Of a stretch of 64,000 bases of DNA, positions 1-64,000 are shown piece by piece. The notes under the pieces were generated by a model, which made no database searches, was not told where the DNA came from, and was given only the letters and a program-made list of their open reading frames with translations. Made by a program: the position numbers and the translations under genes. The DNA comes from Pontiella sulfatireligans. GTDB lineage: Bacteria > Verrucomicrobiota > Kiritimatiellia > Kiritimatiellales > Pontiellaceae. Each line of letters opens with the position of its first letter. Position 1 is the stretch's first letter. The stretch is taken from assembly GCF_900890705.1 (NCBI RefSeq), contig NZ_CAAHFH010000001.1:2232001-2296000 (forward strand). Reading direction: 5' to 3'.

Positions 1-2529
1 ATCATATTTTTTTTCGAGTTCATCATATTCGTTCCTTTTTAATTCATAAGACTCGGCATAGCTGAAGACGCGCAGTGCGGATTCAGCCTGCTTCAAGGAT
101 ATCGGTTGTTCGAACATCACCTCAATTTCGCGCGGTTCGTTCGGCCACAGATCAATAAAATTATCGCTTAGGGTAAATCGCCCGCAATCGTCGAAGTCGA
201 GCATGACCTTGGGCGAAACATGCCCGGCGGAGATTACAACACGCGCCGTGCAATCCGCAGTCTGGCTGATTTCCGAGCAAATCCCCGCCTGCTTAAACTC
301 CATCTGCTTCGGAGCGCAGAAATAGAGCGAGTGTTCGGACTGCGGCTGCCCCGCGGCGGATAAGCGGGTGCGCAACACAAAGCGGCTGCGGTCGCTGCTA
401 TCGAAAATGTCCGTAAAATCCCGCTTTAGCTGGCAACGCGAAACACCCGGCTCAAGCTCCACCGCCGTCTGCCCCTCCAACTGGACCGATCCATCGTCGA
501 CCCGGAACAGGATCCAATCAAGAATTCCTTCCCCCGCGGGGAGTCCGGCATCATAAACCGTCCAGAGTTCTGCCCCGTGAACCGTTGAAATAATCGAGTT
601 CGAGGTCACAAGCATCTGCTCTTCGCCCAGCCACTTGGCCGAAACCGAACACGGTGCGAAAAAGCGTCTGGCCTCATACTGAAGCGCACGCCAGCGCCCA
701 TCAAACTCAATCCCCGACCAGGAGATGGCGGGCCAGAAATCATTCATCTGCCAATACAAAGCGCCCATGGTTTGCGGCATGCAGCGACGGGTATGCTCAA
801 CCGTCATCCGCACATAAAACGCCTGCACCAGCTGGGACAGATAGGCCGTCGCGGCATAATCCTTCGGCATTCGGTGAAGTTGCATCATATAGTTAAAGTT
901 GACCCGGGTCGCCTCGCCGCGTTTCTGGCGATGCGTCATTTCAGGCCCCGTTATGTTGAGGTCATTGACGACTCCTTTGAGGATGGCCGGGTGCGGATAG
1001 GCCTGCATGCCGAATTCCGACAGGAATCGCGTCTCTAGTTTCGAGATATTCTCGATCGGGGTTCCATACATCACATTATCCCAATAGTGCACATCGCCGC
1101 TCTCCGGGTTGTTCGGATCGCCGAGGTCAAACCCTTCCGGATTGAATGCGGATCCCGGAATATACGCCATGCCCGGGCAGTGCTCCTTTACGGCATCGGG
1201 CAGCAAATGGTTAAAAAGCGTATCATAGTTTTTCACGCGCTCTTCATCTTTGCCGACCATGCAGTACGCCATGTTTTCCATCTCATTGTTCCCGCACCAA
1301 AGCCCGATATGAGAATGATGCCGGAGCCGCTTCACCTGATAGTCGGCTTCACGCTGAATGGAGTGATACAGCTCTTCCGTCGGATAATAGGCATTGGCAA
1401 ACATGAAATCCTGCCAGACGATGATGCCGTTTTCCGCACACGCGTCATAAAACGCATCATCCTCATACAATCCACCACCCCAGTTACGCATCATATTCAT
1501 ATGGGACGAACGGGCACTCCCGATCAACTCCCTGTATTTCTCCGGAGTGACCTCACTGTAAAAAGGGTGCGCCGGAATCCAATTGGACCCCTTGGCAAAA
1601 ATGGGAACACCATTCACCACAAACTGGAAACTGGTTCCCCACTGATCCGGGTTCTGCTCCAGTTTGACATCACACAAAGCAATGCGCCGTTCCCAGACAT
1701 CAACCGGAGTGTCTCCATCCAGCAGAGAGACCCGCAACTGATAAAGCGGATGCTCGCCGAGGCCATGACACCACCACAACTGCGGATCTTTTACGTCGAG
1801 CTCGAACTCCGGCCCGTCCGCCTCGGCCTGTGCAACACATTCTTCCTCAAAAAACAGCTCCACGCGATACCGGGCGGAAGCATCCTCTTCAGCCAGTTCA
1901 GGCAACAGCTTGAGCGTAACGCACGCCGGGTCGAAAACCTGCTCAACCAAAACCGAATCAATGCGGTTGCCGGACCGAAGCTCTAGGCGGATCGGACGGT
2001 AGATGCCGGTATTAAATAACGCCGGGCCCCAGTCCCAGCCAAACGAACACTGCGCCGCACGCACATATTCGCGGCCCGCGCCGAATTCAGAACCCATCAC
2101 ATCCAGCGGCTGAGGGCCGCGCTCACGCGCCACCTCCAGAATGCTCCGGAATACGATGCGCAGCTCATTTTCTCCCGCACGAACCGCGTTCCGAATCTCC
2201 ACACGATGCCCCAAAAACATATTGTCGGATTCCAAGACAACCTGACTGTTTACATAGACCGTCGCCACGGTATCCAGGCCTTCGCAGACCAGTTCAACAA
2301 TCGCCTCTTCCAGATCCGCAGCGCTCAGCGAAAAGGTGCGGGTATAGACCCAATCCTTTTCAGCGACCCATCGCACTTCGTTTTCGTTGGTCCCAACAAA
2401 CGGGTCGGGGATCTGTCCGTTCCGCAGCAAATCCGTCTGCACGCAGCCGGGCACGCGGGCCGGCCAGGTTGCCGATTCGCCGGATTCGCAAAGCAGCCAA
2501 TCCCCATTTAAATCAATCGTCTTGATCAT
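1..2529 (-). CDS. GH2 beta-mannosidase (3' end outside window)
   Basis: Removes terminal beta-1,4-mannose from mannosides or N-glycan cores. The frame is open for 843 codons from ATG 2529 to the window edge, so only the extreme C-terminus is missing compared with the usual 830-860 residues. An N-terminal sugar-binding-type domain is followed by the (beta/alpha)8 barrel with the beta-mannosidase signature MNMMRNWGGGLYE. The acid/base is Glu416 in WCGNNE and the nucleophile Glu505 in FLSEFGMQ; the segment ALYWQMNDFWPAISW follows. No signal peptide is visible, so a cytoplasmic enzyme fits. Its ATG overlaps the stop of the upstream symporter (ATGA), implying translational coupling: import, then hydrolysis. 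Family assignment is strong; the exact substrate is inferred. Confidence 0.93.
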   Translation of the reverse strand, partial: MIKTIDLNGDWLLCESGESATWPARVPGCVQTDLLRNGQIPDPFVGTNENEVRWVAEKDWVYTRTFSLSAADLEEAIVELVCEGLDTVATVYVNSQVVLESDNMFLGHRVEIRNAVRAGENELRIVFRSILEVARERGPQPLDVMGSEFGAGREYVRAAQCSFGWDWGPALFNTGIYRPIRLELRSGNRIDSVLVEQVFDPACVTLKLLPELAEEDASARYRVELFFEEECVAQAEADGPEFELDVKDPQLWWCHGLGEHPLYQLRVSLLDGDTPVDVWERRIALCDVKLEQNPDQWGTSFQFVVNGVPIFAKGSNWIPAHPFYSEVTPEKYRELIGSARSSHMNMMRNWGGGLYEDDAFYDACAENGIIVWQDFMFANAYYPTEELYHSIQREADYQVKRLRHHSHIGLWCGNNEMENMAYCMVGKDEERVKNYDTLFNHLLPDAVKEHCPGMAYIPGSAFNPEGFDLGDPNNPESGDVHYWDNVMYGTPIENISKLETRFLSEFGMQAYPHPAILKGVVNDLNITGPEMTHRQKRGEATRVNFNYMMQLHRMPKDYAATAYLSQLVQAFYVRMTVEHTRRCMPQTMGALYWQMNDFWPAISWSGIEFDGRWRALQYEARRFFAPCSVSAKWLGEEQMLVTSNSIISTVHGAELWTVYDAGLPAGEGILDWILFRVDDGSVQLEGQTAVELEPGVSRCQLKRDFTDIFDSSDRSRFVLRTRLSAAGQPQSEHSLYFCAPKQMEFKQAGICSEISQTADCTARVVISAGHVSPKVMLDFDDCGRFTLSDNFIDLWPNEPREIEVMFEQPISLKQAESALRVFSYAESYELKRNEYDELEKKYD

Positions 2530-3929
2530 TTAGAAGCCCGCTTTTTCTCTAAAATCGCACGCGTTTCATAGGCGCGTTTTTCCGTGATTGGATACGCCCA
2601 GATCAGATAGGCCGCGATGCCGAATCCCAACGTGGGAATCGCCACAAAAAGCAGGCGCATCATCAAAAAAGTATTCGGGAGCTGCGCCGCGGCCAGATCA
2701 ATATCAAAGCCTGAAAAATCGAGGCTTAGCCCCCCGATCAACAGAGCCAGCGAAACCCCCAGTTTCATCAGCCAGCCAGACACAGCACCAAACATGCCCT
2801 CCCGCCGCACACCATGCGTGCATTCATCATCATCGCAGACATCCGGCAACATTGAGGGAATCAACAGCCAGAGCGCGGCACCAAATCCCGGAGCCATAAT
2901 CGCGGTCGGCAGCAGCGCCAGATAGGGCATCGACGGCGTATAGCAAAACCAGCGCAATACCGTCCCAAAAACAGCCAGCAGCAGCAGCCCCAGCAACGTG
3001 CGACGCTTGCCGAACCGCGTGGCAATCATCGTGATGATCGGGATGCTGATAGCACTAATGGCCAGGTTGAGCGTTCCATTGGCACCGTGCAGCACGGCTC
3101 CGGCACCCTTGTCGCCGCCGTAGATATAATAAATGATCAGATAGAACCCCAACACATCCACCATCAGGAAACTGGTAAAGGCGGCGACCAACGTTCCGCA
3201 CAACTTGAGAAATGGCTTGTGCTTCAGACAGGCCCCGGCACTCTTGAGCAAAGGGAGCCGCTCCTGCTTCGGCGCCGGATAGCGATCCTTGCAGGCGAGC
3301 GCGGGAATCACGCCGAAAATCAGCAACAGAGCCCCTAAACCCGCCCCGACATAACGCGCCGCCTCAACGGTATCGGAGAAAATATCCAACTCGAGCAGTT
3401 TGAATAACCAAGGCGCCAGAAATCCGGCCAGCGTCGCAACCAGACTGCGGTACGACATCAGCCGCGTGCGCTCGTGGTAATCGTGCGTCATCTCGAGTCC
3501 CATTGCCGTCCAGGGAACCAGAAAAATGGTCACGCCCGTAAAAAAGAGCAAAGAGGTCGCAAGGAAATAGGCGAAATATTGCATTTCACTCCAGCCGCGC
3601 CCCATCATCCACATCAGTGCAAAAGCCAGCCCCTGTATAAAAGCGCCACAGAGAATGTACGGACGACGACGGCCCCAGCGCGAATGCGTATTGTCCGAAA
3701 TCCCGCCCATCAGCGGATCACTGAAAGCATCCCACAGGCGCGGAATAAACAAGGCAAGGCCCACCAGCGTCGGGCTGACCCCCAACCCCATGTTCAAAAC
3801 CGGGTTGGCCAGATTATGCACCGAACAACCGATAATCGAATCGGCGACCGCGCCGGAACTGTAGGCAAGCTTCCGACCGACCGGTATTTTATCTTCCTTC
3901 GCCGTCAAGTGGTGGTTTTCTTTACTCAT
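2526..3929 (-). CDS. MFS glycoside:cation symporter (GPH/MelB-like)
   Basis: Predicted 12-helix inner-membrane sugar symporter of 467 residues. The N-terminus carries the GPH-type pattern (KLAYSSGAVADS, then WDAFSDPLMGGISDNTHSRWGRRRPY), followed by hydrophobic segments and a central cytoplasmic loop. I chose ATG 3929 (MSKENHH) because AAGGG lies about 9 nt upstream. The longer in-frame ATG at 3992 has no Shine-Dalgarno and would translate part of a duplicated leader element. It is paralogous to the symporter at 31237-32646. The stop overlaps the beta-mannosidase start, so the likely cargo is a beta-mannoside or manno-oligosaccharide; that is inference from context. Confidence 0.9.
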   Translation of the reverse strand: MSKENHHLTAKEDKIPVGRKLAYSSGAVADSIIGCSVHNLANPVLNMGLGVSPTLVGLALFIPRLWDAFSDPLMGGISDNTHSRWGRRRPYILCGAFIQGLAFALMWMMGRGWSEMQYFAYFLATSLLFFTGVTIFLVPWTAMGLEMTHDYHERTRLMSYRSLVATLAGFLAPWLFKLLELDIFSDTVEAARYVGAGLGALLLIFGVIPALACKDRYPAPKQERLPLLKSAGACLKHKPFLKLCGTLVAAFTSFLMVDVLGFYLIIYYIYGGDKGAGAVLHGANGTLNLAISAISIPIITMIATRFGKRRTLLGLLLLAVFGTVLRWFCYTPSMPYLALLPTAIMAPGFGAALWLLIPSMLPDVCDDDECTHGVRREGMFGAVSGWLMKLGVSLALLIGGLSLDFSGFDIDLAAAQLPNTFLMMRLLFVAIPTLGFGIAAYLIWAYPITEKRAYETRAILEKKRASK

Positions 3930-3967
3930 GCGTTCGACCCTTTTATCAATCAATGAGGGGAAAAGAG

Positions 3968-3992
3968 TCTCAAAAACGGCCACACACCGCAA
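3968..3992 (-). repeat. 25-nt shared leader element, copy 1
   Basis: Read on the minus strand this is TTGCGGTGTGTGGCCGTTTT followed by TGAGA, pointing towards the symporter. It is identical to 4322-4346 on the plus strand and similar to 8262-8287. Its position in the 5' leader of three genes suggests a shared cis-regulatory or transcript element, or the footprint of a duplicated leader. Confidence 0.75.
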
Positions 3993-4072
3993 CCCACGGA
4001 TGACGCACCTGTTGCGCCAGCCTCCATGGTTTGGAAGTTCTTGGACGGGATAACAGGATCAATAGGATGATT

Positions 4073-4108
4073 TTCCAACGGTTGGAAGAATCTATTCCAA
4101 TGATTGGA
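4073..4108. repeat. Paired short palindromes (TTCCAAnnnTTGGAA type)
   Basis: TTCCAACGGTTGGAA at 4073-4087 is a perfect palindrome around a central G. It is followed 8 nt later by TTCCAATGATTGGA at 4095-4108. The same paired arrangement recurs at 48581-48619. Possible roles are an operator, a short interspersed palindrome or a transcript hairpin. Confidence 0.6.
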
Positions 4109-4288
4109 GCCGACAAAACCGAGCCCCTAACCGCCCAGCAGACGACCCAGGCCTCACTTCACGCATCCTCCGGACTCAACGGGTTTAACGCTTTAACGAG
4201 CGTCAGCCTCTGAACCGCAAACCCGGAATTTAAAACAAATGGTGAATTAGGCGAGCCGCCCCCAACTCCAAAAGGCCCGCACCTCGCA

Positions 4289-4318
4289 CGACAGGGGCGC
4301 AACGGGTGCGCTCTTGTC
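4289..4318 (+). promoter_or_regulatory. Leader hairpin upstream of GH38-like gene A
   Basis: An inner stem GCGCA/TGCGC (4297-4311) lies within an outer stem CGACA/TGTCG. The inner stem and loop are conserved upstream of paralogue B (around 8239-8251: GCGCAACAGGTGCGC). Conservation between paralogues suggests a transcribed leader structure; its function is unknown. Confidence 0.4.
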
Positions 4319-4321
4319 GGA

Positions 4322-4346
4322 TTGCGGTGTGTGGCCGTTTTTGAGA
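4322..4346 (+). repeat. 25-nt shared leader element, copy 2
   Basis: Exact reverse complement of 3968-3992, about 70 nt upstream of the GH38-like gene at 4417. The two copies face outwards towards their own genes. Confidence 0.75.
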
Positions 4347-4416
4347 TGGTTGGCTGCTTTAAAGTCCGTTGCCTGAATAAAGGAAGCCACCTGACGGCAA
4401 AAAAAGGGTAAATATT

Positions 4417-7400
4417 ATGAAACGATTGAGCTTGGCAGCACTTCTAGGCATCGCATTTAATTTAGGTTTGTTTTGCTGTAATAGTGCGGCAGCAGCTGAT
4501 CAAGCGGGCTCGGAGTTGTCCTCCGAAAAGGCGAAGAAGGTCTTGATCTTTTATGACAGTGCCTATCCGGCCTGGGGCTATTTGCCTTGGTTTTTATATG
4601 ACCCGTTGATCCGTTCTGAAGTGAATGTTGAGGTGGATAAAGTTTATGCAGGTCAGGGGGAAACTGACCCGTTGAAATATATTAAAGCCGGTGCTGATTT
4701 GCAATCAGATGATGCAGGTGCCGCGACCACTCCGATGCTAACCGAGCAAATCATCTCATCGTATGATTTGGTTATTGTTCCGTATCCTCACACCATTAAG
4801 AACGAATATATCAATGACCTTTTAAATTATGTAGACAACAACGGTTCGTTATTGCTCGTTCAGCCCACATTTGAGTCCCCGACCCAGGCCGCCCGGTTCT
4901 TGAGCAAACAGGGGATTGCATTTAAAGGGATCGCGGATCAAACGCCGGCGTCTTCCTTGCTGACCGATCATCCGTCTGCGAGAATATTAGGTCTTCCCGA
5001 AGGGAGCAGTGTTTATCCGCATCGGACGTGGCTGCCGCACGTGAGATTTGACCCGGGCCAGAGTACGGTCCTGACCCAGGTGGGTTTGGGAGGGGACCCC
5101 GACCTGTTTGTGAGTGCAAACGGGAGGGTGGGCCTGGCCGCCACTGACATTTTCAGTGATTTGGATGCTCATGTCCGAAACGCGAAGGAGTACGCTCAGT
5201 ACAAAACGAACATTGGGCATCTCATTGTCAATACATTCAGATCTCTTTTAGGCATGGAATTTTTTGACCAGCCGGTACAAGCGCCGATGCGGAGGTGGAG
5301 CGAAATGTTCTACGCGTATGCTTCCAGCAGGGACTATGTATTGCTGGCCCAGCAAGAAGAGCCGTTTTCGGAAAGGTTATCCGCCGAAAAGTTGATGCGG
5401 ATGCTTGATAAAGCCGACCATGGAATCGGGCAGGCCGCGAGCCTGTTGGTTCAAGGGAAATTTGATGAAGGAAAAGCTGCATATAATTCAAGTGTGAAGC
5501 TTTTATCCGAGTGCATGGATCAAATGACCAGCGTAAAGCGCTATATGATCCGGGGCTGGCACTCGAGCGTCCTGACTCCCGATTATTATGGCGGGGGCTT
5601 GTTGGGTTTCGCGGAACCCGAGTACCAGGACCACCTGATGCAGTGGATGGAAAAACAATTAGGCTGGTGCGAACGTACGGGCGCAAGACGGCTCATGAAC
5701 GTATACCCCTGTGACTTGCAGTTGCTGGTCAAATATTACCCCGATGAATTCAAGCGGTTTCGCGACGGAATCAAAGATGGTTATTTGGAATCCGTGCACG
5801 GCATTTATTCCGCCGCCTTTCTTCCGATCCTATCAGAAGAAAGTAATGTGCGGCAGTTTGCTTATGGGTTGCCCGTATTTGAAGATACCCTTGGCAAAAA
5901 AGTGCAAACGTATGCGACCCCGCGAGATCATTTCGATTACCACCCCCAGCTACCCCAACTATTAAATAACTTCGGATATAAACAGGCGATTTTGCATTCC
6001 GGATGGTTAGGGGAGATCAAGCGGATCCGAGCGGATAAGATCATGTGGCGTGGCTTAGATGGCTCGGCCATTGAAGCGTGTCCTCAATATGAAGGGATTC
6101 AAAAACCGTTATTTTTGGCTCACCCTGAAAACATTGCAAAAGCTGACAAACTTGGCTACAAGACGATTCTCCTGGGAGATACGCTGGATGCGACCTGCCC
6201 GCTCTACCCGGTCAAGATCCCCAGTGAAAAGGAATTAACTCTGATCAACCCGATTGCTCCCATTGCAGGGACTTGGGTCACGGCGAAAGAGTTTTTTGAA
6301 CTAACTCCCAAAGCCGAGCAATCGGTCTTTCTGGGCGTGGATGATTTGTGGGCGTGTCGAATCGATATCTGGTCCAGCTGGGGCTGTCTGAATCAGCACG
6401 CGGAATGGAATCGAACGACTGAGAATAAAATCCTGGCAGCAGAGAAATTAAGCGCAATGGCGGCAGTGTTAGGCAAAATGCCGAGCACGGATTTAATGAA
6501 AACAAAGGAACAGCTGGATGAATCCTGGCAGACCCTGCTGCGGACCCAGGATCACATGTTTTATGGTCCTGTGAATTACGCAAATCAGGTGCCGCCTGTG
6601 TCCGTCAAACCAGGGGAAGAGAAAGCCGGCGGGCACGCTTGGGGATATGATCGCGAAATATTGCCGAGGTCATCTGCAACGCCTGGCGGTATGGAAAATT
6701 ATACCGAGGACTTAGGACCTAATTACGCCGGCCCAATGATCCCGGTCAATCGGTACAACCGGGTAAAAGAGTTCATCAAAGAGACCCAGGGGACCGCCGA
6801 TGCCATTGCAGGCAAAGCATTCAGCGATCTTTCAGAAGGAGTGAACGCCGCGCCGCTGGATAAGAGTTCGATTCCCCTTCTGGTGTTCAATCAACTTGGC
6901 TGGGATAAACGCAATTATGTCGAGTTTGAAAAAAGCTTCAGTCAGGGGGAGGTCTTCCACTTTAACTTAAATGATGGAAGCAAGGATGTCTCGTATCAGG
7001 TCGTCTCGGAGGACCGGTACGCGGATGGTTCTGTGAAACGGGTTAAGGCGCTGTTTTGGGCGGATATTCCATCCCTCGGCTATAAAACCTATTACCTGAA
7101 ACCCACTAAAGAAAAACCGGCCCCCGTGGTGGCGAAGTCATTACAAAAGGGCCCAGCTCGTTTGGAGAACGATTACTACCTGGTTGAAATTAATTCTGAG
7201 AATGGCGGGATAAGCCGTATTTTTGATAAAACACTCGGGATTGAAATGCTTGATTCAAACCGGGTCGGCAACGAGCTGTTTTCTCCCTCTCAGCCCTCGG
7301 CTCGTTCTTCTGACGAAGCGGCAAAGGTTGAACTCATTGAACAGGGCCCGTTGAGGTCCACGATCCGTATCCGGTCAAAGGTTGGGGCCGCACCGTATGA

Positions 7401-8154
7401 ATGTTTGGTTCGCCTCTATGACAACATGAAACGGATTGATTTTGATTTGACCGTCGATTATGGCAAAGAGGGAATGAACTTTGGCAGGAACGGGATGAAA
7501 TTTGGCGAGATCGAAGACCGCTATACAGGTTTATTTGTTCAGTTCCCGTTAAATTTTACGGGCAAGCTATACATCAACCAGCCCTTTGGGCTGTACGAGA
7601 CACAAAAAGAACGGCAGGTCACGACGGATTTTGCCGATTTATACCAAGGGCAATATGGTCTGTCGCTTATCCACAGGAATTCGCCGTCCTATAGATATCG
7701 GAACGGCATTCTGTCGATCTGCTTAACCCGTGCGCGTCCCTATGTCGTTGGAAAACAGAACTATCAGTATTCCATATATACCCACAAAGAGGATCCCTTC
7801 CAGGGAGATGCATATACGGTTGCAAAAAGTGTAAATACGCCGTTTATCGTCTACTGGCCTGATACGTTGCCGGTAGAGCAACAGCAGGCATTCTCGTTTC
7901 TCTCCGTTAACAAGCCAAATATCGTATTGTCCGCCCTTTATTATGAGGGTGATACCACATATGTCCGGTTTTACGAGAGAAGTGGTAAGAAAACGAAAGC
8001 CAGTATCAATCTGCCCTACCTCAAATCAGCCGAATATAACAAGGTCAAATTGAATCACGAAAAGGTCCGCGAACTAAAAAGTAGAAACGGAAAAATAAAG
8101 CTTGAGTTTGAGCCTTGGGAGATCGTGACCATTGCCATCAGCGGTGCGTTGTAA
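4417..8154 (+). CDS. Large secreted GH38-like protein, paralogue A
   Basis: 1,245 residues. Residues 1-27 form a signal peptide (hydrophobic core, AAAAD cleavage region). Residues ~40-190 (KKVLIFYDSAYP, YDLVIVPYPH, LLLVQP) look like a ThuA/glutamine-amidotransferase-like Rossmann domain. The central part recalls GH38: ESNVRQFAYG near 473 and PRDHFDYHPQLPQ near 502, where the Asp aligns with the GH38 nucleophile. The C-terminal half (VFNQLGW; LENDYYLVEI...GGISRIFDKTLG near 914) resembles the GH38 beta-sandwich. The usual zinc motif HxHxD is not seen; the closest stretch is RGWHSSVL near 377. A mannosidase-like role is therefore uncertain. AAGGG precedes ATG 4417. It is nearly identical to the inverted copy at 53108-56845. 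Confidence 0.72.
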   Translation: MKRLSLAALLGIAFNLGLFCCNSAAAADQAGSELSSEKAKKVLIFYDSAYPAWGYLPWFLYDPLIRSEVNVEVDKVYAGQGETDPLKYIKAGADLQSDDAGAATTPMLTEQIISSYDLVIVPYPHTIKNEYINDLLNYVDNNGSLLLVQPTFESPTQAARFLSKQGIAFKGIADQTPASSLLTDHPSARILGLPEGSSVYPHRTWLPHVRFDPGQSTVLTQVGLGGDPDLFVSANGRVGLAATDIFSDLDAHVRNAKEYAQYKTNIGHLIVNTFRSLLGMEFFDQPVQAPMRRWSEMFYAYASSRDYVLLAQQEEPFSERLSAEKLMRMLDKADHGIGQAASLLVQGKFDEGKAAYNSSVKLLSECMDQMTSVKRYMIRGWHSSVLTPDYYGGGLLGFAEPEYQDHLMQWMEKQLGWCERTGARRLMNVYPCDLQLLVKYYPDEFKRFRDGIKDGYLESVHGIYSAAFLPILSEESNVRQFAYGLPVFEDTLGKKVQTYATPRDHFDYHPQLPQLLNNFGYKQAILHSGWLGEIKRIRADKIMWRGLDGSAIEACPQYEGIQKPLFLAHPENIAKADKLGYKTILLGDTLDATCPLYPVKIPSEKELTLINPIAPIAGTWVTAKEFFELTPKAEQSVFLGVDDLWACRIDIWSSWGCLNQHAEWNRTTENKILAAEKLSAMAAVLGKMPSTDLMKTKEQLDESWQTLLRTQDHMFYGPVNYANQVPPVSVKPGEEKAGGHAWGYDREILPRSSATPGGMENYTEDLGPNYAGPMIPVNRYNRVKEFIKETQGTADAIAGKAFSDLSEGVNAAPLDKSSIPLLVFNQLGWDKRNYVEFEKSFSQGEVFHFNLNDGSKDVSYQVVSEDRYADGSVKRVKALFWADIPSLGYKTYYLKPTKEKPAPVVAKSLQKGPARLENDYYLVEINSENGGISRIFDKTLGIEMLDSNRVGNELFSPSQPSARSSDEAAKVELIEQGPLRSTIRIRSKVGAAPYECLVRLYDNMKRIDFDLTVDYGKEGMNFGRNGMKFGEIEDRYTGLFVQFPLNFTGKLYINQPFGLYETQKERQVTTDFADLYQGQYGLSLIHRNSPSYRYRNGILSICLTRARPYVVGKQNYQYSIYTHKEDPFQGDAYTVAKSVNTPFIVYWPDTLPVEQQQAFSFLSVNKPNIVLSALYYEGDTTYVRFYERSGKKTKASINLPYLKSAEYNKVKLNHEKVRELKSRNGKIKLEFEPWEIVTIAISGAL

Positions 8155-8365
8155 GGTTCATAGACCAGATAGGACTCAAGAACATCAGATAAGATAGAGA
8201 TACACATATCGGGCCGCGCACGTTGTCTGCCGCTCGGCGCAACAGGTGCGCTCCTCTCAAGTTGCGGTATGGTGCCGTTTTTTGAGACGCTGGTTGCTCT
8301 AATGAAGGCAACGGATCCGTTGCCTGAATAAAGGAAACCACCATTTGACGGCAAAAAAGGTAACG
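8155..8365 (+). promoter_or_regulatory. Spacer and leader before paralogue B
   Basis: The first ~80 nt match the downstream flank of the third paralogue (minus strand, about 53107-53040), so the duplicated unit extends past the stop codon. The second half resembles the leader of gene A, with the GCGCA/TGCGC hairpin and a diverged copy of the 25-nt element at 8262-8287. No gene is visible. Confidence 0.6.
8262..8287 (+). repeat. Shared leader element, diverged copy 3
   Basis: TTGCGGTATGGTGCCGTTTT followed by TTGAGA. It matches the other two copies except for a few substitutions and small length changes, and holds the same position relative to its gene. Confidence 0.6.
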
Positions 8366-11300
8366 ATGATGAAAAATTTTAGTGGGGAAGCTGCTGTAAC
8401 GGATAAAGCGGGCGCGGAATTGTCCTCCGCAAAAGCGAAGAAGGTCTTAATCTTTTATGACTGCGCCTATCCGGACTGGGGCTATTTGCCATGGTTTTTA
8501 TATGACCCGCTGATCCGGTCTGAAGCGAATATTGAGGTGAAAAAAGTTTATGGAGACAGGGCAGGATCTGACCCGTCGAAATATATTCAAGCCGGTGAAG
8601 ATATGGAAACGGGTGATGCAGGCAAAGCAATCACTCCGGAGTTAACCGAACAAAACATCTCATCGTATGATTTGGTTATTATTCCGTGCCCTCACATTAT
8701 TAAGAACGATTATATCAATGATCTTTTAAGCTATGTAGACAACAACGGTGCGTTGTTCCTCGTTCAGCCCACATTTGAGTCCCCGTCCCAGGCTTCCCTG
8801 TTCATGAACAAACTGGGTGTCACATTTAAAGGGACCGAGGATAAAACGCCGGCGTCTTCTTTGCTGACCGATCATCCGTCTTCGAGGATATTGGGTCTTC
8901 CCGAAGGGACCAGTGTTTATCCGCATCGGATGTGGCTGCCGCACATGAGATTTGACCCGGGCCAGAGTACGGTCCTGACCCGGTTGGGTTTTGGAGGGGA
9001 TCCCGACCTGTTTGTGACAGAAAATGGAAGGGTGGGTCTGGCTGCAACTGACCTTTTTAATGATTTGGAGGCTCATCTCAGGGGCGCGAAGGAGTACGCT
9101 CAATACAAAGCGAACATGGGCCATCTCTTTGTCAATACAGTCAGAGCTCTTTTAGGCTTCGGTTTTTTTGACCAACCGGTACAAACACCGATGCGGAAGT
9201 GGAGCGAAATGTTCTATGCATATGCTTCCAGCAGGGACTATGTATTGCTGGCCCAGCAAGAAGAGCCGTTTTCAGAAAGGTTGTCAGCAGAGCAGTTAAT
9301 GCGGATGCTTGATAAAGCCGACCATGAAATCGGGCAGGCTGCCACCCTGTTGGTTCAAGGAAAATTTGATGAAGGAAAAGCGGTATATGATTCAAGTGTG
9401 AAACGTTTATCCGAGTGTATGGATCAAATGACCAGCGTAAAGCGGTATATGATCCGGGGCTGGCACTCGAGCGTCCTGACTCCCGATTATTATGGCGGAG
9501 GCTTGATGGGTTTCGCAGAACCCGAATACCAGGACCATCTGATACAGTGGATGGAAAAACAATTAAACTGGTGTGAACGTACGGGCGCAAAACGGCTCAT
9601 GAACATAACCTCCTGTGACTTGGAGTTATTGGTCAAATACTACCCCGATGAAATCAAGCGGTTTCGCGACGGAATCAAAGATGGTTATTTGGAAAACGTG
9701 CACGGCATTTATTCCCAAGCCTTTCTTCCGCTGCTGCCGGAAGAAAGTAATGTGAGGCAGTTTTCTTATGGTCTGCCCGTAATTGAAAATGCCCTTGACG
9801 AAAAAGTGCAAACGTATGCGACCTGCAGAGACCATTTCGATTACCACCCCCAGCTGCCCCAGCTGTTAAATAATTTTGGATATAAACATGCCATTTTACA
9901 TTCCGGATTCTTAGGGGAGATCAAGGAGATCCGAGCGGATAAGATCATGTGGCGCGGCCTAGATGGCTCGGACATTGAAGCGAGCCCTCAATATGAAGGG
10001 ATTGAAAAACCATTATTTCTGACTCACCCGGAGAATATCGCAAAAGCTGATAAAATGGGCTATAAGACGATTCTCCTGGGAGATACGCTGGATGCGACCT
10101 GCCACCTCTACCCTGAAAAGATACCCAGCGAGAAGGAACTCACTCTGATCAACCCGATTGCACCCATTGCCGGGACCTGGGTCACGGCAAAAGAGTTTTT
10201 TGAAAAAACTCCCGAAGCCGAACAAACGTGCTTCCTTGGCGTGGATGATTTATGGGCGAACAAACTCGATATCTGGTCCAGCTGGGGCTGTATGAATGAA
10301 GCCGTTGAATGGAACCGAACGACTGAGAATAAAATACTGGCCGCAGAGAAACTAAGCGCAATGGCGGCGGTGTTACGCAAACTGCCGGGCACGGATTTAA
10401 TGGAAACAAAGGAAAAGCTGGATGAATCCTGGCAAAGCCTGCTGAGGACCCAGGATCACATGTTTTTTGGTTCAGTAAATTACGCAAATCAGGTGCCGCC
10501 TGTGACCGTAAAACCGGGGGAAGAGAAAGCAGGCGCACACGCCTGGGGGTACGATCGCGAATTATTGCCTAAAGCAGCGGCCACGGTTGGCGGAATGGAA
10601 AATTACACCGAGGACTTAACACCTAATTACGCCGGACCAATGATCCCTGTCAATCGGTACAACAGGGCACAAGAGTTCATCAAAGAGAGCCAGGATATTG
10701 CCGATGCCATTGCAGGCAAAGCATTCAGCGATCTTTCAGAAGGAGTGAACGCCGCGCCGCTGGATAAGAGTGTGATCCCCCTTCTGGTGTTCAATCAACT
10801 TGGCTGGAACAAACGCGAGTGCGTAGCGTTTGAAAAAAGCTTTAGTCAGGGGGAGGTTTTCCACTTTAACTTAAATGACGGAAAAGAGGATGTCTCGTAT
10901 CAGGTCATCTCGGAGGACCGGTACGGAGATGGTTCTGTGAAACGGGTCAAGGCGCTGTTTCGGGCGGATATTCCATCCCTCGGCTATAAAACCTATTACC
11001 TGAAACCCACTAAAGAAAAACCGGTACCCGTGGTGGCGAAATCATTGCAAACAAGCCCTGCACGTTTGGAGAATGATTACTACCTGGTTGAAGTTAATGC
11101 TGAGAATGGCGGGATAAGCCGTATTTTTGATAAAACACTCGGGATTGAAATGCTTGATTCAAACCGGGTCGGCAACGAGCTGTTTTCTCCCGCTCTCCCC
11201 GCGGCTCGTTCTTCTGACGAATCGGCAGAGGTTGAACTCATTGAACAGGGTCCGTTGAGATCCACGATCCGTATCCGGTCAAAGATTGGGGCCGCACCGT

Positions 11301-12046
11301 ATGAATGTTCGGTTCGCCTCTATGACAACATGAAACGGATTGATTTTGATTTGACCGTCGATTATGGCAAAGAGGGAATGAACTTTGGCGCGCGCAAGGA
11401 AGACGACACAGGATTATTTGTCCAGTTCCCGTTAAATTTCAGGGGCAAGCTATACATCAACCAGCCTTTTGGACTGTACGAGGCACAAAAAGAACGGCAG
11501 GTAACAACGGATTTTGCCGATGTATACCAAGGGCAATATGGTCTGTCGCTGATCCACAGGAGTTCGCCTTCCTATCATTATAAGGACGGCACTCTATCCA
11601 TCTGCTTAAGTCGCGCGCGTCCCTTTGTCGTTGGAAAACAGAACTATCAGTATTCCATCTATACCCACAAAGACGACCCCTTCCAGGGAGATGCATATAC
11701 GGTTGCAAAAAGTGTGAACACGCCGCTGGAAGTCTACTGGCCTGATACGCTGCCAACAGAGCAACAGCAGGCATTCTCGTTTCTCTCCATTAACCAGCCA
11801 AATATCGTATTGTCCGCACTTTATTATGAGGGGGATGCCATATATATCCGGTTTTATGAGAGAAGCGGTAAAAAAACTAACGCCGGCATCAATCTGCCCT
11901 ACCTCAAATCAGCCGAATATAACCAAGTCAAATTGAATCACGAAAAGATCCGTGAAATAGAAAATAAAAACGGGGAAATCGAGCTTAAGTTTGAGCCTTG
12001 GGAGATTGTTACCATCGCCATCAGCGGTGCGTTGTGCGGTTCATAA
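8366..12046 (+). CDS. GH38-like protein, paralogue B, lacking a signal peptide
   Basis: 1,226 residues, homologous to A along its whole length with the same domain order: ThuA-like N-terminal domain, GH38-like centre with CRDHFDYHPQLPQ, and C-terminal beta-sandwich. The start is ATG 8366 or 8369, behind AAAAAAGGTAACG; a TTG at 8345 is unlikely. Its first residues (MMKNFSGEAAVTDKAG) align with the region just after the signal peptide of A, so about 25 secretion residues are missing and the product should be cytoplasmic unless another route is used. It also lacks several residues of A around 1030 (the segment between GMNFG and TGLFVQF). It is followed after 22 nt by the dehydratase gene, which suggests co-transcription. 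Confidence 0.7.
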   Translation: MMKNFSGEAAVTDKAGAELSSAKAKKVLIFYDCAYPDWGYLPWFLYDPLIRSEANIEVKKVYGDRAGSDPSKYIQAGEDMETGDAGKAITPELTEQNISSYDLVIIPCPHIIKNDYINDLLSYVDNNGALFLVQPTFESPSQASLFMNKLGVTFKGTEDKTPASSLLTDHPSSRILGLPEGTSVYPHRMWLPHMRFDPGQSTVLTRLGFGGDPDLFVTENGRVGLAATDLFNDLEAHLRGAKEYAQYKANMGHLFVNTVRALLGFGFFDQPVQTPMRKWSEMFYAYASSRDYVLLAQQEEPFSERLSAEQLMRMLDKADHEIGQAATLLVQGKFDEGKAVYDSSVKRLSECMDQMTSVKRYMIRGWHSSVLTPDYYGGGLMGFAEPEYQDHLIQWMEKQLNWCERTGAKRLMNITSCDLELLVKYYPDEIKRFRDGIKDGYLENVHGIYSQAFLPLLPEESNVRQFSYGLPVIENALDEKVQTYATCRDHFDYHPQLPQLLNNFGYKHAILHSGFLGEIKEIRADKIMWRGLDGSDIEASPQYEGIEKPLFLTHPENIAKADKMGYKTILLGDTLDATCHLYPEKIPSEKELTLINPIAPIAGTWVTAKEFFEKTPEAEQTCFLGVDDLWANKLDIWSSWGCMNEAVEWNRTTENKILAAEKLSAMAAVLRKLPGTDLMETKEKLDESWQSLLRTQDHMFFGSVNYANQVPPVTVKPGEEKAGAHAWGYDRELLPKAAATVGGMENYTEDLTPNYAGPMIPVNRYNRAQEFIKESQDIADAIAGKAFSDLSEGVNAAPLDKSVIPLLVFNQLGWNKRECVAFEKSFSQGEVFHFNLNDGKEDVSYQVISEDRYGDGSVKRVKALFRADIPSLGYKTYYLKPTKEKPVPVVAKSLQTSPARLENDYYLVEVNAENGGISRIFDKTLGIEMLDSNRVGNELFSPALPAARSSDESAEVELIEQGPLRSTIRIRSKIGAAPYECSVRLYDNMKRIDFDLTVDYGKEGMNFGARKEDDTGLFVQFPLNFRGKLYINQPFGLYEAQKERQVTTDFADVYQGQYGLSLIHRSSPSYHYKDGTLSICLSRARPFVVGKQNYQYSIYTHKDDPFQGDAYTVAKSVNTPLEVYWPDTLPTEQQQAFSFLSINQPNIVLSALYYEGDAIYIRFYERSGKKTNAGINLPYLKSAEYNQVKLNHEKIREIENKNGEIELKFEPWEIVTIAISGALCGS

Positions 12047-12068
12047 AAATTGAAAAGGAGTATATTTT

Positions 12069-13244
12069 ATGAAAATTAAAAACATAACAACGTTTCTATT
12101 AAAAGTGCCACTGGGAGACCAGCGCTTCTATTCGTCACAATGCGCGTTTCCAGAACGCAATTCATTACTGGTTCGTATTGAGACCGACACAGGTATTTGC
12201 GGCTGGGGAGAAAGTGGTCAGTACGGCCCTGGCGAACCGGTGGCAACGTTTATCGAAACCGTATTAAAACCACGCCTCATCGGAAAAAACCCTCTTGATA
12301 TCAATGTTTTGTGGGAGGATATGTTTACGGGCATCCGCGATTTTGGACGCAAAACAACAGGCATCGAGGCCATGAGCGGCATTGATATCGCACTGTGGGA
12401 TATTGCTGGAAAATTTTACAACAAGCCTGTTTACGAGTTGCTTGGAGGCGCGTTCAGGAAAAAAGTGCTAGGCTATGCAACGGGATGCTACTACCGCGGC
12501 GAAGATGTCCTTGATTACAAAAAATCATTGCAAAACCTGAAAGATGAAGCGAGTGGGTATATTGATGCAGGTTTTACCGCTTTAAAAATCAAGGTCGGAT
12601 TATTACATGTTAAGGAAGAGATGGAGCGTATTGCTGCCATCCGTGAAGCAGTCGGCGACGACATTATTCTGATGGTCGATGCAAATCATGCGTACAACTT
12701 CCATACGGCAAAACGAATCGGTAAATTCCTCGAGGAAATGAATGTTCATTTCTTTGAAGAGCCGGTTGTGCCCGAAAACATTCATGGCTACAAAACACTT
12801 CGCGAAACATTGAACCTTGCCATTGCTGCAGGTGAAAATGAGTTCACTCGTTTTGGTTATCTTGAATTATTAAAAAATGAGTGCCTTGATATCATCCAGC
12901 CCAATATTGGATGCGCTGGTGGCTTTACCGAGGCAAAACGTATTGAAGCATTAGCTTCGGCGTATCATGTGCAGGTGATTCCACATTGCTGGGGCAGCGG
13001 CATTGCCCTTGCGGCGGCGCTGCAATATTGCGCCACGATTGCACCGTCGCCACATACGGCCTTTGAGTGTGCGCCAGAAAATTCACCGATGATTGAATAC
13101 GATAAAAACGTGAACCCTCTTCGTGACAGCTTATTAACAGAAACGTTTAATGTTAATGATGGCTTTGTTCAAATCCCTGACGGGCCAGGGCTTGGAGTTG
13201 AAATAAATATGTCCGTTCTGGAAAAATACCTGACAAAATCATAG
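12069..13244 (+). CDS. Enolase-superfamily sugar-acid dehydratase, copy 1
   Basis: 391 residues, mandelate racemase/muconate lactonizing enzyme family. It probably dehydrates an aldonate such as L-fuconate, L-rhamnonate or a related acid to a 2-keto-3-deoxy acid. Visible catalytic features are the KxK pair Lys173/Lys175, Mg ligands Asp204 (VDAN), Glu230-231 (FEEP) and Glu256 (AAGEN), and a His306 base (PHCWGSG). AAGGAG lies 9 nt before ATG. Apart from the first ~9 codons and a few scattered changes it is the same as 14789-15964. Substrate is inferred from the SDR, RhaT-like and amidohydrolase neighbours. Confidence 0.88.
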   Translation: MKIKNITTFLLKVPLGDQRFYSSQCAFPERNSLLVRIETDTGICGWGESGQYGPGEPVATFIETVLKPRLIGKNPLDINVLWEDMFTGIRDFGRKTTGIEAMSGIDIALWDIAGKFYNKPVYELLGGAFRKKVLGYATGCYYRGEDVLDYKKSLQNLKDEASGYIDAGFTALKIKVGLLHVKEEMERIAAIREAVGDDIILMVDANHAYNFHTAKRIGKFLEEMNVHFFEEPVVPENIHGYKTLRETLNLAIAAGENEFTRFGYLELLKNECLDIIQPNIGCAGGFTEAKRIEALASAYHVQVIPHCWGSGIALAAALQYCATIAPSPHTAFECAPENSPMIEYDKNVNPLRDSLLTETFNVNDGFVQIPDGPGLGVEINMSVLEKYLTKS

Positions 13245-13350
13245 AGGAACGAAATGAAAAGATTTGAAAACAAAAATGTAATCGTCACAGGGGCCACAGC
13301 GGGAGTTGGACAGAAAATTGCCCTGCAATATGCAACAGAAGGTGCGTTTG
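12095..13350 (+). repeat. Direct duplication of dehydratase-SDR segment, unit 1
   Basis: About 1.26 kb that repeats almost exactly at 14815-16070. The unit starts about 26 nt inside the dehydratase gene and runs into the SDR gene, where this copy is cut by a transposase fragment. Confidence 0.9.
13254..13350 (+). pseudogene. SDR oxidoreductase, 5' fragment
   Basis: Encodes only the first ~32 residues (TGATAGVG nucleotide-binding loop) of the SDR that is complete at 15974-16750. The match stops abruptly after GCGTTTG, where IS4-like transposase sequence begins. The original GAGGAA Shine-Dalgarno is kept, so a short out-of-frame fusion could still be translated. Confidence 0.9.
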
Positions 13351-13727
13351 GTCTTTCTGACCAACGACTTTTCACTGCCTGCGCTGATGATTACCGATCT
13401 GTACAAAGGCCGCTGGCAGATCGAACTGTTCTTCAAATGGATCAAACAGCACCTGCGCATCAAAGCTTTTTACGGAACCAGCGCGAATGCTGTCAAAACG
13501 CAGATATGGATCGCCATCTGCGTTTACCTGCTCGTGGCGATCACGAAAAAGAGGCTGAAGATCGAGCAGTCGCTCTACACAATTCTACAGATTTTGAGTG
13601 TGTCCGTTTTCGAGAAAATGCCGCTTTTACAGGCCTTTCAGAGCGCAGGCCACTCGAAAGAAGGCGGCAATATCTGCAAATAGTTGTAGCTGTGGGACTA
13701 ATGTTGGGACACTAAATTGGGACACTA
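13351..13727 (+). pseudogene. IS4-family transposase 3' remnant
   Basis: The frame encodes the C-terminal part of an IS4/DDE_Tnp_1 transposase: YKGRWQIELFFKWIKQHL followed by the hydrophobic KTQIWIAICVYLLVA stretch, which carries the final catalytic Glu. The expected C-terminal QLxLxD motif is present only if two TAG codons near 13681-13692 are read as ancestral CAG. The N-terminal two thirds are missing. A repeated TTGGGACACTAA at the 3' side may be an old element end. It sits between the broken SDR and the RhaT-like gene. Confidence 0.82.
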
Positions 13728-13735
13728 ATGATATT

Positions 13736-14767
13736 ATGAAATTAATTATTGGACTTTTACTAGCCGCATTGGGCGGTGGAATACAAGGAGCATTTGTATA
13801 TCCACTTAAATTTATGAAAAACTGGAAATGGGAAAATGGTTGGTTCGTGTTTACTATAACGTGTTGTTTTATTTTTCCAATGGTACTGGCCTTCGGAACG
13901 ACTCCTGATTTAATGGATATTTACCGTCAGACTGATTCGATAACAATTTGGCTGGTATTCATTTCTGGGATCGCGTGGGGGATCGGTGTAGTGCTTTTCG
14001 GATTAGGGGCTGAATTCCTGGGAATGGCACTTGGAATTGCAATCATCACTGCACTAAATGCTGCTTTTGGAACACTTTTCCCATTACTCTTTTTGCCTTC
14101 AGATAGTTTCAGTACGAAGGCATTGTTGTTTCTAATTTTTGGGCTTTTGGTTCTTATTATTGGTGTCGCACAAGTTGCAGCAGCGGGTAAAAGGAGGGAA
14201 TTGGATCAGAAAAAAGAGGGTCAAACCTCAAGTAGCAAGAGGGTATCGTTTAAAGTCGGCCTGGTAGTTTGTATTGTAGCCTCGATTTTCTGTCCCGCTA
14301 CTAATTTCGCTGTTTTCTTTGGTCAGCCAATCTCTGAGTCAGTAAAGGCATTAGGTACAGTTGCACCTTACAATGTTGGTTATGCACAGCTACTTCCTTA
14401 TTTTATAGGAGGATTCATCGTTAATACAATCTATTGCATCTATTTATTTATCAAAAATAACTCCTTTAAAAATTATTATAATTCAGGAAAAACTATAAAT
14501 ATGCTATTGGGCGTTAGCATGTCCGGTCTTTTTATGGTTGGGATGGTCCTTTATACGGTTGCCTTAACAATTTACATTAAAGACATTGGTGCTGTGGTTG
14601 GATGGCCCCTGTTTATGGCTGCAACCATTATGGCTGCAAATTTTTTGGGCTTAATGAGCGGAGAGTGGAAAGGAGTCTCAAAAAGAGCTGTCGTAAAACT
14701 TTTTTCAGGTATTATTTTACTCATTGTTGCCATTGTTCTGGTAAGCCTTTCAAACCTTTTTAGTTAA
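13736..14767 (+). CDS. RhaT-like sugar:H+ symporter
   Basis: 343 residues with about ten hydrophobic helices, similar to the L-rhamnose-proton symporter RhaT in the drug/metabolite transporter superfamily. The N-terminus MKLIIGLLLAALGGGIQGAF and the segment NWKWENGWF are typical. ATG 13736 is preferred because it begins the first helix; the longer in-frame extension would translate the transposase remnant. No strong Shine-Dalgarno is visible, since the IS remnant ends just upstream. Its place between the two dehydratase copies suggests import of the deoxy sugar or sugar acid used by this pathway. Rhamnose versus fucose cannot be decided here. Confidence 0.83.
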   Translation: MKLIIGLLLAALGGGIQGAFVYPLKFMKNWKWENGWFVFTITCCFIFPMVLAFGTTPDLMDIYRQTDSITIWLVFISGIAWGIGVVLFGLGAEFLGMALGIAIITALNAAFGTLFPLLFLPSDSFSTKALLFLIFGLLVLIIGVAQVAAAGKRRELDQKKEGQTSSSKRVSFKVGLVVCIVASIFCPATNFAVFFGQPISESVKALGTVAPYNVGYAQLLPYFIGGFIVNTIYCIYLFIKNNSFKNYYNSGKTINMLLGVSMSGLFMVGMVLYTVALTIYIKDIGAVVGWPLFMAATIMAANFLGLMSGEWKGVSKRAVVKLFSGIILLIVAIVLVSLSNLFS

Positions 14768-14788
14768 ACTTATATAAATAATTCTAGA

Positions 14789-15964
14789 ATGAAAATAACT
14801 GATATAAAAACATATTTATTAAAAGTGCCACTGGGGGACCAGCGCTTCTATTCGTCACAATGCGCGTTTCCAGAACGCAATTCATTACTGGTTCGAATTG
14901 AGACCGACACAGGTATTTGCGGCTGGGGAGAAAGTGGTCAGTACGGCCCTGGCGAACCGGTGGCAACGTTTATCGAAACCGTATTAAAACCACGCCTCAT
15001 CGGAAAAAACCCTCTTGATATCAATGTTTTGTGGGAGGATATGTTTACGGGCATCCGCGATTTTGGACGCAAAACAACAGGCATCGAGGCCATGAGCGGC
15101 ATTGATATCGCACTGTGGGATATTGCTGGAAAATTTTACAACAAGCCTGTTTACGAGTTGCTTGGAGGCGCGTTCAGGAAAAAAGTGCTAGGCTATGCAA
15201 CGGGATGCTACTACCGCGGCGAAGATGTCCTTGATTACAAAAAATCATTGCAAAACCTGAAAGATGAAGCGAGTGGGTATATTGATGCAGGTTTTACCGC
15301 TTTAAAAATCAAGGTCGGATTATTACATGTTAAGGAAGAGATGGAGCGTATTGCTGCCATTCGTGAAGCAGTCGGCGACGACATTATTCTGATGGTCGAT
15401 GCAAATCATGCGTACAACTTCCATACGGCAAAACGAATCGGTAAATTCCTCGAGGAAATGAATGTTCATTTCTTTGAAGAGCCGGTTGTGCCCGAAAACA
15501 TTCATGGCTACAAAACACTTCGCGAAACATTGAACCTTGCCATTGCTGCAGGTGAAAATGAGTTCACTCGTTTTGGTTATCTTGAACTGTTAAAAAATGA
15601 GTGCCTTGACATCATCCAGCCCAATATTGGATGCGCCGGTGGCTTTACCGAGGCAAAACGTATTGAAGCATTAGCTTCGGCCTATCATGTGCAGGTGATT
15701 CCACATTGCTGGGGCAGCGGCATTGCCCTTGCGGCGGCGCTGCAATATTGCGCCACGATTGCACCGTCGCCACATACGGCCTTTGAGTGTGCTCCAGAGA
15801 ATTCACCGATGATTGAATACGACAAAAACGTAAATCCTCTTCGCGATAGCTTATTAACAGAAACATTTAGTGTTAATGATGGCTTTGTTCACATCCCGGA
15901 CGGGCCAGGGCTTGGAGTTGAAATAAATATGTCCGTTCTGGAAAAATACCTGACAAAATCATAG
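14789..15964 (+). CDS. Enolase-superfamily sugar-acid dehydratase, copy 2
   Basis: 391 residues with the same active-site set as copy 1 (Lys173/Lys175, Asp204, Glu230-231, Glu256, His306). Only the first nine or so residues and a few late positions (for example N/S and Q/H near the C-terminus) differ. Unlike copy 1 it has no clear Shine-Dalgarno, as expected if the duplication joined the coding region to a new upstream sequence. It is followed after 9 nt by the intact SDR, so this is probably the working pathway copy if it is translated well. Confidence 0.88.
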   Translation: MKITDIKTYLLKVPLGDQRFYSSQCAFPERNSLLVRIETDTGICGWGESGQYGPGEPVATFIETVLKPRLIGKNPLDINVLWEDMFTGIRDFGRKTTGIEAMSGIDIALWDIAGKFYNKPVYELLGGAFRKKVLGYATGCYYRGEDVLDYKKSLQNLKDEASGYIDAGFTALKIKVGLLHVKEEMERIAAIREAVGDDIILMVDANHAYNFHTAKRIGKFLEEMNVHFFEEPVVPENIHGYKTLRETLNLAIAAGENEFTRFGYLELLKNECLDIIQPNIGCAGGFTEAKRIEALASAYHVQVIPHCWGSGIALAAALQYCATIAPSPHTAFECAPENSPMIEYDKNVNPLRDSLLTETFSVNDGFVHIPDGPGLGVEINMSVLEKYLTKS

Positions 15965-16070
15965 AGGAACGAAATGAAAAGATTTGAAAACAAAAATGTA
16001 ATCGTCACAGGGGCCGCAGCGGGGGTTGGACAGCAGATTGCCCTGCAATATGCAACAGAGGGCGCGTTTG
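14815..16070 (+). repeat. Direct duplication of dehydratase-SDR segment, unit 2
   Basis: Second copy of 12095-13350. This one continues into an intact SDR gene. The very low divergence indicates a recent duplication or ongoing gene conversion. Confidence 0.9.
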
Positions 16071-16750
16071 TGGTTCTGGTAGACCTCCGTAAACCAGAGG
16101 AAACGATGGAGCTGATCAAAAACGCCAACGGAAAATCTGATTTTGTAATCTGCGACATTAGCGATGAGAATCAAATCAAAGCGATGGCTGTCGCCGTGGG
16201 TGAAAAATGCAACGGGAAAGTGGATGTCCTCGTTAATAACGCAGGATTTAATGGAAAGGCGAACCTGATTAAGGATATGAACCTTTCTGATTGGAACTAT
16301 ACCTTAAGCGTCAATCTCACCGGCACGATGCTGGTCAGCCGCGAAATAATCCCATTCCTGATCAACAACAAAAGCGGCGCCATAGTAAACGTAGCAAGTA
16401 ATGTTGGGAAACGCGGACTGCCGTATCGTTCAGACTACGTCTGCAGCAAATGGGCACTGTTGGGGCTCACACAAACACTGGCCCTTGAGTTGGTTGATGA
16501 AAAAATCAGAGTGAATGCCGTTTGCCCGGGACCGATTGATGGTGACCGCGTGGAGGAGCTCGTGAAAATGCATGCCGAGGTTGAAGGACAATCTGTGGAG
16601 CAAATGCATAAAGCCTGGGAAGACGTACCAATGAAGCGTTTTATCGACCCTCAGGAAGTTACCAACGTTATCTTGTTCCTTTCATCAAACGATAGCAGCG
16701 CAATGACCGGTCAGGCTCTAAATATAACGGGCGGCATGTTGATGAATTAG
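15974..16750 (+). CDS. SDR-family sugar (acid) dehydrogenase
   Basis: 258-residue classical short-chain dehydrogenase. Visible are the TGAAAGVG cofactor loop (12-19), NNAG (88-91), the catalytic Ser142, Tyr155 and Lys159 (YVCSK), and a C-terminal ITGGMLMN. GAGGAA lies just before ATG. In known non-phosphorylative L-fucose and L-rhamnose routes, SDRs oxidise either the free sugar or the 2-keto-3-deoxy acid; either role would suit this neighbourhood. Confidence 0.88.
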   Translation: MKRFENKNVIVTGAAAGVGQQIALQYATEGAFVVLVDLRKPEETMELIKNANGKSDFVICDISDENQIKAMAVAVGEKCNGKVDVLVNNAGFNGKANLIKDMNLSDWNYTLSVNLTGTMLVSREIIPFLINNKSGAIVNVASNVGKRGLPYRSDYVCSKWALLGLTQTLALELVDEKIRVNAVCPGPIDGDRVEELVKMHAEVEGQSVEQMHKAWEDVPMKRFIDPQEVTNVILFLSSNDSSAMTGQALNITGGMLMN

Positions 16751-16782
16751 GCTTCAGCTGAAAAAATAGAAAAGGGATAAAA

Positions 16783-17133
16783 ATGAAAAAAATAGATATC
16801 GTTAGAAGCTATTGGAAATCTGAAGGTGAAAAAGACCTCTCTGAAATCCTGTCACACTTTGATGAACATGCTAAATTTTCTTCACCAACCATGCAGTTGG
16901 TTGGAAAAAACAACATCAAGACCTTTTATGAGGGAATGGTTAATGGTTTCAAAAAGATTGAAGTGACTCCCACCCACTGGGTTGAACAGAACGATGAAAT
17001 CGCAGTGGAGTATGACGTCGTTTTGGTCCGCAATTCGGGCGAAGAACGATTTGCGAAAGGATTCAACCTCTTTGAAATTAAAGAAGGCGTGATCTCAAGC
17101 CTGCGTTGTTATTTCAATCCTGCCGATTTTTAA
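16783..17133 (+). CDS. NTF2-like/SnoaL-type small protein
   Basis: 116 residues with the alpha+beta cone pattern of the nuclear-transport-factor-2 superfamily: two N-terminal helices (VRSYWKSEGEKDLSEILSHF), then FSSPTMQLVGKNNIKTFYEGM and a C-terminal beta-sheet ending in SLRCYFNPADF. AAGGGA precedes ATG. Members include small isomerases, dehydratases and binding proteins, so a specific reaction cannot be assigned. Co-orientation suggests an accessory step in the sugar-acid route. Confidence 0.75.
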   Translation: MKKIDIVRSYWKSEGEKDLSEILSHFDEHAKFSSPTMQLVGKNNIKTFYEGMVNGFKKIEVTPTHWVEQNDEIAVEYDVVLVRNSGEERFAKGFNLFEIKEGVISSLRCYFNPADF

Positions 17134-17208
17134 ACGTATGGATGTTTTTCGTATAATGCAGAATGCACCGGCCCTCGCGCAGGGGGCATAATTTTCCGGA
17201 GAGTCCTT

Positions 17209-18135
17209 ATGATCATAGATGCACATGCACATATTTTCACAAACATAGCAGGACAAAGAGGGGCGAATAAAACCTCGTCTGGTACGTTTGGGAAGGTGAA
17301 CGTCGGTAATGATGAAGTTCAAATGCTGCCTCCAACATTTGTTGATTCATCCTTCAATGTGGACATGCTGATTCACATGATGGATTGCAATGGAGTGGAC
17401 AAAGCAGTCCTTCTCCAAAATCCGGTTTTCGGGAGCATCAACGAAGACGTTGCAGAAGCTATTCGCGCGTTCCCTGAACGGTTTGTTGGAACCATTCAAG
17501 TTGATCCATTGTCCGACCATGCGCTGGAAACTGTTAAAAAAATCGCGACACCGAAACAATCAACACTAAAGTTCGAACTTAGCAGAGGATGGGGATGGTC
17601 TGGCATTCACCCCGGATTGCAAATCGACAGTCCGGAATTTATGGATATTTGGGATCTTGCATCTGAGTTGGAGCTGAGTGTGATTGTTGATCCGGGACGG
17701 ATTGACAACCCTGGATATCAAGTTGCTCAGATTGATGCGATCTCTCAAAAATACCCACAAATAAAATTCCTGCTTGAGCATTTGGGATATTTTACAGGTG
17801 ATTTAATAGGAGATGAGACCGCAAAAAAACGTTGGCTCAATTTGATTGAGCTAGCCCAAAAAGAGAACGTCTTCTTAGGGTTCTCCGCGGCAGGAATCTT
17901 GCTGGATGAAGATTATCCATGCCCTGGCGCACTTCGTCTCCTTGAAGAAGCCGTATCCATTGTTGGGGCAAATAAAATAGTATGGGGAAGCGATTTGCCA
18001 ACAACCCTTAATAAATATACCTATCAACAAATGATCGATGTGGTTTTGAAGCATGCTCAATTTCTAACCGGGAATGAAAAGAAGCAGATCATGGGGATCA
18101 ATGCGCTGGATTTTTTCACCGGTTTTGATTCGTAG
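17209..18135 (+). CDS. Amidohydrolase-family TIM-barrel hydrolase (lactonase-like)
   Basis: 308 residues. The metal-binding HxH (His6, His8 in DAHAHIF), LKFELSRGWGWSGIHP, FLLEHLGYF and the late WGSDLP Asp fit the amidohydrolase_2 family, which contains L-fuconolactonase and L-rhamnono-lactonase-like enzymes. Next to a dehydratase and an SDR, hydrolysis of a sugar lactone to its acid is the most economical guess. GGAGAG lies upstream of ATG. It closes the plus-strand catabolic cluster. Confidence 0.82.
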   Translation: MIIDAHAHIFTNIAGQRGANKTSSGTFGKVNVGNDEVQMLPPTFVDSSFNVDMLIHMMDCNGVDKAVLLQNPVFGSINEDVAEAIRAFPERFVGTIQVDPLSDHALETVKKIATPKQSTLKFELSRGWGWSGIHPGLQIDSPEFMDIWDLASELELSVIVDPGRIDNPGYQVAQIDAISQKYPQIKFLLEHLGYFTGDLIGDETAKKRWLNLIELAQKENVFLGFSAAGILLDEDYPCPGALRLLEEAVSIVGANKIVWGSDLPTTLNKYTYQQMIDVVLKHAQFLTGNEKKQIMGINALDFFTGFDS

Positions 18136-18218
18136 ATTTCAGAAAAGTCTCTTTAAGGATGTATTTTAAACAAGGCTCTGATGGGGCCGTCTTCTATCCC
18201 AGACATTTTCCGGGGCGG

Positions 18219-18365
18219 TTATTGACGTTCTGTTAAAACAACCCGAAAGCCTACGTTATACACGTTTTGCCATGCAGGATAGCCATGCGAAACGGTAGGA
18301 GCCCAGAACGGGACATGCGGTTTATGAATACCGCAAGCCATAAAGAAGGGTTTGTCTCCGTATGT
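18219..18365 (-). pseudogene. Chimeric sulfatase::FGE-like fragment
   Basis: One minus-strand frame joins a sulfatase piece (DKPFFMACGIHKPHVPFWAP) to the last ~23 residues of an FGE/SUMF1-type domain (VSHGYPAWQNVYNVGF...TERQ). The second half shares a 43-nt exact stretch with the 3' end of the FGE fusion at 58278-61292. The upstream part is cut by the IS66 end at 18366. Both source genes are thus represented only by tails, probably after recombination between repeated sequences. Not expected to be functional. Confidence 0.8.
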
Positions 18366-19218
18366 GTAAACGCCGGTTGAAAAGTGCGGCGGCCCAGCGG
18401 GCAGGCGTCCAGTTGGGTGCTTCGGATTGCTGCATGGTCGGCAGGGCTTCGAGGATTTCGCGAAGATAGTCCGCCGGATTGATGCCGAGTTTCCGGCAGG
18501 TTTCGATGAGGCTGTAGATGACGGCGCTGGTCTGGCCTGAATCGGGGCTGCCGAAGAAGAGGAAGTTCTTTTTGCCGATGGCGGTTGGGCGAATGGCGTT
18601 CTCAACCAGATTGTTGTCGATTTCGAGGCGGCTATGTTCAAGGTAGAGATTGAGTGCATCCCAGCGTTCGAGAGTGTAGTGGATGGCTTTGCCGAAGTTA
18701 CTTTGCGGCAACTGTCGGGACCGCTCGGTTTCGAGAATGGATTTTATCCCTTCCAGAACGGGGACTGAGTGTTCCCGACGATAAGCGGCTCGATCGACTT
18801 CGGGATTGTCACGCAGTTTGCTTTCAACCCGGTAAAGTTTTGCGATTCGTTTCACGATATCTTCCGCGGTCGGGTTGCCGGGGGGACTTCCTTAAACTTG
18901 CGGCGGGCATGCGCCCAGCAGGCAGCATGGATGATGGCCGCTTTTTCTTCGGCATGCTTTTTGTCGTTAAGCCAAGCGGGGTACGCGCCGTAGCCGTCGG
19001 TCTGCAGCAGCCCGGCGTAATCTGGAAGCATGGAGTCGAAACAGGTCGCGGCACGGCTGGCATGCCATTCAAAGAGCACGCCTTTGCCTGGCGAATGATA
19101 AGCCCATAGGTATCCATTGGGACAATGGTCCTTTTTCGGATCCTGATAGCGTATGAATGTTTCGTCGGCCTGAATGTATCCGCTCGCGTGGATTTCATTT
19201 CGAAGCGCCTCATAAATA
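18322..19218 (-). pseudogene. tnpC: IS66 tnpC, 3' part (interrupted and frameshifted)
   Basis: C-terminal part of the IS66 transposase: ADETFIRYQDPKKDHCPNGY, the DGYG core, HARRKF and the late ENAIRPTAIGKKNFLFF region. The reading frame is lost at a G6 run (18880-18885; C6 on the coding strand), where the preceding part terminates early. The gene has no stop of its own and reads through the terminal repeat to 18322. It is cut at 19218 by the ISNCY-like element; the 5' part lies at 22562-23226. Confidence 0.9.
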
Positions 19219-19359
19219 GACCCAGTCCTATGTGAGTATTAGCCCTATTTTCAGGGGTGAACATTAGGAAAGTCCCGGATAAAAGAGGCGTTTTTGCCTC
19301 TCTTACCGGAAAGAAATGCTTTATATTTCTCGTCAGTAAAACAAAGAGATATAAAACAC

Positions 19360-20074
19360 ATGATCACTATCGCCTTTCAGCCCGAGCTGCGTCCAGCACT
19401 TCCGCCCGTTTTCGCATCGAAAGACTACCGCGAATTCCGCGCCATTCTCATTGAAATGGATCGCATCCTTGTGGTTTCTCAAATCGAGCACGGCTTCATT
19501 CTTCGCCAAATCCAGCATCTCGAAAAGAGACTTGCAAAGAAAGGCAGGCGCCTCTCCGCCAGGCAGGCGCAACGGCACTTCCGCTCCTTCCGGCTGGCGC
19601 TGCGCTACGGCATCCTGATTGGAATCACCGGGGATTCGTTCCGCAAGCTCTCCCGGCAGGCGGCCGACAGCCTGCTGTTCCAATGGTTCACCCACACGGC
19701 CTTTGTCGATGGCGTGCGCCCGGTCTCCAAAAGCACGCTTGAGCGTTTCGAGAAACTGTTTCCCGACGGCGAAGTCGCCGCGCTCATCCACGAGCTTACC
19801 AGCGCCGTCGCCGACCCACTTGCGGCTCAGCAACTGCTCTATCGCGAAACGGCCCTGCGCTTCGACCGCATTTTCGCCGACTCCACCTGCGTGAAGGCCA
19901 ACATTCACGTTCCCGTCGACTGGGTGTTGTTGCGCGACGGGGCGCTCACGCTCGTCAACGCCATCGTGCTCATTCGCAAGCACGGCCTCTCGCACCGTAT
20001 CCGCCCGCCGGAAACGTTCATCCGCGCAATGAATAAGCTCTGCATCGAGATGACCCATACCCGCAAGAAAAAGG
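19360..20074 (+). pseudogene. ISNCY-like transposase, 5' part
   Basis: N-terminal half of a DDE-type transposase: MITIAFQPELRP start, RALR-type helical region, and FADSTCVKANIHVPVDWVLL with the first catalytic Asp. The start is ATG 19360 with an AAAGAG stretch upstream. The frame is cut after TRKKK by the ISL3 insertion and resumes exactly at 21598, so the split is due to insertion and not decay. Confidence 0.85.
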
Positions 20075-20096
20075 GGTTCTTCACGGAAGAGCGTTT

Positions 20097-21104
20097 TCAG
20101 AGATGCCGTCTTGTCGATAGGTGGGGCAGATCATAGATCTTCAGATGCAGGTATTTTTCATCTCGGTAGCCGTAGGCCTGTCGGGTTAACCATCCGATCT
20201 TATTGTTGAAGCCTTCTTGGCTGGCGCTGGTCAGGCAACCGTGGTTCCAGTAGGCCAACAGGCCTTCTATTCGTTGCCGAATCGTTTTGGCCATGGTTTT
20301 CAGGCAGGCGATGCCTGATTCGTCGGCCATGACGCACCATTTCTCGAACGCAAGCTTTGCGATGCTTGCGCCCGGGGCGATCCTGTAGATGTTGCGCAGG
20401 TATTCCTTCATGGCCGAAGCCAGGCCGAGATCCTCGAAACGTTCGCGCAACTCTTCAAGCTCCTCCTTCGATTCTTCTGAAAGAGATTCCTCGTTGCGCA
20501 GCAACAGGAAGCGCTTGCCCTTAAGCTCCTTTTTCTGGTCGTCCTCCAGGCGGTTCATGGTGCTTCGTCGTAGGGTGTTGAGCTTGTCGTTCATGGATTT
20601 GATCACATGGAAGTGGTCGTAGACGATGTCGGCGTCCGGCAGCACCTCGGCGACCCATGCGCTGTAGGAGTTGGCCATATCGATGGCGACGGCCTTGATC
20701 TGTTTGGCCTTGCGCTTGATGCGTTTGCGGAACTTTTTGAGCGCGTCGCCGCCTTTGCCTTTGCCGATGAAGAGCACGGCGCCGGAGTCGATGTCGCGCA
20801 CGACGGTGATGTAGCCGAGTCGTTTCCCGAGGTAGACCTCGTCGATGCCCAGATAGGCGACATCATCGAGACGCACCCGCTTGTATTTCTTTTCCAGCCA
20901 GGCTTTTTCGATGTTCTTGACGGTCTCCCAGTGCAAGCCGGTGAACTTCGCAGCCGCTGATATCGACATTTCCGTCCGAAGGGCCAGAACGAACCGTGCC
21001 GTCCACTTGGTGTAGCGCACGTACGGATCGGGGCAGAACGTGATCGGCTCGTGGCTCGACGCCCCGCAGTCGCGGCAGCGGATGCGGCGAACGGCGACGC
21101 GCAT
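20097..21104 (-). CDS. ISL3 transposase, main part
   Basis: 335 residues. Starts MRVAVRRIRCRDCG with the second half of the zinc finger, then the HTH-like MSISAAAKFTGLHWETVKNIEK, the DDE domain (YLGIDEVYLGKR with the first Asp, AIDMANSYSAWV, DHFHVIKSMNDKLN) and the C-terminal NNKIGWLTRQAYGYRDEKYLHLKI. The ATG overlaps the stop of the preceding ORF (TGATG), so expression could need reinitiation or frameshifting at an A6 run. If the break is disabling, the element needs help in trans. Confidence 0.85.
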   Translation of the reverse strand: MRVAVRRIRCRDCGASSHEPITFCPDPYVRYTKWTARFVLALRTEMSISAAAKFTGLHWETVKNIEKAWLEKKYKRVRLDDVAYLGIDEVYLGKRLGYITVVRDIDSGAVLFIGKGKGGDALKKFRKRIKRKAKQIKAVAIDMANSYSAWVAEVLPDADIVYDHFHVIKSMNDKLNTLRRSTMNRLEDDQKKELKGKRFLLLRNEESLSEESKEELEELRERFEDLGLASAMKEYLRNIYRIAPGASIAKLAFEKWCVMADESGIACLKTMAKTIRQRIEGLLAYWNHGCLTSASQEGFNNKIGWLTRQAYGYRDEKYLHLKIYDLPHLSTRRHL

Positions 21105-21313
21105 CAGCGTTTTTTAAAACCGATGCAAAGGCCTCGGATATCACGCGTCTTCCCCGTTTCTACGATCGAGGTGCTCCATGAGCGGCACTGCGGGCAGACG
21201 TGCCGCTTCGCCTTGGAGTGCAGGTAGTAGATTTCGGTGCCCTTGGCGCGTTCCGTCTTTTGATAGTTGTAGCCAATGATTCCCTGAGTATGATGGAGCG
21301 AGCTGATTAACAT
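21104..21313 (-). CDS. ISL3 transposase, N-terminal part in another frame
   Basis: 69 residues containing the first Cys pair of the ISL3 zinc finger (HVCPQC) and ending IGFKKR. The next ORF continues the family-typical RRIRCRDCG in the -1 frame. The junction contains TTTTAAAAAAC on the coding strand (A6 at 21110-21115). Whether this is programmed slippage or a mutation cannot be told from one copy. Confidence 0.75.
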   Translation of the reverse strand: MLISSLHHTQGIIGYNYQKTERAKGTEIYYLHSKAKRHVCPQCRSWSTSIVETGKTRDIRGLCIGFKKR

Positions 21314-21597
21314 AGGTTTCCTTTTGGGTTTGAGAGCTGGGAAGGAAACGTTAATCAGCGCCTCTTTTCAACCATTCGAGACCGAAAAACCCGAGCGGCG
21401 GGCCAGAGCGCTCCACTCTGCTCAAGAACGATCTCGGCATAACGCCGCTTCGCTTCGGCCCTTCGGGCACTTATACGAGATGGTTCTTGATCTGCATTCC
21501 CCCCTCCGGCGGAGAGTCCGTATCCTTCCTTCGGAAGAAATTGACCATTTCCGACCAGACTCACGAGATCGGTCAGGTCGCTCTTCCGTGAAGAGGC

Positions 21598-22393
21598 GAA
21601 AAAGGATGCAAAGAAAGCCCGCAAAAAAATCCTCCGGCGCATGAAGACGCTCATGAAAACCATTGAAGGCCATGCGCGCAACTACCACGCCGTGCTCGAA
21701 GAACGCTGGGCCGAAACCGACTGGAGCGAAATCGAGGCACAGATCGTACTCGATCGCATTCAAGGCATCCTCGACCAGCTTCCGCAAGCCATGCACCAGG
21801 CGCACGAACGCATCATCGGCGAACGCCGCGTCGCCAACAGCGAAAAAATCCTGAGCCTCTACGATCCCGACATCCACGTCCTTGTGCGCGGCAAGGCCGG
21901 TGCTGAAGTCGAATTCGGCAATGGCCTCTACCTGGCCGAACAAGCCGACGGACTCATCGTGGACTGGGACTTCATGCAAGACCAGCCCCCCTCGGACAGC
22001 AAGCTCGTCAAATCCAGCATCGAACGGATCACCGGCTCATACGGCAAGCCCGACAGCTACACAGGCGACCGCGGCTTCGACAGCGCAAACGCTCGAACCG
22101 ACCTCGAAGAACTCGGCATCATCAATGCCATCTGCCCCCGTTCCGTGCCCCTGCTCAAGGAGAAGCTTGAAGACGAAGGCTTCTGCTTGCTTCAAAAACG
22201 AAGGGGATCAACCGAAGGCCGCATCGGCATCTTTAAGAACGCCTACCTCGGAACGCCCCTGCGAAGCAAAGGGTATGAGAACCGAAAAACCCGCATCGAA
22301 TGGTGCATCCTCGGCCACAACCTCTGGAAGCTCGCCGCCATGGCCGCGCAGAAGCGTGCCGAACTCGAAGCTGAACTTGCCGCCGCGGCATAA
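21598..22393 (+). pseudogene. ISNCY-like transposase, 3' part
   Basis: Continues the frame from 20074 (KKDAKKARKKILRRMKTLMKTI) and holds the catalytic core: SLYDPDIHVLVRGKAGAEVEFGN, WDFMQDQPPSDSKL, GDRGFDS with an Asp, and the final EGRIGIFKN with a Glu. The C-terminal RSKGYENRKTRIEWCILGHNLWKL is typical of these transposases. It has no start of its own; the ATG at 21641 is internal. Confidence 0.85.
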
Positions 22394-22561
22394 TCCATCC
22401 GGAACCAGCTCCCTCAAAGACAGGCGTGCGCCCTGGCTCAGCCAAAACGCCGCTTTTTCAGGAAACCCCAGCCGATCCCACCTATGATGCCACTCTTTTT
22501 GCCGTTCTTTAGAAGTGCGGGATCTATGCGATTTAAAAACTCACTCTGCTGGGACAGGCTC

Positions 22562-23226
22562 TAAATAAGCGACAACCATTGGGCAACGAGATACATCCAG
22601 CCACCCATGGTTTTGCGGCTGATTTCAACGCCGAAGCGTTGCTTGAAGATTTGTTCCTGACGATAAAGCGGAAGGTGGTCGCAGTATTTGCTGAGAATGA
22701 TATGCAGAACCAGACCGACGGACGCATAGGAGTTTTCGATCAGCTGCTTTGGCGCGGGTGCGATCAGCGAGGCAACCGAGCGATCAGCGCGTTTCTTGTA
22801 TTTATTGCGAATGGTGACGGTCTGAAAGAAGCGTGTCGGTGTGACATCGAGTCTAACTGTGCGCACTTCGCCGATCTTCTTATACAGCTCTGGATTGGCT
22901 TTAACTTCATCCAGATCAATAATAACGGTTTCGGTCGGTAGGTCCTTGGGGACGCGCGCATCAAGCCCCTTGCGCTTACCCCGTTTGGATGCTGCCGGTT
23001 CCTCTTCAGCCAGTTCGGCTTTCGTTTCGGCCAGCTCCAAAGCTTCCTGTAACTCGCGCAGCTCCTCGAGTTCGAGCATGAGCTGGTCCGGGCTCAGCTT
23101 TTCGGAACTCCGGCCAAACAGCTTTTTCATCAGGCACTGAACTTTTTCCTGAAGCAGGCTGACTTCGCTCTTGAGGTTCGCATTTTCACCGAGTAGCTGA
23201 TCAAAATTTTCCCGTGAAAAAACCAT
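22562..23226 (-). pseudogene. tnpC: IS66 tnpC, 5' part
   Basis: N-terminal 220 residues of the IS66 transposase: coiled-coil-like region with the leucine-rich SEVSLLQEKVQCLMKKLFGRSSEKLSPDQ, the basic KRGKRKGLDARVP and the zinc/HTH-like part ending in GGWMYLVAQWLSLI. It is cut at 22562 by the ISNCY-like element. The start is taken as ATG 23226 (MVFSRENF). Confidence 0.9.
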
Positions 23227-23290
23227 GCGGCATATTATACCAAAACCGCTCCGCAAAACGCGGTATCAAGATGATGGAAATGCAGAAAAA

Positions 23291-23638
23291 TCAGCGCTGA
23301 TACCACGGCTTGAACGATCCCTGCTTCAGATCAACTCCATCCAGTAGCAACGCCAGTGCCTCGGGAGCCAGTGCAAGCTTTTCACGTTCGCCAACACCCT
23401 TCGGCCAGATAAATCGGCCCTGTTCAAGGCGCTTGATCGCCACCCACATTCCGGTGCCGTCCCAGTATAATGTTTTGATCCGGTTCCGTCGCCGATTCGT
23501 AAAAATATACAGCGCTCCAGAACACGGATCCTCCTTCAAGCGATCAAGTACGACACCGTGAAGACCATTAAAGCTTTTACGCAAATCCACCGGTTCCACC
23601 GCAAGAAACACCCGGATAGAATTATTCAATCCAAGCAT
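23291..23638 (-). CDS. tnpB: IS66 Orf2 (TnpB)
   Basis: 115 residues, the IS66 accessory protein (RVFLAVEPVDLRKSFNGLHGVV, LYIFTNRRRNRIKTLYWDGTGMWV). Its start overlaps the end of tnpA by 13 nt, the normal IS66 coupling. It appears intact. Confidence 0.93.
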   Translation of the reverse strand: MLGLNNSIRVFLAVEPVDLRKSFNGLHGVVLDRLKEDPCSGALYIFTNRRRNRIKTLYWDGTGMWVAIKRLEQGRFIWPKGVGEREKLALAPEALALLLDGVDLKQGSFKPWYQR

Positions 23639-23964
23639 CCGGCAGCCTCCCGCAAAAGGCTTCCGAGTTTTTCCTGAGAAGGAACCGGCACCACAACCTC
23701 AACCTGGTTTGGCAGGCGAATCAGCACCTCATCAACCAGAACCGCTTCACCGCTAAGCGCTACCTCGCAAAAAGACACCTCATTATCTTCCCGCTCGATT
23801 CGCAGCCATCTGGTCAGCGTTTTGGAATTGAGATTCCATTCCCGACAGAACGCCGCCTGCGTCAAACCTGACGTTTTAAATTCTTCGATCAACTCCCGGC
23901 GCTCTTCATCCGTATATGAAGCCCGCCCCGACCCGTTGTTTTCATTCGTATCCATGCCTGACAA
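23626..23964 (-). CDS. tnpA: IS66 Orf1 (TnpA)
   Basis: 112 residues with an N-terminal HTH (SYTDEERRELIEEFKTSGLTQAAFCREW) and C-terminal IRLPNQVEVVVPVPSQEKLGSLLREAAGCLD. It overlaps tnpB and is closely related to the copy at 48747-49085. Confidence 0.92.
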   Translation of the reverse strand: MSGMDTNENNGSGRASYTDEERRELIEEFKTSGLTQAAFCREWNLNSKTLTRWLRIEREDNEVSFCEVALSGEAVLVDEVLIRLPNQVEVVVPVPSQEKLGSLLREAAGCLD

Positions 23965-24015
23965 ACTATCAGGCTTTATGGGAGCTGACTACGAGGTCGA
24001 TAAAGAGGCGTATAC

Positions 24016-24210
24016 AGATGAGATGCGCATCCGTTTGCCAAACCGCATCGAGATTGCGGCACCAGTCGGGGCACCGGACGAACCGGCATGCGTGCTCCAA
24101 GAAGCTCTCAAGTGTTCGGACAACGGATCACTGCGGCTGTTTCCGGTGTAAAACAGGCCGATCTACGCAGAAGCTTCAACGCCCCCTTGCACGTCCAGAG
24201 CGCAAAGCGT
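24016..24210 (+). pseudogene. Decayed IS66 tnpA/tnpB remnant
   Basis: Just outside IS66 copy 1, in the opposite orientation, the plus strand encodes a TnpA-like tail (EMRIRLPNRIEIAAPVGAPDEPACVLQEALKC). About 60 nt further it encodes a TnpB-like piece in another frame (VKQADLRRSFNAPLHVQ, compare VEPVDLRKSFNGLHGVV). It is an older, strongly diverged IS66 relic. Confidence 0.65.
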
Positions 24211-24239
24211 CACATCCCTTCTGCACAACCATACAAAAT

Positions 24240-24265
24240 GGGCGCGGAGATCACTCTCCGCGCCC
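24240..24265. terminator. Strong hairpin terminator downstream of HAD gene
   Basis: GGGCGCGGAGA and TCTCCGCGCCC form an 11-bp perfect stem with a TCAC loop. On the minus strand it is followed by ATTTTGT, and it lies about 30 nt after the HAD stop codon. Confidence 0.8.
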
Positions 24266-24294
24266 GGGGGGTTCGCATCCCATTATCATTACGG

Positions 24295-25245
24295 CTAGTT
24301 CAACCGCTTCAGGATCTGCTCGAAGTTCTCTTCGTAGTGCGTGCAGAGCGATTTCGTGCCGCTGTCGATGATGTTTCCGCCGCCGATACCAATCGGCGCG
24401 AAACCGGCGAGCAGAATGGAGACAACCCCCGCCCCGCTGTCTTCGATGCCGACCACCTGATTGCGATCTTCAAACGGAATTCCGAGGCCGACACGCGCCG
24501 TTTCGGCGTAGAGCCATGGGTGCGGCTTGGGCGACAGCTCGCCGAGTGTGCCGGGTTCGCCTTTGCGGATGGCGTGACCGGCGGTGATGATGGCATCGTA
24601 GAATTCATTCGGGTCGCCCATGTCGAGCGTCTTAAAGGCATCGAGAATTTCCGGCCAGGCCTTTTCGTAGAGCCCGGAGGTGACAAGCCCGATTTTTACA
24701 TCGAGATCTTTGAGTTCGTAAAGAAACTCTTTGATACCGGGCGATGGCGTAAATGCACCTTTTTTACCACGACCCTCCATAATCTCGTTCATCTCAAAAT
24801 TGGTGTGTTTGAAATACCACTGACGCGCCTCTTCGACGGTTTTGTCGGCGCAGTATTTGTTGACGCAGTATTGCAGGTGCTCGGAGACGGAGTGACCGGA
24901 TACATGCGGCTCGTCGCAGGCTTCGAGCTGGAACGCTGGATCGCCCAGCAGACTGGCGACGGTTTTCTCGATAATCCAAATCCAGAAATGCTCGCTGTGC
25001 ACGGTCGTGCCATCGAGATCCATCAGCACCGCCTTGAGCGACTTTTCAATCTTCACGTCGTGCACCGGATAATAGGCCCGATACCCCATCGCCGATTTCA
25101 CCAACGCCTGCTGTTTCCCGTTTTCAAAGGTTACAAACTCGACCTTGCGGTCGGCCGTGGTTTTTACATCCACCACCCCGTTCTCGCCGCTCTTGAACAT
25201 GCCGTCGCAGCTCTGTTTCAAATCAATCAACTCATTAAAATTCAT
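24295..25245 (-). CDS. HAD-superfamily phosphatase/phosphoglucomutase-like
   Basis: 316 residues. After a ~65-residue N-terminal extension come the HAD motifs: motif I MDLDGTTVHSEH (two Asp), motif II VTSG, motif III Lys in SPKPHPWLY, and motif IV EDSGAGV. The helical cap between motifs I and II is of the beta-phosphoglucomutase type. Likely substrates are a hexose phosphate or sugar 1-phosphate, for example products made by the nearby GH130 phosphorylase; this is inference. GAGAAGGTGAA precedes ATG. A LacI-type operator lies upstream at 25389-25402. Confidence 0.82.
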   Translation of the reverse strand: MNFNELIDLKQSCDGMFKSGENGVVDVKTTADRKVEFVTFENGKQQALVKSAMGYRAYYPVHDVKIEKSLKAVLMDLDGTTVHSEHFWIWIIEKTVASLLGDPAFQLEACDEPHVSGHSVSEHLQYCVNKYCADKTVEEARQWYFKHTNFEMNEIMEGRGKKGAFTPSPGIKEFLYELKDLDVKIGLVTSGLYEKAWPEILDAFKTLDMGDPNEFYDAIITAGHAIRKGEPGTLGELSPKPHPWLYAETARVGLGIPFEDRNQVVGIEDSGAGVVSILLAGFAPIGIGGGNIIDSGTKSLCTHYEENFEQILKRLN

Positions 25246-25388
25246 TTCACCTTCTCCATAACGCCTTTTGGATAGTCACCGTATTACTGAAGCCCGCTCG
25301 AAACTGAGCCTCGTAGCCCCAGAAACGGAAACCCCAATTAAACTCCAATTCTTAAGAAAGAGATTGATTACATTACCCGCCGACCAAA

Positions 25389-25402
25389 TGCAAACGTTTT
25401 CA
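25389..25402. promoter_or_regulatory. Candidate LacI operator upstream of HAD gene
   Basis: TGCAAACGTTTTCA matches the TGyAAACGyTT core found at the other sites in this locus. It lies about 145 nt before the HAD start, in the gap after lacI, giving HAD a possible separately controlled promoter. Confidence 0.55.
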
Positions 25403-25446
25403 CCCAAAACCCATTTACACCACTCAACACAATGGATTCATCGGGA

Positions 25447-26466
25447 TTAATTCAGTTTGCGCAGACTTCCGCGGTCGAGGAATTCAGGCTGGAGGAGGCG
25501 CTTCTGAACCGGCAGGTCGGGATCTTCCGTTCGCTCAATGATGATTTCGCCCCCGATCTGACCGAGTTTGCGCAGATCTGTTTTGTAGGTTGAGAGCCAG
25601 ACGGAACTTGGGGATCCCTCCACGGCGTCATAACCGACCAGGCTAACATCCTCGGGAACCCGCAACCCGTTAGCCTCCAGCGCGGCTTTCAGATGCAGCC
25701 CCATGCGGTCATGGTTGACCGCCACCGCCGTCACTCCGTTCTTCTTAATGAGCTCAACAGCGGGCTGATAGGCCGCCACAGAGTCATCGTCGGTCGCAAC
25801 CTGATCATAGGTAAAGACCTTGCTGCCGGGATAACCGCAGGCCGACGCCGATTCGATGAAGGCCCCCAGACGAATGCCTTTGTTGTAATCCGGGTAGGCG
25901 TGGCTGACCATCATGATGCGTTCATGGCCATATTCCTTGAACCGTCGCACGGTTTTGGCAAAAGCCTCGGCTCCATCGGTCAGGACGGCATCGCACGCCA
26001 GGGTCGGCGAATAGGTGTCCACCAATACGGCGGGCACCAGCGCCCCCTCGATCGCCCACAGCAGTTCATCCTCCGGGAAAATTCCGAGCATCAGCATGCC
26101 CGCCACGCTGCCGTCCGCCACAAACTTCGGCCGTTGGCGCTGTTCCTTGTTGGCGTTGTAGCCGCTGATCAGCAGATTTTTGTTATGCTCCACCATCGCC
26201 ATCTCCACCCCCTCGAAAATATGGAGATAATAGGGATCGTTAAACACGTGCAGACAGGAAGGATAGGCCAGCACCCCAAAGGCATCGCTGGTCTTGCGGC
26301 GCAGATTGCGCCCGGCCGAATTGGTGGTATAGCCCACCTGCTTGCAGGCCTTCAACACGCGTTTCAGCGTATCCTCCTTCACCTTGCCGGTGCCAAAGTT
26401 CAGCGCGCGCGACACGGTCGCCGTCGAGACCCCGGCCAGTTCAGCCACCTTGTGGATTTCACTCAT
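25447..26466 (-). CDS. LacI-family transcriptional regulator
   Basis: 339 residues. N-terminal HTH (HKVAELAGVSTATVSRALN, residues ~5-23) with hinge-helix region, followed by a periplasmic-binding-protein-like ligand domain (NDPYYLHIFEGVEMAM, VDTYSP, VGYDAVEGSPSSVWLSTYKTDL). AGGGGAA lies before ATG. Operators of the same type occur in its own promoter, before the HAD gene and between the second MFS and GH130. It is therefore a plausible local repressor of mannoside use. Confidence 0.93.
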   Translation of the reverse strand: MSEIHKVAELAGVSTATVSRALNFGTGKVKEDTLKRVLKACKQVGYTTNSAGRNLRRKTSDAFGVLAYPSCLHVFNDPYYLHIFEGVEMAMVEHNKNLLISGYNANKEQRQRPKFVADGSVAGMLMLGIFPEDELLWAIEGALVPAVLVDTYSPTLACDAVLTDGAEAFAKTVRRFKEYGHERIMMVSHAYPDYNKGIRLGAFIESASACGYPGSKVFTYDQVATDDDSVAAYQPAVELIKKNGVTAVAVNHDRMGLHLKAALEANGLRVPEDVSLVGYDAVEGSPSSVWLSTYKTDLRKLGQIGGEIIIERTEDPDLPVQKRLLQPEFLDRGSLRKLN

Positions 26467-26512
26467 ATTAATTCCCCTGCCTTAATTTCACCGAAAACAC
26501 CCGAAATCGTCA

Positions 26513-26542
26513 TGTAAACATTTACAATGTAAACGTGTTACA
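26513..26542. promoter_or_regulatory. Tandem LacI operators in the lacI promoter
   Basis: Two near-palindromes in a row: TGTAAACATTTACA (26513-26526) and TGTAAACGTGTTACA (26528-26542), 47-76 nt before the lacI start. The outer one overlaps the stop codon of the LamG gene. A very similar tandem module is at 40725-40764. Confidence 0.7.
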
Positions 26543-27116
26543 TTCCGGAATCAAGCAGTTCGTGTACACCTAATGCGCCCCAACTGATTCGGACTTCGTC
26601 GATAGCGCGCGGCTGATTTTGCGGGATCGTACCGCCGAGCGTCAGGGCAGATGCAAGCGGGGCCGCCCTGAGCTTGGAAAACCCGGACAACGGATGCTTC
26701 ATCGACTTCAGCGGGCCATCATTGGTCAGGTCGCGGTAATGAAGCGTAAGCCGCCCATCCTTTCCCTCGTTCGACACGCCCGGCTCCACCACCACCGCCG
26801 CGATATAGTATTTGTTCCCCGGCATTATCGGCACATTGAAAAAAGGTTGGTGCACCGTATCGAGGCCATCCTGGGAAAGGGTGAGCATCACGTTGCCACT
26901 GGTATTTAAACAGAGTCGCCAGCTATTGAGATACCAGCCGTTCCACTGCCCCACCAGATCCTGAAACCCATTATCCTCCGGCACCACAATCGCTTCCACG
27001 GTAATCGGGGAAGAGCCAAAACGGAACCGCGCGTTTTCAACCTCAAACTTCGCCCGCGCCCCTTTCGGGGTATGCCCCATTCCGCCGGCAACGGTCGCTG
27101 CACCTATTGCCTTCAA
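26538..27116 (-). CDS. LamG/concanavalin-like domain protein (probable fragment)
   Basis: 192 residues if started at TTG 27116, fewer if an internal ATG is used. The sequence (FEVENARFRFGSSPITVEAIVVP, WRLCLNTSGNVMLTLSQDG, KYYIAAVVVEPGV, LTLHYRDLTNDGPL, IDEVRISWGALGVHELL) matches the LamG repeats of the 45268-48348 protein. It has no signal peptide and its start overlaps the preceding stop (TTGA). Together these suggest it is the C-terminal part of a once longer protein. It ends directly at a LacI operator. Confidence 0.65.
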   Translation of the reverse strand: MKAIGAATVAGGMGHTPKGARAKFEVENARFRFGSSPITVEAIVVPEDNGFQDLVGQWNGWYLNSWRLCLNTSGNVMLTLSQDGLDTVHQPFFNVPIMPGNKYYIAAVVVEPGVSNEGKDGRLTLHYRDLTNDGPLKSMKHPLSGFSKLRAAPLASALTLGGTIPQNQPRAIDEVRISWGALGVHELLDSGM

Positions 27117-27523
27117 CGCCAGCCCATTGGAACCGGAGTCTTCGAGCGCTGCGCTCGAGTTGAATTTCCAATGCCACCGGCCATCCCACCACCAAGGCCG
27201 CCCTTGACGCCGCTGATTTCCGGCATCTTGATGTCCGGCATGGAAGCGTTCATTTTCGGCTGCACCACGATCCGCTTGCGCAATTTAGGCTTCTTCGTGG
27301 TCTTCTTTTTGATATTCACTGGAACCTGCAGTTTTTTAAGCGTCATCTTCGGACGGTTGACCGGCTTGGCCTCGAAGGCTTTCTCTTCCTTCTGGATCAC
27401 CGTCACGGCCACAAACGACAACGCGATGACAATGAGCACCGCATGGATACCCAGACTCACCAGCGCTGCGCTCGACTTAGCGTGCGCTGTAAAAAACGCC
27501 TTTCCTGTTTTTGATCTCTTCAT
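27113..27523 (-). pseudogene. N-terminal part of a membrane-anchored (TonB/vWA-like) protein
   Basis: 136 residues. A basic N-terminus leads to one transmembrane helix (SLGIHAVLIVIALSFVAVTVI), then a Lys/Pro-rich linker (KKLQVPVNIKKKTTKKPKLRKR) and the Gly-rich VKGGLGGGMAGGIG. Proteins with this head usually continue into a periplasmic domain. Here the frame ends soon after in a non-family-like tail (RAQRSKTPVPMGWR). I regard it as truncated. GGAAGGG precedes ATG 27523, which overlaps the stop of the upstream remnant (TAATG). Confidence 0.55.
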
Positions 27524-27678
27524 TAGCCCTTCCCCCCGCAGCCTATGCACGCGACATTCAGCTTGTCCATGGGCGCGGCACCTTTGGATCCATCTTCCAA
27601 GCCGCGGCTTGGAAGAATATTGAACATGGCCACGGAAGCCACGGATCCGATCTTTAAATATTGCCGTCTATTTTTCAT
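27523..27678 (-). pseudogene. Gfo/Idh/MocA oxidoreductase, N-terminal remnant
   Basis: A 51-residue ORF with GGAG before its ATG, starting 3 nt after the GH38 stop. It begins MKNRRQYLKIGSVASVAMF (twin-arginine-like leader) and reaches LNVACIGCGGKG, the start of the Rossmann fold of secreted Gfo/Idh/MocA oxidoreductases, where it stops. The rest of the ~400-residue enzyme is missing. It is placed as the next gene of the GH38 operon. Confidence 0.72.
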
Positions 27679-27681
27679 CGC

Positions 27682-30495
27682 CTACTCCACTTCGATTGTT
27701 GCGATTTTTCCCTTTTCAAGAGAGAGCGAAACGGAACCGTCTTCAATGGACAGTTCTTCACCGCGTTTCTCAATGAGGTTCAATTTCCAGGCCCTGGAAA
27801 CCGGCAGGCCGATTGAGACTTTGCCCTCCTGTATCTCGTCGGTCGGATTGAAGAGGCGCAGAACCATTCCTTCGCGGTCTTCCGCCTTTTTGACCGAAGA
27901 GAGCACCAGCGATTCGTTGTCGATGGCGTAGTGCGAAGCGACGGTCGGAAGCTCACCTCCGCGGTTCATGGAAATCTGCGTAACGGCCGGCTTGCTGTTC
28001 AGCTTGTCGGCTTCTGCATAGACCTTGCCTTCATCCCAGTTTCCAGCGTGCGGATAAATCGCATATTCGTAGTCTACCGTCTGGAGCATCTGGCTGCCGA
28101 GTGCTTCCGGGAACTCGGAGGAAACACGCGACTCAGTACAGATGCGGTTACGGATAGCGCGCAACAAGGTCAGCGCGAGCGTGCCACGATCATCTTCCAG
28201 CAATTGGAATTCGGTCAGACAGTTGTTGAGTACGGCCAGTCCGTTGGCCCCGTCGTTCGCGTCGCAAAATACGCTCATCGGGCGTAGCGCCATTTCGGGG
28301 AAAAACTCGCCGTTTTCATCTTTGTCGTGGACGATGCCACGGCGGTCGACGGTGAAATGTCCGGCCGCATCGGAGAAGTCGGTCTTAATATCGGTCGGAA
28401 TCATCAGACGCACACGGTGGTCTTTGGCGGTGTTATCGATAGAGGTCTTCACCTTCACGTGCTTGCTGTCTTTATTCAGCGTGATGCGCGAAACAATCTT
28501 CAGATCAACCAGACGCTCGGAACGCTTACCGAAGCCCTGCACCTTGACGTTTCCGTATTCGGCATGAGCCGGAACTTTCATGACGGTTTCAATGCCGATG
28601 GTGGCGCTGAGCGGTCCGTTGTCTTCCATCCAAATGCGCGAGCCAAAGCCGCGGTTGGTGATGATCTGGTTGCGGTATGGAGCGTAATAGGCCCAATAGT
28701 CGCCGGTATCCCCTTCGTCTTCGAAGTGGTGCATGTTTTCAATCACGCGGCCGTTTTGCTTATCGGTCAGGTTGAATGTGCCATCGGTGTTGACTTCGAC
28801 CTTGAGGAATTCATTTTCGAGCTGCGTTGCGCCTTGCCCGATGAAGCCGCCGGTGTGCTTGCGCATGCTCGGCCACCACTCTTCTTCGCGCCAGTAGGTC
28901 TCCTGATTGACGACTTTGACGACTTTATATCCGCCCGCCGGAATTTCGCCGGTGTCGAGATAGAGCTGATGACGGTCAACATAGTACGGCCACGGGCGCG
29001 CTTCGATATCGTGCACGGGCTGCTTGTGTTCGTCGCGCGTGATTTCCTGAATCGCGAGCGGCGAACCGTCGGCATCCGCGATTCCGAGCGTCCAGACACT
29101 TTCAGAGCGCGGGGTATCGACACCCATTTTTATGACTTCGCGAACCGGGCGCGGCTGCGGGTTGTGCAGCAGCAGCAGTGTGTCGGTCTGACCAAACGCG
29201 GAAAGGTCGAGACGCTTGAGCAAGCTCGCGAGCATGTCCTCATAAATCGTTTCGGAAATTTCGAGCGCCTGATTGAGGCGATACATGTTGTCGTCGACGG
29301 TCTTATCCTGCGTCACCCCGTTGATTGAATCGTGCGGGTGCGACTTCAGCAGATAGTTCCAGCCCTTTTGCAGGAAGCGCTGCGGATAGGTTTCGCCGAG
29401 CAGGCTCAGACCGGCGGCGAGGGGTTCGGTGCGACGCATCAGCGAATTTTCAACCTTCTTGTTGAGCTGCTTGATGTGGATACGGGTTGCCAGCGCGTTG
29501 GCCGAAGCACCACACGGCTCACCGTCGCGCAGTTCGCCGTGTACGACCGGCACAGTGGAGCGGTCGATCCGCTCATCAACGCCCGCGAAATATTCCTGCA
29601 GCGAGCTCATCCTGAACTCAATATCCGGCAACGCCTCATTACAGTCCGCTACCATTTTCGGCAGGTAGGGATTCGGCGTGGAGAAGTCGCAACCGCACAT
29701 GAGTAAACGCCAGTCGTCGATCAGCGTTTTATCCATGTTGTCCCAGGTGCGCTGCGCGGCATCCTTGACGTTTTCCTTGAAGTAGCCGTCCTCATGATCG
29801 ACGCGGAAATAGTCGTTCTGGAAATTCTCCTCGTCGGCGCGGTGATAGGCCACGCCGGTTTTTCCCCAATCCCACGAATAGACATTGTTGTCGTAGATGT
29901 TGTTCAGACGAACCGGGAAGTGCAGATAGAAATAGCCGTTCTGGCGGGTAAAGTGGCCGAGGCGCGAAGTCAGCAGTTCGGAGCCGTCGGGCGCGGTCCA
30001 CATGAACTCGCAGTTTGGCGCGCGCTCTTCCGATACTTTTTTGGCGGCGACGGCGTGCTCGATGCCGATATCACGATAGATCTGTGGAAACTGCGCGGTC
30101 TGCCCCCAGCCAAAGGTGTGGTAGGCAATCGGGTTGTAGCCGCCCAGCTCCTCGGCAAAACGAATGCCGGTCTGCAGGTTGCGTACGAGGCATTCTCCAG
30201 CAATTGGAAAAAGATCGGGCAACGTGTACCACGGCCCCACCGCGAGCTTTCCCGCCTTCACCAGCGCAGCGATCCGATCGCGATTTTCAGGGCGGATTTC
30301 GAGATAATCGTCCAGACACACGGTCTGGCCGTCCATCAGAAAACTTTCGTATTCCGGGTCGTTTTCCAGAATATCGATCAGCCAATCCATGAATTCGAGT
30401 AGTAGCGAACGCGTTTTCCAAATCGGATAGCGCCATTCACGGTCCCAGTGCGTGTGCGCGACAACCAGAGCAGTTTTTTTCTGTCGAGTAGACAT
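27682..30495 (-). CDS. GH38 alpha-mannosidase (atypical nucleophile region)
   Basis: 937 residues, cytoplasmic by absence of a signal peptide. The zinc site HTHWDREW (His14, His16, Asp18) and the late SHPHDSINGV are present, as is DLFPIAGECLVRN. The usual PDxFG...PQ segment reads YHTFGWGQTAQFPQI (125-139), so no Asp is found where the GH38 nucleophile/zinc ligand is expected. The C-terminal beta-sandwich (LENEFLKVEVNTDGTFNLTDK) is complete. ATG 30495 follows GGAAGG; the longer frame would enter intron sequence. It lies between a symporter and LacI, so alpha-mannoside breakdown is likely if it is active. Confidence 0.88.
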   Translation of the reverse strand: MSTRQKKTALVVAHTHWDREWRYPIWKTRSLLLEFMDWLIDILENDPEYESFLMDGQTVCLDDYLEIRPENRDRIAALVKAGKLAVGPWYTLPDLFPIAGECLVRNLQTGIRFAEELGGYNPIAYHTFGWGQTAQFPQIYRDIGIEHAVAAKKVSEERAPNCEFMWTAPDGSELLTSRLGHFTRQNGYFYLHFPVRLNNIYDNNVYSWDWGKTGVAYHRADEENFQNDYFRVDHEDGYFKENVKDAAQRTWDNMDKTLIDDWRLLMCGCDFSTPNPYLPKMVADCNEALPDIEFRMSSLQEYFAGVDERIDRSTVPVVHGELRDGEPCGASANALATRIHIKQLNKKVENSLMRRTEPLAAGLSLLGETYPQRFLQKGWNYLLKSHPHDSINGVTQDKTVDDNMYRLNQALEISETIYEDMLASLLKRLDLSAFGQTDTLLLLHNPQPRPVREVIKMGVDTPRSESVWTLGIADADGSPLAIQEITRDEHKQPVHDIEARPWPYYVDRHQLYLDTGEIPAGGYKVVKVVNQETYWREEEWWPSMRKHTGGFIGQGATQLENEFLKVEVNTDGTFNLTDKQNGRVIENMHHFEDEGDTGDYWAYYAPYRNQIITNRGFGSRIWMEDNGPLSATIGIETVMKVPAHAEYGNVKVQGFGKRSERLVDLKIVSRITLNKDSKHVKVKTSIDNTAKDHRVRLMIPTDIKTDFSDAAGHFTVDRRGIVHDKDENGEFFPEMALRPMSVFCDANDGANGLAVLNNCLTEFQLLEDDRGTLALTLLRAIRNRICTESRVSSEFPEALGSQMLQTVDYEYAIYPHAGNWDEGKVYAEADKLNSKPAVTQISMNRGGELPTVASHYAIDNESLVLSSVKKAEDREGMVLRLFNPTDEIQEGKVSIGLPVSRAWKLNLIEKRGEELSIEDGSVSLSLEKGKIATIEVE

Positions 30496-30547
30496 AATAT
30501 ACTTCCTTCCAATATTTTTAACTTTCACTTTCAATATTGCAAGGAAC

Positions 30548-31223
30548 GTCAATGCCCCTCACAGAACCGGACTTGTGGATTTCCCACATCCGGCTCTTCG
30601 ATTCATCTCACGCAACACGAACATCCCGCACTGGGACTGTCCCGCTCCACCGCCCTGTTCCTGCCAAGGCTTATGGAGCACCTTTCGCGTATTCCGATAT
30701 AAGGAAAAGCTTGAGCTCAGTTGTATCCATCTCAGTGTATGGCATCCTTCGCCTTTTCCCTTTACGACAAACCGTCAACCCCTTCGGGTGGCTCTATGTC
30801 CTCGGCGGGCATTACCCTGCCTACTCCCCTACTACGAGTTGATCCGACTACCGTAGCGACATACCGTCTCGTCGCCTCTTCGGCTTCCTCAACAGCTTCT
30901 ACGAAACGCTACGGTTCTCCCAAGTTCCGTCCTAAACAATTCATCCGCCCGCCACGGCCTGAGACCCCGACACGCCGTGCAACTCTCGCCCTTAGCGAGC
31001 CGCACGATACTGGCTTCCAGGAAATGAAACCCTTGGCCCTATGCAATAATGGAAAATTTCGGGGCTTATAGCCTTCACTTCCGTTGTGGCTGACGAACTG
31101 CTATTCCTACAGCTTCGACTGACTCGTTACCTCCTCAACCGTGTAGGTCTATTCCATGCCGGCGGCTAACCTTTGCATGGGCTGGATTGTCCAGCTTGTT
31201 TAAAACAGCTTTGCTTGGCGCAC
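30548..31223 (-). ncRNA. ORF-less group II intron (degenerate)
   Basis: Fills the gap between the second symporter and GH38. On the minus strand it begins GTGCGCC, matching the GUGYG 5' consensus, continues with domain-I-like sequence (GACGGAACTTGGGAGAACC) and reaches a clear domain V. No reverse transcriptase is encoded. After domain V I cannot fold a proper domain VI, so the branch point may be lost. The 3' boundary is approximate. Confidence 0.72.
30564..30596 (-). ncRNA. Group II intron domain V, copy 1
   Basis: 33-nt hairpin beginning GAGCCGGATGTGGGAAATCC and ending AAGTCCGGTTC, with the AGC-type base and GAAA loop of domain V. It differs from the copy at 36755-36787 by compensating stem changes. 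Confidence 0.85.
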
Positions 31224-31236
31224 TCATTTGATATCC

Positions 31237-32646
31237 TTATTTACTTTCGGCGCGGCGCTGTTCGAGCTCGGCCTTGATTTCATACATTCGTTTTTCAGTG
31301 AGCGAGTAGCGCCACATTGCAAGCGCACCGACAGAAAAGCCGATGGCAGGAATCAGTACAAACAACAGGCGCATTTTGAGAAAGGTGGCATCGGTCTGGT
31401 TGGCATCCAGCTCCACATTGAAACCAACCCAGTCGAGCGACAGGTTGGCAACGAGGAACGCCAGCGAAAAGGCCAGCTTGTTGACCCAGCTGTACATGGC
31501 TCCAAGTGTACCTTCGGCGCGGCGACCGGACTTGAGTTCCTCATAGTCGCATACATCCGCCAGCAGCGAAGGGATCAGCAACCAAAGCGCGGAAAACCCC
31601 GGCGCGATCATGATGGTCGTGATGAAGATCAGATAGGGATTGCCCTGGGTATAGAAAAACCAGCGCAGTGCGGCACCGACCCCCGCCAACAGCATAAAGC
31701 TGATAATTACGTGCCGTTTTCCGATCTTGAGCGACAACCACGTGGCCAGCGGAATCGCCGCCAGACTGACGATGGTGTTGATCGTGCCATTCATACCGAT
31801 AAGCGCGGCGCCGTCGGCCTTCACGCCCTCAAACATGTAGTAGATGATCAGATACTGCCCCGACAGGTCGGCCGTAAAATAACTCATCACCAACAGCAGA
31901 ATTGTGAGCAGCACCAACAGGAACGGCTTGTTCCGGAATGAATCCATGATGGCCACCCAAATGGATATACGTTCCTGCTTTTGCGCCTGTTCATGCAACC
32001 GCTCCTCGCAGAATTTAGAAGGGAAAAAGGCGGCCAGGAGGAACACCACCGAAATTCCGGCCGAGAGCCAGAGCACAGCGCGTAACGGCGAAGCGAAACC
32101 GTCCCAGAACAGAACCGCCGCGATCCAGGGCAGCAACAGGCCGGAGGCATTGGCCATGATGCTGCGAATAAACATCAGGCGCGTCCGCTCGTGATAATCG
32201 CCCGTCATTTCAAAGCCGAGCCCGTTGTAGGGCACAAGAAAGATGGTTGTCCCTGTAAAAAACACCATGGCACCCACTAAGGTGATCCAGAAATACTGCA
32301 TGCCGCTCAAACCTTCCGGAAGAAAGCCCCACAAGCCAACCAGTGCCAGCGCGGCAACAAGGGCTCCAGGAATAAGAAATGGAAGCCGACGCCCTCTTTT
32401 AAAACGCGCCTGATCAGAAATATGCCCACAGATAGGATCGGAAAAAGCGTTCCATAAATTTGGAATAAAGAGCGCCCACGCAATCAGCGTCGGGCTCATG
32501 TGCAACGTCATGTTAAGAATCGGGTTGGCAATGTTGTGAAAGGCATTATTCATGAGGGTGTCGTTCATCCCCCCCATGCCGTAGGCCAGTTTTTTACCGA
32601 ACGGAATTTTATCTTTTTTCGCTGTTTTGTGGTGTTCCTGTCCCAT
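31237..32646 (-). CDS. MFS glycoside:cation symporter, second copy
   Basis: 469 residues, 12 predicted helices, GPH-type like the symporter at 2526-3929 (KLAYGMGGMNDTLMNNAFHNIANPILNM, NLWNAFSDPICGHISDQARFKRGRRLPF). The start is ATG 32646 (MGQEHHK) behind AGGTG; the ATG at 32712 lacks a ribosome site. It faces GH130 across a short divergent promoter with a LacI operator and is upstream of GH38 on the same strand. It probably brings in mannosides. Confidence 0.9.
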   Translation of the reverse strand: MGQEHHKTAKKDKIPFGKKLAYGMGGMNDTLMNNAFHNIANPILNMTLHMSPTLIAWALFIPNLWNAFSDPICGHISDQARFKRGRRLPFLIPGALVAALALVGLWGFLPEGLSGMQYFWITLVGAMVFFTGTTIFLVPYNGLGFEMTGDYHERTRLMFIRSIMANASGLLLPWIAAVLFWDGFASPLRAVLWLSAGISVVFLLAAFFPSKFCEERLHEQAQKQERISIWVAIMDSFRNKPFLLVLLTILLLVMSYFTADLSGQYLIIYYMFEGVKADGAALIGMNGTINTIVSLAAIPLATWLSLKIGKRHVIISFMLLAGVGAALRWFFYTQGNPYLIFITTIMIAPGFSALWLLIPSLLADVCDYEELKSGRRAEGTLGAMYSWVNKLAFSLAFLVANLSLDWVGFNVELDANQTDATFLKMRLLFVLIPAIGFSVGALAMWRYSLTEKRMYEIKAELEQRRAESK

Positions 32647-32723
32647 TTTCACCTGCCTCGCGGATGGTGCCCGCTTAGATTGTTCAAATATTTTCCTTGT
32701 AAAGCCGCTCATTCTGCACAGGG

Positions 32724-32737
32724 TGTAAACGTTTGCG
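32724..32737. promoter_or_regulatory. LacI operator between MFS and GH130
   Basis: TGTAAACGTTTGCG, one mismatch from a perfect GTAAACGTTTAC palindrome, lies centrally in the divergent promoter. The following sequence holds an inverted repeat (GTTTGCG at 32731-32737, CGCAAAC at 32757-32763). It would allow joint control of both directions. Confidence 0.65.
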
Positions 32738-32811
32738 AGGCATTTTATCCAACAATGCGCAAACCTCGCACTTTAGTGCAGAAACGATTATACAACATCA
32801 GGAGACATTCG

Positions 32812-33894
32812 ATGAGCAAAGAAAGCACACTCGAGCAACCCGTAATTGATTTTACTGAAATCGAAACCATCACCAATCAGGGCACAGCACCGAAGATTAC
32901 CGGCCCGGTTGTAGCAAACATGCCATGGCAGGATCGTCCGGAAGATTCCAACGATGTGATGTGGCGCTTCGACCAAAACCCGATCATGGGTCCGCGCGAA
33001 ATTCCGTGCGCACTGGGCGTCTACAACAGCGGCCTGCTCCCCTACGAAGGCGGCTTCATCGGTGTCTTCCGAGTTGACCACATGGATACCGTCCCCTTCC
33101 TGCACCTGGGCTACAGTAAAGATGCCGTCAACTGGGACGTTGAACACGAGCCGATTCCCTTCGTCCGCGAAGACGGCACCCCCAGCATCATTCAGTGGGC
33201 CTACGACCCGCGCCTGGTCGAGATCGAAGGCGTCTACTATATTTCATGGTGCAACTCGCTAGACGGGCACGGCCCGACCATCGGACTGGCCGCCACCACC
33301 GACTTCAAAAACTTCACCCAGCTCGAAAACGCCTTCCTGCCCTTCAACCGCAACGGCGTGCTTTTCCCGAAAAAATTTGACGGCCGCTTTGCCATGTTCA
33401 GCCGTCCATCCGACAACGGCCACACCCCGTTCGGCGACATTTTCCTCTCCTACAGCCCGGACATGAAATACTGGGGCGAACACCGCTGGGTGATGGGCGC
33501 GGACTTCAAGCACGGCTGGTGGCAGGGAGTTAAAATTGGCGCAGGCTCCATTCCAATTGAAACCAGCGAAGGCTGGCTCTCCTTCTACCATGGTGTTACC
33601 AGCACCTGTAACGGCAACATCTACTCCGTCGGAGCCTCCCTGCACGACCTCAAAGATCCTACCATCGTCCTCAAGCGTAGCTACACCGCGCTACTGGCAC
33701 CGGAAATGGACTATGAAGTTTCAGGGCGCGTCCCGAACGTCGTCTTCCCATGCGCGGCTCTGGCCGATGCCGAAACCGGGCGCATCGCCGTTTACTACGG
33801 CGCGGCTGACACCCACATGGGCATCGCCTTCACGACCATCGATGACGTGATGGAATACCTCAACAACGAAAAGCCGCGCGAACACTGCAGCTAA
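32812..33894 (+). CDS. GH130 beta-mannoside phosphorylase
   Basis: 360 residues, five-bladed propeller family that phosphorolyses beta-mannosides to mannose 1-phosphate. Visible are MWRFDQNPIMGP near the N-terminus, the catalytic-Asp block QWAYDPRLVEIEGVYYISWC, and FPKKFDGRFAMFSRPSDNGH. CAGGAGA lies upstream of ATG 32812. With GH38, GH2 and a symporter nearby, Man-beta-1,4-GlcNAc or manno-oligosaccharide use is likely; the subfamily cannot be fixed by eye. Confidence 0.9.
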   Translation: MSKESTLEQPVIDFTEIETITNQGTAPKITGPVVANMPWQDRPEDSNDVMWRFDQNPIMGPREIPCALGVYNSGLLPYEGGFIGVFRVDHMDTVPFLHLGYSKDAVNWDVEHEPIPFVREDGTPSIIQWAYDPRLVEIEGVYYISWCNSLDGHGPTIGLAATTDFKNFTQLENAFLPFNRNGVLFPKKFDGRFAMFSRPSDNGHTPFGDIFLSYSPDMKYWGEHRWVMGADFKHGWWQGVKIGAGSIPIETSEGWLSFYHGVTSTCNGNIYSVGASLHDLKDPTIVLKRSYTALLAPEMDYEVSGRVPNVVFPCAALADAETGRIAVYYGAADTHMGIAFTTIDDVMEYLNNEKPREHCS

Positions 33895-33900
33895 GTAGAG

Positions 33901-33920
33901 GGCGGCGGGAAATCGCCGCC
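33901..33920 (+). terminator. Hairpin after GH130
   Basis: GGCGGCG and CGCCGCC form a 7-bp GC stem a few bases after the GH130 stop. There is no U-tract, so it may be an attenuating or mRNA-stabilising hairpin. Confidence 0.45.
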
Positions 33921-34026
33921 TTGAACCGCATTATCACGAACAAGGAATGTCGAATTTTGAAATATAGATTCCCTTCAAAACTCGGAGTTTCTTGTTCATT
34001 GTTCGATATCCAAAAAGGTAACTATT

Positions 34027-36672
34027 ATGTCTAAAACCATCAGCGCCCTTCTATCGCTTACCATCACATCCTTCGTAGCCAAACCGAACTGGAAGGTTGT
34101 ACACAACCCCGGACCGGAACAATCGCCTTCCGTAGTCGGCTTTGCCGTTCAGGACTTCGGTGCAAAGGGAGACGGCAAGACCGATGATACGGTTGCCTTC
34201 CAGCAGGCGCTGGACGCGATGACGAAACAGGGCGGCGGCGCGGTCTACGCCCCCGCCGGACATTATGCCTTTCACGGACACCTCACCATTCCCCGAAACG
34301 TCACACTGCGCGGCGACTGGGCGGATCCGGCCTTAAATCCGGAAATCAAAGGTACCATTCTAAACGTTTACACGGACAAAGGGCTTGAAGAAGGTACGGC
34401 GTTCATTTCCATGCTCGATGGCACCGGACTGAAGAACCTCTCCATCTGGTATCCGGAGCAGAAAACTGAAAAAATCGTCCCCTACCCGGCGGCCATCGAA
34501 CAGGTTCCGATCGAGGAGTGGCAGGGAAATAACCATTGTGTCACGCTCGAAAATGTGACGCTGGTCAATCCATACCAAGGCTTCAAATCCGGTCCTGAAA
34601 ACCTCTGCCTGCACTATCTGCGAAACGTCCACGGCACCCCGCTGAAAAAAGGCGTATTTATCCACCACTGCACCGACATCGGCCGCATGGAAAGCGTCCA
34701 CTTTTCCCCCAAAACCTGGATCAACTCCGGCCTGCCGGGTGCGCCGAAATTCGCAAAGAAATTCCGCAAATGGCTGCTGAAAAACGGAACCGCTATCCAT
34801 ATCGGACGCAGCGACTGGGAATACGCCGCCTTCATCACCATCCGCGGCTACAACACCGGCCTGTTCGTTAATGAAATAAATAACATGGGCGGCAACTCCC
34901 AGTTCTATGCCCTCGACATCTCAAACTGCGAAACCGCCTTCTACAACGAAGCCGCCAACGGCATCGGCTACGCCTTCGCCAACTGCAAACTCAAAGGCAA
35001 CCAGATCGGCGTCAAAACCGGCAAACGGCTCGGCGGCCCCATCCTGATGCACGACTGCACCATTTCCGGCGGCGACCACGCCATCATCAATGCCGGGCGC
35101 GGACGCGTTGCCCTCCAGCACTGCACTATTGAAGCAGGCGACATCACCTTCTCCAACGGAACCCTCGCCATGGTTGACTCCGAACTGGAAGACAAAGACT
35201 CCGCCATCCGCCTCGAAAAAGGCTGCACCGCCGCCACGATCCTCGGCAACCGCTTCAACAGACGGAAGCCAAACATCCAGTTTGACTCGGCAAACGAAAA
35301 CATCGTCATCGACCACGAGCAAATGGAATTCGCAAAAATGCCCGTGCTCAAGCGTCCGCCGGCGCGCGGCCACAAACCGGCAAAGAACGACCTCTTCGTC
35401 GTCGATCTGCCGACCGACTGGAAAACCGACTGCACCGCAAAAATCCAGGCCACGCTCGATAAAGCCGGAACGAACGGCGGCGGCATTGTGTTTATTCCCG
35501 CCGGCTACTATCTCCTTAAGGGTGAATTGACCGTGCCCACCGGCGTCGAGCTGCGCGGCTGCGCGGAAGTCCCCACCCACAGTATGTCCGAAGGCACCAC
35601 GCTCATGCCCGTCGGAAACCGCGGCAAAGCCGACGCCGCTCCCGCTGTCGCCCTCATGGAAAAATCGGGCATCCGGGGGATACATTTCTACTACCCCGAA
35701 CAGGAGTGGGACAACATCAAGCCCTACCCCTTCACCATTCAGAGCCGCGGAAGCGATGTATACGTCATTTATGTCAACGGCGTGAATCCTTACCAGTTTG
35801 TCGACTTCAAAACCTACCGCTCCGACCGTCACTTCGCCGATTATATCGGCGGCGCCGGCATCCAGGTCGGCATCCAGATCGGCGGAGGATCCAAAGACGG
35901 CGTGGTTGCCCACACCCAATTTAATACCCACTACTGGCTGCGCTCTAACCACGACGCCAAATTCCAGCCGGAGGTCGTCAAAAACACCGATAAAAAATGG
36001 GCAGGCCTCTGGAAATACCAGAAAAGCAACCTCGACGCGCTCGCCATCGGTGACTGCGAAAACGAACTGCTGTTTGAAAACTTTGTCTACGGATCTAAAT
36101 ACGGACTCCTTTACCGCGAAGAAAATGGACGCTCGCCGCGCAACAGCCTCACCATCGGTCACGGCACCGACGGCTCGCGCATCAGCCTCTATGTCGAATC
36201 TGCCAACAAAGAGCCGATCAGCCTCATCAACGCCAAACTCGTCTGCATGGATCACTTTGGCGGTGATATCAAACCCGACCACGTAACCAACAACAAATCC
36301 TACGCTTGGGTTGGAAAAGACGTAAAGAGCGGCATCCAGATGTTCAACACCATGATGTGGGGCAAGCCAAACTACACGGCACGTGTCGATGGCGGAAAAC
36401 TCACCCTGCAGGTCGCCACCTACGTCCGGCCCGGCGACGGGATCCTCGTCAATGGCGGTGCACTCGACATGATCAACAACCACATGATGCGCCCCACCGA
36501 AAGCACCCTGAACTTTGAAACGCTGAATAAGCCGGTCCGCCTGATCGGCTCCTCCATGGCCGAAGGCTTCAACATCAACAAAAAGCCGCGCGCCGAAAAA
36601 AGCGGCACTTTCGAAAACGGAAACCTCCACCTCAAAGGCGTTGTCATCAACAAGGATATTACAAAAAACTAA
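34027..36672 (+). CDS. Pectate-lyase-3-type beta-helix protein with two repeats
   Basis: 881 residues. Two homologous halves each begin like Pectate_lyase_3/GH55-type beta-helices: VQDFGAKGDGKTDDTVAFQQALD...GGGAVYAPAGHYAFHGHLTIP near 45-100, and VVDLPTDWKTDCTAKIQATLD...GGGIVFIPAGYYLLKGELTVP near 460-510. The first residues are only weakly signal-like. It is probably a polysaccharide-active or binding helix; substrate unknown. It lies 132 nt after GH130 in the same direction. Confidence 0.8.
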   Translation: MSKTISALLSLTITSFVAKPNWKVVHNPGPEQSPSVVGFAVQDFGAKGDGKTDDTVAFQQALDAMTKQGGGAVYAPAGHYAFHGHLTIPRNVTLRGDWADPALNPEIKGTILNVYTDKGLEEGTAFISMLDGTGLKNLSIWYPEQKTEKIVPYPAAIEQVPIEEWQGNNHCVTLENVTLVNPYQGFKSGPENLCLHYLRNVHGTPLKKGVFIHHCTDIGRMESVHFSPKTWINSGLPGAPKFAKKFRKWLLKNGTAIHIGRSDWEYAAFITIRGYNTGLFVNEINNMGGNSQFYALDISNCETAFYNEAANGIGYAFANCKLKGNQIGVKTGKRLGGPILMHDCTISGGDHAIINAGRGRVALQHCTIEAGDITFSNGTLAMVDSELEDKDSAIRLEKGCTAATILGNRFNRRKPNIQFDSANENIVIDHEQMEFAKMPVLKRPPARGHKPAKNDLFVVDLPTDWKTDCTAKIQATLDKAGTNGGGIVFIPAGYYLLKGELTVPTGVELRGCAEVPTHSMSEGTTLMPVGNRGKADAAPAVALMEKSGIRGIHFYYPEQEWDNIKPYPFTIQSRGSDVYVIYVNGVNPYQFVDFKTYRSDRHFADYIGGAGIQVGIQIGGGSKDGVVAHTQFNTHYWLRSNHDAKFQPEVVKNTDKKWAGLWKYQKSNLDALAIGDCENELLFENFVYGSKYGLLYREENGRSPRNSLTIGHGTDGSRISLYVESANKEPISLINAKLVCMDHFGGDIKPDHVTNNKSYAWVGKDVKSGIQMFNTMMWGKPNYTARVDGGKLTLQVATYVRPGDGILVNGGALDMINNHMMRPTESTLNFETLNKPVRLIGSSMAEGFNINKKPRAEKSGTFENGNLHLKGVVINKDITKN

Positions 36673-36754
36673 CTTATGAATGCGTAGCTTTGGTAGAGTA
36701 GAGAGCAACGGGCGGCGGTTGCAAGCAATGCCCTTCCCGTTGCTCCCCCTCGTC

Positions 36755-36787
36755 GAACCGGACGTGCGGTTTTCCCGCATCCGGCTC
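36755..36787 (-). ncRNA. Group II intron domain V, copy 2
   Basis: 33-nt hairpin beginning GAGCCGGATGCGGGAAAACC and ending ACGTCCGGTTC, with GAAA loop and catalytic AGC end. It is the closest relative of the copy at 30564-30596. Confidence 0.9.
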
Positions 36788-36802
36788 TCCTGTAAGCGTT
36801 CA

Positions 36803-37789
36803 TCATAGGCGTACCAACCCCAATTCTTCAAGATACCGATAATGGCTCATCCCTTTCGGACGTGCGTACTTTCGCTGGCTCCGTCGGTTCAGGTGGCGAA
36901 CCATCCGTCCCCGCGCATAGTGGCTGATGTCACGGCGGTCTTTTCGAGAGTAGCCATAGTTGAACTAGTTTCCCCAGCCTTGCAGATACCGATTCAGGTC
37001 TTTTACAACCTCGGTTGCGGGCTTGAAGCATTTCTTCGAGTTGGTTTTCTCTTTCAAGGTCTGCCGCGCGCGCTTCATCGATTTCTTTGAAGGATATACA
37101 TTCAGGTACATTTTATCGCGCCCATGCAGGTCGCGATGGTTCTGGAACGTGTACCCGAGGAAGTCGAGTTGCTCGTCCTGCCACAGCTTTACGGTTTTCG
37201 TCTTCTCTTGGTTCAGTCGCAGTCCCATCCATTCTTCGATGGTTCCTTTGACCCATTCATCAATGCGGCTGCCTTGATAGCGGGCGAGGATTACGAAGTC
37301 ATCGGCATAGCGTACCAGCCGGGCATTTGCCCAGTGCCGGGGGCCATCCTTACGGTGGAACATGTGGTCGAACCAGTGGAGATAGACGTTTGCCAGCAAG
37401 GGCGAGATCACCCCGCCTGCCTTGGGTATATTCACCCGTTTAGCCGGACTTGCCCGATAGGTTTTGGCGCATAGTTCTTCATGGATCATTTCCAAAAAGT
37501 CCTTCACTCCATTTTCCCTGTCGAGCAGCTCCTCCGCTGTCACCCCATCGACTCCGGCGGCCTTGCCGCGTTTACCGACGTGCTTGAAGGCCGCCTCCAG
37601 CACATCCTTCCGATAGACTCGGTCGTACAGCGCATAGAAGCGGAACTTCGGTTCAGCTTTCGCTTTTTGATATAGCTTCTGTCTCTGTTCGTGCACTTTG
37701 TCCGGTAGCAGTTCGAGCTGAACATCTCCGATGTCCAGATACCCTCGCTCCGAGATTCCGTAATCGACCAAGGGGTCAAGCGGATGCAT
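36803..37789 (-). pseudogene. Group II intron reverse transcriptase/maturase (ltrA-like)
   Basis: The frame opens MHPLDPLVDYG and has RT-0/1 (AGVDGVTAEELL, RVNIPKA). It then jumps directly to GGVISPLLANVYLHWFD and the YADD active-site motif, so about 90-100 residues with RT-2 to RT-4 and the first catalytic Asp are deleted. An in-frame TAG (36965-36967) interrupts GWGN*FNYGYSRKD, after which the maturase domain continues to LVRL at 36803. Both lesions argue that it is inactive. Confidence 0.9.
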
Positions 37790-38236
37790 AACACCTCCAC
37801 AGTTGCATACTTATAGCCAGCCCCCTTCGCTCCAGACGAGTTGAGTCCTTCTTCGCTACTATGAGGCCATCCGACTCCCTGCAAGCCTGATTACCAGCAG
37901 GGTCTCTCAGGTTCCGCGACTTATCTTTCCCCACGCGCCATCTCCAACCACCCCGGGAAGTCCAGCGACCGCATGCGAATGTTTCTTCATCGCTGGCTAC
38001 AGGTTTCAGCATCTCTGAAGGCTTGACCACTTCCGAATAGCGTAACGAGGCCGAATCGAGTTCTCTACCGTTACGGCTCGCGGGTTCGCCGTTGCGGGCT
38101 TCGGCTTGGGGATTGCTCCTTTCACCGCCGCATTGGCTACCTGTTGAACATTCAATTGACAAGTTCATCTCCTTTCAGATGAAATAAGGGCAGGTGTCCT
38201 GCAGGGGGTGGATGTCCTCCCGTAAAAGTTCATTGG

Positions 38237-39061
38237 TTATAATTCCTTCCCGATATATTGCAAGATGCTTTCGAGCACGATGTTCTCTTCGGCGAACTCA
38301 TCGATGAGCGCGTGGTATTCGAGCACCAGCCTTTCTGATATTTTCACAGCGAAGGCGGTCTCCTTTTCGTCGAGCCCTTTCTGGCGGCAAAGCAGCACTT
38401 GCCGGAAGTTGCGGATGTAGCGGTGGATCGCCTCGGGAGAGTGCCGTGTTTCACGGCTGACCAGCCCGACGTCTTTTCCCTCGAGGAACAGCTTGCGAAT
38501 GATGGGCTTTTTATGGGTGAGCGTCGGCCCCATGTCGTGGATGGTGCCGCGACGCGGCACCAGCTCGTCGGTCTCGAACTCGTATTCGTGGATGTAGCGC
38601 CCGACGGTAGGCGGCGAGATTTTCAATAGGATGGCCACTTCGGCGTTGGTCATGCAGCCGTTCTGGTCGTCGGCCTGTTTGAAGAGGCGGACGGCCGCTT
38701 CTTTCTTGATGTCGCGCAGACGCCTGCCATCGGCCCGGTCGGCGATGTCCTGGGGTTGCACGAGGTCGAGCACGACGCTTTTGAGCCGGGTGTTGCGCAT
38801 GCTTTTGCCGTAGGAAGCGGTTTCGTCCTTGTCGACGGTGACCCATTGGATCTGCCCTTGACGCAGGTGCGAGGTTTCCGGATAGAACTCATTGACCATG
38901 CCCAGGATGGCCTGCACGAGCACCTTGCGGGTGCGCTGGCCGCCGAGCTGGGGACATTCGTCGGCGAAGAACGATTCGAGCGCTCCGACAAAGGTTTTCT
39001 GCATCATCGGGTTGTAGGTGGCCTGGAGGTGGGTCTGTTGTTTTTTCACGGCTGCCTCCAT
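38237..39061 (-). CDS. DUF1670-like protein, second gene of element
   Basis: 274 residues. Contains an HTH (MTNAEVAILLKISPPTVGRYIHEYE, ~148-172) and a C-terminal helical half similar to its partner: LTHKKPIIRKLFLEGKDVGLVSRETRHSPEAIHRYIRNFRQVLL. The N-terminal part (QWVTVDKDETASYGKS, RLKSVVLDLVQPQD) contains acidic residues, but I recognise no catalytic triad. It overlaps the upstream gene by 16 nt, so the two are probably co-translated. Function unknown; recombinase or transposition-regulator roles are inferred only from the element context. Confidence 0.75.
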   Translation of the reverse strand: MEAAVKKQQTHLQATYNPMMQKTFVGALESFFADECPQLGGQRTRKVLVQAILGMVNEFYPETSHLRQGQIQWVTVDKDETASYGKSMRNTRLKSVVLDLVQPQDIADRADGRRLRDIKKEAAVRLFKQADDQNGCMTNAEVAILLKISPPTVGRYIHEYEFETDELVPRRGTIHDMGPTLTHKKPIIRKLFLEGKDVGLVSRETRHSPEAIHRYIRNFRQVLLCRQKGLDEKETAFAVKISERLVLEYHALIDEFAEENIVLESILQYIGKEL

Positions 39062-39915
39062 GCGTTTCTTGCATTCGCGCGGGGTGAAGGTCCCCCTTTT
39101 TGGAAGTCCTCCGCCTCGAAGAACTTCCCGCCGATGATCTCAAGCTCCTGGAGCCTTCGCTTGAACCCCGGGGAGTTGCGGTGTTCGGCGAGCACTTCGA
39201 GATAGGTCTTCACTCCGGCGACGGAAATGCCCATCGTCAACGCCGTTGCGAAACAATCGAACTTGTGCTGCGCAAGGAAGACCACGCGTGCGAAAGCCTG
39301 GATGTAGCGCTCCACCGCGGCAAGACTATGGTTGATCTTACGCGCGACCTCCGGCGTGTCATCGCCATCGATCCAGTGGCGGATCGCCACGCCCCGGTGC
39401 GATACGCCCGGCCCGATGTCCTTCTGCTGGCCGCGCGTGGCCACAATGATCTGTATTTCGCGAAAAGCCCGCACATCGCGACGAATCGTGCGCACATCGC
39501 AATGGAGCAATCTCGCCAGGTCTTCCTGGGAAAGCAACCCGCCTTGCTCGCGGGCTTCTTCGGTCAACCGAAGGATGCAGTGGCGGCGCAGACCGTCCGC
39601 ACCCGACTTATTGGCCTCATTGATATCCCCGGGATCATGGAGGGTCAGCACCACGCGGGCCAAGCGGCATTCCCGCAAAGGCTTGCCTGCGCCCTCCGAG
39701 GTCTCCACGCACTCGTAAAACATCTGTCCGCTTCTCAGCGGCTGGTTCTGCGGTTCCGCGAAGAAGACCTCTTTGACGACCTCGACGAGTTCGTCAGCCT
39801 CCCAGGGGCTTAGTCCAGCCCCCTCGACGGCCAGCTTCGCCAACCGTTGCTCCTGCGTCTTTATTCTTAATCGGCGGGCTTGTTCCGCCTGTGCATTGTC
39901 CGTACGCTTGATCAT
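39046..39915 (-). CDS. DUF1670-like protein, first gene of element
   Basis: 289 residues from ATG 39915 (MIKRTDNAQ), chosen for AAAGGA 7 nt upstream. The middle holds LRRHCILRLTEEAREQGGLLSQEDLARLLHCDVRTIRRDVRAF, a clear HTH. It then has SHRGVAIRHWIDGDDTPEVARKINHSLAAVERYIQAFARVVFL, which resembles the corresponding part of the second gene. The GGACATCCAC next to its ribosome site also occurs inside the terminal repeat. Function unknown. Confidence 0.75.
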   Translation of the reverse strand: MIKRTDNAQAEQARRLRIKTQEQRLAKLAVEGAGLSPWEADELVEVVKEVFFAEPQNQPLRSGQMFYECVETSEGAGKPLRECRLARVVLTLHDPGDINEANKSGADGLRRHCILRLTEEAREQGGLLSQEDLARLLHCDVRTIRRDVRAFREIQIIVATRGQQKDIGPGVSHRGVAIRHWIDGDDTPEVARKINHSLAAVERYIQAFARVVFLAQHKFDCFATALTMGISVAGVKTYLEVLAEHRNSPGFKRRLQELEIIGGKFFEAEDFQKGGPSPRANARNAWRQP

Positions 39916-40009
39916 GTGGATGTCCTTTCTGTTTGTTGGGTTTTCACCCCGCATTATGCGGGGCCAACGGGAGGACATCCACCCCCTGCAGTACACCTGC
40001 CCTTATTTC

Positions 40010-40041
40010 CGATTAAGGGCACCGGACAGGTGCCCTAATCG
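40010..40041. terminator. Strong hairpin abutting the DUF1670 element
   Basis: CGATTA(A)GGGCACC pairs with GGTGCCCTAATCG around GGACA. It starts at the first base outside the element. The minus strand contains ATTAGGGCACCTGTCC, which resembles the element end AATAAGGGCAGGTGTCC, so it may be a target feature or a relic of another end. Confidence 0.55.
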
Positions 40042-40210
40042 GAATAGATAAGTCCGATTTATCCTGACACACCAGAAGATCGCAGAATGAATGATTATGG
40101 CGTAACAACCTGACAGAATTATGGTTAGAATAGCAAACACAGGCGGAGATATTGAATATCCCCGTCTGTCCGCATCGTCGGCAGGGACGGACCGCCGACC
40201 GAGCCCTACC

Positions 40211-40519
40211 TCAGGGATACTGAACTTCAACGCGGTAGAAGAATGATGTGGGCAGGGAGAGCTCGATGAGCTGATCGGTCGCGAGCGCGCCGATGTTAGT
40301 GGCCACGTTCCAATCCGCCGGATCCAATTCAGGCGATTCCGAGACGGTATAACTGCACCCTGCTTTGCCGTTCCACTTCATGGCACCGGATGTGGTCGGC
40401 AGCAGCGTAAAGATCGAATCGGCTCTGGCGGCATCGGTTCCGGCAAGCGCCTCTTCTGGATCCGTGAAGGCGGCGCCGTCAGATTGCCGGAGGAGGCGCA
40501 GATATAGTCGCGTTCCCAC
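40211..40519 (-). pseudogene. C-terminal fragment of a secreted protein
   Basis: Up to 102 residues. The readable part is MKWNGKAGCSYTVSESPELDPADWNVATNIG...IELSLPTSFFYRVEVQYP, a C-terminal beta-domain often seen at the end of large secreted proteins in these bacteria. It is similar in style to the tail of the 45268-48348 protein. The upstream body is absent. Confidence 0.5.
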
Positions 40520-40538
40520 AGATCTGCTACGCCAATGG

Positions 40539-40757
40539 TCACTTCCCTCCCGGCACCCGGGCCTCGATGCGGCAGAAGCGTTGCGGGCTACTCTGTGGAT
40601 CTGTAATCAGGATCGCTGATCCGCTGCCGTTCGTCCATCCATCCGGCATCGGCGGTGTGACCGGCAGCCATCCGTTCGTGGAGGTGAGCTCGTTTTTATA
40701 CACCAGCCGGTATTCAATCCCCGCGGAGGTTATGTAATCATTGACAATGCAAACGCG
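40539..40757 (-). pseudogene. C-terminal fragment in frame after metallophosphoesterase stop
   Basis: 73 codons directly after the TAA at 40758-40760, same frame, reading VNDYITSAGIEYRLVYKNELTSTNGW...ILITDPQSSPQRFCRIEARVPGGK and a stop. It is another secreted-protein tail domain. Either the phosphoesterase lost this tail by a nonsense change or the join is a rearrangement; the overlap with an operator-like module favours the latter. Confidence 0.55.
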
Positions 40758-40764
40758 TTACATT
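40725..40764. promoter_or_regulatory. Second tandem LacI-operator-like module
   Basis: On the minus strand, GGAATGTAACGCGTTTGCAT continues TGTCAATGATTACAT. It matches the lacI promoter module at 26509-26547 at 33 of 38 positions, including the GGAATGTAAC that holds the stop codon of the preceding gene in both places. No intact regulated gene follows. Confidence 0.55.
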
Positions 40765-41789
40765 CCCGGAGGTATCATGGGATAATCTAGGTCGAACCTG
40801 CTGGAAGGGCCGTTTCTGAATTTATCGAGTGCAGGGTTGTAGGTATAGATGCCGATCTTGTTCGCCTCCGGCTGAAAGACCATGGTTCGCAGCCATGATT
40901 GCCCCCCGTTCTCAAGACCCTGGTAGTCGCTCAAAATCTGGTAAACCTGATTTCCGTGATCACCGGTGGAGGTGAGGATCGCCTCTCCGCCGTAGTGCCC
41001 GCAGAGCACCATGAAGATGTTTCTGTGCCTGCTGACAAACTTTTGCCAGATCAGCTCGCCGGGGTTGCCGCCGGGTTTCACCCGCTTGACGGGTCTCATC
41101 TTTCTTGGGTTCAGGTAGGAGTGCGTATTCACAATCACACGGTGGCCTGGATGCTCGGCAACGATTTTATTCGCCCAGTCCAGCACGGCATCGCGCGGCA
41201 TAAATTCAAGATTCACAATCAGGAACTGCATACCGGCAGCCTCGAAGTGATACCAGGAATTGTCATGAAGATCCGGATCGAAGGTGCCGCCGAACTCGCG
41301 CCATTTTGCAAATTTTTCGCGGGGGAAGTAGGTGTTGAATTGCGTAGTCCGATCAACGGCAATCTTGAAGCCATACTTTTTATCCTGAGGCACCTTTTCA
41401 TACCCCATGTCATGGTTGCCCAGACACATGCAGTAAGGCACTACTCCGTCCAGAGCTGACATGGCCTCTTTCGCGATTTCCCATTCCTCCGGCCCGTCCG
41501 CCTGCACGATATCTCCTTCGTGAATGAGAAACGCGATGTTGAGCCGCTCCTGATTGTCACGCACCCAGCGGGTTTGCTCGAAAAAGTAGCGACGCAGGTC
41601 TCCGTTGCCCCACTTGCTCGACAGCTTGTGTCGCGTGTCGGCATAGAACTGGGTGTCAGGCAAAACCGCAATGGTGAACGCCTGCCCCTCTTTAAAGTTC
41701 GGCAAGCTCGCAGGCAACGGCTCCGCCACCGCAAACAGTTGAGATAGCAAGGCTATTAGAAGAACTGAGACTCTATTCGTTTTCATCAA
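40758..41789 (-). CDS. Secreted calcineurin-like metallophosphoesterase
   Basis: 343 residues with an N-terminal signal peptide (SVLLIALLSQLFAVAEP). The metal motifs are in order: Asp45 (LPDTQFYAD), GDIVQ (Asp93), GNHD (124-127), NTHSY and GHYGG. Substrates of such enzymes range from phosphomonoesters to nucleotides. It stands alone upstream of fragments and downstream of the unknown-family triplet, without operon evidence. Confidence 0.9.
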   Translation of the reverse strand: MMKTNRVSVLLIALLSQLFAVAEPLPASLPNFKEGQAFTIAVLPDTQFYADTRHKLSSKWGNGDLRRYFFEQTRWVRDNQERLNIAFLIHEGDIVQADGPEEWEIAKEAMSALDGVVPYCMCLGNHDMGYEKVPQDKKYGFKIAVDRTTQFNTYFPREKFAKWREFGGTFDPDLHDNSWYHFEAAGMQFLIVNLEFMPRDAVLDWANKIVAEHPGHRVIVNTHSYLNPRKMRPVKRVKPGGNPGELIWQKFVSRHRNIFMVLCGHYGGEAILTSTGDHGNQVYQILSDYQGLENGGQSWLRTMVFQPEANKIGIYTYNPALDKFRNGPSSRFDLDYPMIPPGM

Positions 41790-41947
41790 GACATCCGTTT
41801 TTAGAGGTTCCGAATTTTACAGCGCAGTGGATTCCAGAAGGCTCCATTAGCAATAGAGAGTTCGGCTGATCATTTCTTTCTGGTGCGTCTCCGCCGCAAG
41901 CGGAGCGGGCAATTCCCGCGCTACCGCCAGGATCCGGACCGCTTTAA

Positions 41948-43249
41948 TCAGGGACAATCATTACTCCATAATTCTTTAATCACAACCTCCAGGTCCGTAC
42001 CGGCCGAGCAATGTTCTTTCAGGTTCGCCTGAAAGCGTCTGAAGATTTCATTCTTCTTGAGCTTATACATCCGGTTCCCCGGCATTTCCAAATATCCGAC
42101 GCTGTCATGTTCCTTCAGCCAGTTGAAGGCGTAGCGCAGCCATTGATTGCGCTGAGCCTCATCCAGTGACGCGAACCAGCTCATTTCGTCATATCCCCAA
42201 ACCCAAAAACTGTCGAGGTCAGCAACCCCGGGATTCCGCGCACCTCCGAAGATATCAAATTCGACCAGATAGGGGATGCGTTTGCAGGACCATCCACTGG
42301 GAGTGATTCCGCCCGGAGTTTTCCCGTAAATCGAGCTAATATGGCCCACTTCCAGCAGCCCACCGCCTTCGTTGCTAAGATCCTCTTTTACCCGCAAGGG
42401 GAATGAGGAAAAGTCAAAAAGGAAATGACCATCTGCCGTCTTCAGACCAAAGGTTGCCTGATCCATATGTGCGTCACACAGGACTGTGCCTCGCCGAGCG
42501 TGCTTGAGGGCATAAGCCCGCACTTTGCCCAACACCGTCTGCCAGGCGGCAAAATCATTCTTCTTGTCAACCATGGCGATTTTCGACGCTTGCCCCCAGT
42601 GAATGGCCTCGATCCCGATATCGATGTACTGCTTGGCCATAAAGAAGAAGAAGAGCTGGGTTTCCGTTTGGGCAATATCCGGAACCGTAAAGTTTGGGGG
42701 CCAATTGACGTCCTCGGCCCAAAACTTGCCATCAGGATTGATCATCGCCTCATAGCTGAAGTTCCGTTGTTCCGGCTTCATTCCGAACTCTTCAAATACC
42801 CAGTCCGGGATCGGGACTACATTTACTTTTTTACTAATACATTCAAAGATCCCAGCCTGAAAAATAACGGTTGGATCCTCACGATGGACCGCTTCAATTT
42901 TTTTCTCTGCCGCAACCAGCCAGCCGGGCTTATTAAACAACTGCGGGTTATTCCACTGCTTGACGGCGCGGCCGACAAACTTGGCCCCGATATTCAGAAT
43001 CATGCGGGCGTCATCATCCGCATCAGGATAGAGGAATGTATCTTTATAATAGCCGTCTGAATGCAGGCATTCTTCAATGGTAATCGCACGGGACAGGTAA
43101 TTTTCCAACACCTCCTGTGAGATGACCCCATCACTAAACGCGTAGTTGCGCTGGTCGCCCGATTGAGAGGCGGCCTCGGTCGCCTGCAAGGACCCCGCTC
43201 CCGCAGCTATTGCCATACAAAGACGTGTCGACCTGTTCCAGCGCATCAT
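41948..43249 (-). CDS. Unrecognised secreted protein, family copy 1
   Basis: 433 residues from ATG 43249 (MMRWNRSTRLC, GAGG 6 nt upstream), giving a signal peptide ending near ATEAA. An in-frame start at 43432 behind a better GGAGG would add 61 residues before the signal peptide. Conserved blocks in all three copies are AITIEECLHSDG, IPDWVFEEFGM, IDIGIEAIHWGQ, VLCDAHM, LLEVGHISSIYG and GYLEMPGNR. The His/Glu/Asp-rich blocks and the pattern of strands suggest a glycoside-hydrolase-like barrel, but I cannot name a family. The 3' flank is also duplicated behind copy 2. Confidence 0.7.
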   Translation of the reverse strand: MMRWNRSTRLCMAIAAGAGSLQATEAASQSGDQRNYAFSDGVISQEVLENYLSRAITIEECLHSDGYYKDTFLYPDADDDARMILNIGAKFVGRAVKQWNNPQLFNKPGWLVAAEKKIEAVHREDPTVIFQAGIFECISKKVNVVPIPDWVFEEFGMKPEQRNFSYEAMINPDGKFWAEDVNWPPNFTVPDIAQTETQLFFFFMAKQYIDIGIEAIHWGQASKIAMVDKKNDFAAWQTVLGKVRAYALKHARRGTVLCDAHMDQATFGLKTADGHFLFDFSSFPLRVKEDLSNEGGGLLEVGHISSIYGKTPGGITPSGWSCKRIPYLVEFDIFGGARNPGVADLDSFWVWGYDEMSWFASLDEAQRNQWLRYAFNWLKEHDSVGYLEMPGNRMYKLKKNEIFRRFQANLKEHCSAGTDLEVVIKELWSNDCP

Positions 43250-43541
43250 TTGTTTCCTCATCGAATGAAGCACGGCGGTCATACCGTTCACAGCGCGCCC
43301 GCCGGTCGGGGCGCAGCCGACCACAAACGAATCACCGTAATTGCGGCCCTCCGCATTTAAAGTAAATTTCTTCGCTACATCCTGCTTGAACAGTATGACA
43401 GAATCCTTAACAAGCTCTACTCTCGTATTCATAACACCTCCATATAAATGCAAATATGTAAAAATCGATTCTTATTCCATAAACACGGCGTTCATACCGT
43501 TCACCCTAAAACTCTACTTAGAACCGAGAAACTACAATTTC

Positions 43542-43706
43542 GCCTGTCGCGACCACAGCTTGATTGCGTTGAATCAAGATGTGAATTTGTTGAAGGGAAC
43601 CGGCCTGACGCTCGAAGAGATCGCCCGCGCCGCCGGCTAAACCCACCTCTGCCATTTCATGCATCAGTTCAAAGATGCAGAAAAGAGGCCCCAACCGCAT
43701 TCAGCA
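43542..43706 (+). pseudogene. AraC-type HTH remnant, copy 1
   Basis: Plus-strand frame LIALNQDVNLLKGTGLTLEEIARAAG, stop, THLCHFMHQFKDAEKR. This matches the second HTH of AraC regulators (usually EIA...GF...HF...FK), with the conserved Phe codon replaced by TAA. The N-terminal domain is missing. The same stretch recurs at 48435 and 57190. Confidence 0.65.
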
Positions 43707-43785
43707 ACAAAGGAACCTAGCGCAGCTCCGCCACAAACGGTGCGGGTCAATTCTCGCGCTACCGCCAGGATCCGGGCCGCTTTAA

Positions 43786-45090
43786 TCAGGGACAATCATT
43801 ACTCCATAATTCTTTAATCACAACCTCCAGGTCCGTACCGGCCGAGCAATGTTCTTTCAGGTTCGCCTGAAAGCGTCTGAAGATTTCATTCTTCTTGAGC
43901 TGATAGATCCGGTTCCCCGGCATTTCCAAATATCCGACGCTGTCATGTTCCTTCAGCCAGTTGAAGGCGTAGCGCAGCCATTGATTGCGCTGAGCCTCAT
44001 CCAATGACGCAAACCAGCTCATTTCGTCATATCCCCAGACCCAATGACTGTCGAGGTCAGCAACCCCGGGATTCCGCGCACCTCCGAAGATATCAAATTC
44101 GACCAGATAGGGGATGCGTTTGCAGGACCATCCACTGGGAGTGATTCCGCCCGGAGTTCTCCCGTAAATCGAGCTAATATGGCCCACTTCCAGCAGCCCA
44201 CCGCCTTCATTGGCAAGGTCCTCTTTCACCCGCAAGGGGAATGAGGAAAAGTCAAAAAGGAAATGACCATCTGCCGTCTTCAGACCAAAGGTGTTCGATT
44301 CCATGTGTGCGTCACATAGGACAGTGCCTCGCCGAGCGTGCTTGAGGGCATAAGCCCGCACTTTGCCCAACACCGTCTGCCAGGCGGCAAAATCATTCTT
44401 CTTGTCAACCATGGCGATTTTCGACGCTTGCCCCCAGTGAATGGCCTCGATCCCGATATCGATGTACTGCTTGGCCATAAAGAAGAAGAAGAGCTGGGTT
44501 TCCGTTTGGGCAATATCCGGAACCGTAAAGTTTGGGGGCCAATTGACGTCCCCGGCCCATAACTTGCCATCGGGATTGATCATCGCGTCATAGCTGAAGT
44601 TCCGTTGTTCCGGCTTCATTCCGAACTCTTCAAACACCCAGTCCGGGATCGGGACTACATTTACTTTTTCAGAAATACATTCAAAGATCCCAGCCTGAAA
44701 AATAACGGTTGGATCCTCACGATGGACCGCTTCAATTTTGTTCTCTGCCGCAACCAGCCAGCCGGGCTTATTAAACAACTGCGGACTATTCCACTGCTTG
44801 ACGGCGCGGCCGACAAACTTGGCCCCGACATTCAGAATCATGCGGACGTCATCATCCGCATCATGATAGACTGCAGGATTATTGTAATAGCCGTCTGAAT
44901 GCAGGCATTCTTCAATGGTAATCGCACGGGAGAGGTAATTTTCCAGCACCTCCTGTGAGATCTCCCCATCAAGAAACGCGTAATTGCGATGATCGGCCGG
45001 GGGAGAGGCAGCCTCGGTTGCCTGCGTCAAGGCCCCCGCTCCCACCACCATCGCCATACAAAGACGTGTCGACCTGTTCCAGCGCATCAT
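43786..45090 (-). CDS. Unrecognised secreted protein, family copy 2
   Basis: 434 residues from ATG 45090, signal peptide (MAMVVGAGALTQATEAA). Most of the sequence equals copy 1, with runs of complete identity. As in copy 1, an upstream in-frame ATG (45228) behind GGAGG would add a leader whose GRNYGDSF.VGCAPTG segment is shared. It lies 40 nt (longer ORF) downstream of copy 3, so an operon of copies 3-2 is likely. Confidence 0.7.
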   Translation of the reverse strand: MMRWNRSTRLCMAMVVGAGALTQATEAASPPADHRNYAFLDGEISQEVLENYLSRAITIEECLHSDGYYNNPAVYHDADDDVRMILNVGAKFVGRAVKQWNSPQLFNKPGWLVAAENKIEAVHREDPTVIFQAGIFECISEKVNVVPIPDWVFEEFGMKPEQRNFSYDAMINPDGKLWAGDVNWPPNFTVPDIAQTETQLFFFFMAKQYIDIGIEAIHWGQASKIAMVDKKNDFAAWQTVLGKVRAYALKHARRGTVLCDAHMESNTFGLKTADGHFLFDFSSFPLRVKEDLANEGGGLLEVGHISSIYGRTPGGITPSGWSCKRIPYLVEFDIFGGARNPGVADLDSHWVWGYDEMSWFASLDEAQRNQWLRYAFNWLKEHDSVGYLEMPGNRIYQLKKNEIFRRFQANLKEHCSAGTDLEVVIKELWSNDCP

Positions 45091-45267
45091 TTGTTTCCTC
45101 ATCGAATAAACCACGGCGGTCATACCGTTCACATCGCGCCTGCCGGTCGGGGCGCAGCCGACCGCAAACGAGTCACCGTAGTTGCGGCCGTCCGCAGAAA
45201 CCTTAATAAACTCTGTACCCGTATTCATAAAACCTCCATATAAATGTAAATATATAAAAATCGGTTC

Positions 45268-48200
45268 TTATTCCACCAACAGTTTAATGAACAACTCGTC
45301 GGCCGCGGTTCCGACCGCATTGCTGTAGCTGCCCAGCTCTCCGCTCTCGTCGGTAATCGCAACGGGGCCGGTATTGGTTCCCCAACTGCCCTCGACCAAA
45401 TTGGTGGTTGTCAGCACATAATACTGCAGGGCGCTGTCGCCAACTATCGAGAACAGGTAGTCCCCGGAATCAAACGAAGGCTGCGTTCCGATATCCCCCG
45501 AATTGGTCGGATTTCCGCCAAAGACATATTCGCCCCAGTCGGTGAGTTCATCGTTGTCCGCATTGGCGGACGGATCACCGGAAAGGTCATACTGATCGAC
45601 AAACGCATCAAACCCGCTCGGGTCGGCCACGACCGCGGAGTAAACCAGCAGCTCGGACCGGCTCAGCGCCCCGGCGCTCAAACGGACCTCATCCATGTAG
45701 CGGACAGCCTTGTTGTTTGCAGAACCATTCAGCAAGAAAGAATTCGTTGTATTCTGAATAGAGTTTACCCCGGCAATGGTTTTCTCAGCGCTCAACAGAT
45801 CCCCACCATCGGTCAGGTTCTGGTAATAGAGCGTTACCGCTGTATTGCTCACACCCGGTGTCACGACGGCTCCAATGTAATAATCAACCGATCCCGCAAA
45901 AGAGTTCGTTCCATCGAGCTTGGCCTGCGCAGTTGCCCAGTTGCTGATGGCTGTATCCCATATCCCAAAGATAAGGTCACCCGTTCCTTCATGAAGAGTT
46001 ACGCGCCACTCTTCAGCCTTTGAGGCAACGATTTGAAAACCATTCCCCGCCGTTGGCGTTACGAACGCTTCGAACGAAAAGGCGTTGGCTCCGAAATCAA
46101 ACAGGTTCGTATCGCCAACGGCCCAGTGATTCCCCCTGGCATTAAAAAAAGAAACCCCGGCGTTCGTCACGCCACTCTGTGGGATGGTCGGCAGATACAC
46201 GCCGTCGCCGGTGGAAGGACGAGCCACACCCTTTGGATAGTCGGCACCGCCAGTAGGCGCACCCGCAATCAGTTGCGTCAGATCCAACCTGTTTCCGCTG
46301 GAATCATGCGTGGCGACACCTGGCTCAAAACGCCAATAGCCGAGTTCGGGCACGGTTGCAAGCAACTCGGACCGGCTCAGCGCCCCGTAGCTCAAACGAA
46401 CCTCATCCATATAGTCCACCGCCTGGAAGTTTTGCGAACCATTCAGCAAGAAATCATTCGTTGTATTATTGATAGAATTTAATCCGGCAATCGTTGTATC
46501 CACGCTCAACAAATCTCCCCCATCGGTCAGGTTCCGATAATAGAGTGTCAGTGCGGTATCGGTATCGCCCGGATCCACAACCGCGGCAATATAAAAATCT
46601 TTCCCCGTCGCAAAGGTCGTATTTCCATCAAATGTATTCTTCGCATCCACCCAGTCATTGGTTGCGCTATCCCATAGCGACACAGTCAGAATTCCATTGG
46701 CGCTATTAATGGTAACCTTCCACTCTTCGTCCTTTATTGCAACCTGCTGAAGGCCCTGATCCGATGGCGTCACGAACGTTTCGAATGTGAAACCGCCGCC
46801 TCCGAAATCAAAGAGGTTCGTATCGGCAACGGCCCAATGGTTCCCTTTGGCGTTAAAATATGAAACCCCGGTGTTCGCCGCCACGGTCTGAGGAATGGTC
46901 GATAAAAAAGAGCCTGCGCCGGATTCATTACGGGCGACTCCCTCTGGATAGCCGGCACCGCCACCAGAGGCACCCGCAATCCGTTGCGTCAGATCCAACC
47001 CGTTCCCGCTGGAATCATTTGTAACGGCACCCGTCTCAAAACGCCAGAATCCCACCGTACCCGCACTCCATAATTCTTTAATTACAACCTCCAGATCCGT
47101 CCCGGTCGAGCAGTATTGTTTCAGGTTCGCCCGGAAGCGTGACCAACTACCCTCAACCGTGAGTTTGTGGCGCCGGTTCCCCGGCATTTCCAGATATCCC
47201 ATGTTGTCATGCTTCTTCAACCAGCTGAAGGCATAGCGCAGAAATTCGTTGCGGCGGGCCTCATCCAGTGACCCAAACCAGCTTATTTCGTCATATCCCC
47301 AAACCCAATGGCTGTTGAGATCAGCAACCCCGGGATTGAGCACACCTCCGAAGTTATCAAACTCGACCAGATAGGGAATGCGTTTGCAGAACCATCCGCT
47401 GGGAGTGATTCCGCCCGGAGTTTTCCCGTAAATCGAGCTAATATGCCCCACTTCCAGCAGCCCGCCGCCCTCGTTGGCAAGATCCTCTTTCACCCGCAAG
47501 GGGAATGAGGAAAAGTCACACAGGAAATGACCATCTGCCGTCTTCAGACCATAGTTGGTCATGTGTGCGTCACACAGGACCGTGCCTCGCCGGGCGTGGT
47601 CGCGGGCATACGCCCGAACTTTGCCCAGCACCGTCTGCCAGGCGGTATAATCATTATTGTGGTCCCCCATGGCCATGAGCGACATTTGCCCCCAGTGAAT
47701 GGCCTCGATCCCGATATCGATGTACTGCCTGGCCATAAAGTAAAAGAACAGCTGCGTTTCCAAGCGAGTAATATCCGGAACACTAAAGCCCTTGTCCCAT
47801 CCCGGGGTCCCGGCCACATAGTTCCCATTGAGATTGAGCATCGCTTCATAGTTGAAGTTCCGTTGTTCCACGCTCATTCCGAATTCTTCAAACACCCAGT
47901 CCGGGATCGGGACTTCATTTACTTTGTCAGTGACACTCTCAAAGATTGCGGCCTGAAAAATAACGGTGGGATCCTCCTGATGGACCGCTTCCATTTTCGT
48001 CTTAGCGGCGGCGAGCCAGCCGGGCTCATTAAACAGAGCCGGTTTGTCCCACTGAAAAATGGCCCGGCCGACAAATTTGGCCCCGGTATTCAGAATCATG
48101 CGGAGATCATCATCCGAATCCTCATAGGGCATCCCACTATTGTACAAGCCGTTTGAATGCAGACATTCCGCAATGGTAATCGCACGGGAGAGGTAATTTT

Positions 48201-48348
48201 CCAGCACCTCCTGTGAGATCTCCCCATCAAGAAACGCGTAATTGCGATGATCGGCCGGGGGAGAGGCAGCCTCGGTTGCCTGCGTCAAGGCCCCCGCTCC
48301 CACCACCATCGCCACACAAAGAAGTGTCGAACTATTCCAGCGCATCAT
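45268..48348 (-). CDS. Unrecognised secreted protein, copy 3, with two LamG domains
   Basis: 1,026 residues from ATG 48348. After a signal peptide, residues ~25-430 correspond to copies 1 and 2. Two LamG-like repeats follow (GFWRFETGAVTNDSSGN... and GYWRFEPGVATHDSSGN..., each ending YMDEVRLS.GALSRSELL). Then comes a dockerin/thrombospondin-3-like calcium loop (DLSGDPSANADNDELTDWGEYVFGGNP) and a C-terminal beta-domain. The LamG modules suggest carbohydrate binding or surface attachment. It probably represents the ancestral full-length form. Confidence 0.75.
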   Translation of the reverse strand: MMRWNSSTLLCVAMVVGAGALTQATEAASPPADHRNYAFLDGEISQEVLENYLSRAITIAECLHSNGLYNSGMPYEDSDDDLRMILNTGAKFVGRAIFQWDKPALFNEPGWLAAAKTKMEAVHQEDPTVIFQAAIFESVTDKVNEVPIPDWVFEEFGMSVEQRNFNYEAMLNLNGNYVAGTPGWDKGFSVPDITRLETQLFFYFMARQYIDIGIEAIHWGQMSLMAMGDHNNDYTAWQTVLGKVRAYARDHARRGTVLCDAHMTNYGLKTADGHFLCDFSSFPLRVKEDLANEGGGLLEVGHISSIYGKTPGGITPSGWFCKRIPYLVEFDNFGGVLNPGVADLNSHWVWGYDEISWFGSLDEARRNEFLRYAFSWLKKHDNMGYLEMPGNRRHKLTVEGSWSRFRANLKQYCSTGTDLEVVIKELWSAGTVGFWRFETGAVTNDSSGNGLDLTQRIAGASGGGAGYPEGVARNESGAGSFLSTIPQTVAANTGVSYFNAKGNHWAVADTNLFDFGGGGFTFETFVTPSDQGLQQVAIKDEEWKVTINSANGILTVSLWDSATNDWVDAKNTFDGNTTFATGKDFYIAAVVDPGDTDTALTLYYRNLTDGGDLLSVDTTIAGLNSINNTTNDFLLNGSQNFQAVDYMDEVRLSYGALSRSELLATVPELGYWRFEPGVATHDSSGNRLDLTQLIAGAPTGGADYPKGVARPSTGDGVYLPTIPQSGVTNAGVSFFNARGNHWAVGDTNLFDFGANAFSFEAFVTPTAGNGFQIVASKAEEWRVTLHEGTGDLIFGIWDTAISNWATAQAKLDGTNSFAGSVDYYIGAVVTPGVSNTAVTLYYQNLTDGGDLLSAEKTIAGVNSIQNTTNSFLLNGSANNKAVRYMDEVRLSAGALSRSELLVYSAVVADPSGFDAFVDQYDLSGDPSANADNDELTDWGEYVFGGNPTNSGDIGTQPSFDSGDYLFSIVGDSALQYYVLTTTNLVEGSWGTNTGPVAITDESGELGSYSNAVGTAADELFIKLLVE

Positions 48349-48382
48349 TTGTTTCCTCATCGAATTAAACACGGCGTTCATA

Positions 48383-48510
48383 CCGTTCACCCTAAAACTC
48401 TATTTAGAACCTAGAAACTACAATTCCACCTGTCGCGACCCCAGCTTGATTGCGTTGAATCAATATGTAAATTTGTTGAAGGGAATCAGCCTGACGCTCG
48501 AAGAGAGCGT
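48383..48510 (+). pseudogene. AraC-type HTH remnant, copy 2
   Basis: About 120 nt nearly identical to 43500-43618, including TTGAATCAATATGTAAATTTG and CTGACGCTCGAAGAGA. It is shorter than copy 1 and ends at ~48510. Its position upstream of copy 3 mirrors copy 1 lying upstream of family copy 1. Confidence 0.6.
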
Positions 48511-48580
48511 GATTACCCCGACACTTTCCTTGAATCCGACCCTTCGGATCGGGGCAGAGAACTCAAAGTAGCCCCCCAGG

Positions 48581-48619
48581 TTTTCCAAGCATTGGAAAAA
48601 AAGGTTCCAGACATTGGAA
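48581..48619. repeat. Paired short palindromes, second locus
   Basis: TTTTCCAAGCATTGGAAAA (48581-48599) followed by TTCCAGACATTGGAA (48605-48619). Same architecture as 4073-4108, again in a gene-free stretch. Confidence 0.6.
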
Positions 48620-48746
48620 ACAACAGGATCGCCGAGTTGCACTCGGCACGATGCGGCAACTGATGATGACAAAATCATTTGACGACAAAATGATGGTAAA
48701 CGCCTCTTCTTTCACCCCGTAGTCAGCTCCGGCAAAGCCTGATAAT

Positions 48747-49085
48747 TTGTCAGGCATGGATACGAATGAAAACAATGTGTCGGGGCGGGCTTCCTATACG
48801 GAGGAAGAACGCCGGGAACTGATCGAGGAGTTTAATTCAGCGGGGCTGACCCAGGCGGCGTTTTGCCGGGAATGGAGCATCAACCCGAAAACGCTGGCCC
48901 GTTGGCTGCGAATTGAACGTCAGGAATCTGAGGTTGCTTTTTGCGAGGTGGAAGTTCAGCCCGGACCTCCTGAGATAGATGAACTGAAGATCTTTCTGCC
49001 GAACGGGATTGAGGTTCAGCTTCCAATTCCGTCACTGAATGAACTCGGTATGGTTCTGCGGGAGGCTGCCGGATGTTTGGATTAA
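48747..49085 (+). CDS. tnpA: IS66 Orf1 (TnpA)
   Basis: 112 residues, HTH protein (SYTEEERRELIEEFNSAGLTQAAFCREW). Overlaps tnpB by 13 nt. Confidence 0.93.
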   Translation: MSGMDTNENNVSGRASYTEEERRELIEEFNSAGLTQAAFCREWSINPKTLARWLRIERQESEVAFCEVEVQPGPPEIDELKIFLPNGIEVQLPIPSLNELGMVLREAAGCLD

Positions 49086-49420
49086 GTAATTCAATCCGGG
49101 TATTTCTGGCGGTTGAGCCGGTGGATCTGCGTAAGAGCTTCAACGGATTGCACTGTGTAGTGCAGGATAGGTTAAATGAAGATCCGTGTTCGGGCACATT
49201 GTTTGTGTTTACGAACCGACGGAAAAACCGGATCAAGACGCTGTACTGGGATGGTACCGGCATGTGGGTTGCTATCAAGCGGCTTGAAAAGGGCTGTTTC
49301 AGTTGGCCTCAAGGCGTTGGCGCAGATGAAAAGCTTAGTCTTGCTCCGGAAGCGCTGGCCCTGCTGCTCGATGGAGTTGATCTAAAACAAGGCTCGCTCA
49401 AACCTTGGTATCAGCGCTGA
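49073..49420 (+). CDS. tnpB: IS66 Orf2 (TnpB)
   Basis: 115 residues (RVFLAVEPVDLRKSFNGLHC, LYWDGTGMWVAIKRLE), intact accessory protein of IS66. Confidence 0.94.
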   Translation: MFGLSNSIRVFLAVEPVDLRKSFNGLHCVVQDRLNEDPCSGTLFVFTNRRKNRIKTLYWDGTGMWVAIKRLEKGCFSWPQGVGADEKLSLAPEALALLLDGVDLKQGSLKPWYQR

Positions 49421-49475
49421 TTTTTTTTGCATTTTCCATCAGGTTGGTGCCGCATTTTCAACGTGTTTTGGTATA

Positions 49476-51008
49476 ATGTACGGCATGAATTTTAACCGGG
49501 AAAATTTTGATCTGATGGTAAAGGAGCGGACGTCTCTGAATGCCGAAAACACTCAGCTCAAAACCGAAGTTAAACTGCTTAATGAGAAAGTTCAGTATCT
49601 GCTGAAAAAACTGTTCGGGCGCAGTTCCGAAAAGTTAAGCCCGGATCAGATGGAACTACTGCTCGATGAACTGCAGGAAGCCCAAGAGGCTCTGGAAATA
49701 GCGGAAGAGGCCGAACAGGATGATTCAGAGCCGGTTGAGTCCCGTCGAGGAAAGCGCAAGCCGCTCAAGGAACGGGTCCCGGAAGACCTGCCGGTTGAGC
49801 AGGTGATCATCATTCCCGATGAGGTTCAGGGAAATCCTGGTCGCTATAAAAAAATCGGGGAGGAAAAAGTACGGGAGCTCGACGTTGTTCCGACCCGGTA
49901 TTTTATCCGTGAAATCATTCGAGAAAAGTTTATTGAGATTGATAACCGTGAAGTGCCGCCGCTGATCGCACCAGCTCCGGCAAGACTGATTCCAAACAGC
50001 TATGCTTCTGCCGGTCTGCTCCTACAGATCATTCTGAGCAAATATTGCGACCATCTTCCGCTCTACCGTCAGGAACAGGTTTTAAAATACCGCCACGGCA
50101 TCGAAATCAGCCGCAAAACCATGGGCAACTGGATGTATCTTATCGCCGACTGGTTAACGTTGATCTACGAAGCACTGAGAAATGAAATCCGGCAAAGTGA
50201 GTATATTCAGGCCGACGAAACTTTTATCAAATACCAAGACCCGAAAAAGGACCATTGTCCCAATGGATACCTATGGGCCTATCACAGTCCAGGCGTTGGA
50301 GTGCTCTTTGAATGGTTTCCGAGTCGTGCTGCATCATGTCTTGATTCGATGCTGACAGATTACGCCGGTCTTCTGCAAAGCGATGGATACGGTTCTTATC
50401 CGTCATGGCTGAACGACCCGGCTCATGAACAGGAAAAGGGAAATATTATTCATGCCTGCTGCTGGGCACATGCCCGGCGTAAATTTCATGAGGCCGGGGA
50501 TTCAATCAGCCGGAAAATTATCAAACTCATTGCGAAGCTCTATCGCAACGAAACCACGTTGCGCAAACAACCGGAGCTCGACCGGGCAACCTATCGGCAG
50601 GAACACTCTGCTCCAGTGCTTAATGAAATAAAAACCATTCTGGATCGTGAACAGAAAAAACAACTGCCCAAAAGCAAGCTCGGAGAAGCTATCAGCTATA
50701 CCCTCAAACGCTGGGACAGCCTGAACCTGTTTCTTGAGCACGGGAAGCTGGAAATCGACAATAACCTTGTCGAAAATGCCATCAGGCCCACGGCCATCGG
50801 CAAGAAAAACTTCCTCTTCTTCGGCAGCCCCCGATCCGGTCAGGATAGCGCCATCATATACAGTCTCATCGAAACCTGCCGAAAACTCGACATCAACCCC
50901 GCCGACTATTTGCGGGATGTGCTCGAAGCCCTTCCAACCATGGGACAGAACGAAGCTGCCAGCTGGACTCCGGCTCAATGGAACTCATCCCGCGCACAGT
51001 CAGCATAA
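49476..51008 (+). CDS. tnpC: IS66 transposase (TnpC)
   Basis: 510 residues, intact. Leucine-rich N-terminal region, zinc/HTH part, then the DDE_Tnp_IS66 core (YIQADETFIKYQDP with the first Asp, SDGYGSYPSW with the second, NNLVENAIRPTAIGKKNF with the Glu). It served here as reference for the broken copy at 18322-23226. Confidence 0.95.
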   Translation: MYGMNFNRENFDLMVKERTSLNAENTQLKTEVKLLNEKVQYLLKKLFGRSSEKLSPDQMELLLDELQEAQEALEIAEEAEQDDSEPVESRRGKRKPLKERVPEDLPVEQVIIIPDEVQGNPGRYKKIGEEKVRELDVVPTRYFIREIIREKFIEIDNREVPPLIAPAPARLIPNSYASAGLLLQIILSKYCDHLPLYRQEQVLKYRHGIEISRKTMGNWMYLIADWLTLIYEALRNEIRQSEYIQADETFIKYQDPKKDHCPNGYLWAYHSPGVGVLFEWFPSRAASCLDSMLTDYAGLLQSDGYGSYPSWLNDPAHEQEKGNIIHACCWAHARRKFHEAGDSISRKIIKLIAKLYRNETTLRKQPELDRATYRQEHSAPVLNEIKTILDREQKKQLPKSKLGEAISYTLKRWDSLNLFLEHGKLEIDNNLVENAIRPTAIGKKNFLFFGSPRSGQDSAIIYSLIETCRKLDINPADYLRDVLEALPTMGQNEAASWTPAQWNSSRAQSA

Positions 51009-51051
51009 ATGCTGTCAAGTGGGTGAACGAACAGACGCATACAAATGATGG

Positions 51052-51488
51052 GACGGTGCGGAGTTGGTTTTTCAGCCAACGGCTGATCCGCCGGAGGAGG
51101 AATCCACAGATTACGCCGATGCTCTCAGATTGATGCGACTGCAATTTTAACAGAACAATTATGGACAGACCTGAGGTACTCCGAAAGTGCTTTCGGTATT
51201 CCCCGAAAGAAGCGTAGCGGCAATAATTCGGTGCGGGGCAAGTTTTGACCGCGAAGACGCGACGACGCAAAGAGTAGAGCCTGAAAGCGCAGCGATAAAT
51301 AATTTTACGCAGTAAAATAACGAGGAACGAGTGGTTCAAAACCGGACCGATGATTTAGACGGACTGGCACGTTCGTCTTTGTTCAATGTGCAGCCCCTGA
51401 CTCCCCTACTCAATGTTCATGGGAGGAACCCGACCCATTTGGGTTCTCCTCCGCCTTTATCTTCAGTATGAATAGGATATTCGTTAGT
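51052..51488. other. Gene-free stretch after IS66
   Basis: No ORF of interest. It contains small inverted repeats (for example around 51180-51215) and a CCGCGAAGACGCGACGACGC tract that looks like a low-complexity dispersed repeat. The terminator-like hairpin at 51422-51452 is listed separately. Confidence 0.5.
51422..51452. terminator. Hairpin downstream of sulfatase
   Basis: GGAGGAACCC pairs with GGGTTCTCC (one bulged G), continuing into CTCC. It lies about 40 nt after the sulfatase stop on the minus strand. Confidence 0.65.
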
Positions 51489-52985
51489 TTATTTAAGGTC
51501 ATACTTCAGTCGTCCCGGCCGATTTAAAAGGGATTGAACTCCGGTCTGGTAAAATGTTTCCGCGTTTTTCTGGCGATGGGTTAGCTGACCGGCCATGACA
51601 TTGACATACTGCTTATACACCTTCGGGTTCTTTTTCATCTGGTCTTCATCAGGAATCGGCAGATGCTCCAGCTGGGATTCCAATACCATCCGGGCGGTTC
51701 GGCTGGCCTCATTGTCCGTCTCAACTTTTTCGAACGTGAAAGGGTTCCCCGATGGATTGCAACGCCAAAGCTGCCCCTGAGCATCCAGCGAATAGTCCCG
51801 ATTACGAATCATCCGATGAAACCCAAATGTATAACTGAAGAGCCACTCACGGCTATGTGCACGATCGCCCTCCAGCAACGGAACCAGGCTTTGTCCATCC
51901 AGCACCTGGGACGGCAAGGCCCGATGGTCGGCCAACTCCAACAAGGTAGGATACAGATCCACGCAATCGGTCAAACTTCCGGTCTCGCCATGCCATTTTA
52001 CCCATTTGGATCCCCCGGCCACAATAAACGGGATGTGTGCCCCGATCTCCGACGCGGCGCCTTTCCCGAGCCCATAGGTTGGATTATCCGCCATGAAAAC
52101 GATGACCGTATTTTCGTATTCACCCATCGCTTTGAGCTCGTTCACCAGCCTGCCCACTACCGTATCAAGATATTGTACATTGGACACCATGCCCGGCTCC
52201 GTTTTTGTGACCTCATGGTTGCCCGGCGCTTTCATCTCCGTCCAGGGAAAATGGGTCAGGTGGGAAGAATAATAGATAAAAAACGGCTTTTTGGCATGTT
52301 TGTTCCGTTGTGCAAAATCAAGGGCAGCATCCGCGAGCATTTCCGGGCCGAAATCATCGGGCCCCGTCGATCGCAACTGGCCATTTTTAATCACCATCGG
52401 GTGCCAGGTTGCTGATGGGCTGTGCTGGGGTTTCTCGGTCGGCGAAAATTTGTTTGAGTTCCCCCACGACCACCATGAACCGGAATATTCCCGGGTCCAT
52501 TCCGGATTCAGTCCATCCCCGCCCATCAGTGAACCGTACAGAAAATATTCATCCACACCCCAGTCCGGATCCGCCGGAGAGGTAGGCAGATGCCATTTGC
52601 CTCCGTGAAACGTTGCATATCCGGATTCCTTCATCGCGCGGAAAAGAGTCATTTTTCCCCAGGGCATGGCATCGTACGTTTCGCTTTCTTTGTATGAGTT
52701 GCCGTAGGCACCATTGCGGAACCCATACTGACCACTCATGATGGCCGCACGGCTGCTCACACACACCGGCGTCGCCCAGGCGGACTTGAATTTAATACCG
52801 CCCTCGGCCAATGCATCGATGTTCGGCGTCGATACCATCGTATTCCCATAACAGCCCAGCTCATGCGTACTGCAATCATCTACTAGAAACAGGATAATGT
52901 TCGGTTGCTGGGTGGCCTGCAACCCAACCGGCATAAGGGTGAGCGCCAACGCCGCCAGCACTATTTTATTTTTCATTTTTCTCAT
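51489..52985 (-). CDS. Secreted sulfatase with atypical CVSSR site
   Basis: 498 residues, type I sulfatase fold, signal peptide MRKMKNKIVLAALALTLMPVGLQA. Metal-site Asp36-Asp37 (LVDDCSTHELGCYGN), GKWHLP, a SHLTHFPW segment and FMADNPTYG are present. The formylglycine motif, normally CxPSR or CxASR, reads C75-V-S-S-R. The third position is thus Ser, and DN is followed by Pro, not Gly. Activity and maturation are therefore open questions. AAAGGAAA precedes ATG 52985. It lies downstream of GH38-like paralogue C on the same strand. Confidence 0.88.
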   Translation of the reverse strand: MRKMKNKIVLAALALTLMPVGLQATQQPNIILFLVDDCSTHELGCYGNTMVSTPNIDALAEGGIKFKSAWATPVCVSSRAAIMSGQYGFRNGAYGNSYKESETYDAMPWGKMTLFRAMKESGYATFHGGKWHLPTSPADPDWGVDEYFLYGSLMGGDGLNPEWTREYSGSWWSWGNSNKFSPTEKPQHSPSATWHPMVIKNGQLRSTGPDDFGPEMLADAALDFAQRNKHAKKPFFIYYSSHLTHFPWTEMKAPGNHEVTKTEPGMVSNVQYLDTVVGRLVNELKAMGEYENTVIVFMADNPTYGLGKGAASEIGAHIPFIVAGGSKWVKWHGETGSLTDCVDLYPTLLELADHRALPSQVLDGQSLVPLLEGDRAHSREWLFSYTFGFHRMIRNRDYSLDAQGQLWRCNPSGNPFTFEKVETDNEASRTARMVLESQLEHLPIPDEDQMKKNPKVYKQYVNVMAGQLTHRQKNAETFYQTGVQSLLNRPGRLKYDLK

Positions 52986-53107
52986 CGTGATTTCCTTTGA
53001 CTATTGCGCGAGCTCTCAAGCGATACGAACTAAAAGCTCGGTGCGCGGCCCGATATGTGTATCTCTATCTTCTCTGAAGTTCTTGAATCCTATCTGGTCT
53101 ATGAACC

Positions 53108-56100
53108 TTACAACGCACCGCTGATGGCAATAGTCACGATCTCCCAAGGCTCAAACTCAAGCTTGATTTTTCCGTTTCTACTTTTTAGTTCGCGGACCTT
53201 TTCGTGATTCAATTTGACCTTGCTATATTCGCCTGACTTGAGGTACGGCAGATGGATACTGGCTTTCGTTTTCTTACCACTTCTCTCGTAAAACCGGACA
53301 TATGTGGTATCCCCCTCATAATAAAGGGCGGACAATACGATATTTGGCTTGTTAACGGAGAGAAACGAGAATGCCTGCTGTTGCTCTACCGGCAACGTAT
53401 CAGGCCAGTAGACGATAAACGGCGTATTTACACTTTTTGCAACCGTATATGCATCTCCCTGGAAGGGATCCTCTTTGTGGGTATATATGGAATACTGATA
53501 GTTCTGTTTTCCAACGACATAGGGACGCGCACGGGTTAAGCAGATCGACAGAATGCCGTTCCGATATCTATAGGACGGCGAATTCCTGTGGATAAGCGAC
53601 AGCCCATATTGCCCTTGGTATACATCGGCAAAATCCGTCGTGACCTGCCGTTCTTTTTGGGTCTCGTACAGCCCAAAGGGCTGGTTGATGTATAGCTTGC
53701 CCTTGAAATTTAACGGGAACTGAACAAATAATCCTGTATAGCGGTCTTCGATCTCGCCAAATTTCATCCCGTTCCTGCCAAAATTCATCCCCTCTTTGCC
53801 ATAATCGACGGTCAAATCAAAATCAATCCGTTTCATGTTGTCATAGAGGCGAACCAAACAGTCATACGGGGCGGCCCCAACCTTTGACCGAATACGGATC
53901 GTCGACCGCAACGGGCCCTGTTCCACGACTTCAACCGTTGCCGATTCGTCAGAAGAACGAACCGCGGGGAGACAGGGAGAAAACAGCTCGTTGCCGACCC
54001 GGTTTGAATCAAGCATTTCTTTCCCGAGTGTTTTATCAAAAATACGGCTTATCCCGCCATTCTCAGAATTAATTTCAACCCGGTAGTAATCGTTCTCCAA
54101 ATGAGCTGGGCCCGTTTGCAATGATTTCGCCACCACGGGGGCCGGTTTTTCTGTCGTGGGTTTCAGGTAATAGGTTTTATAGCCGAGGGATGGAATATCC
54201 GCCCAAAACAGCGCCTTAACCCTTTTCACAGAACCATCCGCGTACCGGTCCTCCGAGACGACCTGATACGAGACCTCCTTGCTTCCATCATTTAAGTTAA
54301 AGTGGAAGACCTCCCCCTGACTGAAGCTTTTTTCAAACTCGACATAATTGCCTTTGTCCCAGCCAAGTTGATTGAACACCAGAAGGGGAATCGAACTCTT
54401 ATCCCGCGGCGGGGCGGTCACTTCTCCGGACAACTCGCTGAATGCTTTGCTTGCAATGGTATCGGCGGTCCCCTGGGTCTCTTTGATGAACTCTTTTACC
54501 CGGTTGTACCGATTGACCGGGATCATTGGGCCGGCGTAATTCGGTCCTAAGTCCTCGGTATAATTTTCCATACCGCCAGGCGTTGCAGATGACCTCGGCA
54601 ATATTTCGCGATCATATCCCCAAGCGTGCCCGCCGGCTTTCTCTTCCCCTGGTTTGACGGACACAGGCGGCACCTGATTTGCGTAATTCACAGGACCATA
54701 AAACATGTGATCCTGGGTCCGCAGCAGGGTCTGCCAGGATTCATCCAGCTGTTCCTTTGTTTTCATTAAATCCGTGCTCGGCATTTTGCCTAACACTGCC
54801 GCCATTGCGCTTAATTTCTCTGCTGCCAGGATTTTATTCTCAGTCGTTCGATTCCATTCCGCGTGCTGATTCAGACAGCCCCAGCTGGACCAGATATCGA
54901 TTCGACACGCCCACAAATCATCCACGCCCAGGAAGACCGATTGCTCGGCTTTGGGAGTTAGTTCAAAAAACTCTTTCGCCGTGACCCAAGTCCCTGCAAT
55001 GGGAGCAATCGGGTTGATCAGAGTTAATTCCTTTTCACTTGGGATCTTGACCGGGTAGAGCGGGCAGGTCGCATCCAGCGTATCTCCCAGGAGAATCGTC
55101 TTGTAGCCAAGTTTGTCAGCTTTTGCAATGTTTTCAGGGTGAGCCAAAAATAACGGTTTTCGAATCCCTTCATATTGAGGACACGCTTCAATGTCCGAGC
55201 CATCTAAGCCACGCCACATGATCTTATCCGCTCGGATCCGCTTGATCTCCCCTAACCATCCGGAATGCAAAATCGCCTGTTTATATCCGAAGTTATTTAA
55301 TAGTTGGGGTAGCTGGGGGTGGTAATCGAAATGATCTCGCGGGGTCGCATACGTTTGCACTTTTTTGCCAAGGGTATCTTCAAATACGGGCAACCCATAA
55401 GCAAACTGCCGCACATTACTTTCTTCTGATAGGATCGGAAGAAAGGCGGCGGAATAAATGCCGTGCACGGATTCCAAATAACCATCTTTGATTCCGTCGC
55501 GAAACCGCTTGAATTCATCGGGGTAATATTTGACCAGCAACTGCAAGTCACAGGGGTATACGTTCATGAGCCGTCTTGCGCCCGTACGTTCGCACCAGCC
55601 TAATTGTTTTTCCATCCACTGCATCAGGTGGTCCTGGTACTCGGGTTCCGCGAAACCCAACAAGCCCCCGCCATAATAATCGGGAGTCAGGACGCTCGAG
55701 TGCCAGCCCCGGATCATATAGCGCTTTACGCTGGTCATTTGATCCATGCACTCGGATAAAAGCTTCACACTTGAATTATATGCAGCTTTTCCTTCATCAA
55801 ATTTCCCTTGAACCAACAGGCTCGCGGCCTGCCCGATTCCATGGTCGGCTTTATCAAGCATCCGCATCAACTTTTCGGCGGATAACCTTTCCGAAAACGG
55901 CTCTTCTTGCTGGGCCAGCAATACATAGTCCCTGCTGGAAGCATACGCGTAGAACATTTCGCTCCACCTCCGCATCGGCGCTTGTACCGGCTGGTCAAAA
56001 AATTCCATGCCTAAAAGAGATCTGAATGTATTGACAATGAGATGCCCAATGTTCGTTTTGTACTGAGCGTACTCCTTCGCGTTTCGGACATGAGCATCCA

Positions 56101-56845
56101 AATCACTGAAAATGTCAGTGGCGGCCAGGCCCACCCTCCCGTTTGCACTCACAAACAGGTCGGGGTCCCCTCCCAAACCCACCTGGGTCAGGACCGTACT
56201 CTGGCCCGGGTCAAATCTCACGTGCGGCAGCCACGTCCGATGCGGATAAACACTGCTCCCTTCGGGAAGACCTAATATTCTCGCAGACGGATGATCGGTC
56301 AGCAAGGAAGACGCCGGCGTTTGATCCGCGATCCCTTTAAATGCAATCCCCTGTTTGCTCAAGAACCGGGCGGCCTGGGTCGGGGACTCAAATGTGGGCT
56401 GAACGAGCAATAACGAACCGTTGTTGTCTACATAATTTAAAAGGTCATTGATATATTCGTTCTTAATGGTGTGAGGATACGGAACAATAACCAAATCATA
56501 CGATGAGATGATTTGCTCGGTTAGCATCGGAGTGGTCGCGGCACCTGCATCATCTGATTGCAAATCAGCACCGGCTTTAATATATTTCAACGGGTCAGTT
56601 TCCCCCTGACCTGCATAAACTTTATCCACCTCAACATTCACTTCAGAACGGATCAACGGGTCATATAAAAACCAGGGCAAATAGCCCCAGGCCGGATAGG
56701 CACTGTCATAAAAGATCAAGACCTTCTTCGCCTTTTCGGAGGACAACTCCGAGCCCGCTTGATCAGCTGCTGCCGCACTATTACAGCAAAACAAACCTAA
56801 ATTAAATGCGATACCTAGAAGTGCTGCCAGACTCAATTTCTTCAT
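53108..56845 (-). CDS. Large secreted GH38-like protein, paralogue C
   Basis: 1,245 residues, same length as A and nearly identical except for scattered changes and a block around residues 790-990 where A resembles B. Signal peptide MKKLSLAALLGIAFNLGLFCC...AAA. ThuA-like domain, GH38-like Asp (PRDHFDYHPQLPQ) and C-terminal beta-sandwich as in A. ATG 56845 follows AAGGGTAAAGATT; the 31-residue upstream extension has no ribosome site. The downstream ~80 nt are also shared with A. Confidence 0.72.
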   Translation of the reverse strand: MKKLSLAALLGIAFNLGLFCCNSAAAADQAGSELSSEKAKKVLIFYDSAYPAWGYLPWFLYDPLIRSEVNVEVDKVYAGQGETDPLKYIKAGADLQSDDAGAATTPMLTEQIISSYDLVIVPYPHTIKNEYINDLLNYVDNNGSLLLVQPTFESPTQAARFLSKQGIAFKGIADQTPASSLLTDHPSARILGLPEGSSVYPHRTWLPHVRFDPGQSTVLTQVGLGGDPDLFVSANGRVGLAATDIFSDLDAHVRNAKEYAQYKTNIGHLIVNTFRSLLGMEFFDQPVQAPMRRWSEMFYAYASSRDYVLLAQQEEPFSERLSAEKLMRMLDKADHGIGQAASLLVQGKFDEGKAAYNSSVKLLSECMDQMTSVKRYMIRGWHSSVLTPDYYGGGLLGFAEPEYQDHLMQWMEKQLGWCERTGARRLMNVYPCDLQLLVKYYPDEFKRFRDGIKDGYLESVHGIYSAAFLPILSEESNVRQFAYGLPVFEDTLGKKVQTYATPRDHFDYHPQLPQLLNNFGYKQAILHSGWLGEIKRIRADKIMWRGLDGSDIEACPQYEGIRKPLFLAHPENIAKADKLGYKTILLGDTLDATCPLYPVKIPSEKELTLINPIAPIAGTWVTAKEFFELTPKAEQSVFLGVDDLWACRIDIWSSWGCLNQHAEWNRTTENKILAAEKLSAMAAVLGKMPSTDLMKTKEQLDESWQTLLRTQDHMFYGPVNYANQVPPVSVKPGEEKAGGHAWGYDREILPRSSATPGGMENYTEDLGPNYAGPMIPVNRYNRVKEFIKETQGTADTIASKAFSELSGEVTAPPRDKSSIPLLVFNQLGWDKGNYVEFEKSFSQGEVFHFNLNDGSKEVSYQVVSEDRYADGSVKRVKALFWADIPSLGYKTYYLKPTTEKPAPVVAKSLQTGPAHLENDYYRVEINSENGGISRIFDKTLGKEMLDSNRVGNELFSPCLPAVRSSDESATVEVVEQGPLRSTIRIRSKVGAAPYDCLVRLYDNMKRIDFDLTVDYGKEGMNFGRNGMKFGEIEDRYTGLFVQFPLNFKGKLYINQPFGLYETQKERQVTTDFADVYQGQYGLSLIHRNSPSYRYRNGILSICLTRARPYVVGKQNYQYSIYTHKEDPFQGDAYTVAKSVNTPFIVYWPDTLPVEQQQAFSFLSVNKPNIVLSALYYEGDTTYVRFYERSGKKTKASIHLPYLKSGEYSKVKLNHEKVRELKSRNGKIKLEFEPWEIVTIAISGAL

Positions 56846-57021
56846 AATCTTTACCCTTGTTATTTTTCTCGAAAACCAACTCAGTGAAAATCGCTGATTG
56901 ATCTTCAAATGTGTCTTATCGCGCCCCTCAAGGATCACGTCTTTCGAAACCCTGATTCCGGCCAGCGCGAGGCCAATGTCGGATAGCAGTCCATCATATT
57001 TGATTCATAGCCCTTGCGCAC

Positions 57022-57120
57022 TCAGGCCCCCGCCACAATAGGAGTCACAAGAGAGAGACAACACACAGCTAATAGAATCAGCCCGAGACACCTGAATATT
57101 ACTGTATTCAGCAAATTCAA
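57022..57120 (-). pseudogene. Orphan signal-peptide ORF
   Basis: 32 residues from TTG 57120 behind a perfect AAGGAG: MNLLNTVIFRCLGLILLAVC followed by a hydrophobic stretch and PIVAGA, then TGA. It is a complete-looking secretion signal with nothing attached, most likely the head of a truncated secreted-protein gene. Confidence 0.5.
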
Positions 57121-57187
57121 ACTCCTTAAAATGATCTCAGCTTAAAGAGGGAGAACGTAACAATAAAATTGAGCCGCAAATAGCAAC

Positions 57188-57240
57188 GTTATGTTGAATC
57201 AAGATGTGAATTTGTTGAAGGAAAGCGGCGTACGGCGGGA
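57188..57240 (+). pseudogene. AraC-type HTH remnant, copy 3
   Basis: TTGAATCAAGATGTGAATTTG and the following GTTGAAGG match copy 1. The similarity stops after about 45 nt. It is the smallest of the three remnants. Confidence 0.5.
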
Positions 57241-57306
57241 TGCCCCCGGCTCGACCTTGCGACACCCAGAGTCAGCCCCAAGAACGGGGCGACACAGCTC
57301 TTGCGG

Positions 57307-58242
57307 TTAAAAAGGTTTCGCCCCAATCAAATGGATATAATCCATATTTTTACCCTTCTCCTTATTTAATTGAATAAGCGGAGCTAACTCGTCAAACAGC
57401 ACGCGGTTGACGATCTTATGATCGGGAGTAACCTCCAGCAGCTGCACCTTCTGCTGTTCGGGATCGGTTGTATGATAATCCGCATTACACAAGATAAAAT
57501 GGCCATTCTCCAGCTGTTGCGCCCCCCCGGCAAAACAGATCTCAATGTCAGGATGAGTCTGTTTAGAAAACTCCCACACGGCGTTGCCGTCTGCATCGAT
57601 TTCAAGCCACCGGCCATCAAACCCGGTTGAAACCAGCAGGTTTCCATCGTCCAGTTCAAGAACTTCGAAACTGTGCAACATGCCTTGACCCTGCGGCTTT
57701 CCATACCGTTTTAAGTCAATCTCCCGGTGGAGTTTGCCGGCGGCATCCACTTCGATTATTTTGTCAGGAAGCATGGCAACCAGATAGTTCCCACGTCTGT
57801 TTTTACGGCCCAGTCGATAGCGCCAATGAATTTTTTCGGATGTAGAAGGCAGGAGCACCTCGACAACAATGTCGTTGTCCTTGTTCACCTCCACCAGCCG
57901 ATTATTACCGGAATCAATCATTAAGACATTGCCATTCTCCAAGGGCTGGCAGGCGTCGATCTCCACGCCTCTCTTCTTTTCCAAAACATATTCCCACACA
58001 ATCTTTTTTTGAGGCGTGACCTCATGAACACCACACCGTGTCGAAAACAGAACATGTCCTGATTCCAGCGGCCAGGCATCGTATAACCCGCCTGCGTTTG
58101 CCTGGTAAACCCAGCTCACCGTTTTGTCCGGTTCCAGAACAAATACTTTATTTCCGCCGGCGACCAACAACCGCGGCAGTTGTGCAAAAGCGGCTGTTAC
58201 GGAACAGATTAGAATGACTGACAGCGCGGCTGTTTTTCTCAT
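57307..58242 (-). CDS. Secreted PQQ-like/arylsulfotransferase-like beta-propeller
   Basis: 311 residues, signal peptide (MRKTAALSVILICSVTAAFAQ), then repeated blades with the G(N/H)(V/L)L and W-E-(Y/F) pattern (LESGHVLFSTRCGVHEVTP, LENGNVLMIDSGNNRLVEV, LDDGNLLVSTGFDGRWLEI, LENGHFILCNADYHTTD). No catalytic residues are evident. Lies 35 nt after the HzsA/FGE fusion on the same strand, suggesting an operon. AGAGG precedes ATG. Confidence 0.8.
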   Translation of the reverse strand: MRKTAALSVILICSVTAAFAQLPRLLVAGGNKVFVLEPDKTVSWVYQANAGGLYDAWPLESGHVLFSTRCGVHEVTPQKKIVWEYVLEKKRGVEIDACQPLENGNVLMIDSGNNRLVEVNKDNDIVVEVLLPSTSEKIHWRYRLGRKNRRGNYLVAMLPDKIIEVDAAGKLHREIDLKRYGKPQGQGMLHSFEVLELDDGNLLVSTGFDGRWLEIDADGNAVWEFSKQTHPDIEICFAGGAQQLENGHFILCNADYHTTDPEQQKVQLLEVTPDHKIVNRVLFDELAPLIQLNKEKGKNMDYIHLIGAKPF

Positions 58243-58277
58243 AGTGCCTCTTTCTGGCCCGTCAGAGCCGGGTTGGG

Positions 58278-61200
58278 TTATTGCCGTTCGGTGACAATGA
58301 TCCGAAAGCCGACGTTATACACGTTTTGCCATGCAGGATAGCCATGCGAAACGGAAACTGAACAGCGCTCGGGGCGGTCCAGGTACGAGCCGCCTTTGAC
58401 CGTTTTTTCATTACGTCCATAATCAGAAAGCGTCCATTCCGCAGCATTTCCGTGCATATCGTACAATCCGAATCGGTTGGGAGCGTAACTGCCGATGGGG
58501 GCGGTCACGCAGGCTCCGTCATCAAATGTTCTATCCGCGAAGTCAACACCTTCTGAAATGACCAAATCCACATCCCCCGCCACCTGAAAATGTCCGGTCG
58601 CAGAGTCTCCTTTATATCCATACGAGGCAAACGTGTTATCCGCCATATTCTCGTATACAGAGAAATCGTCTCCCGGGTAATAGAACTCGCCGCGGCCCCC
58701 CGCCAAGCAGGCCTGCTCCCATTGCGCGGCGGTTGGCAGGCTTACATTCGTCCCGGTCTGTTCGGACAGCCACGCACAAAACGCCATGGCCCGGTTCCAC
58801 GAAACCCGCACTGCCGGTTGCTCATCCTCGTCCAGCGGCAACCCCTTTCCACTGCCATCACTCTCTTCATCATGGCGCTTGCCAAAATAGCGGCTGCTGT
58901 GGTTCGGGTCGAACTGCCGAAACTGGGCGTTGCTGATCTCACAAGAGCCCATCCAATATCCGGCGCCAAAATTCACCAGATCAATGCGTTCCCCATTGCC
59001 CAGGTCGAGCGATTTACTGGTTGGCTTCGGCAGGTCCTTCAGCGGCTTTCTTTCGAGCGATTTTGTTTCTTCATAACGAAACGTAACCGGGGTTTCATCG
59101 TAGGGATCCACTTCCGGAATGATGTCCGGGATCACCGCCGGCCCGCCATACAGAGCGGCCAGCTCCCATCTGCGGTTCGTGTCATCTTCCGGAACCGGCT
59201 CATTATACACATCGTACCAAGTGCCGTGACAGGGGCCATTCATGTCAATCCAGGTCGTGATCCGACTCCAGGATTCCGGATCGAGTTCAATGCCCTTGTG
59301 TCCTTCCTTCAACAGCTGAACCAGTTCGCTGGTGTTGGCGTGATATTCACCGGGCTCCAGCAACGAAACATCATCACCCACATTAACCCGCCGAATGTAG
59401 GGTAGCAGCGCTTCATAGGCAGGGGTGTACAACACCTTGTTGTCATATTTGGCTTTCAGGTCCGGATGCAAGCGCAAGAAATCCCACGTGCCCGGCACGC
59501 GCCCGGTATACTCGGGAAAATACTTTTCCCCGCGCAGATCCAGTGGCTGCTCGTCGTTGTGGCAGCTGACGCAGTAGCGATTGAGGACGGGCTGCACCTC
59601 GCGTTCGAAATCAAACCCGCGGGCGGGGCCATACCATTCGGCCAGCGGTTCGGGTTCTTTGAGCAGGGCAATTGACCGCTTGGACAGCGGCGCCGTCTCC
59701 GGCGACTCGTGGCACCCAACACACGACATGGTTTCGCCAGGCATGGCGGTCACCCACGAACGCATGAGCTGAACCGCGCGTCCGTTTTCATCCAACGGCT
59801 GAAAGGCCACCGGCGTATTAGCCGGAATCTTAAACATGGCGGATCCGTCTGACTCCACTGGCGCAGTCCCGAGGATGCGCATGGCTTCCCAGGGCCCCGA
59901 CAGCCCGATCTTATCGGTCCCGGCCAAACGCGAATAGCCGAAGTCATAGGCGATGACGCGCAGATTTTTGACGGTTCCGCGGGGCACCTCCTTTAATCCC
60001 GGCCCCATGTACACATCCTGGATATAAACGGTGGCACCATCCTTATCCAGGTTGACCCGTTGGGGGACGGCCGGTGGTACTTTTCGTGGTTGAACGGGAA
60101 TGGGCTCCAGGAATGCAACGCCCTCCTCTTCGTGCAAGAGCAAGATGTTGTTGTCTGCATCGGCCAGATAGATGCCAATCTTCTTGTTTGCAGGCGTTTC
60201 CCATGCAGAGGTGAGATAGTGTCGACTCGTAATGTAGGACGGCGTCATAAATTCCGGCCAGCTCGAGTGTGTCCAGCCATCCCGGACGGCCGGTTCTAAG
60301 GGCTCCCACGGCCCGTGGATCTGCGTGGTGCCGGCGTGGGCATTGTCCGTGTCACTTAAGTTCAGCAAAGCAAGCTTGCCGGATCGCCAGCTTTGGTGGT
60401 ATCCGGCCACAATGCCCAAAAACGTTCCCGGTTGCCCGGGCAATTCTTGGGGATAGTAAAAGCCACTTGGAAACCACCGGTTGCTGCCGTAGATGGATTT
60501 CTGACCGGTTCCATCGGGGTTCATCGTCATGATGGTCCTCATGTATATCCGGTTGATGCCCGTATAATCCCACCGGCTGAACATGACTTGCCCGTCATTG
60601 CGAACAAACGGATGCAGGTCGTGATCCTGATCGTAACACAAACGGCGCATTCCGCTGCCATCGGCATTCATCCTGTACAGGTTCGCCACATACCTCTTGG
60701 GGTCCTTGCGGGCTCGCCAGCCATGCCAGCACGGCACACCCTGCTTGGGTGCATCGCTGGCAAAGACGATCCCCCCATCCGGCAGGTAACACGCATCAAA
60801 GCTGCTCACATCCTCCGGGGTCTGGGAGACCTGCCGCAGCCCCGAACCATCGATGTTCATTTCAAAAATCTTCCAGTTGGTGCTGTTGGACTCGGTGAAC
60901 AGGAATTTGTCCGCCTGCCAGTGCAGGTCGATCTGGCCGACGAAGTAGTTTCCGTCAGGCTTGTAAAGCGTTTTATAGCTCCCCGTTGCCGGATCGTAGA
61001 TGCCAATTTCATTCTGATAGGAATCGCGCGACAGTGACGAGTGGGCGACGTGGTTTACCGGAAAGCCCAGGTGATCCAGAACGTCTTTGTCCTTTTTTTT
61101 GCTCCACGTTGGCCACGCTCGTTTGACGCACAGGATGCGTATGCCCTCCAGCTCTTGACCGGACTGAAACAGATCGGATGCGTTGGTATCCGCCGAAACC

Positions 61201-61292
61201 GTAGTGGACGTCTGCTTGCTGTCGGCAAAGGCGGCCATACTACACAAGGATATGGTTAGAAATCCAGAAAGTAGAAATTTCAACATCGTCAT
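58278..61292 (-). CDS. HzsA-like / cytochrome c / FGE-domain fusion protein
   Basis: 1,004 residues with a signal peptide. Residues ~50-500 are HzsA-like with propeller blades (MNIDGSGLRQVSQTPEDVSSFDACYLPDGGIVF, MNADGSGMRRLCYDQDHDLHPFVRNDGQVMFSRWDYT). Two CxxCH haem sites follow (CVGCH near 523, CVSCH near 574). The C-terminal ~230 residues are a formylglycine-generating/SUMF1 domain (GYWMGSCEISNAQFRQFDP, VSWNRAMAFCAWLSEQTG, PTAAQWEQACLAGG, GLYDMHGNAAEWTLSDYG, GYPAWQNVYNVGFR). The FGE domain probably binds or recognises and need not be catalytic. Extracytoplasmic redox role inferred. Confidence 0.85.
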   Translation of the reverse strand: MTMLKFLLSGFLTISLCSMAAFADSKQTSTTVSADTNASDLFQSGQELEGIRILCVKRAWPTWSKKKDKDVLDHLGFPVNHVAHSSLSRDSYQNEIGIYDPATGSYKTLYKPDGNYFVGQIDLHWQADKFLFTESNSTNWKIFEMNIDGSGLRQVSQTPEDVSSFDACYLPDGGIVFASDAPKQGVPCWHGWRARKDPKRYVANLYRMNADGSGMRRLCYDQDHDLHPFVRNDGQVMFSRWDYTGINRIYMRTIMTMNPDGTGQKSIYGSNRWFPSGFYYPQELPGQPGTFLGIVAGYHQSWRSGKLALLNLSDTDNAHAGTTQIHGPWEPLEPAVRDGWTHSSWPEFMTPSYITSRHYLTSAWETPANKKIGIYLADADNNILLLHEEEGVAFLEPIPVQPRKVPPAVPQRVNLDKDGATVYIQDVYMGPGLKEVPRGTVKNLRVIAYDFGYSRLAGTDKIGLSGPWEAMRILGTAPVESDGSAMFKIPANTPVAFQPLDENGRAVQLMRSWVTAMPGETMSCVGCHESPETAPLSKRSIALLKEPEPLAEWYGPARGFDFEREVQPVLNRYCVSCHNDEQPLDLRGEKYFPEYTGRVPGTWDFLRLHPDLKAKYDNKVLYTPAYEALLPYIRRVNVGDDVSLLEPGEYHANTSELVQLLKEGHKGIELDPESWSRITTWIDMNGPCHGTWYDVYNEPVPEDDTNRRWELAALYGGPAVIPDIIPEVDPYDETPVTFRYEETKSLERKPLKDLPKPTSKSLDLGNGERIDLVNFGAGYWMGSCEISNAQFRQFDPNHSSRYFGKRHDEESDGSGKGLPLDEDEQPAVRVSWNRAMAFCAWLSEQTGTNVSLPTAAQWEQACLAGGRGEFYYPGDDFSVYENMADNTFASYGYKGDSATGHFQVAGDVDLVISEGVDFADRTFDDGACVTAPIGSYAPNRFGLYDMHGNAAEWTLSDYGRNEKTVKGGSYLDRPERCSVSVSHGYPAWQNVYNVGFRIIVTERQ

Positions 61293-61450
61293 ATTTAATC
61301 CATTTTAAGATATGTACCTTAGCACGGCTCGACAGCCATCGCTGGCCGCCTTCCGCTTTCATTATCCCAGCTCTCTCACCCACCGATTCGTTTTAAGAAC
61401 TGCTCCTTCGTTAACTATTTCAGCACTCTCTGACGTATTGAATTTAAATG

Positions 61451-64000
61451 CTAATCAAAGGCATACAAATAGCCATCGGAGCAGAGAAGATAGGCCCTGT
61501 TTCCAGAGATGGCCGGGATGGTCTCCTCCAGGATACCGCCAATCTTCGTGCGCCAGATAATTTTCGGCGTACCATCCGGATTGGGTTCAACATCCAGGCA
61601 CGTGACGAAGGATTCCGTAGAGGAACCGCAAATGACGGTATTCTCTGTACAGGAGGAACCCGTCCAGCCACCGGCACCGGTATAATGCCAGAGTTCTTTT
61701 CCCGTGGACGTATCCAGGCAATACAAGATTCCCCCCAGGGCGGCCCCGTCGTGGTCGATCGTTGCGGAAACGAAGGTGTAATCGCCCGAATTCGAGGGCG
61801 TGGCGTTCATGACGGTCATTCGTCCCGGCCCAGAGCGCGGGTCTTTAAAGGTCCAATACATTCCCCCGGTATTTGCGTCCAAGGCACACAGTTCGCCAGA
61901 CGAGCGACAAATGTACATGCCCTTCCAGAGAACGCCCGCGGCGGAATCCGGGGCCCCCCGAAAGGAGGAATAGGCCCAGTCCAGCAAGCCGGTCTTCTTG
62001 TCGATTGCAAAGTAGTGTCCATCCCACGCCCCGGTATAGACCCGTTTGTCATCAACCGCCGGAGCAGGATAGACGCCTCCATTCGTCAGGTATTCCCACA
62101 CCTCTTCGCCAGTCTCGACATCAAGGGCGACGATCCGTCCATCCACGGTGCCGGTATAGACCCGCTCATCATCGGGCGTACTGGTGCACCAGACCCAGCC
62201 GACCTTGCTCGACCAGACGGGATCTCCCGTTTCCGCATCGACACAATACATCTCCTCATTACCGCCCTGCTGGCCAAAGTAGACCCGCCCCTTGTAGACG
62301 CTGGGGGCTCCGGAAACCTGTCCGGACGTTTCAAACCGCCAGATCTTTTTGCCGGTTTTGGCATCCACCGCAAAGACAAAGCGCGAGGGAGTGCCGACGT
62401 AGACCTTGCCGTTACTCACGGTTGGGGGACTTTGGAAATCCCCCCCGCCGGCGACGATATCGGCCATCCTTCTCTCGCCGTCTTCGTAGGTGGACTCGAC
62501 CACGCTATGCCTCCACTGCACCGCTCCGTTTTCAGGGTTCAGTGAGTACAGATACAACTCGGAGGTGCTGGCAAGAATTCCGCTTTCGGTTCCAGACAGA
62601 TCCGAGAAAATCTCGTGGCGGCCCGCTTGTTCACTCCAAAGTTGCTTGGTTCCGGAATCATTAAACTCTAAGGCTGTGACGGTTCCATCCAGAGACGCAA
62701 AGTAAACCCGATCCTTGATGACCAAAGGTTTGGACCGAATCCAGTCACTCGCCGCCACCCGCCACAGGAGCTTGCCCGACTCCAAATCCGCGCAGTAGAG
62801 TTCCTTGGTGGCGGATCCAATAAAGATCTTGCCATCGCTGATGGCCGGGGCGGAAAACAGCTGGAATGCCCGGGCTTCACCGGAATTAAGTTGTGTGCGC
62901 CAGAGTTCCTTTCCGCAGGAACGGTCGAGGCCAATAAGACATCCGCTTTCCGTGGTCGTCACGACGATATTTTTGTCGACCGCAGGCGTCGTGCGGATAG
63001 GAGAGCCCGCATCATACTTCCATTTCATCCGGTTCCCCCCCCACAGATTGAGGGCATAGAGAAGGCCGCCATCGGTTCCAGCAAAGACCAGATCGTCATC
63101 GATCACGATTTCACCGAACAACTGGCCCGTGCGGAGGGCCCACCCACCGCGACCATTACGAAGTTTTACCGTGACGGTGTCCTGCATAATGGTTGTGCCC
63201 GGCTTGTTCTTCAGATCCACCCGGCCATAGGGATAGGCCACCACCTCTTCCGTCGCGGTAACGGACGTGGCTCCTCTCCGATAATCCACACGGTTTGCAT
63301 CGATCTGATTGCGGATCTCTCCGGTTTTTTTATCAATGTAAAAGATGTGCTTGACGGGCTCCTCATATTCCCAGCTGCCACTGGTCGCCCGCATGACCAC
63401 CTGGTCTTTCAGAATCTCCACATTGGAGGCCCCTCGCGGGGTAGCATACATCTGCAGGCCGTCCTGCTCTGTTTTCCAGATGACCTCGCCGGTCCCCTCA
63501 TCCAGGCAGTACATGAGAGACCGGATTCCGGGCGAGGTAATATAAACTCGGCCATCCTCGACGGCGGCCGGTGCGTAGTAGGAGTGTCCAGTCGGGAATT
63601 TCCACGCGATGTCGCCGGTCGTCGGCCCAGTATCCTTCGACAAACCCGCCTGTAGGGGACTCCCGCCAAAGAATGGCCAATCGGTCACATCCTTGTCCGG
63701 GGCGGCTCCAGGCCCGCGAATCTCTTCGATATAAACCGGGTTTTCCTGCAATTCTTCCATCACTGCATAGGCCTCATCCAGCAGATGATAATTCTTTGGC
63801 TTAACAACCCCCCAATGAGCAAGAGTAAACCCCAATTCGTGCATACTCTGCAGATCGACACCCCGATTGATCATGTGACGAAACCACGAAAACAGTACCG
63901 ATTGGCGATGCTGGGCGTTCTGATCGTTTGTCGGCGCGCTCTTCACGCTAAGGCAAGCAGCGTCAATTTCCTCTACTCCCGTTTTTACCTGCGCAAAAAG
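61451..64000 (-). CDS. PQQ-like beta-propeller protein (5' end outside window)
   Basis: The frame is open to the window edge; the GTG at 63946 is internal because codons continue upstream (LFAQVKTGVEEIDAACLSV). At least 849 residues. Many blades carry the PQQ/BamB pattern (YYAPAAVEDGRVYITSPG, GKIFIGSATKELYCADLESGKLLWR, RVYTGTVDGRIVALDVETGEEVWEY, WYFKD-type turns). Such proteins act outside the cytoplasm as dehydrogenase-like or scaffold propellers. Located 158 nt upstream of the HzsA/FGE gene on the same strand. Confidence 0.85.
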   Translation of the reverse strand, partial: LFAQVKTGVEEIDAACLSVKSAPTNDQNAQHRQSVLFSWFRHMINRGVDLQSMHELGFTLAHWGVVKPKNYHLLDEAYAVMEELQENPVYIEEIRGPGAAPDKDVTDWPFFGGSPLQAGLSKDTGPTTGDIAWKFPTGHSYYAPAAVEDGRVYITSPGIRSLMYCLDEGTGEVIWKTEQDGLQMYATPRGASNVEILKDQVVMRATSGSWEYEEPVKHIFYIDKKTGEIRNQIDANRVDYRRGATSVTATEEVVAYPYGRVDLKNKPGTTIMQDTVTVKLRNGRGGWALRTGQLFGEIVIDDDLVFAGTDGGLLYALNLWGGNRMKWKYDAGSPIRTTPAVDKNIVVTTTESGCLIGLDRSCGKELWRTQLNSGEARAFQLFSAPAISDGKIFIGSATKELYCADLESGKLLWRVAASDWIRSKPLVIKDRVYFASLDGTVTALEFNDSGTKQLWSEQAGRHEIFSDLSGTESGILASTSELYLYSLNPENGAVQWRHSVVESTYEDGERRMADIVAGGGDFQSPPTVSNGKVYVGTPSRFVFAVDAKTGKKIWRFETSGQVSGAPSVYKGRVYFGQQGGNEEMYCVDAETGDPVWSSKVGWVWCTSTPDDERVYTGTVDGRIVALDVETGEEVWEYLTNGGVYPAPAVDDKRVYTGAWDGHYFAIDKKTGLLDWAYSSFRGAPDSAAGVLWKGMYICRSSGELCALDANTGGMYWTFKDPRSGPGRMTVMNATPSNSGDYTFVSATIDHDGAALGGILYCLDTSTGKELWHYTGAGGWTGSSCTENTVICGSSTESFVTCLDVEPNPDGTPKIIWRTKIGGILEETIPAISGNRAYLLCSDGYLYAFD

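Follow-up and report, generated by a model that had tools for sequence, protein, structure and literature searches.

The window, a 64,000-nt stretch of the Pontiella sulfatireligans genome, contains a two-gene element of 1861 bp on the minus strand which is mobile, as relatives occur in several near-identical copies at different sites, with both filled and empty sites. Both of its products, gA and gB, are clear members of Pfam family DUF1670 (PF07900), which is described only as of unknown function. Our main reading, held with a probability of roughly 0.62, is that this is an autonomous insertion-sequence-like element of ca. 1.8–1.9 kb whose recombinase consists of gA and gB together; catalysis is inferred. 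With the same reservation, the element likely represents an undescribed way of moving DNA.

Boundaries and layout of the element

The outer ends were placed by comparison with relatives, anchored on conserved end motifs, as local alignment by itself mis-placed several ends. The length of 1861 bp is counted between the outer bases of the right end (RE, 38182) and the left end (LE, 40042), with the flanking TT assumed to be target.

Table 1. Features of the DUF1670 element, in window coordinates.
Feature	Position	Strand	Basis and remarks
Whole element	38182..40042	-	Ends by relatives: LE CCGATTAGGGCACCTGTCC, RE GGACACCTGCCCTTATTT
Right end (RE), GGACACCTGCCCTTATTT	38182..38199	-	Conserved in at least 13 elements of several phyla; archaeal form GGTCATTTGCCACTATTT
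Inner second copy of the end motif in RE, GGACATCCAC	38208..38217	-	Sequence, and RE regions compared by reading
gB, second DUF1670 protein, 274 aa	38237..39061	-	PF07900, E-value 2.8e-55
gA, first DUF1670 protein, 289 aa	39046..39915	-	PF07900, E-value 3.7e-50; GTG at 39996 opens a longer ORF
GGACATCCAC in the leader, abutting the gA start codon	39916..39925	-	Direct sequence
Internal inverted copy of RE	39967..40008	-	Pairs with 38182-38223, giving the 43-bp repeat of the first-pass annotation
Left-end palindrome, TTCCGATTAGGGCACC.TGTCC.GGTGCCCTTAATCGGAA, 38 nt	40007..40044		Inverted-repeat search and comparison of ends
Left end (LE), CCGATTAGGGCACCTGTCC	40024..40042	-	Conserved in relatives
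TT dinucleotide 5' of LE	40043..40044	-	Strict target base pair; target or 2-bp duplication; 32/32 insertions

The first-pass annotation, made from the sequence alone, had described a 43-bp inverted repeat with one mismatch that exactly brackets two overlapping DUF1670-type genes. The repeat was confirmed (38181–38223 against 39967–40009; 43 nt, 98% complementary), with a runner-up inverted pair within 4 kb of 26 nt and 77%. The gene pair was confirmed as well, the two genes overlapping by 16 nt on the minus strand, as was the GGACATCCAC repeat in the leader of the first gene. The exact bracketing failed, since the true right-hand boundary lies 33 bp further out, at 40042, and the left outer base is 38182. 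The start of gA is likely the ATG at 39915, not the GTG upstream.

The 43-bp repeat arises because this lineage carries an additional, inverted copy of its right end. Together, the left-end palindrome and the internal RE copy spell the RE–LE junction CCCTTATTTCCGATTA. Among the genomes examined, this layout is common only to G160 (locus L048) and G294 (L139–L142) and is absent from most relatives, and the repeat is therefore a derived feature of that group. Four contigs of G294 (L139–L142) break at the same left end carrying the internal RE–LE junction, which implies several copies in that genome, though no DUF1670 gene is reported in its assembly.

In relatives, the general ends (slash, element boundary) read TT/[AC]CGATTAGGGCAnnTGTCC for LE and GGnCAnnTGCCCTTATTT/ for RE, and the archaeal elements, with TT/ACnATTnGnCnAATGTCC and GGYCATTTGCCACTATTT/, have recognisably the same ends as the bacterial ones, so that the ends are conserved in both domains. 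The palindrome GGnCAnnTGnCC is present at both ends. When the RE regions were compared by reading, many showed a second palindrome copy 17 bp further inward, and many other elements carried a 17-bp tandem repeat of GGACAnnTGCC at the place of the inner RE motif.

A truncated group II intron reverse transcriptase/maturase (36965–37789; PF00078, weak GIIM) adjoins the element. The sister genome G404 is contiguous across 36692/40073 and lacks the whole 36693–40072 segment, intron remnant included, and the empty site of the window copy is therefore unreadable there. On the other side lie two tandem, closely similar genes (41948–43453 and 43786–45228; 501 and 480 aa), the first without a Pfam match; in G404 locus L149, both align to one and the same region, from 5252.

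Copies, empty sites and target sequence

The window's own genome holds one full copy and three degraded fragments, and mobility therefore had to be shown in other genomes. Of 388 genomes surveyed from the phylum, 21 carried DUF1670 genes, and intact copies generally had these as an adjacent pair. One of the phylum's genomes, G318, carries 14 copies, each at a different, unrelated site, which fall into two families of near-identical members: family A with four copies of ca. 1.79 kb (99.4–99.9% identical), and family B with about ten copies of ca. 1.89 kb (99.8–100% identical among those compared). In every copy, the identical stretch breaks off abruptly at the same bases, and all detected LE (14) and RE (13) copies of G318 belong to gene-bearing elements.

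Empty sites were sought by searching the joined flanks of copies. The site of copy L042 was found empty in the same genome, ca. 16 kb away (L105; 100% identical over 439 bp), where it reads GCGTTTT/GTGTTACC without interruption (GCGTTTT/GTGTT), and again in the sister genome G195 (L106, 92% identity). Further empty homologues were identified for L061 in G212 and G195 (L107, L112), for L045 in G212 (L111), and for L047 in G388 (L108). As the empty sites are uninterrupted, insertion is exact. The element thus behaves as an insertion sequence in the general sense, being short, with inverted ends, multiple copies, and filled and empty sites; that it also encodes the enzyme which moves it is inferred from DUF1670 genes being the only ones inside. 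The first-pass annotation had proposed a mobile unit, to be refuted if the repeats occurred only once, without empty sites, or if the genes always occurred without repeats. The proposal held: repeats and gene pair recur in related genomes, exact empty sites exist, and the end copies of G318 all lie in gene-bearing elements.

One family B copy (L066; contig C17, 2922–6332) measures 3410 bp, its gA and gB being separated by an insert of ca. 1.5 kb that may itself be a nested element. The right flank of L041, a family A copy, directly adjoins the apparent 3' end of a tRNA gene (GGTGGGACTTGAACCCACACGACC). No relative was found in the plasmid and phage collections searched, and IMG/VR returned one locus, 100% identical to an archaeal locus.

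The two bases before LE were TT in all 32 insertions. Position -3 of the target was T in 23/32, position -4 was A (24/32) or T (8/32), and position +5 was T in 24/29, which gives the preference TTATTT/nagAT with invariant TT. This target resembles the joined RE–LE junction, TTATTT/nCGAT, far above background. Over seven positions, the TT left out, the mean match was 4.25, compared with 2.05 (sd 0.24) for the rest of these flanks, and none of 20,000 resamplings attained the observed value; for the right side of the target alone, there were 1.83 matches against 1.00 (sd 0.17; resampling maximum 1.71).

No target duplication beyond a possible TT was seen at the insertions compared. Whether TT is duplicated or merely common to target and RE is undecidable from these sequences, and a DDE-type reaction is not formally excluded. 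Because insertion is exact, leaves no longer duplication and uses a target like the RE–LE junction, we infer site-specific recombination of an excised, end-joined form with the chromosome. Insertion is thus likely conservative, probably via a circle, on sequence evidence only: a search for abutted RE–LE junctions returned only the junction inside the LE of G294, and no free circle DNA was seen.

The DUF1670 proteins and the candidate catalyst

With PF07900 scores of 187.5 and 170.8 bits against a family cut-off of 25, gA and gB meet the requirement for membership. The two are paralogs that share 32% identity across 195 residues, and both show weak helix-turn-helix (HTH) matches, which bears out the earlier claims of an HTH and a similar C-terminal block in both products. 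Pairs of gA and gB were found in Pontiellaceae, Victivallales, Opitutales, Chlamydiae, Hydrogenedentes, Desulfobulbales, Spirochaetales, anammox bacteria, Aerophobetes and Methanosarcinales. Carriers of the element include the strains Desulfobulbus rhabdoformis DSM 8777 and Desulfoprunum benzoelyticum DSM 28570. In the joint tree, gA and gB each form one clade with full separation (support 100/100), their distances correlate (rho 0.89), and dN/dS is 0.05–0.12 (against G160, 0.08 for gA and 0.12 for gB). One ancient duplication was followed by joint descent of gA and gB under strong purifying selection. L100 seems at first sight to encode a gA–gB fusion of 570 aa, but this reading was rejected because its latter half is out of frame.

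These data bear on the reading, also raised by the first-pass annotation, that the element is a non-autonomous cassette, a passenger which depends on an unrelated transposase acting in trans. In its favour, no recognised enzyme lies inside the element. Against it, none of the elements found combines these ends with a different enzyme, the ends come with the gene pair in the multi-copy genome G318, and the pair has been kept very long under purifying selection. We regard this explanation as very unlikely.

Confident AlphaFold2 models (pLDDT 87.6 for gB and 86.5 for gA) give the proteins a helical N-terminal part and a beta hairpin in addition to several HTH units. In gB numbering, G69, Q70, K86, R125, A130, Q133, T152, R171, G172, D176, G178, H183, H207, S208 and Y215 are near-invariant in both paralogs; seven of these are charged, His or Tyr residues (K86, R125, R171, D176, H183, H207 and Y215). 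H207 and Y215 sit in an apparent HTH recognition helix, a place where residues of this kind can have a structural role. A metal site was considered for the acidic residues that are invariant in gA alone (E120, E131, D132 and D147), but the idea was dropped because they fall in a DeoR-like HTH pattern.

Neither gA nor gB matched a catalytic profile of nucleases or of DDE, tyrosine, serine or HUH enzymes, in agreement with the earlier remark that no DDE, Y- or S-recombinase motif is visible. The proposed structure prediction revealed no nuclease or recombinase fold in either AlphaFold model: Foldseek against PDB gave nothing at E-value ≤1e-3, the matches being mostly HTH regulators, and BFVD gave only low-TM matches, including a phage "endonuclease" at TM 0.20. 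For DDE enzymes, no RNase H-like fold match and no acidic triad common to the paralogs were found; for HUH enzymes, no HxH occurs among the conserved columns. The resolvase HTH (PF02796) was weakly matched by 8 members, and the serine recombinase catalytic domain is absent from the families matched by members. For tyrosine recombinases, profile and fold matches were missing, and the residue types are right in the wrong order. For IS110/IS1111, there was no DEDD profile match and no Rfam match in 37000–41000. PADLOC gave no match. Thus, the element satisfies the membership criteria of none of the known transposase or recombinase classes, though an unclassified ISfinder listing is possible (ISfinder was not compared).

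A highly divergent DDE (RNase H-like) transposase making a 2-bp TT target duplication, like IS630/Tc1 with TA, would account for the terminal inverted repeats. Transposases of this kind typically have paired HTH domains joined by a basic PRRG linker, and the TT on either side could formally be a 2-bp duplication. However, neither model is RNase H-like, no DDE triad is conserved in both paralogs, TT is not palindromic, and the target is like the RE–LE junction both left and right of the cut, a likeness that a DDE reaction would not require. This alternative is also very unlikely.

That the transposition enzyme is itself DUF1670-like, as the first-pass annotation suggested, remains the best-supported reading, DNA cutting by DUF1670 being inferred and not shown. 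The inference rests on the typical element holding nothing else, on the constraint on the pair over two domains of life, on the two proteins always being kept in intact copies, and on the same reactive-type residues being kept in both. Counting against DUF1670 as the catalyst, no catalytic fold was found and no free circle junction was seen.

The main rival holds that the DUF1670 proteins merely bind DNA, as architectural proteins or regulators, and that a near-universal host enzyme, e.g. a Xer recombinase, cuts and joins. The models are largely HTH domains without a nuclease fold, conservative and site-specific insertion fits a host site-specific recombinase, and there is precedent for elements exploiting XerCD. 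On the other hand, the element ends are unlike dif sites; the same end sequences in Bacteria and Archaea would require host enzyme and site to be conserved over both domains; and two constrained paralogs with seven invariant charged, His or Tyr residues exceed the needs of binding alone. We consider this rival unlikely.

If gA and gB are themselves the recombinase, they would bind the GGnCAnnTGnCC end palindromes via their HTH domains; binding of the ends, already suggested by the first-pass annotation, is inferred only, without binding data. They would then connect RE with LE in an excised circular form, and the junction (TTATTT/[AC]CGAT) would be recombined with a look-alike sequence in the chromosome. 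By analogy with XerC and XerD, the two paralogs may possibly split strands or half-sites. Most speculatively, the chemistry would be performed by the residues invariant in both paralogs (K86...Y215 in gB), with Y215 as candidate nucleophile. A bolder reading is that the DUF1670 pair constitutes a new HTH-built recombinase class with an unknown active site, serving bacterial and archaeal insertion sequences by site-specific recombination between the circle junction and TTATTT-like targets; this joint claim we hold as no safer than its negation.

Significance and relation to known systems

The known enzymes of prokaryotic mobile elements belong to few chemistries (DDE, DEDD, HUH, serine, tyrosine and Cas1-type). 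An element that has moved, in two domains of life, with only a family of unknown function inside and no matching fold, points to an overlooked enzyme class. The finding would give DUF1670 a function, and annotators should call such genes mobile. The system is compact, needing only two proteins and a short, defined target, and could be reconstituted in vitro. Neither DUF1670 nor PF07900 is named in any paper of the literature searched, broader searches of titles and abstracts returned no matching element, and no mobile element was assigned to DUF1670 in the sources searched.

Among known systems, XerC/XerD tyrosine recombinases are alike in having two paralogs, a target like the RE–LE junction, and invariant K, R, R, H, H and Y. 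The DUF1670 proteins differ in giving no profile or fold match and in their order K, R, R, D, H, H, Y, which is not the canonical R-K-H-R-H-Y; because the order differs and the fold is missing, membership is not claimed. IS607 and other serine-recombinase insertion sequences share conservative insertion (likely here), a 2-bp core, the absence of a long target duplication and a presumed circle, whereas the DUF1670 element has no serine catalytic domain, its inverted end motifs are defined, and its target is TTATTT-like. IS200/IS605 elements (HUH Y1) likewise insert 3' of a short fixed sequence (here TTATTT-like) without target duplication (here none beyond a possible TT), and one end carries a similar sequence; in contrast, the DUF1670 element lacks the HUH motif and has inverted, protein-binding-like palindromes at its ends and two paired proteins. 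IS110/IS1111 elements (DEDD, bridge or seek RNA) resemble it in site preference and short core; unlike these, the DUF1670 element is without a DEDD domain or long non-coding region, and its target is near-constant across unrelated members.
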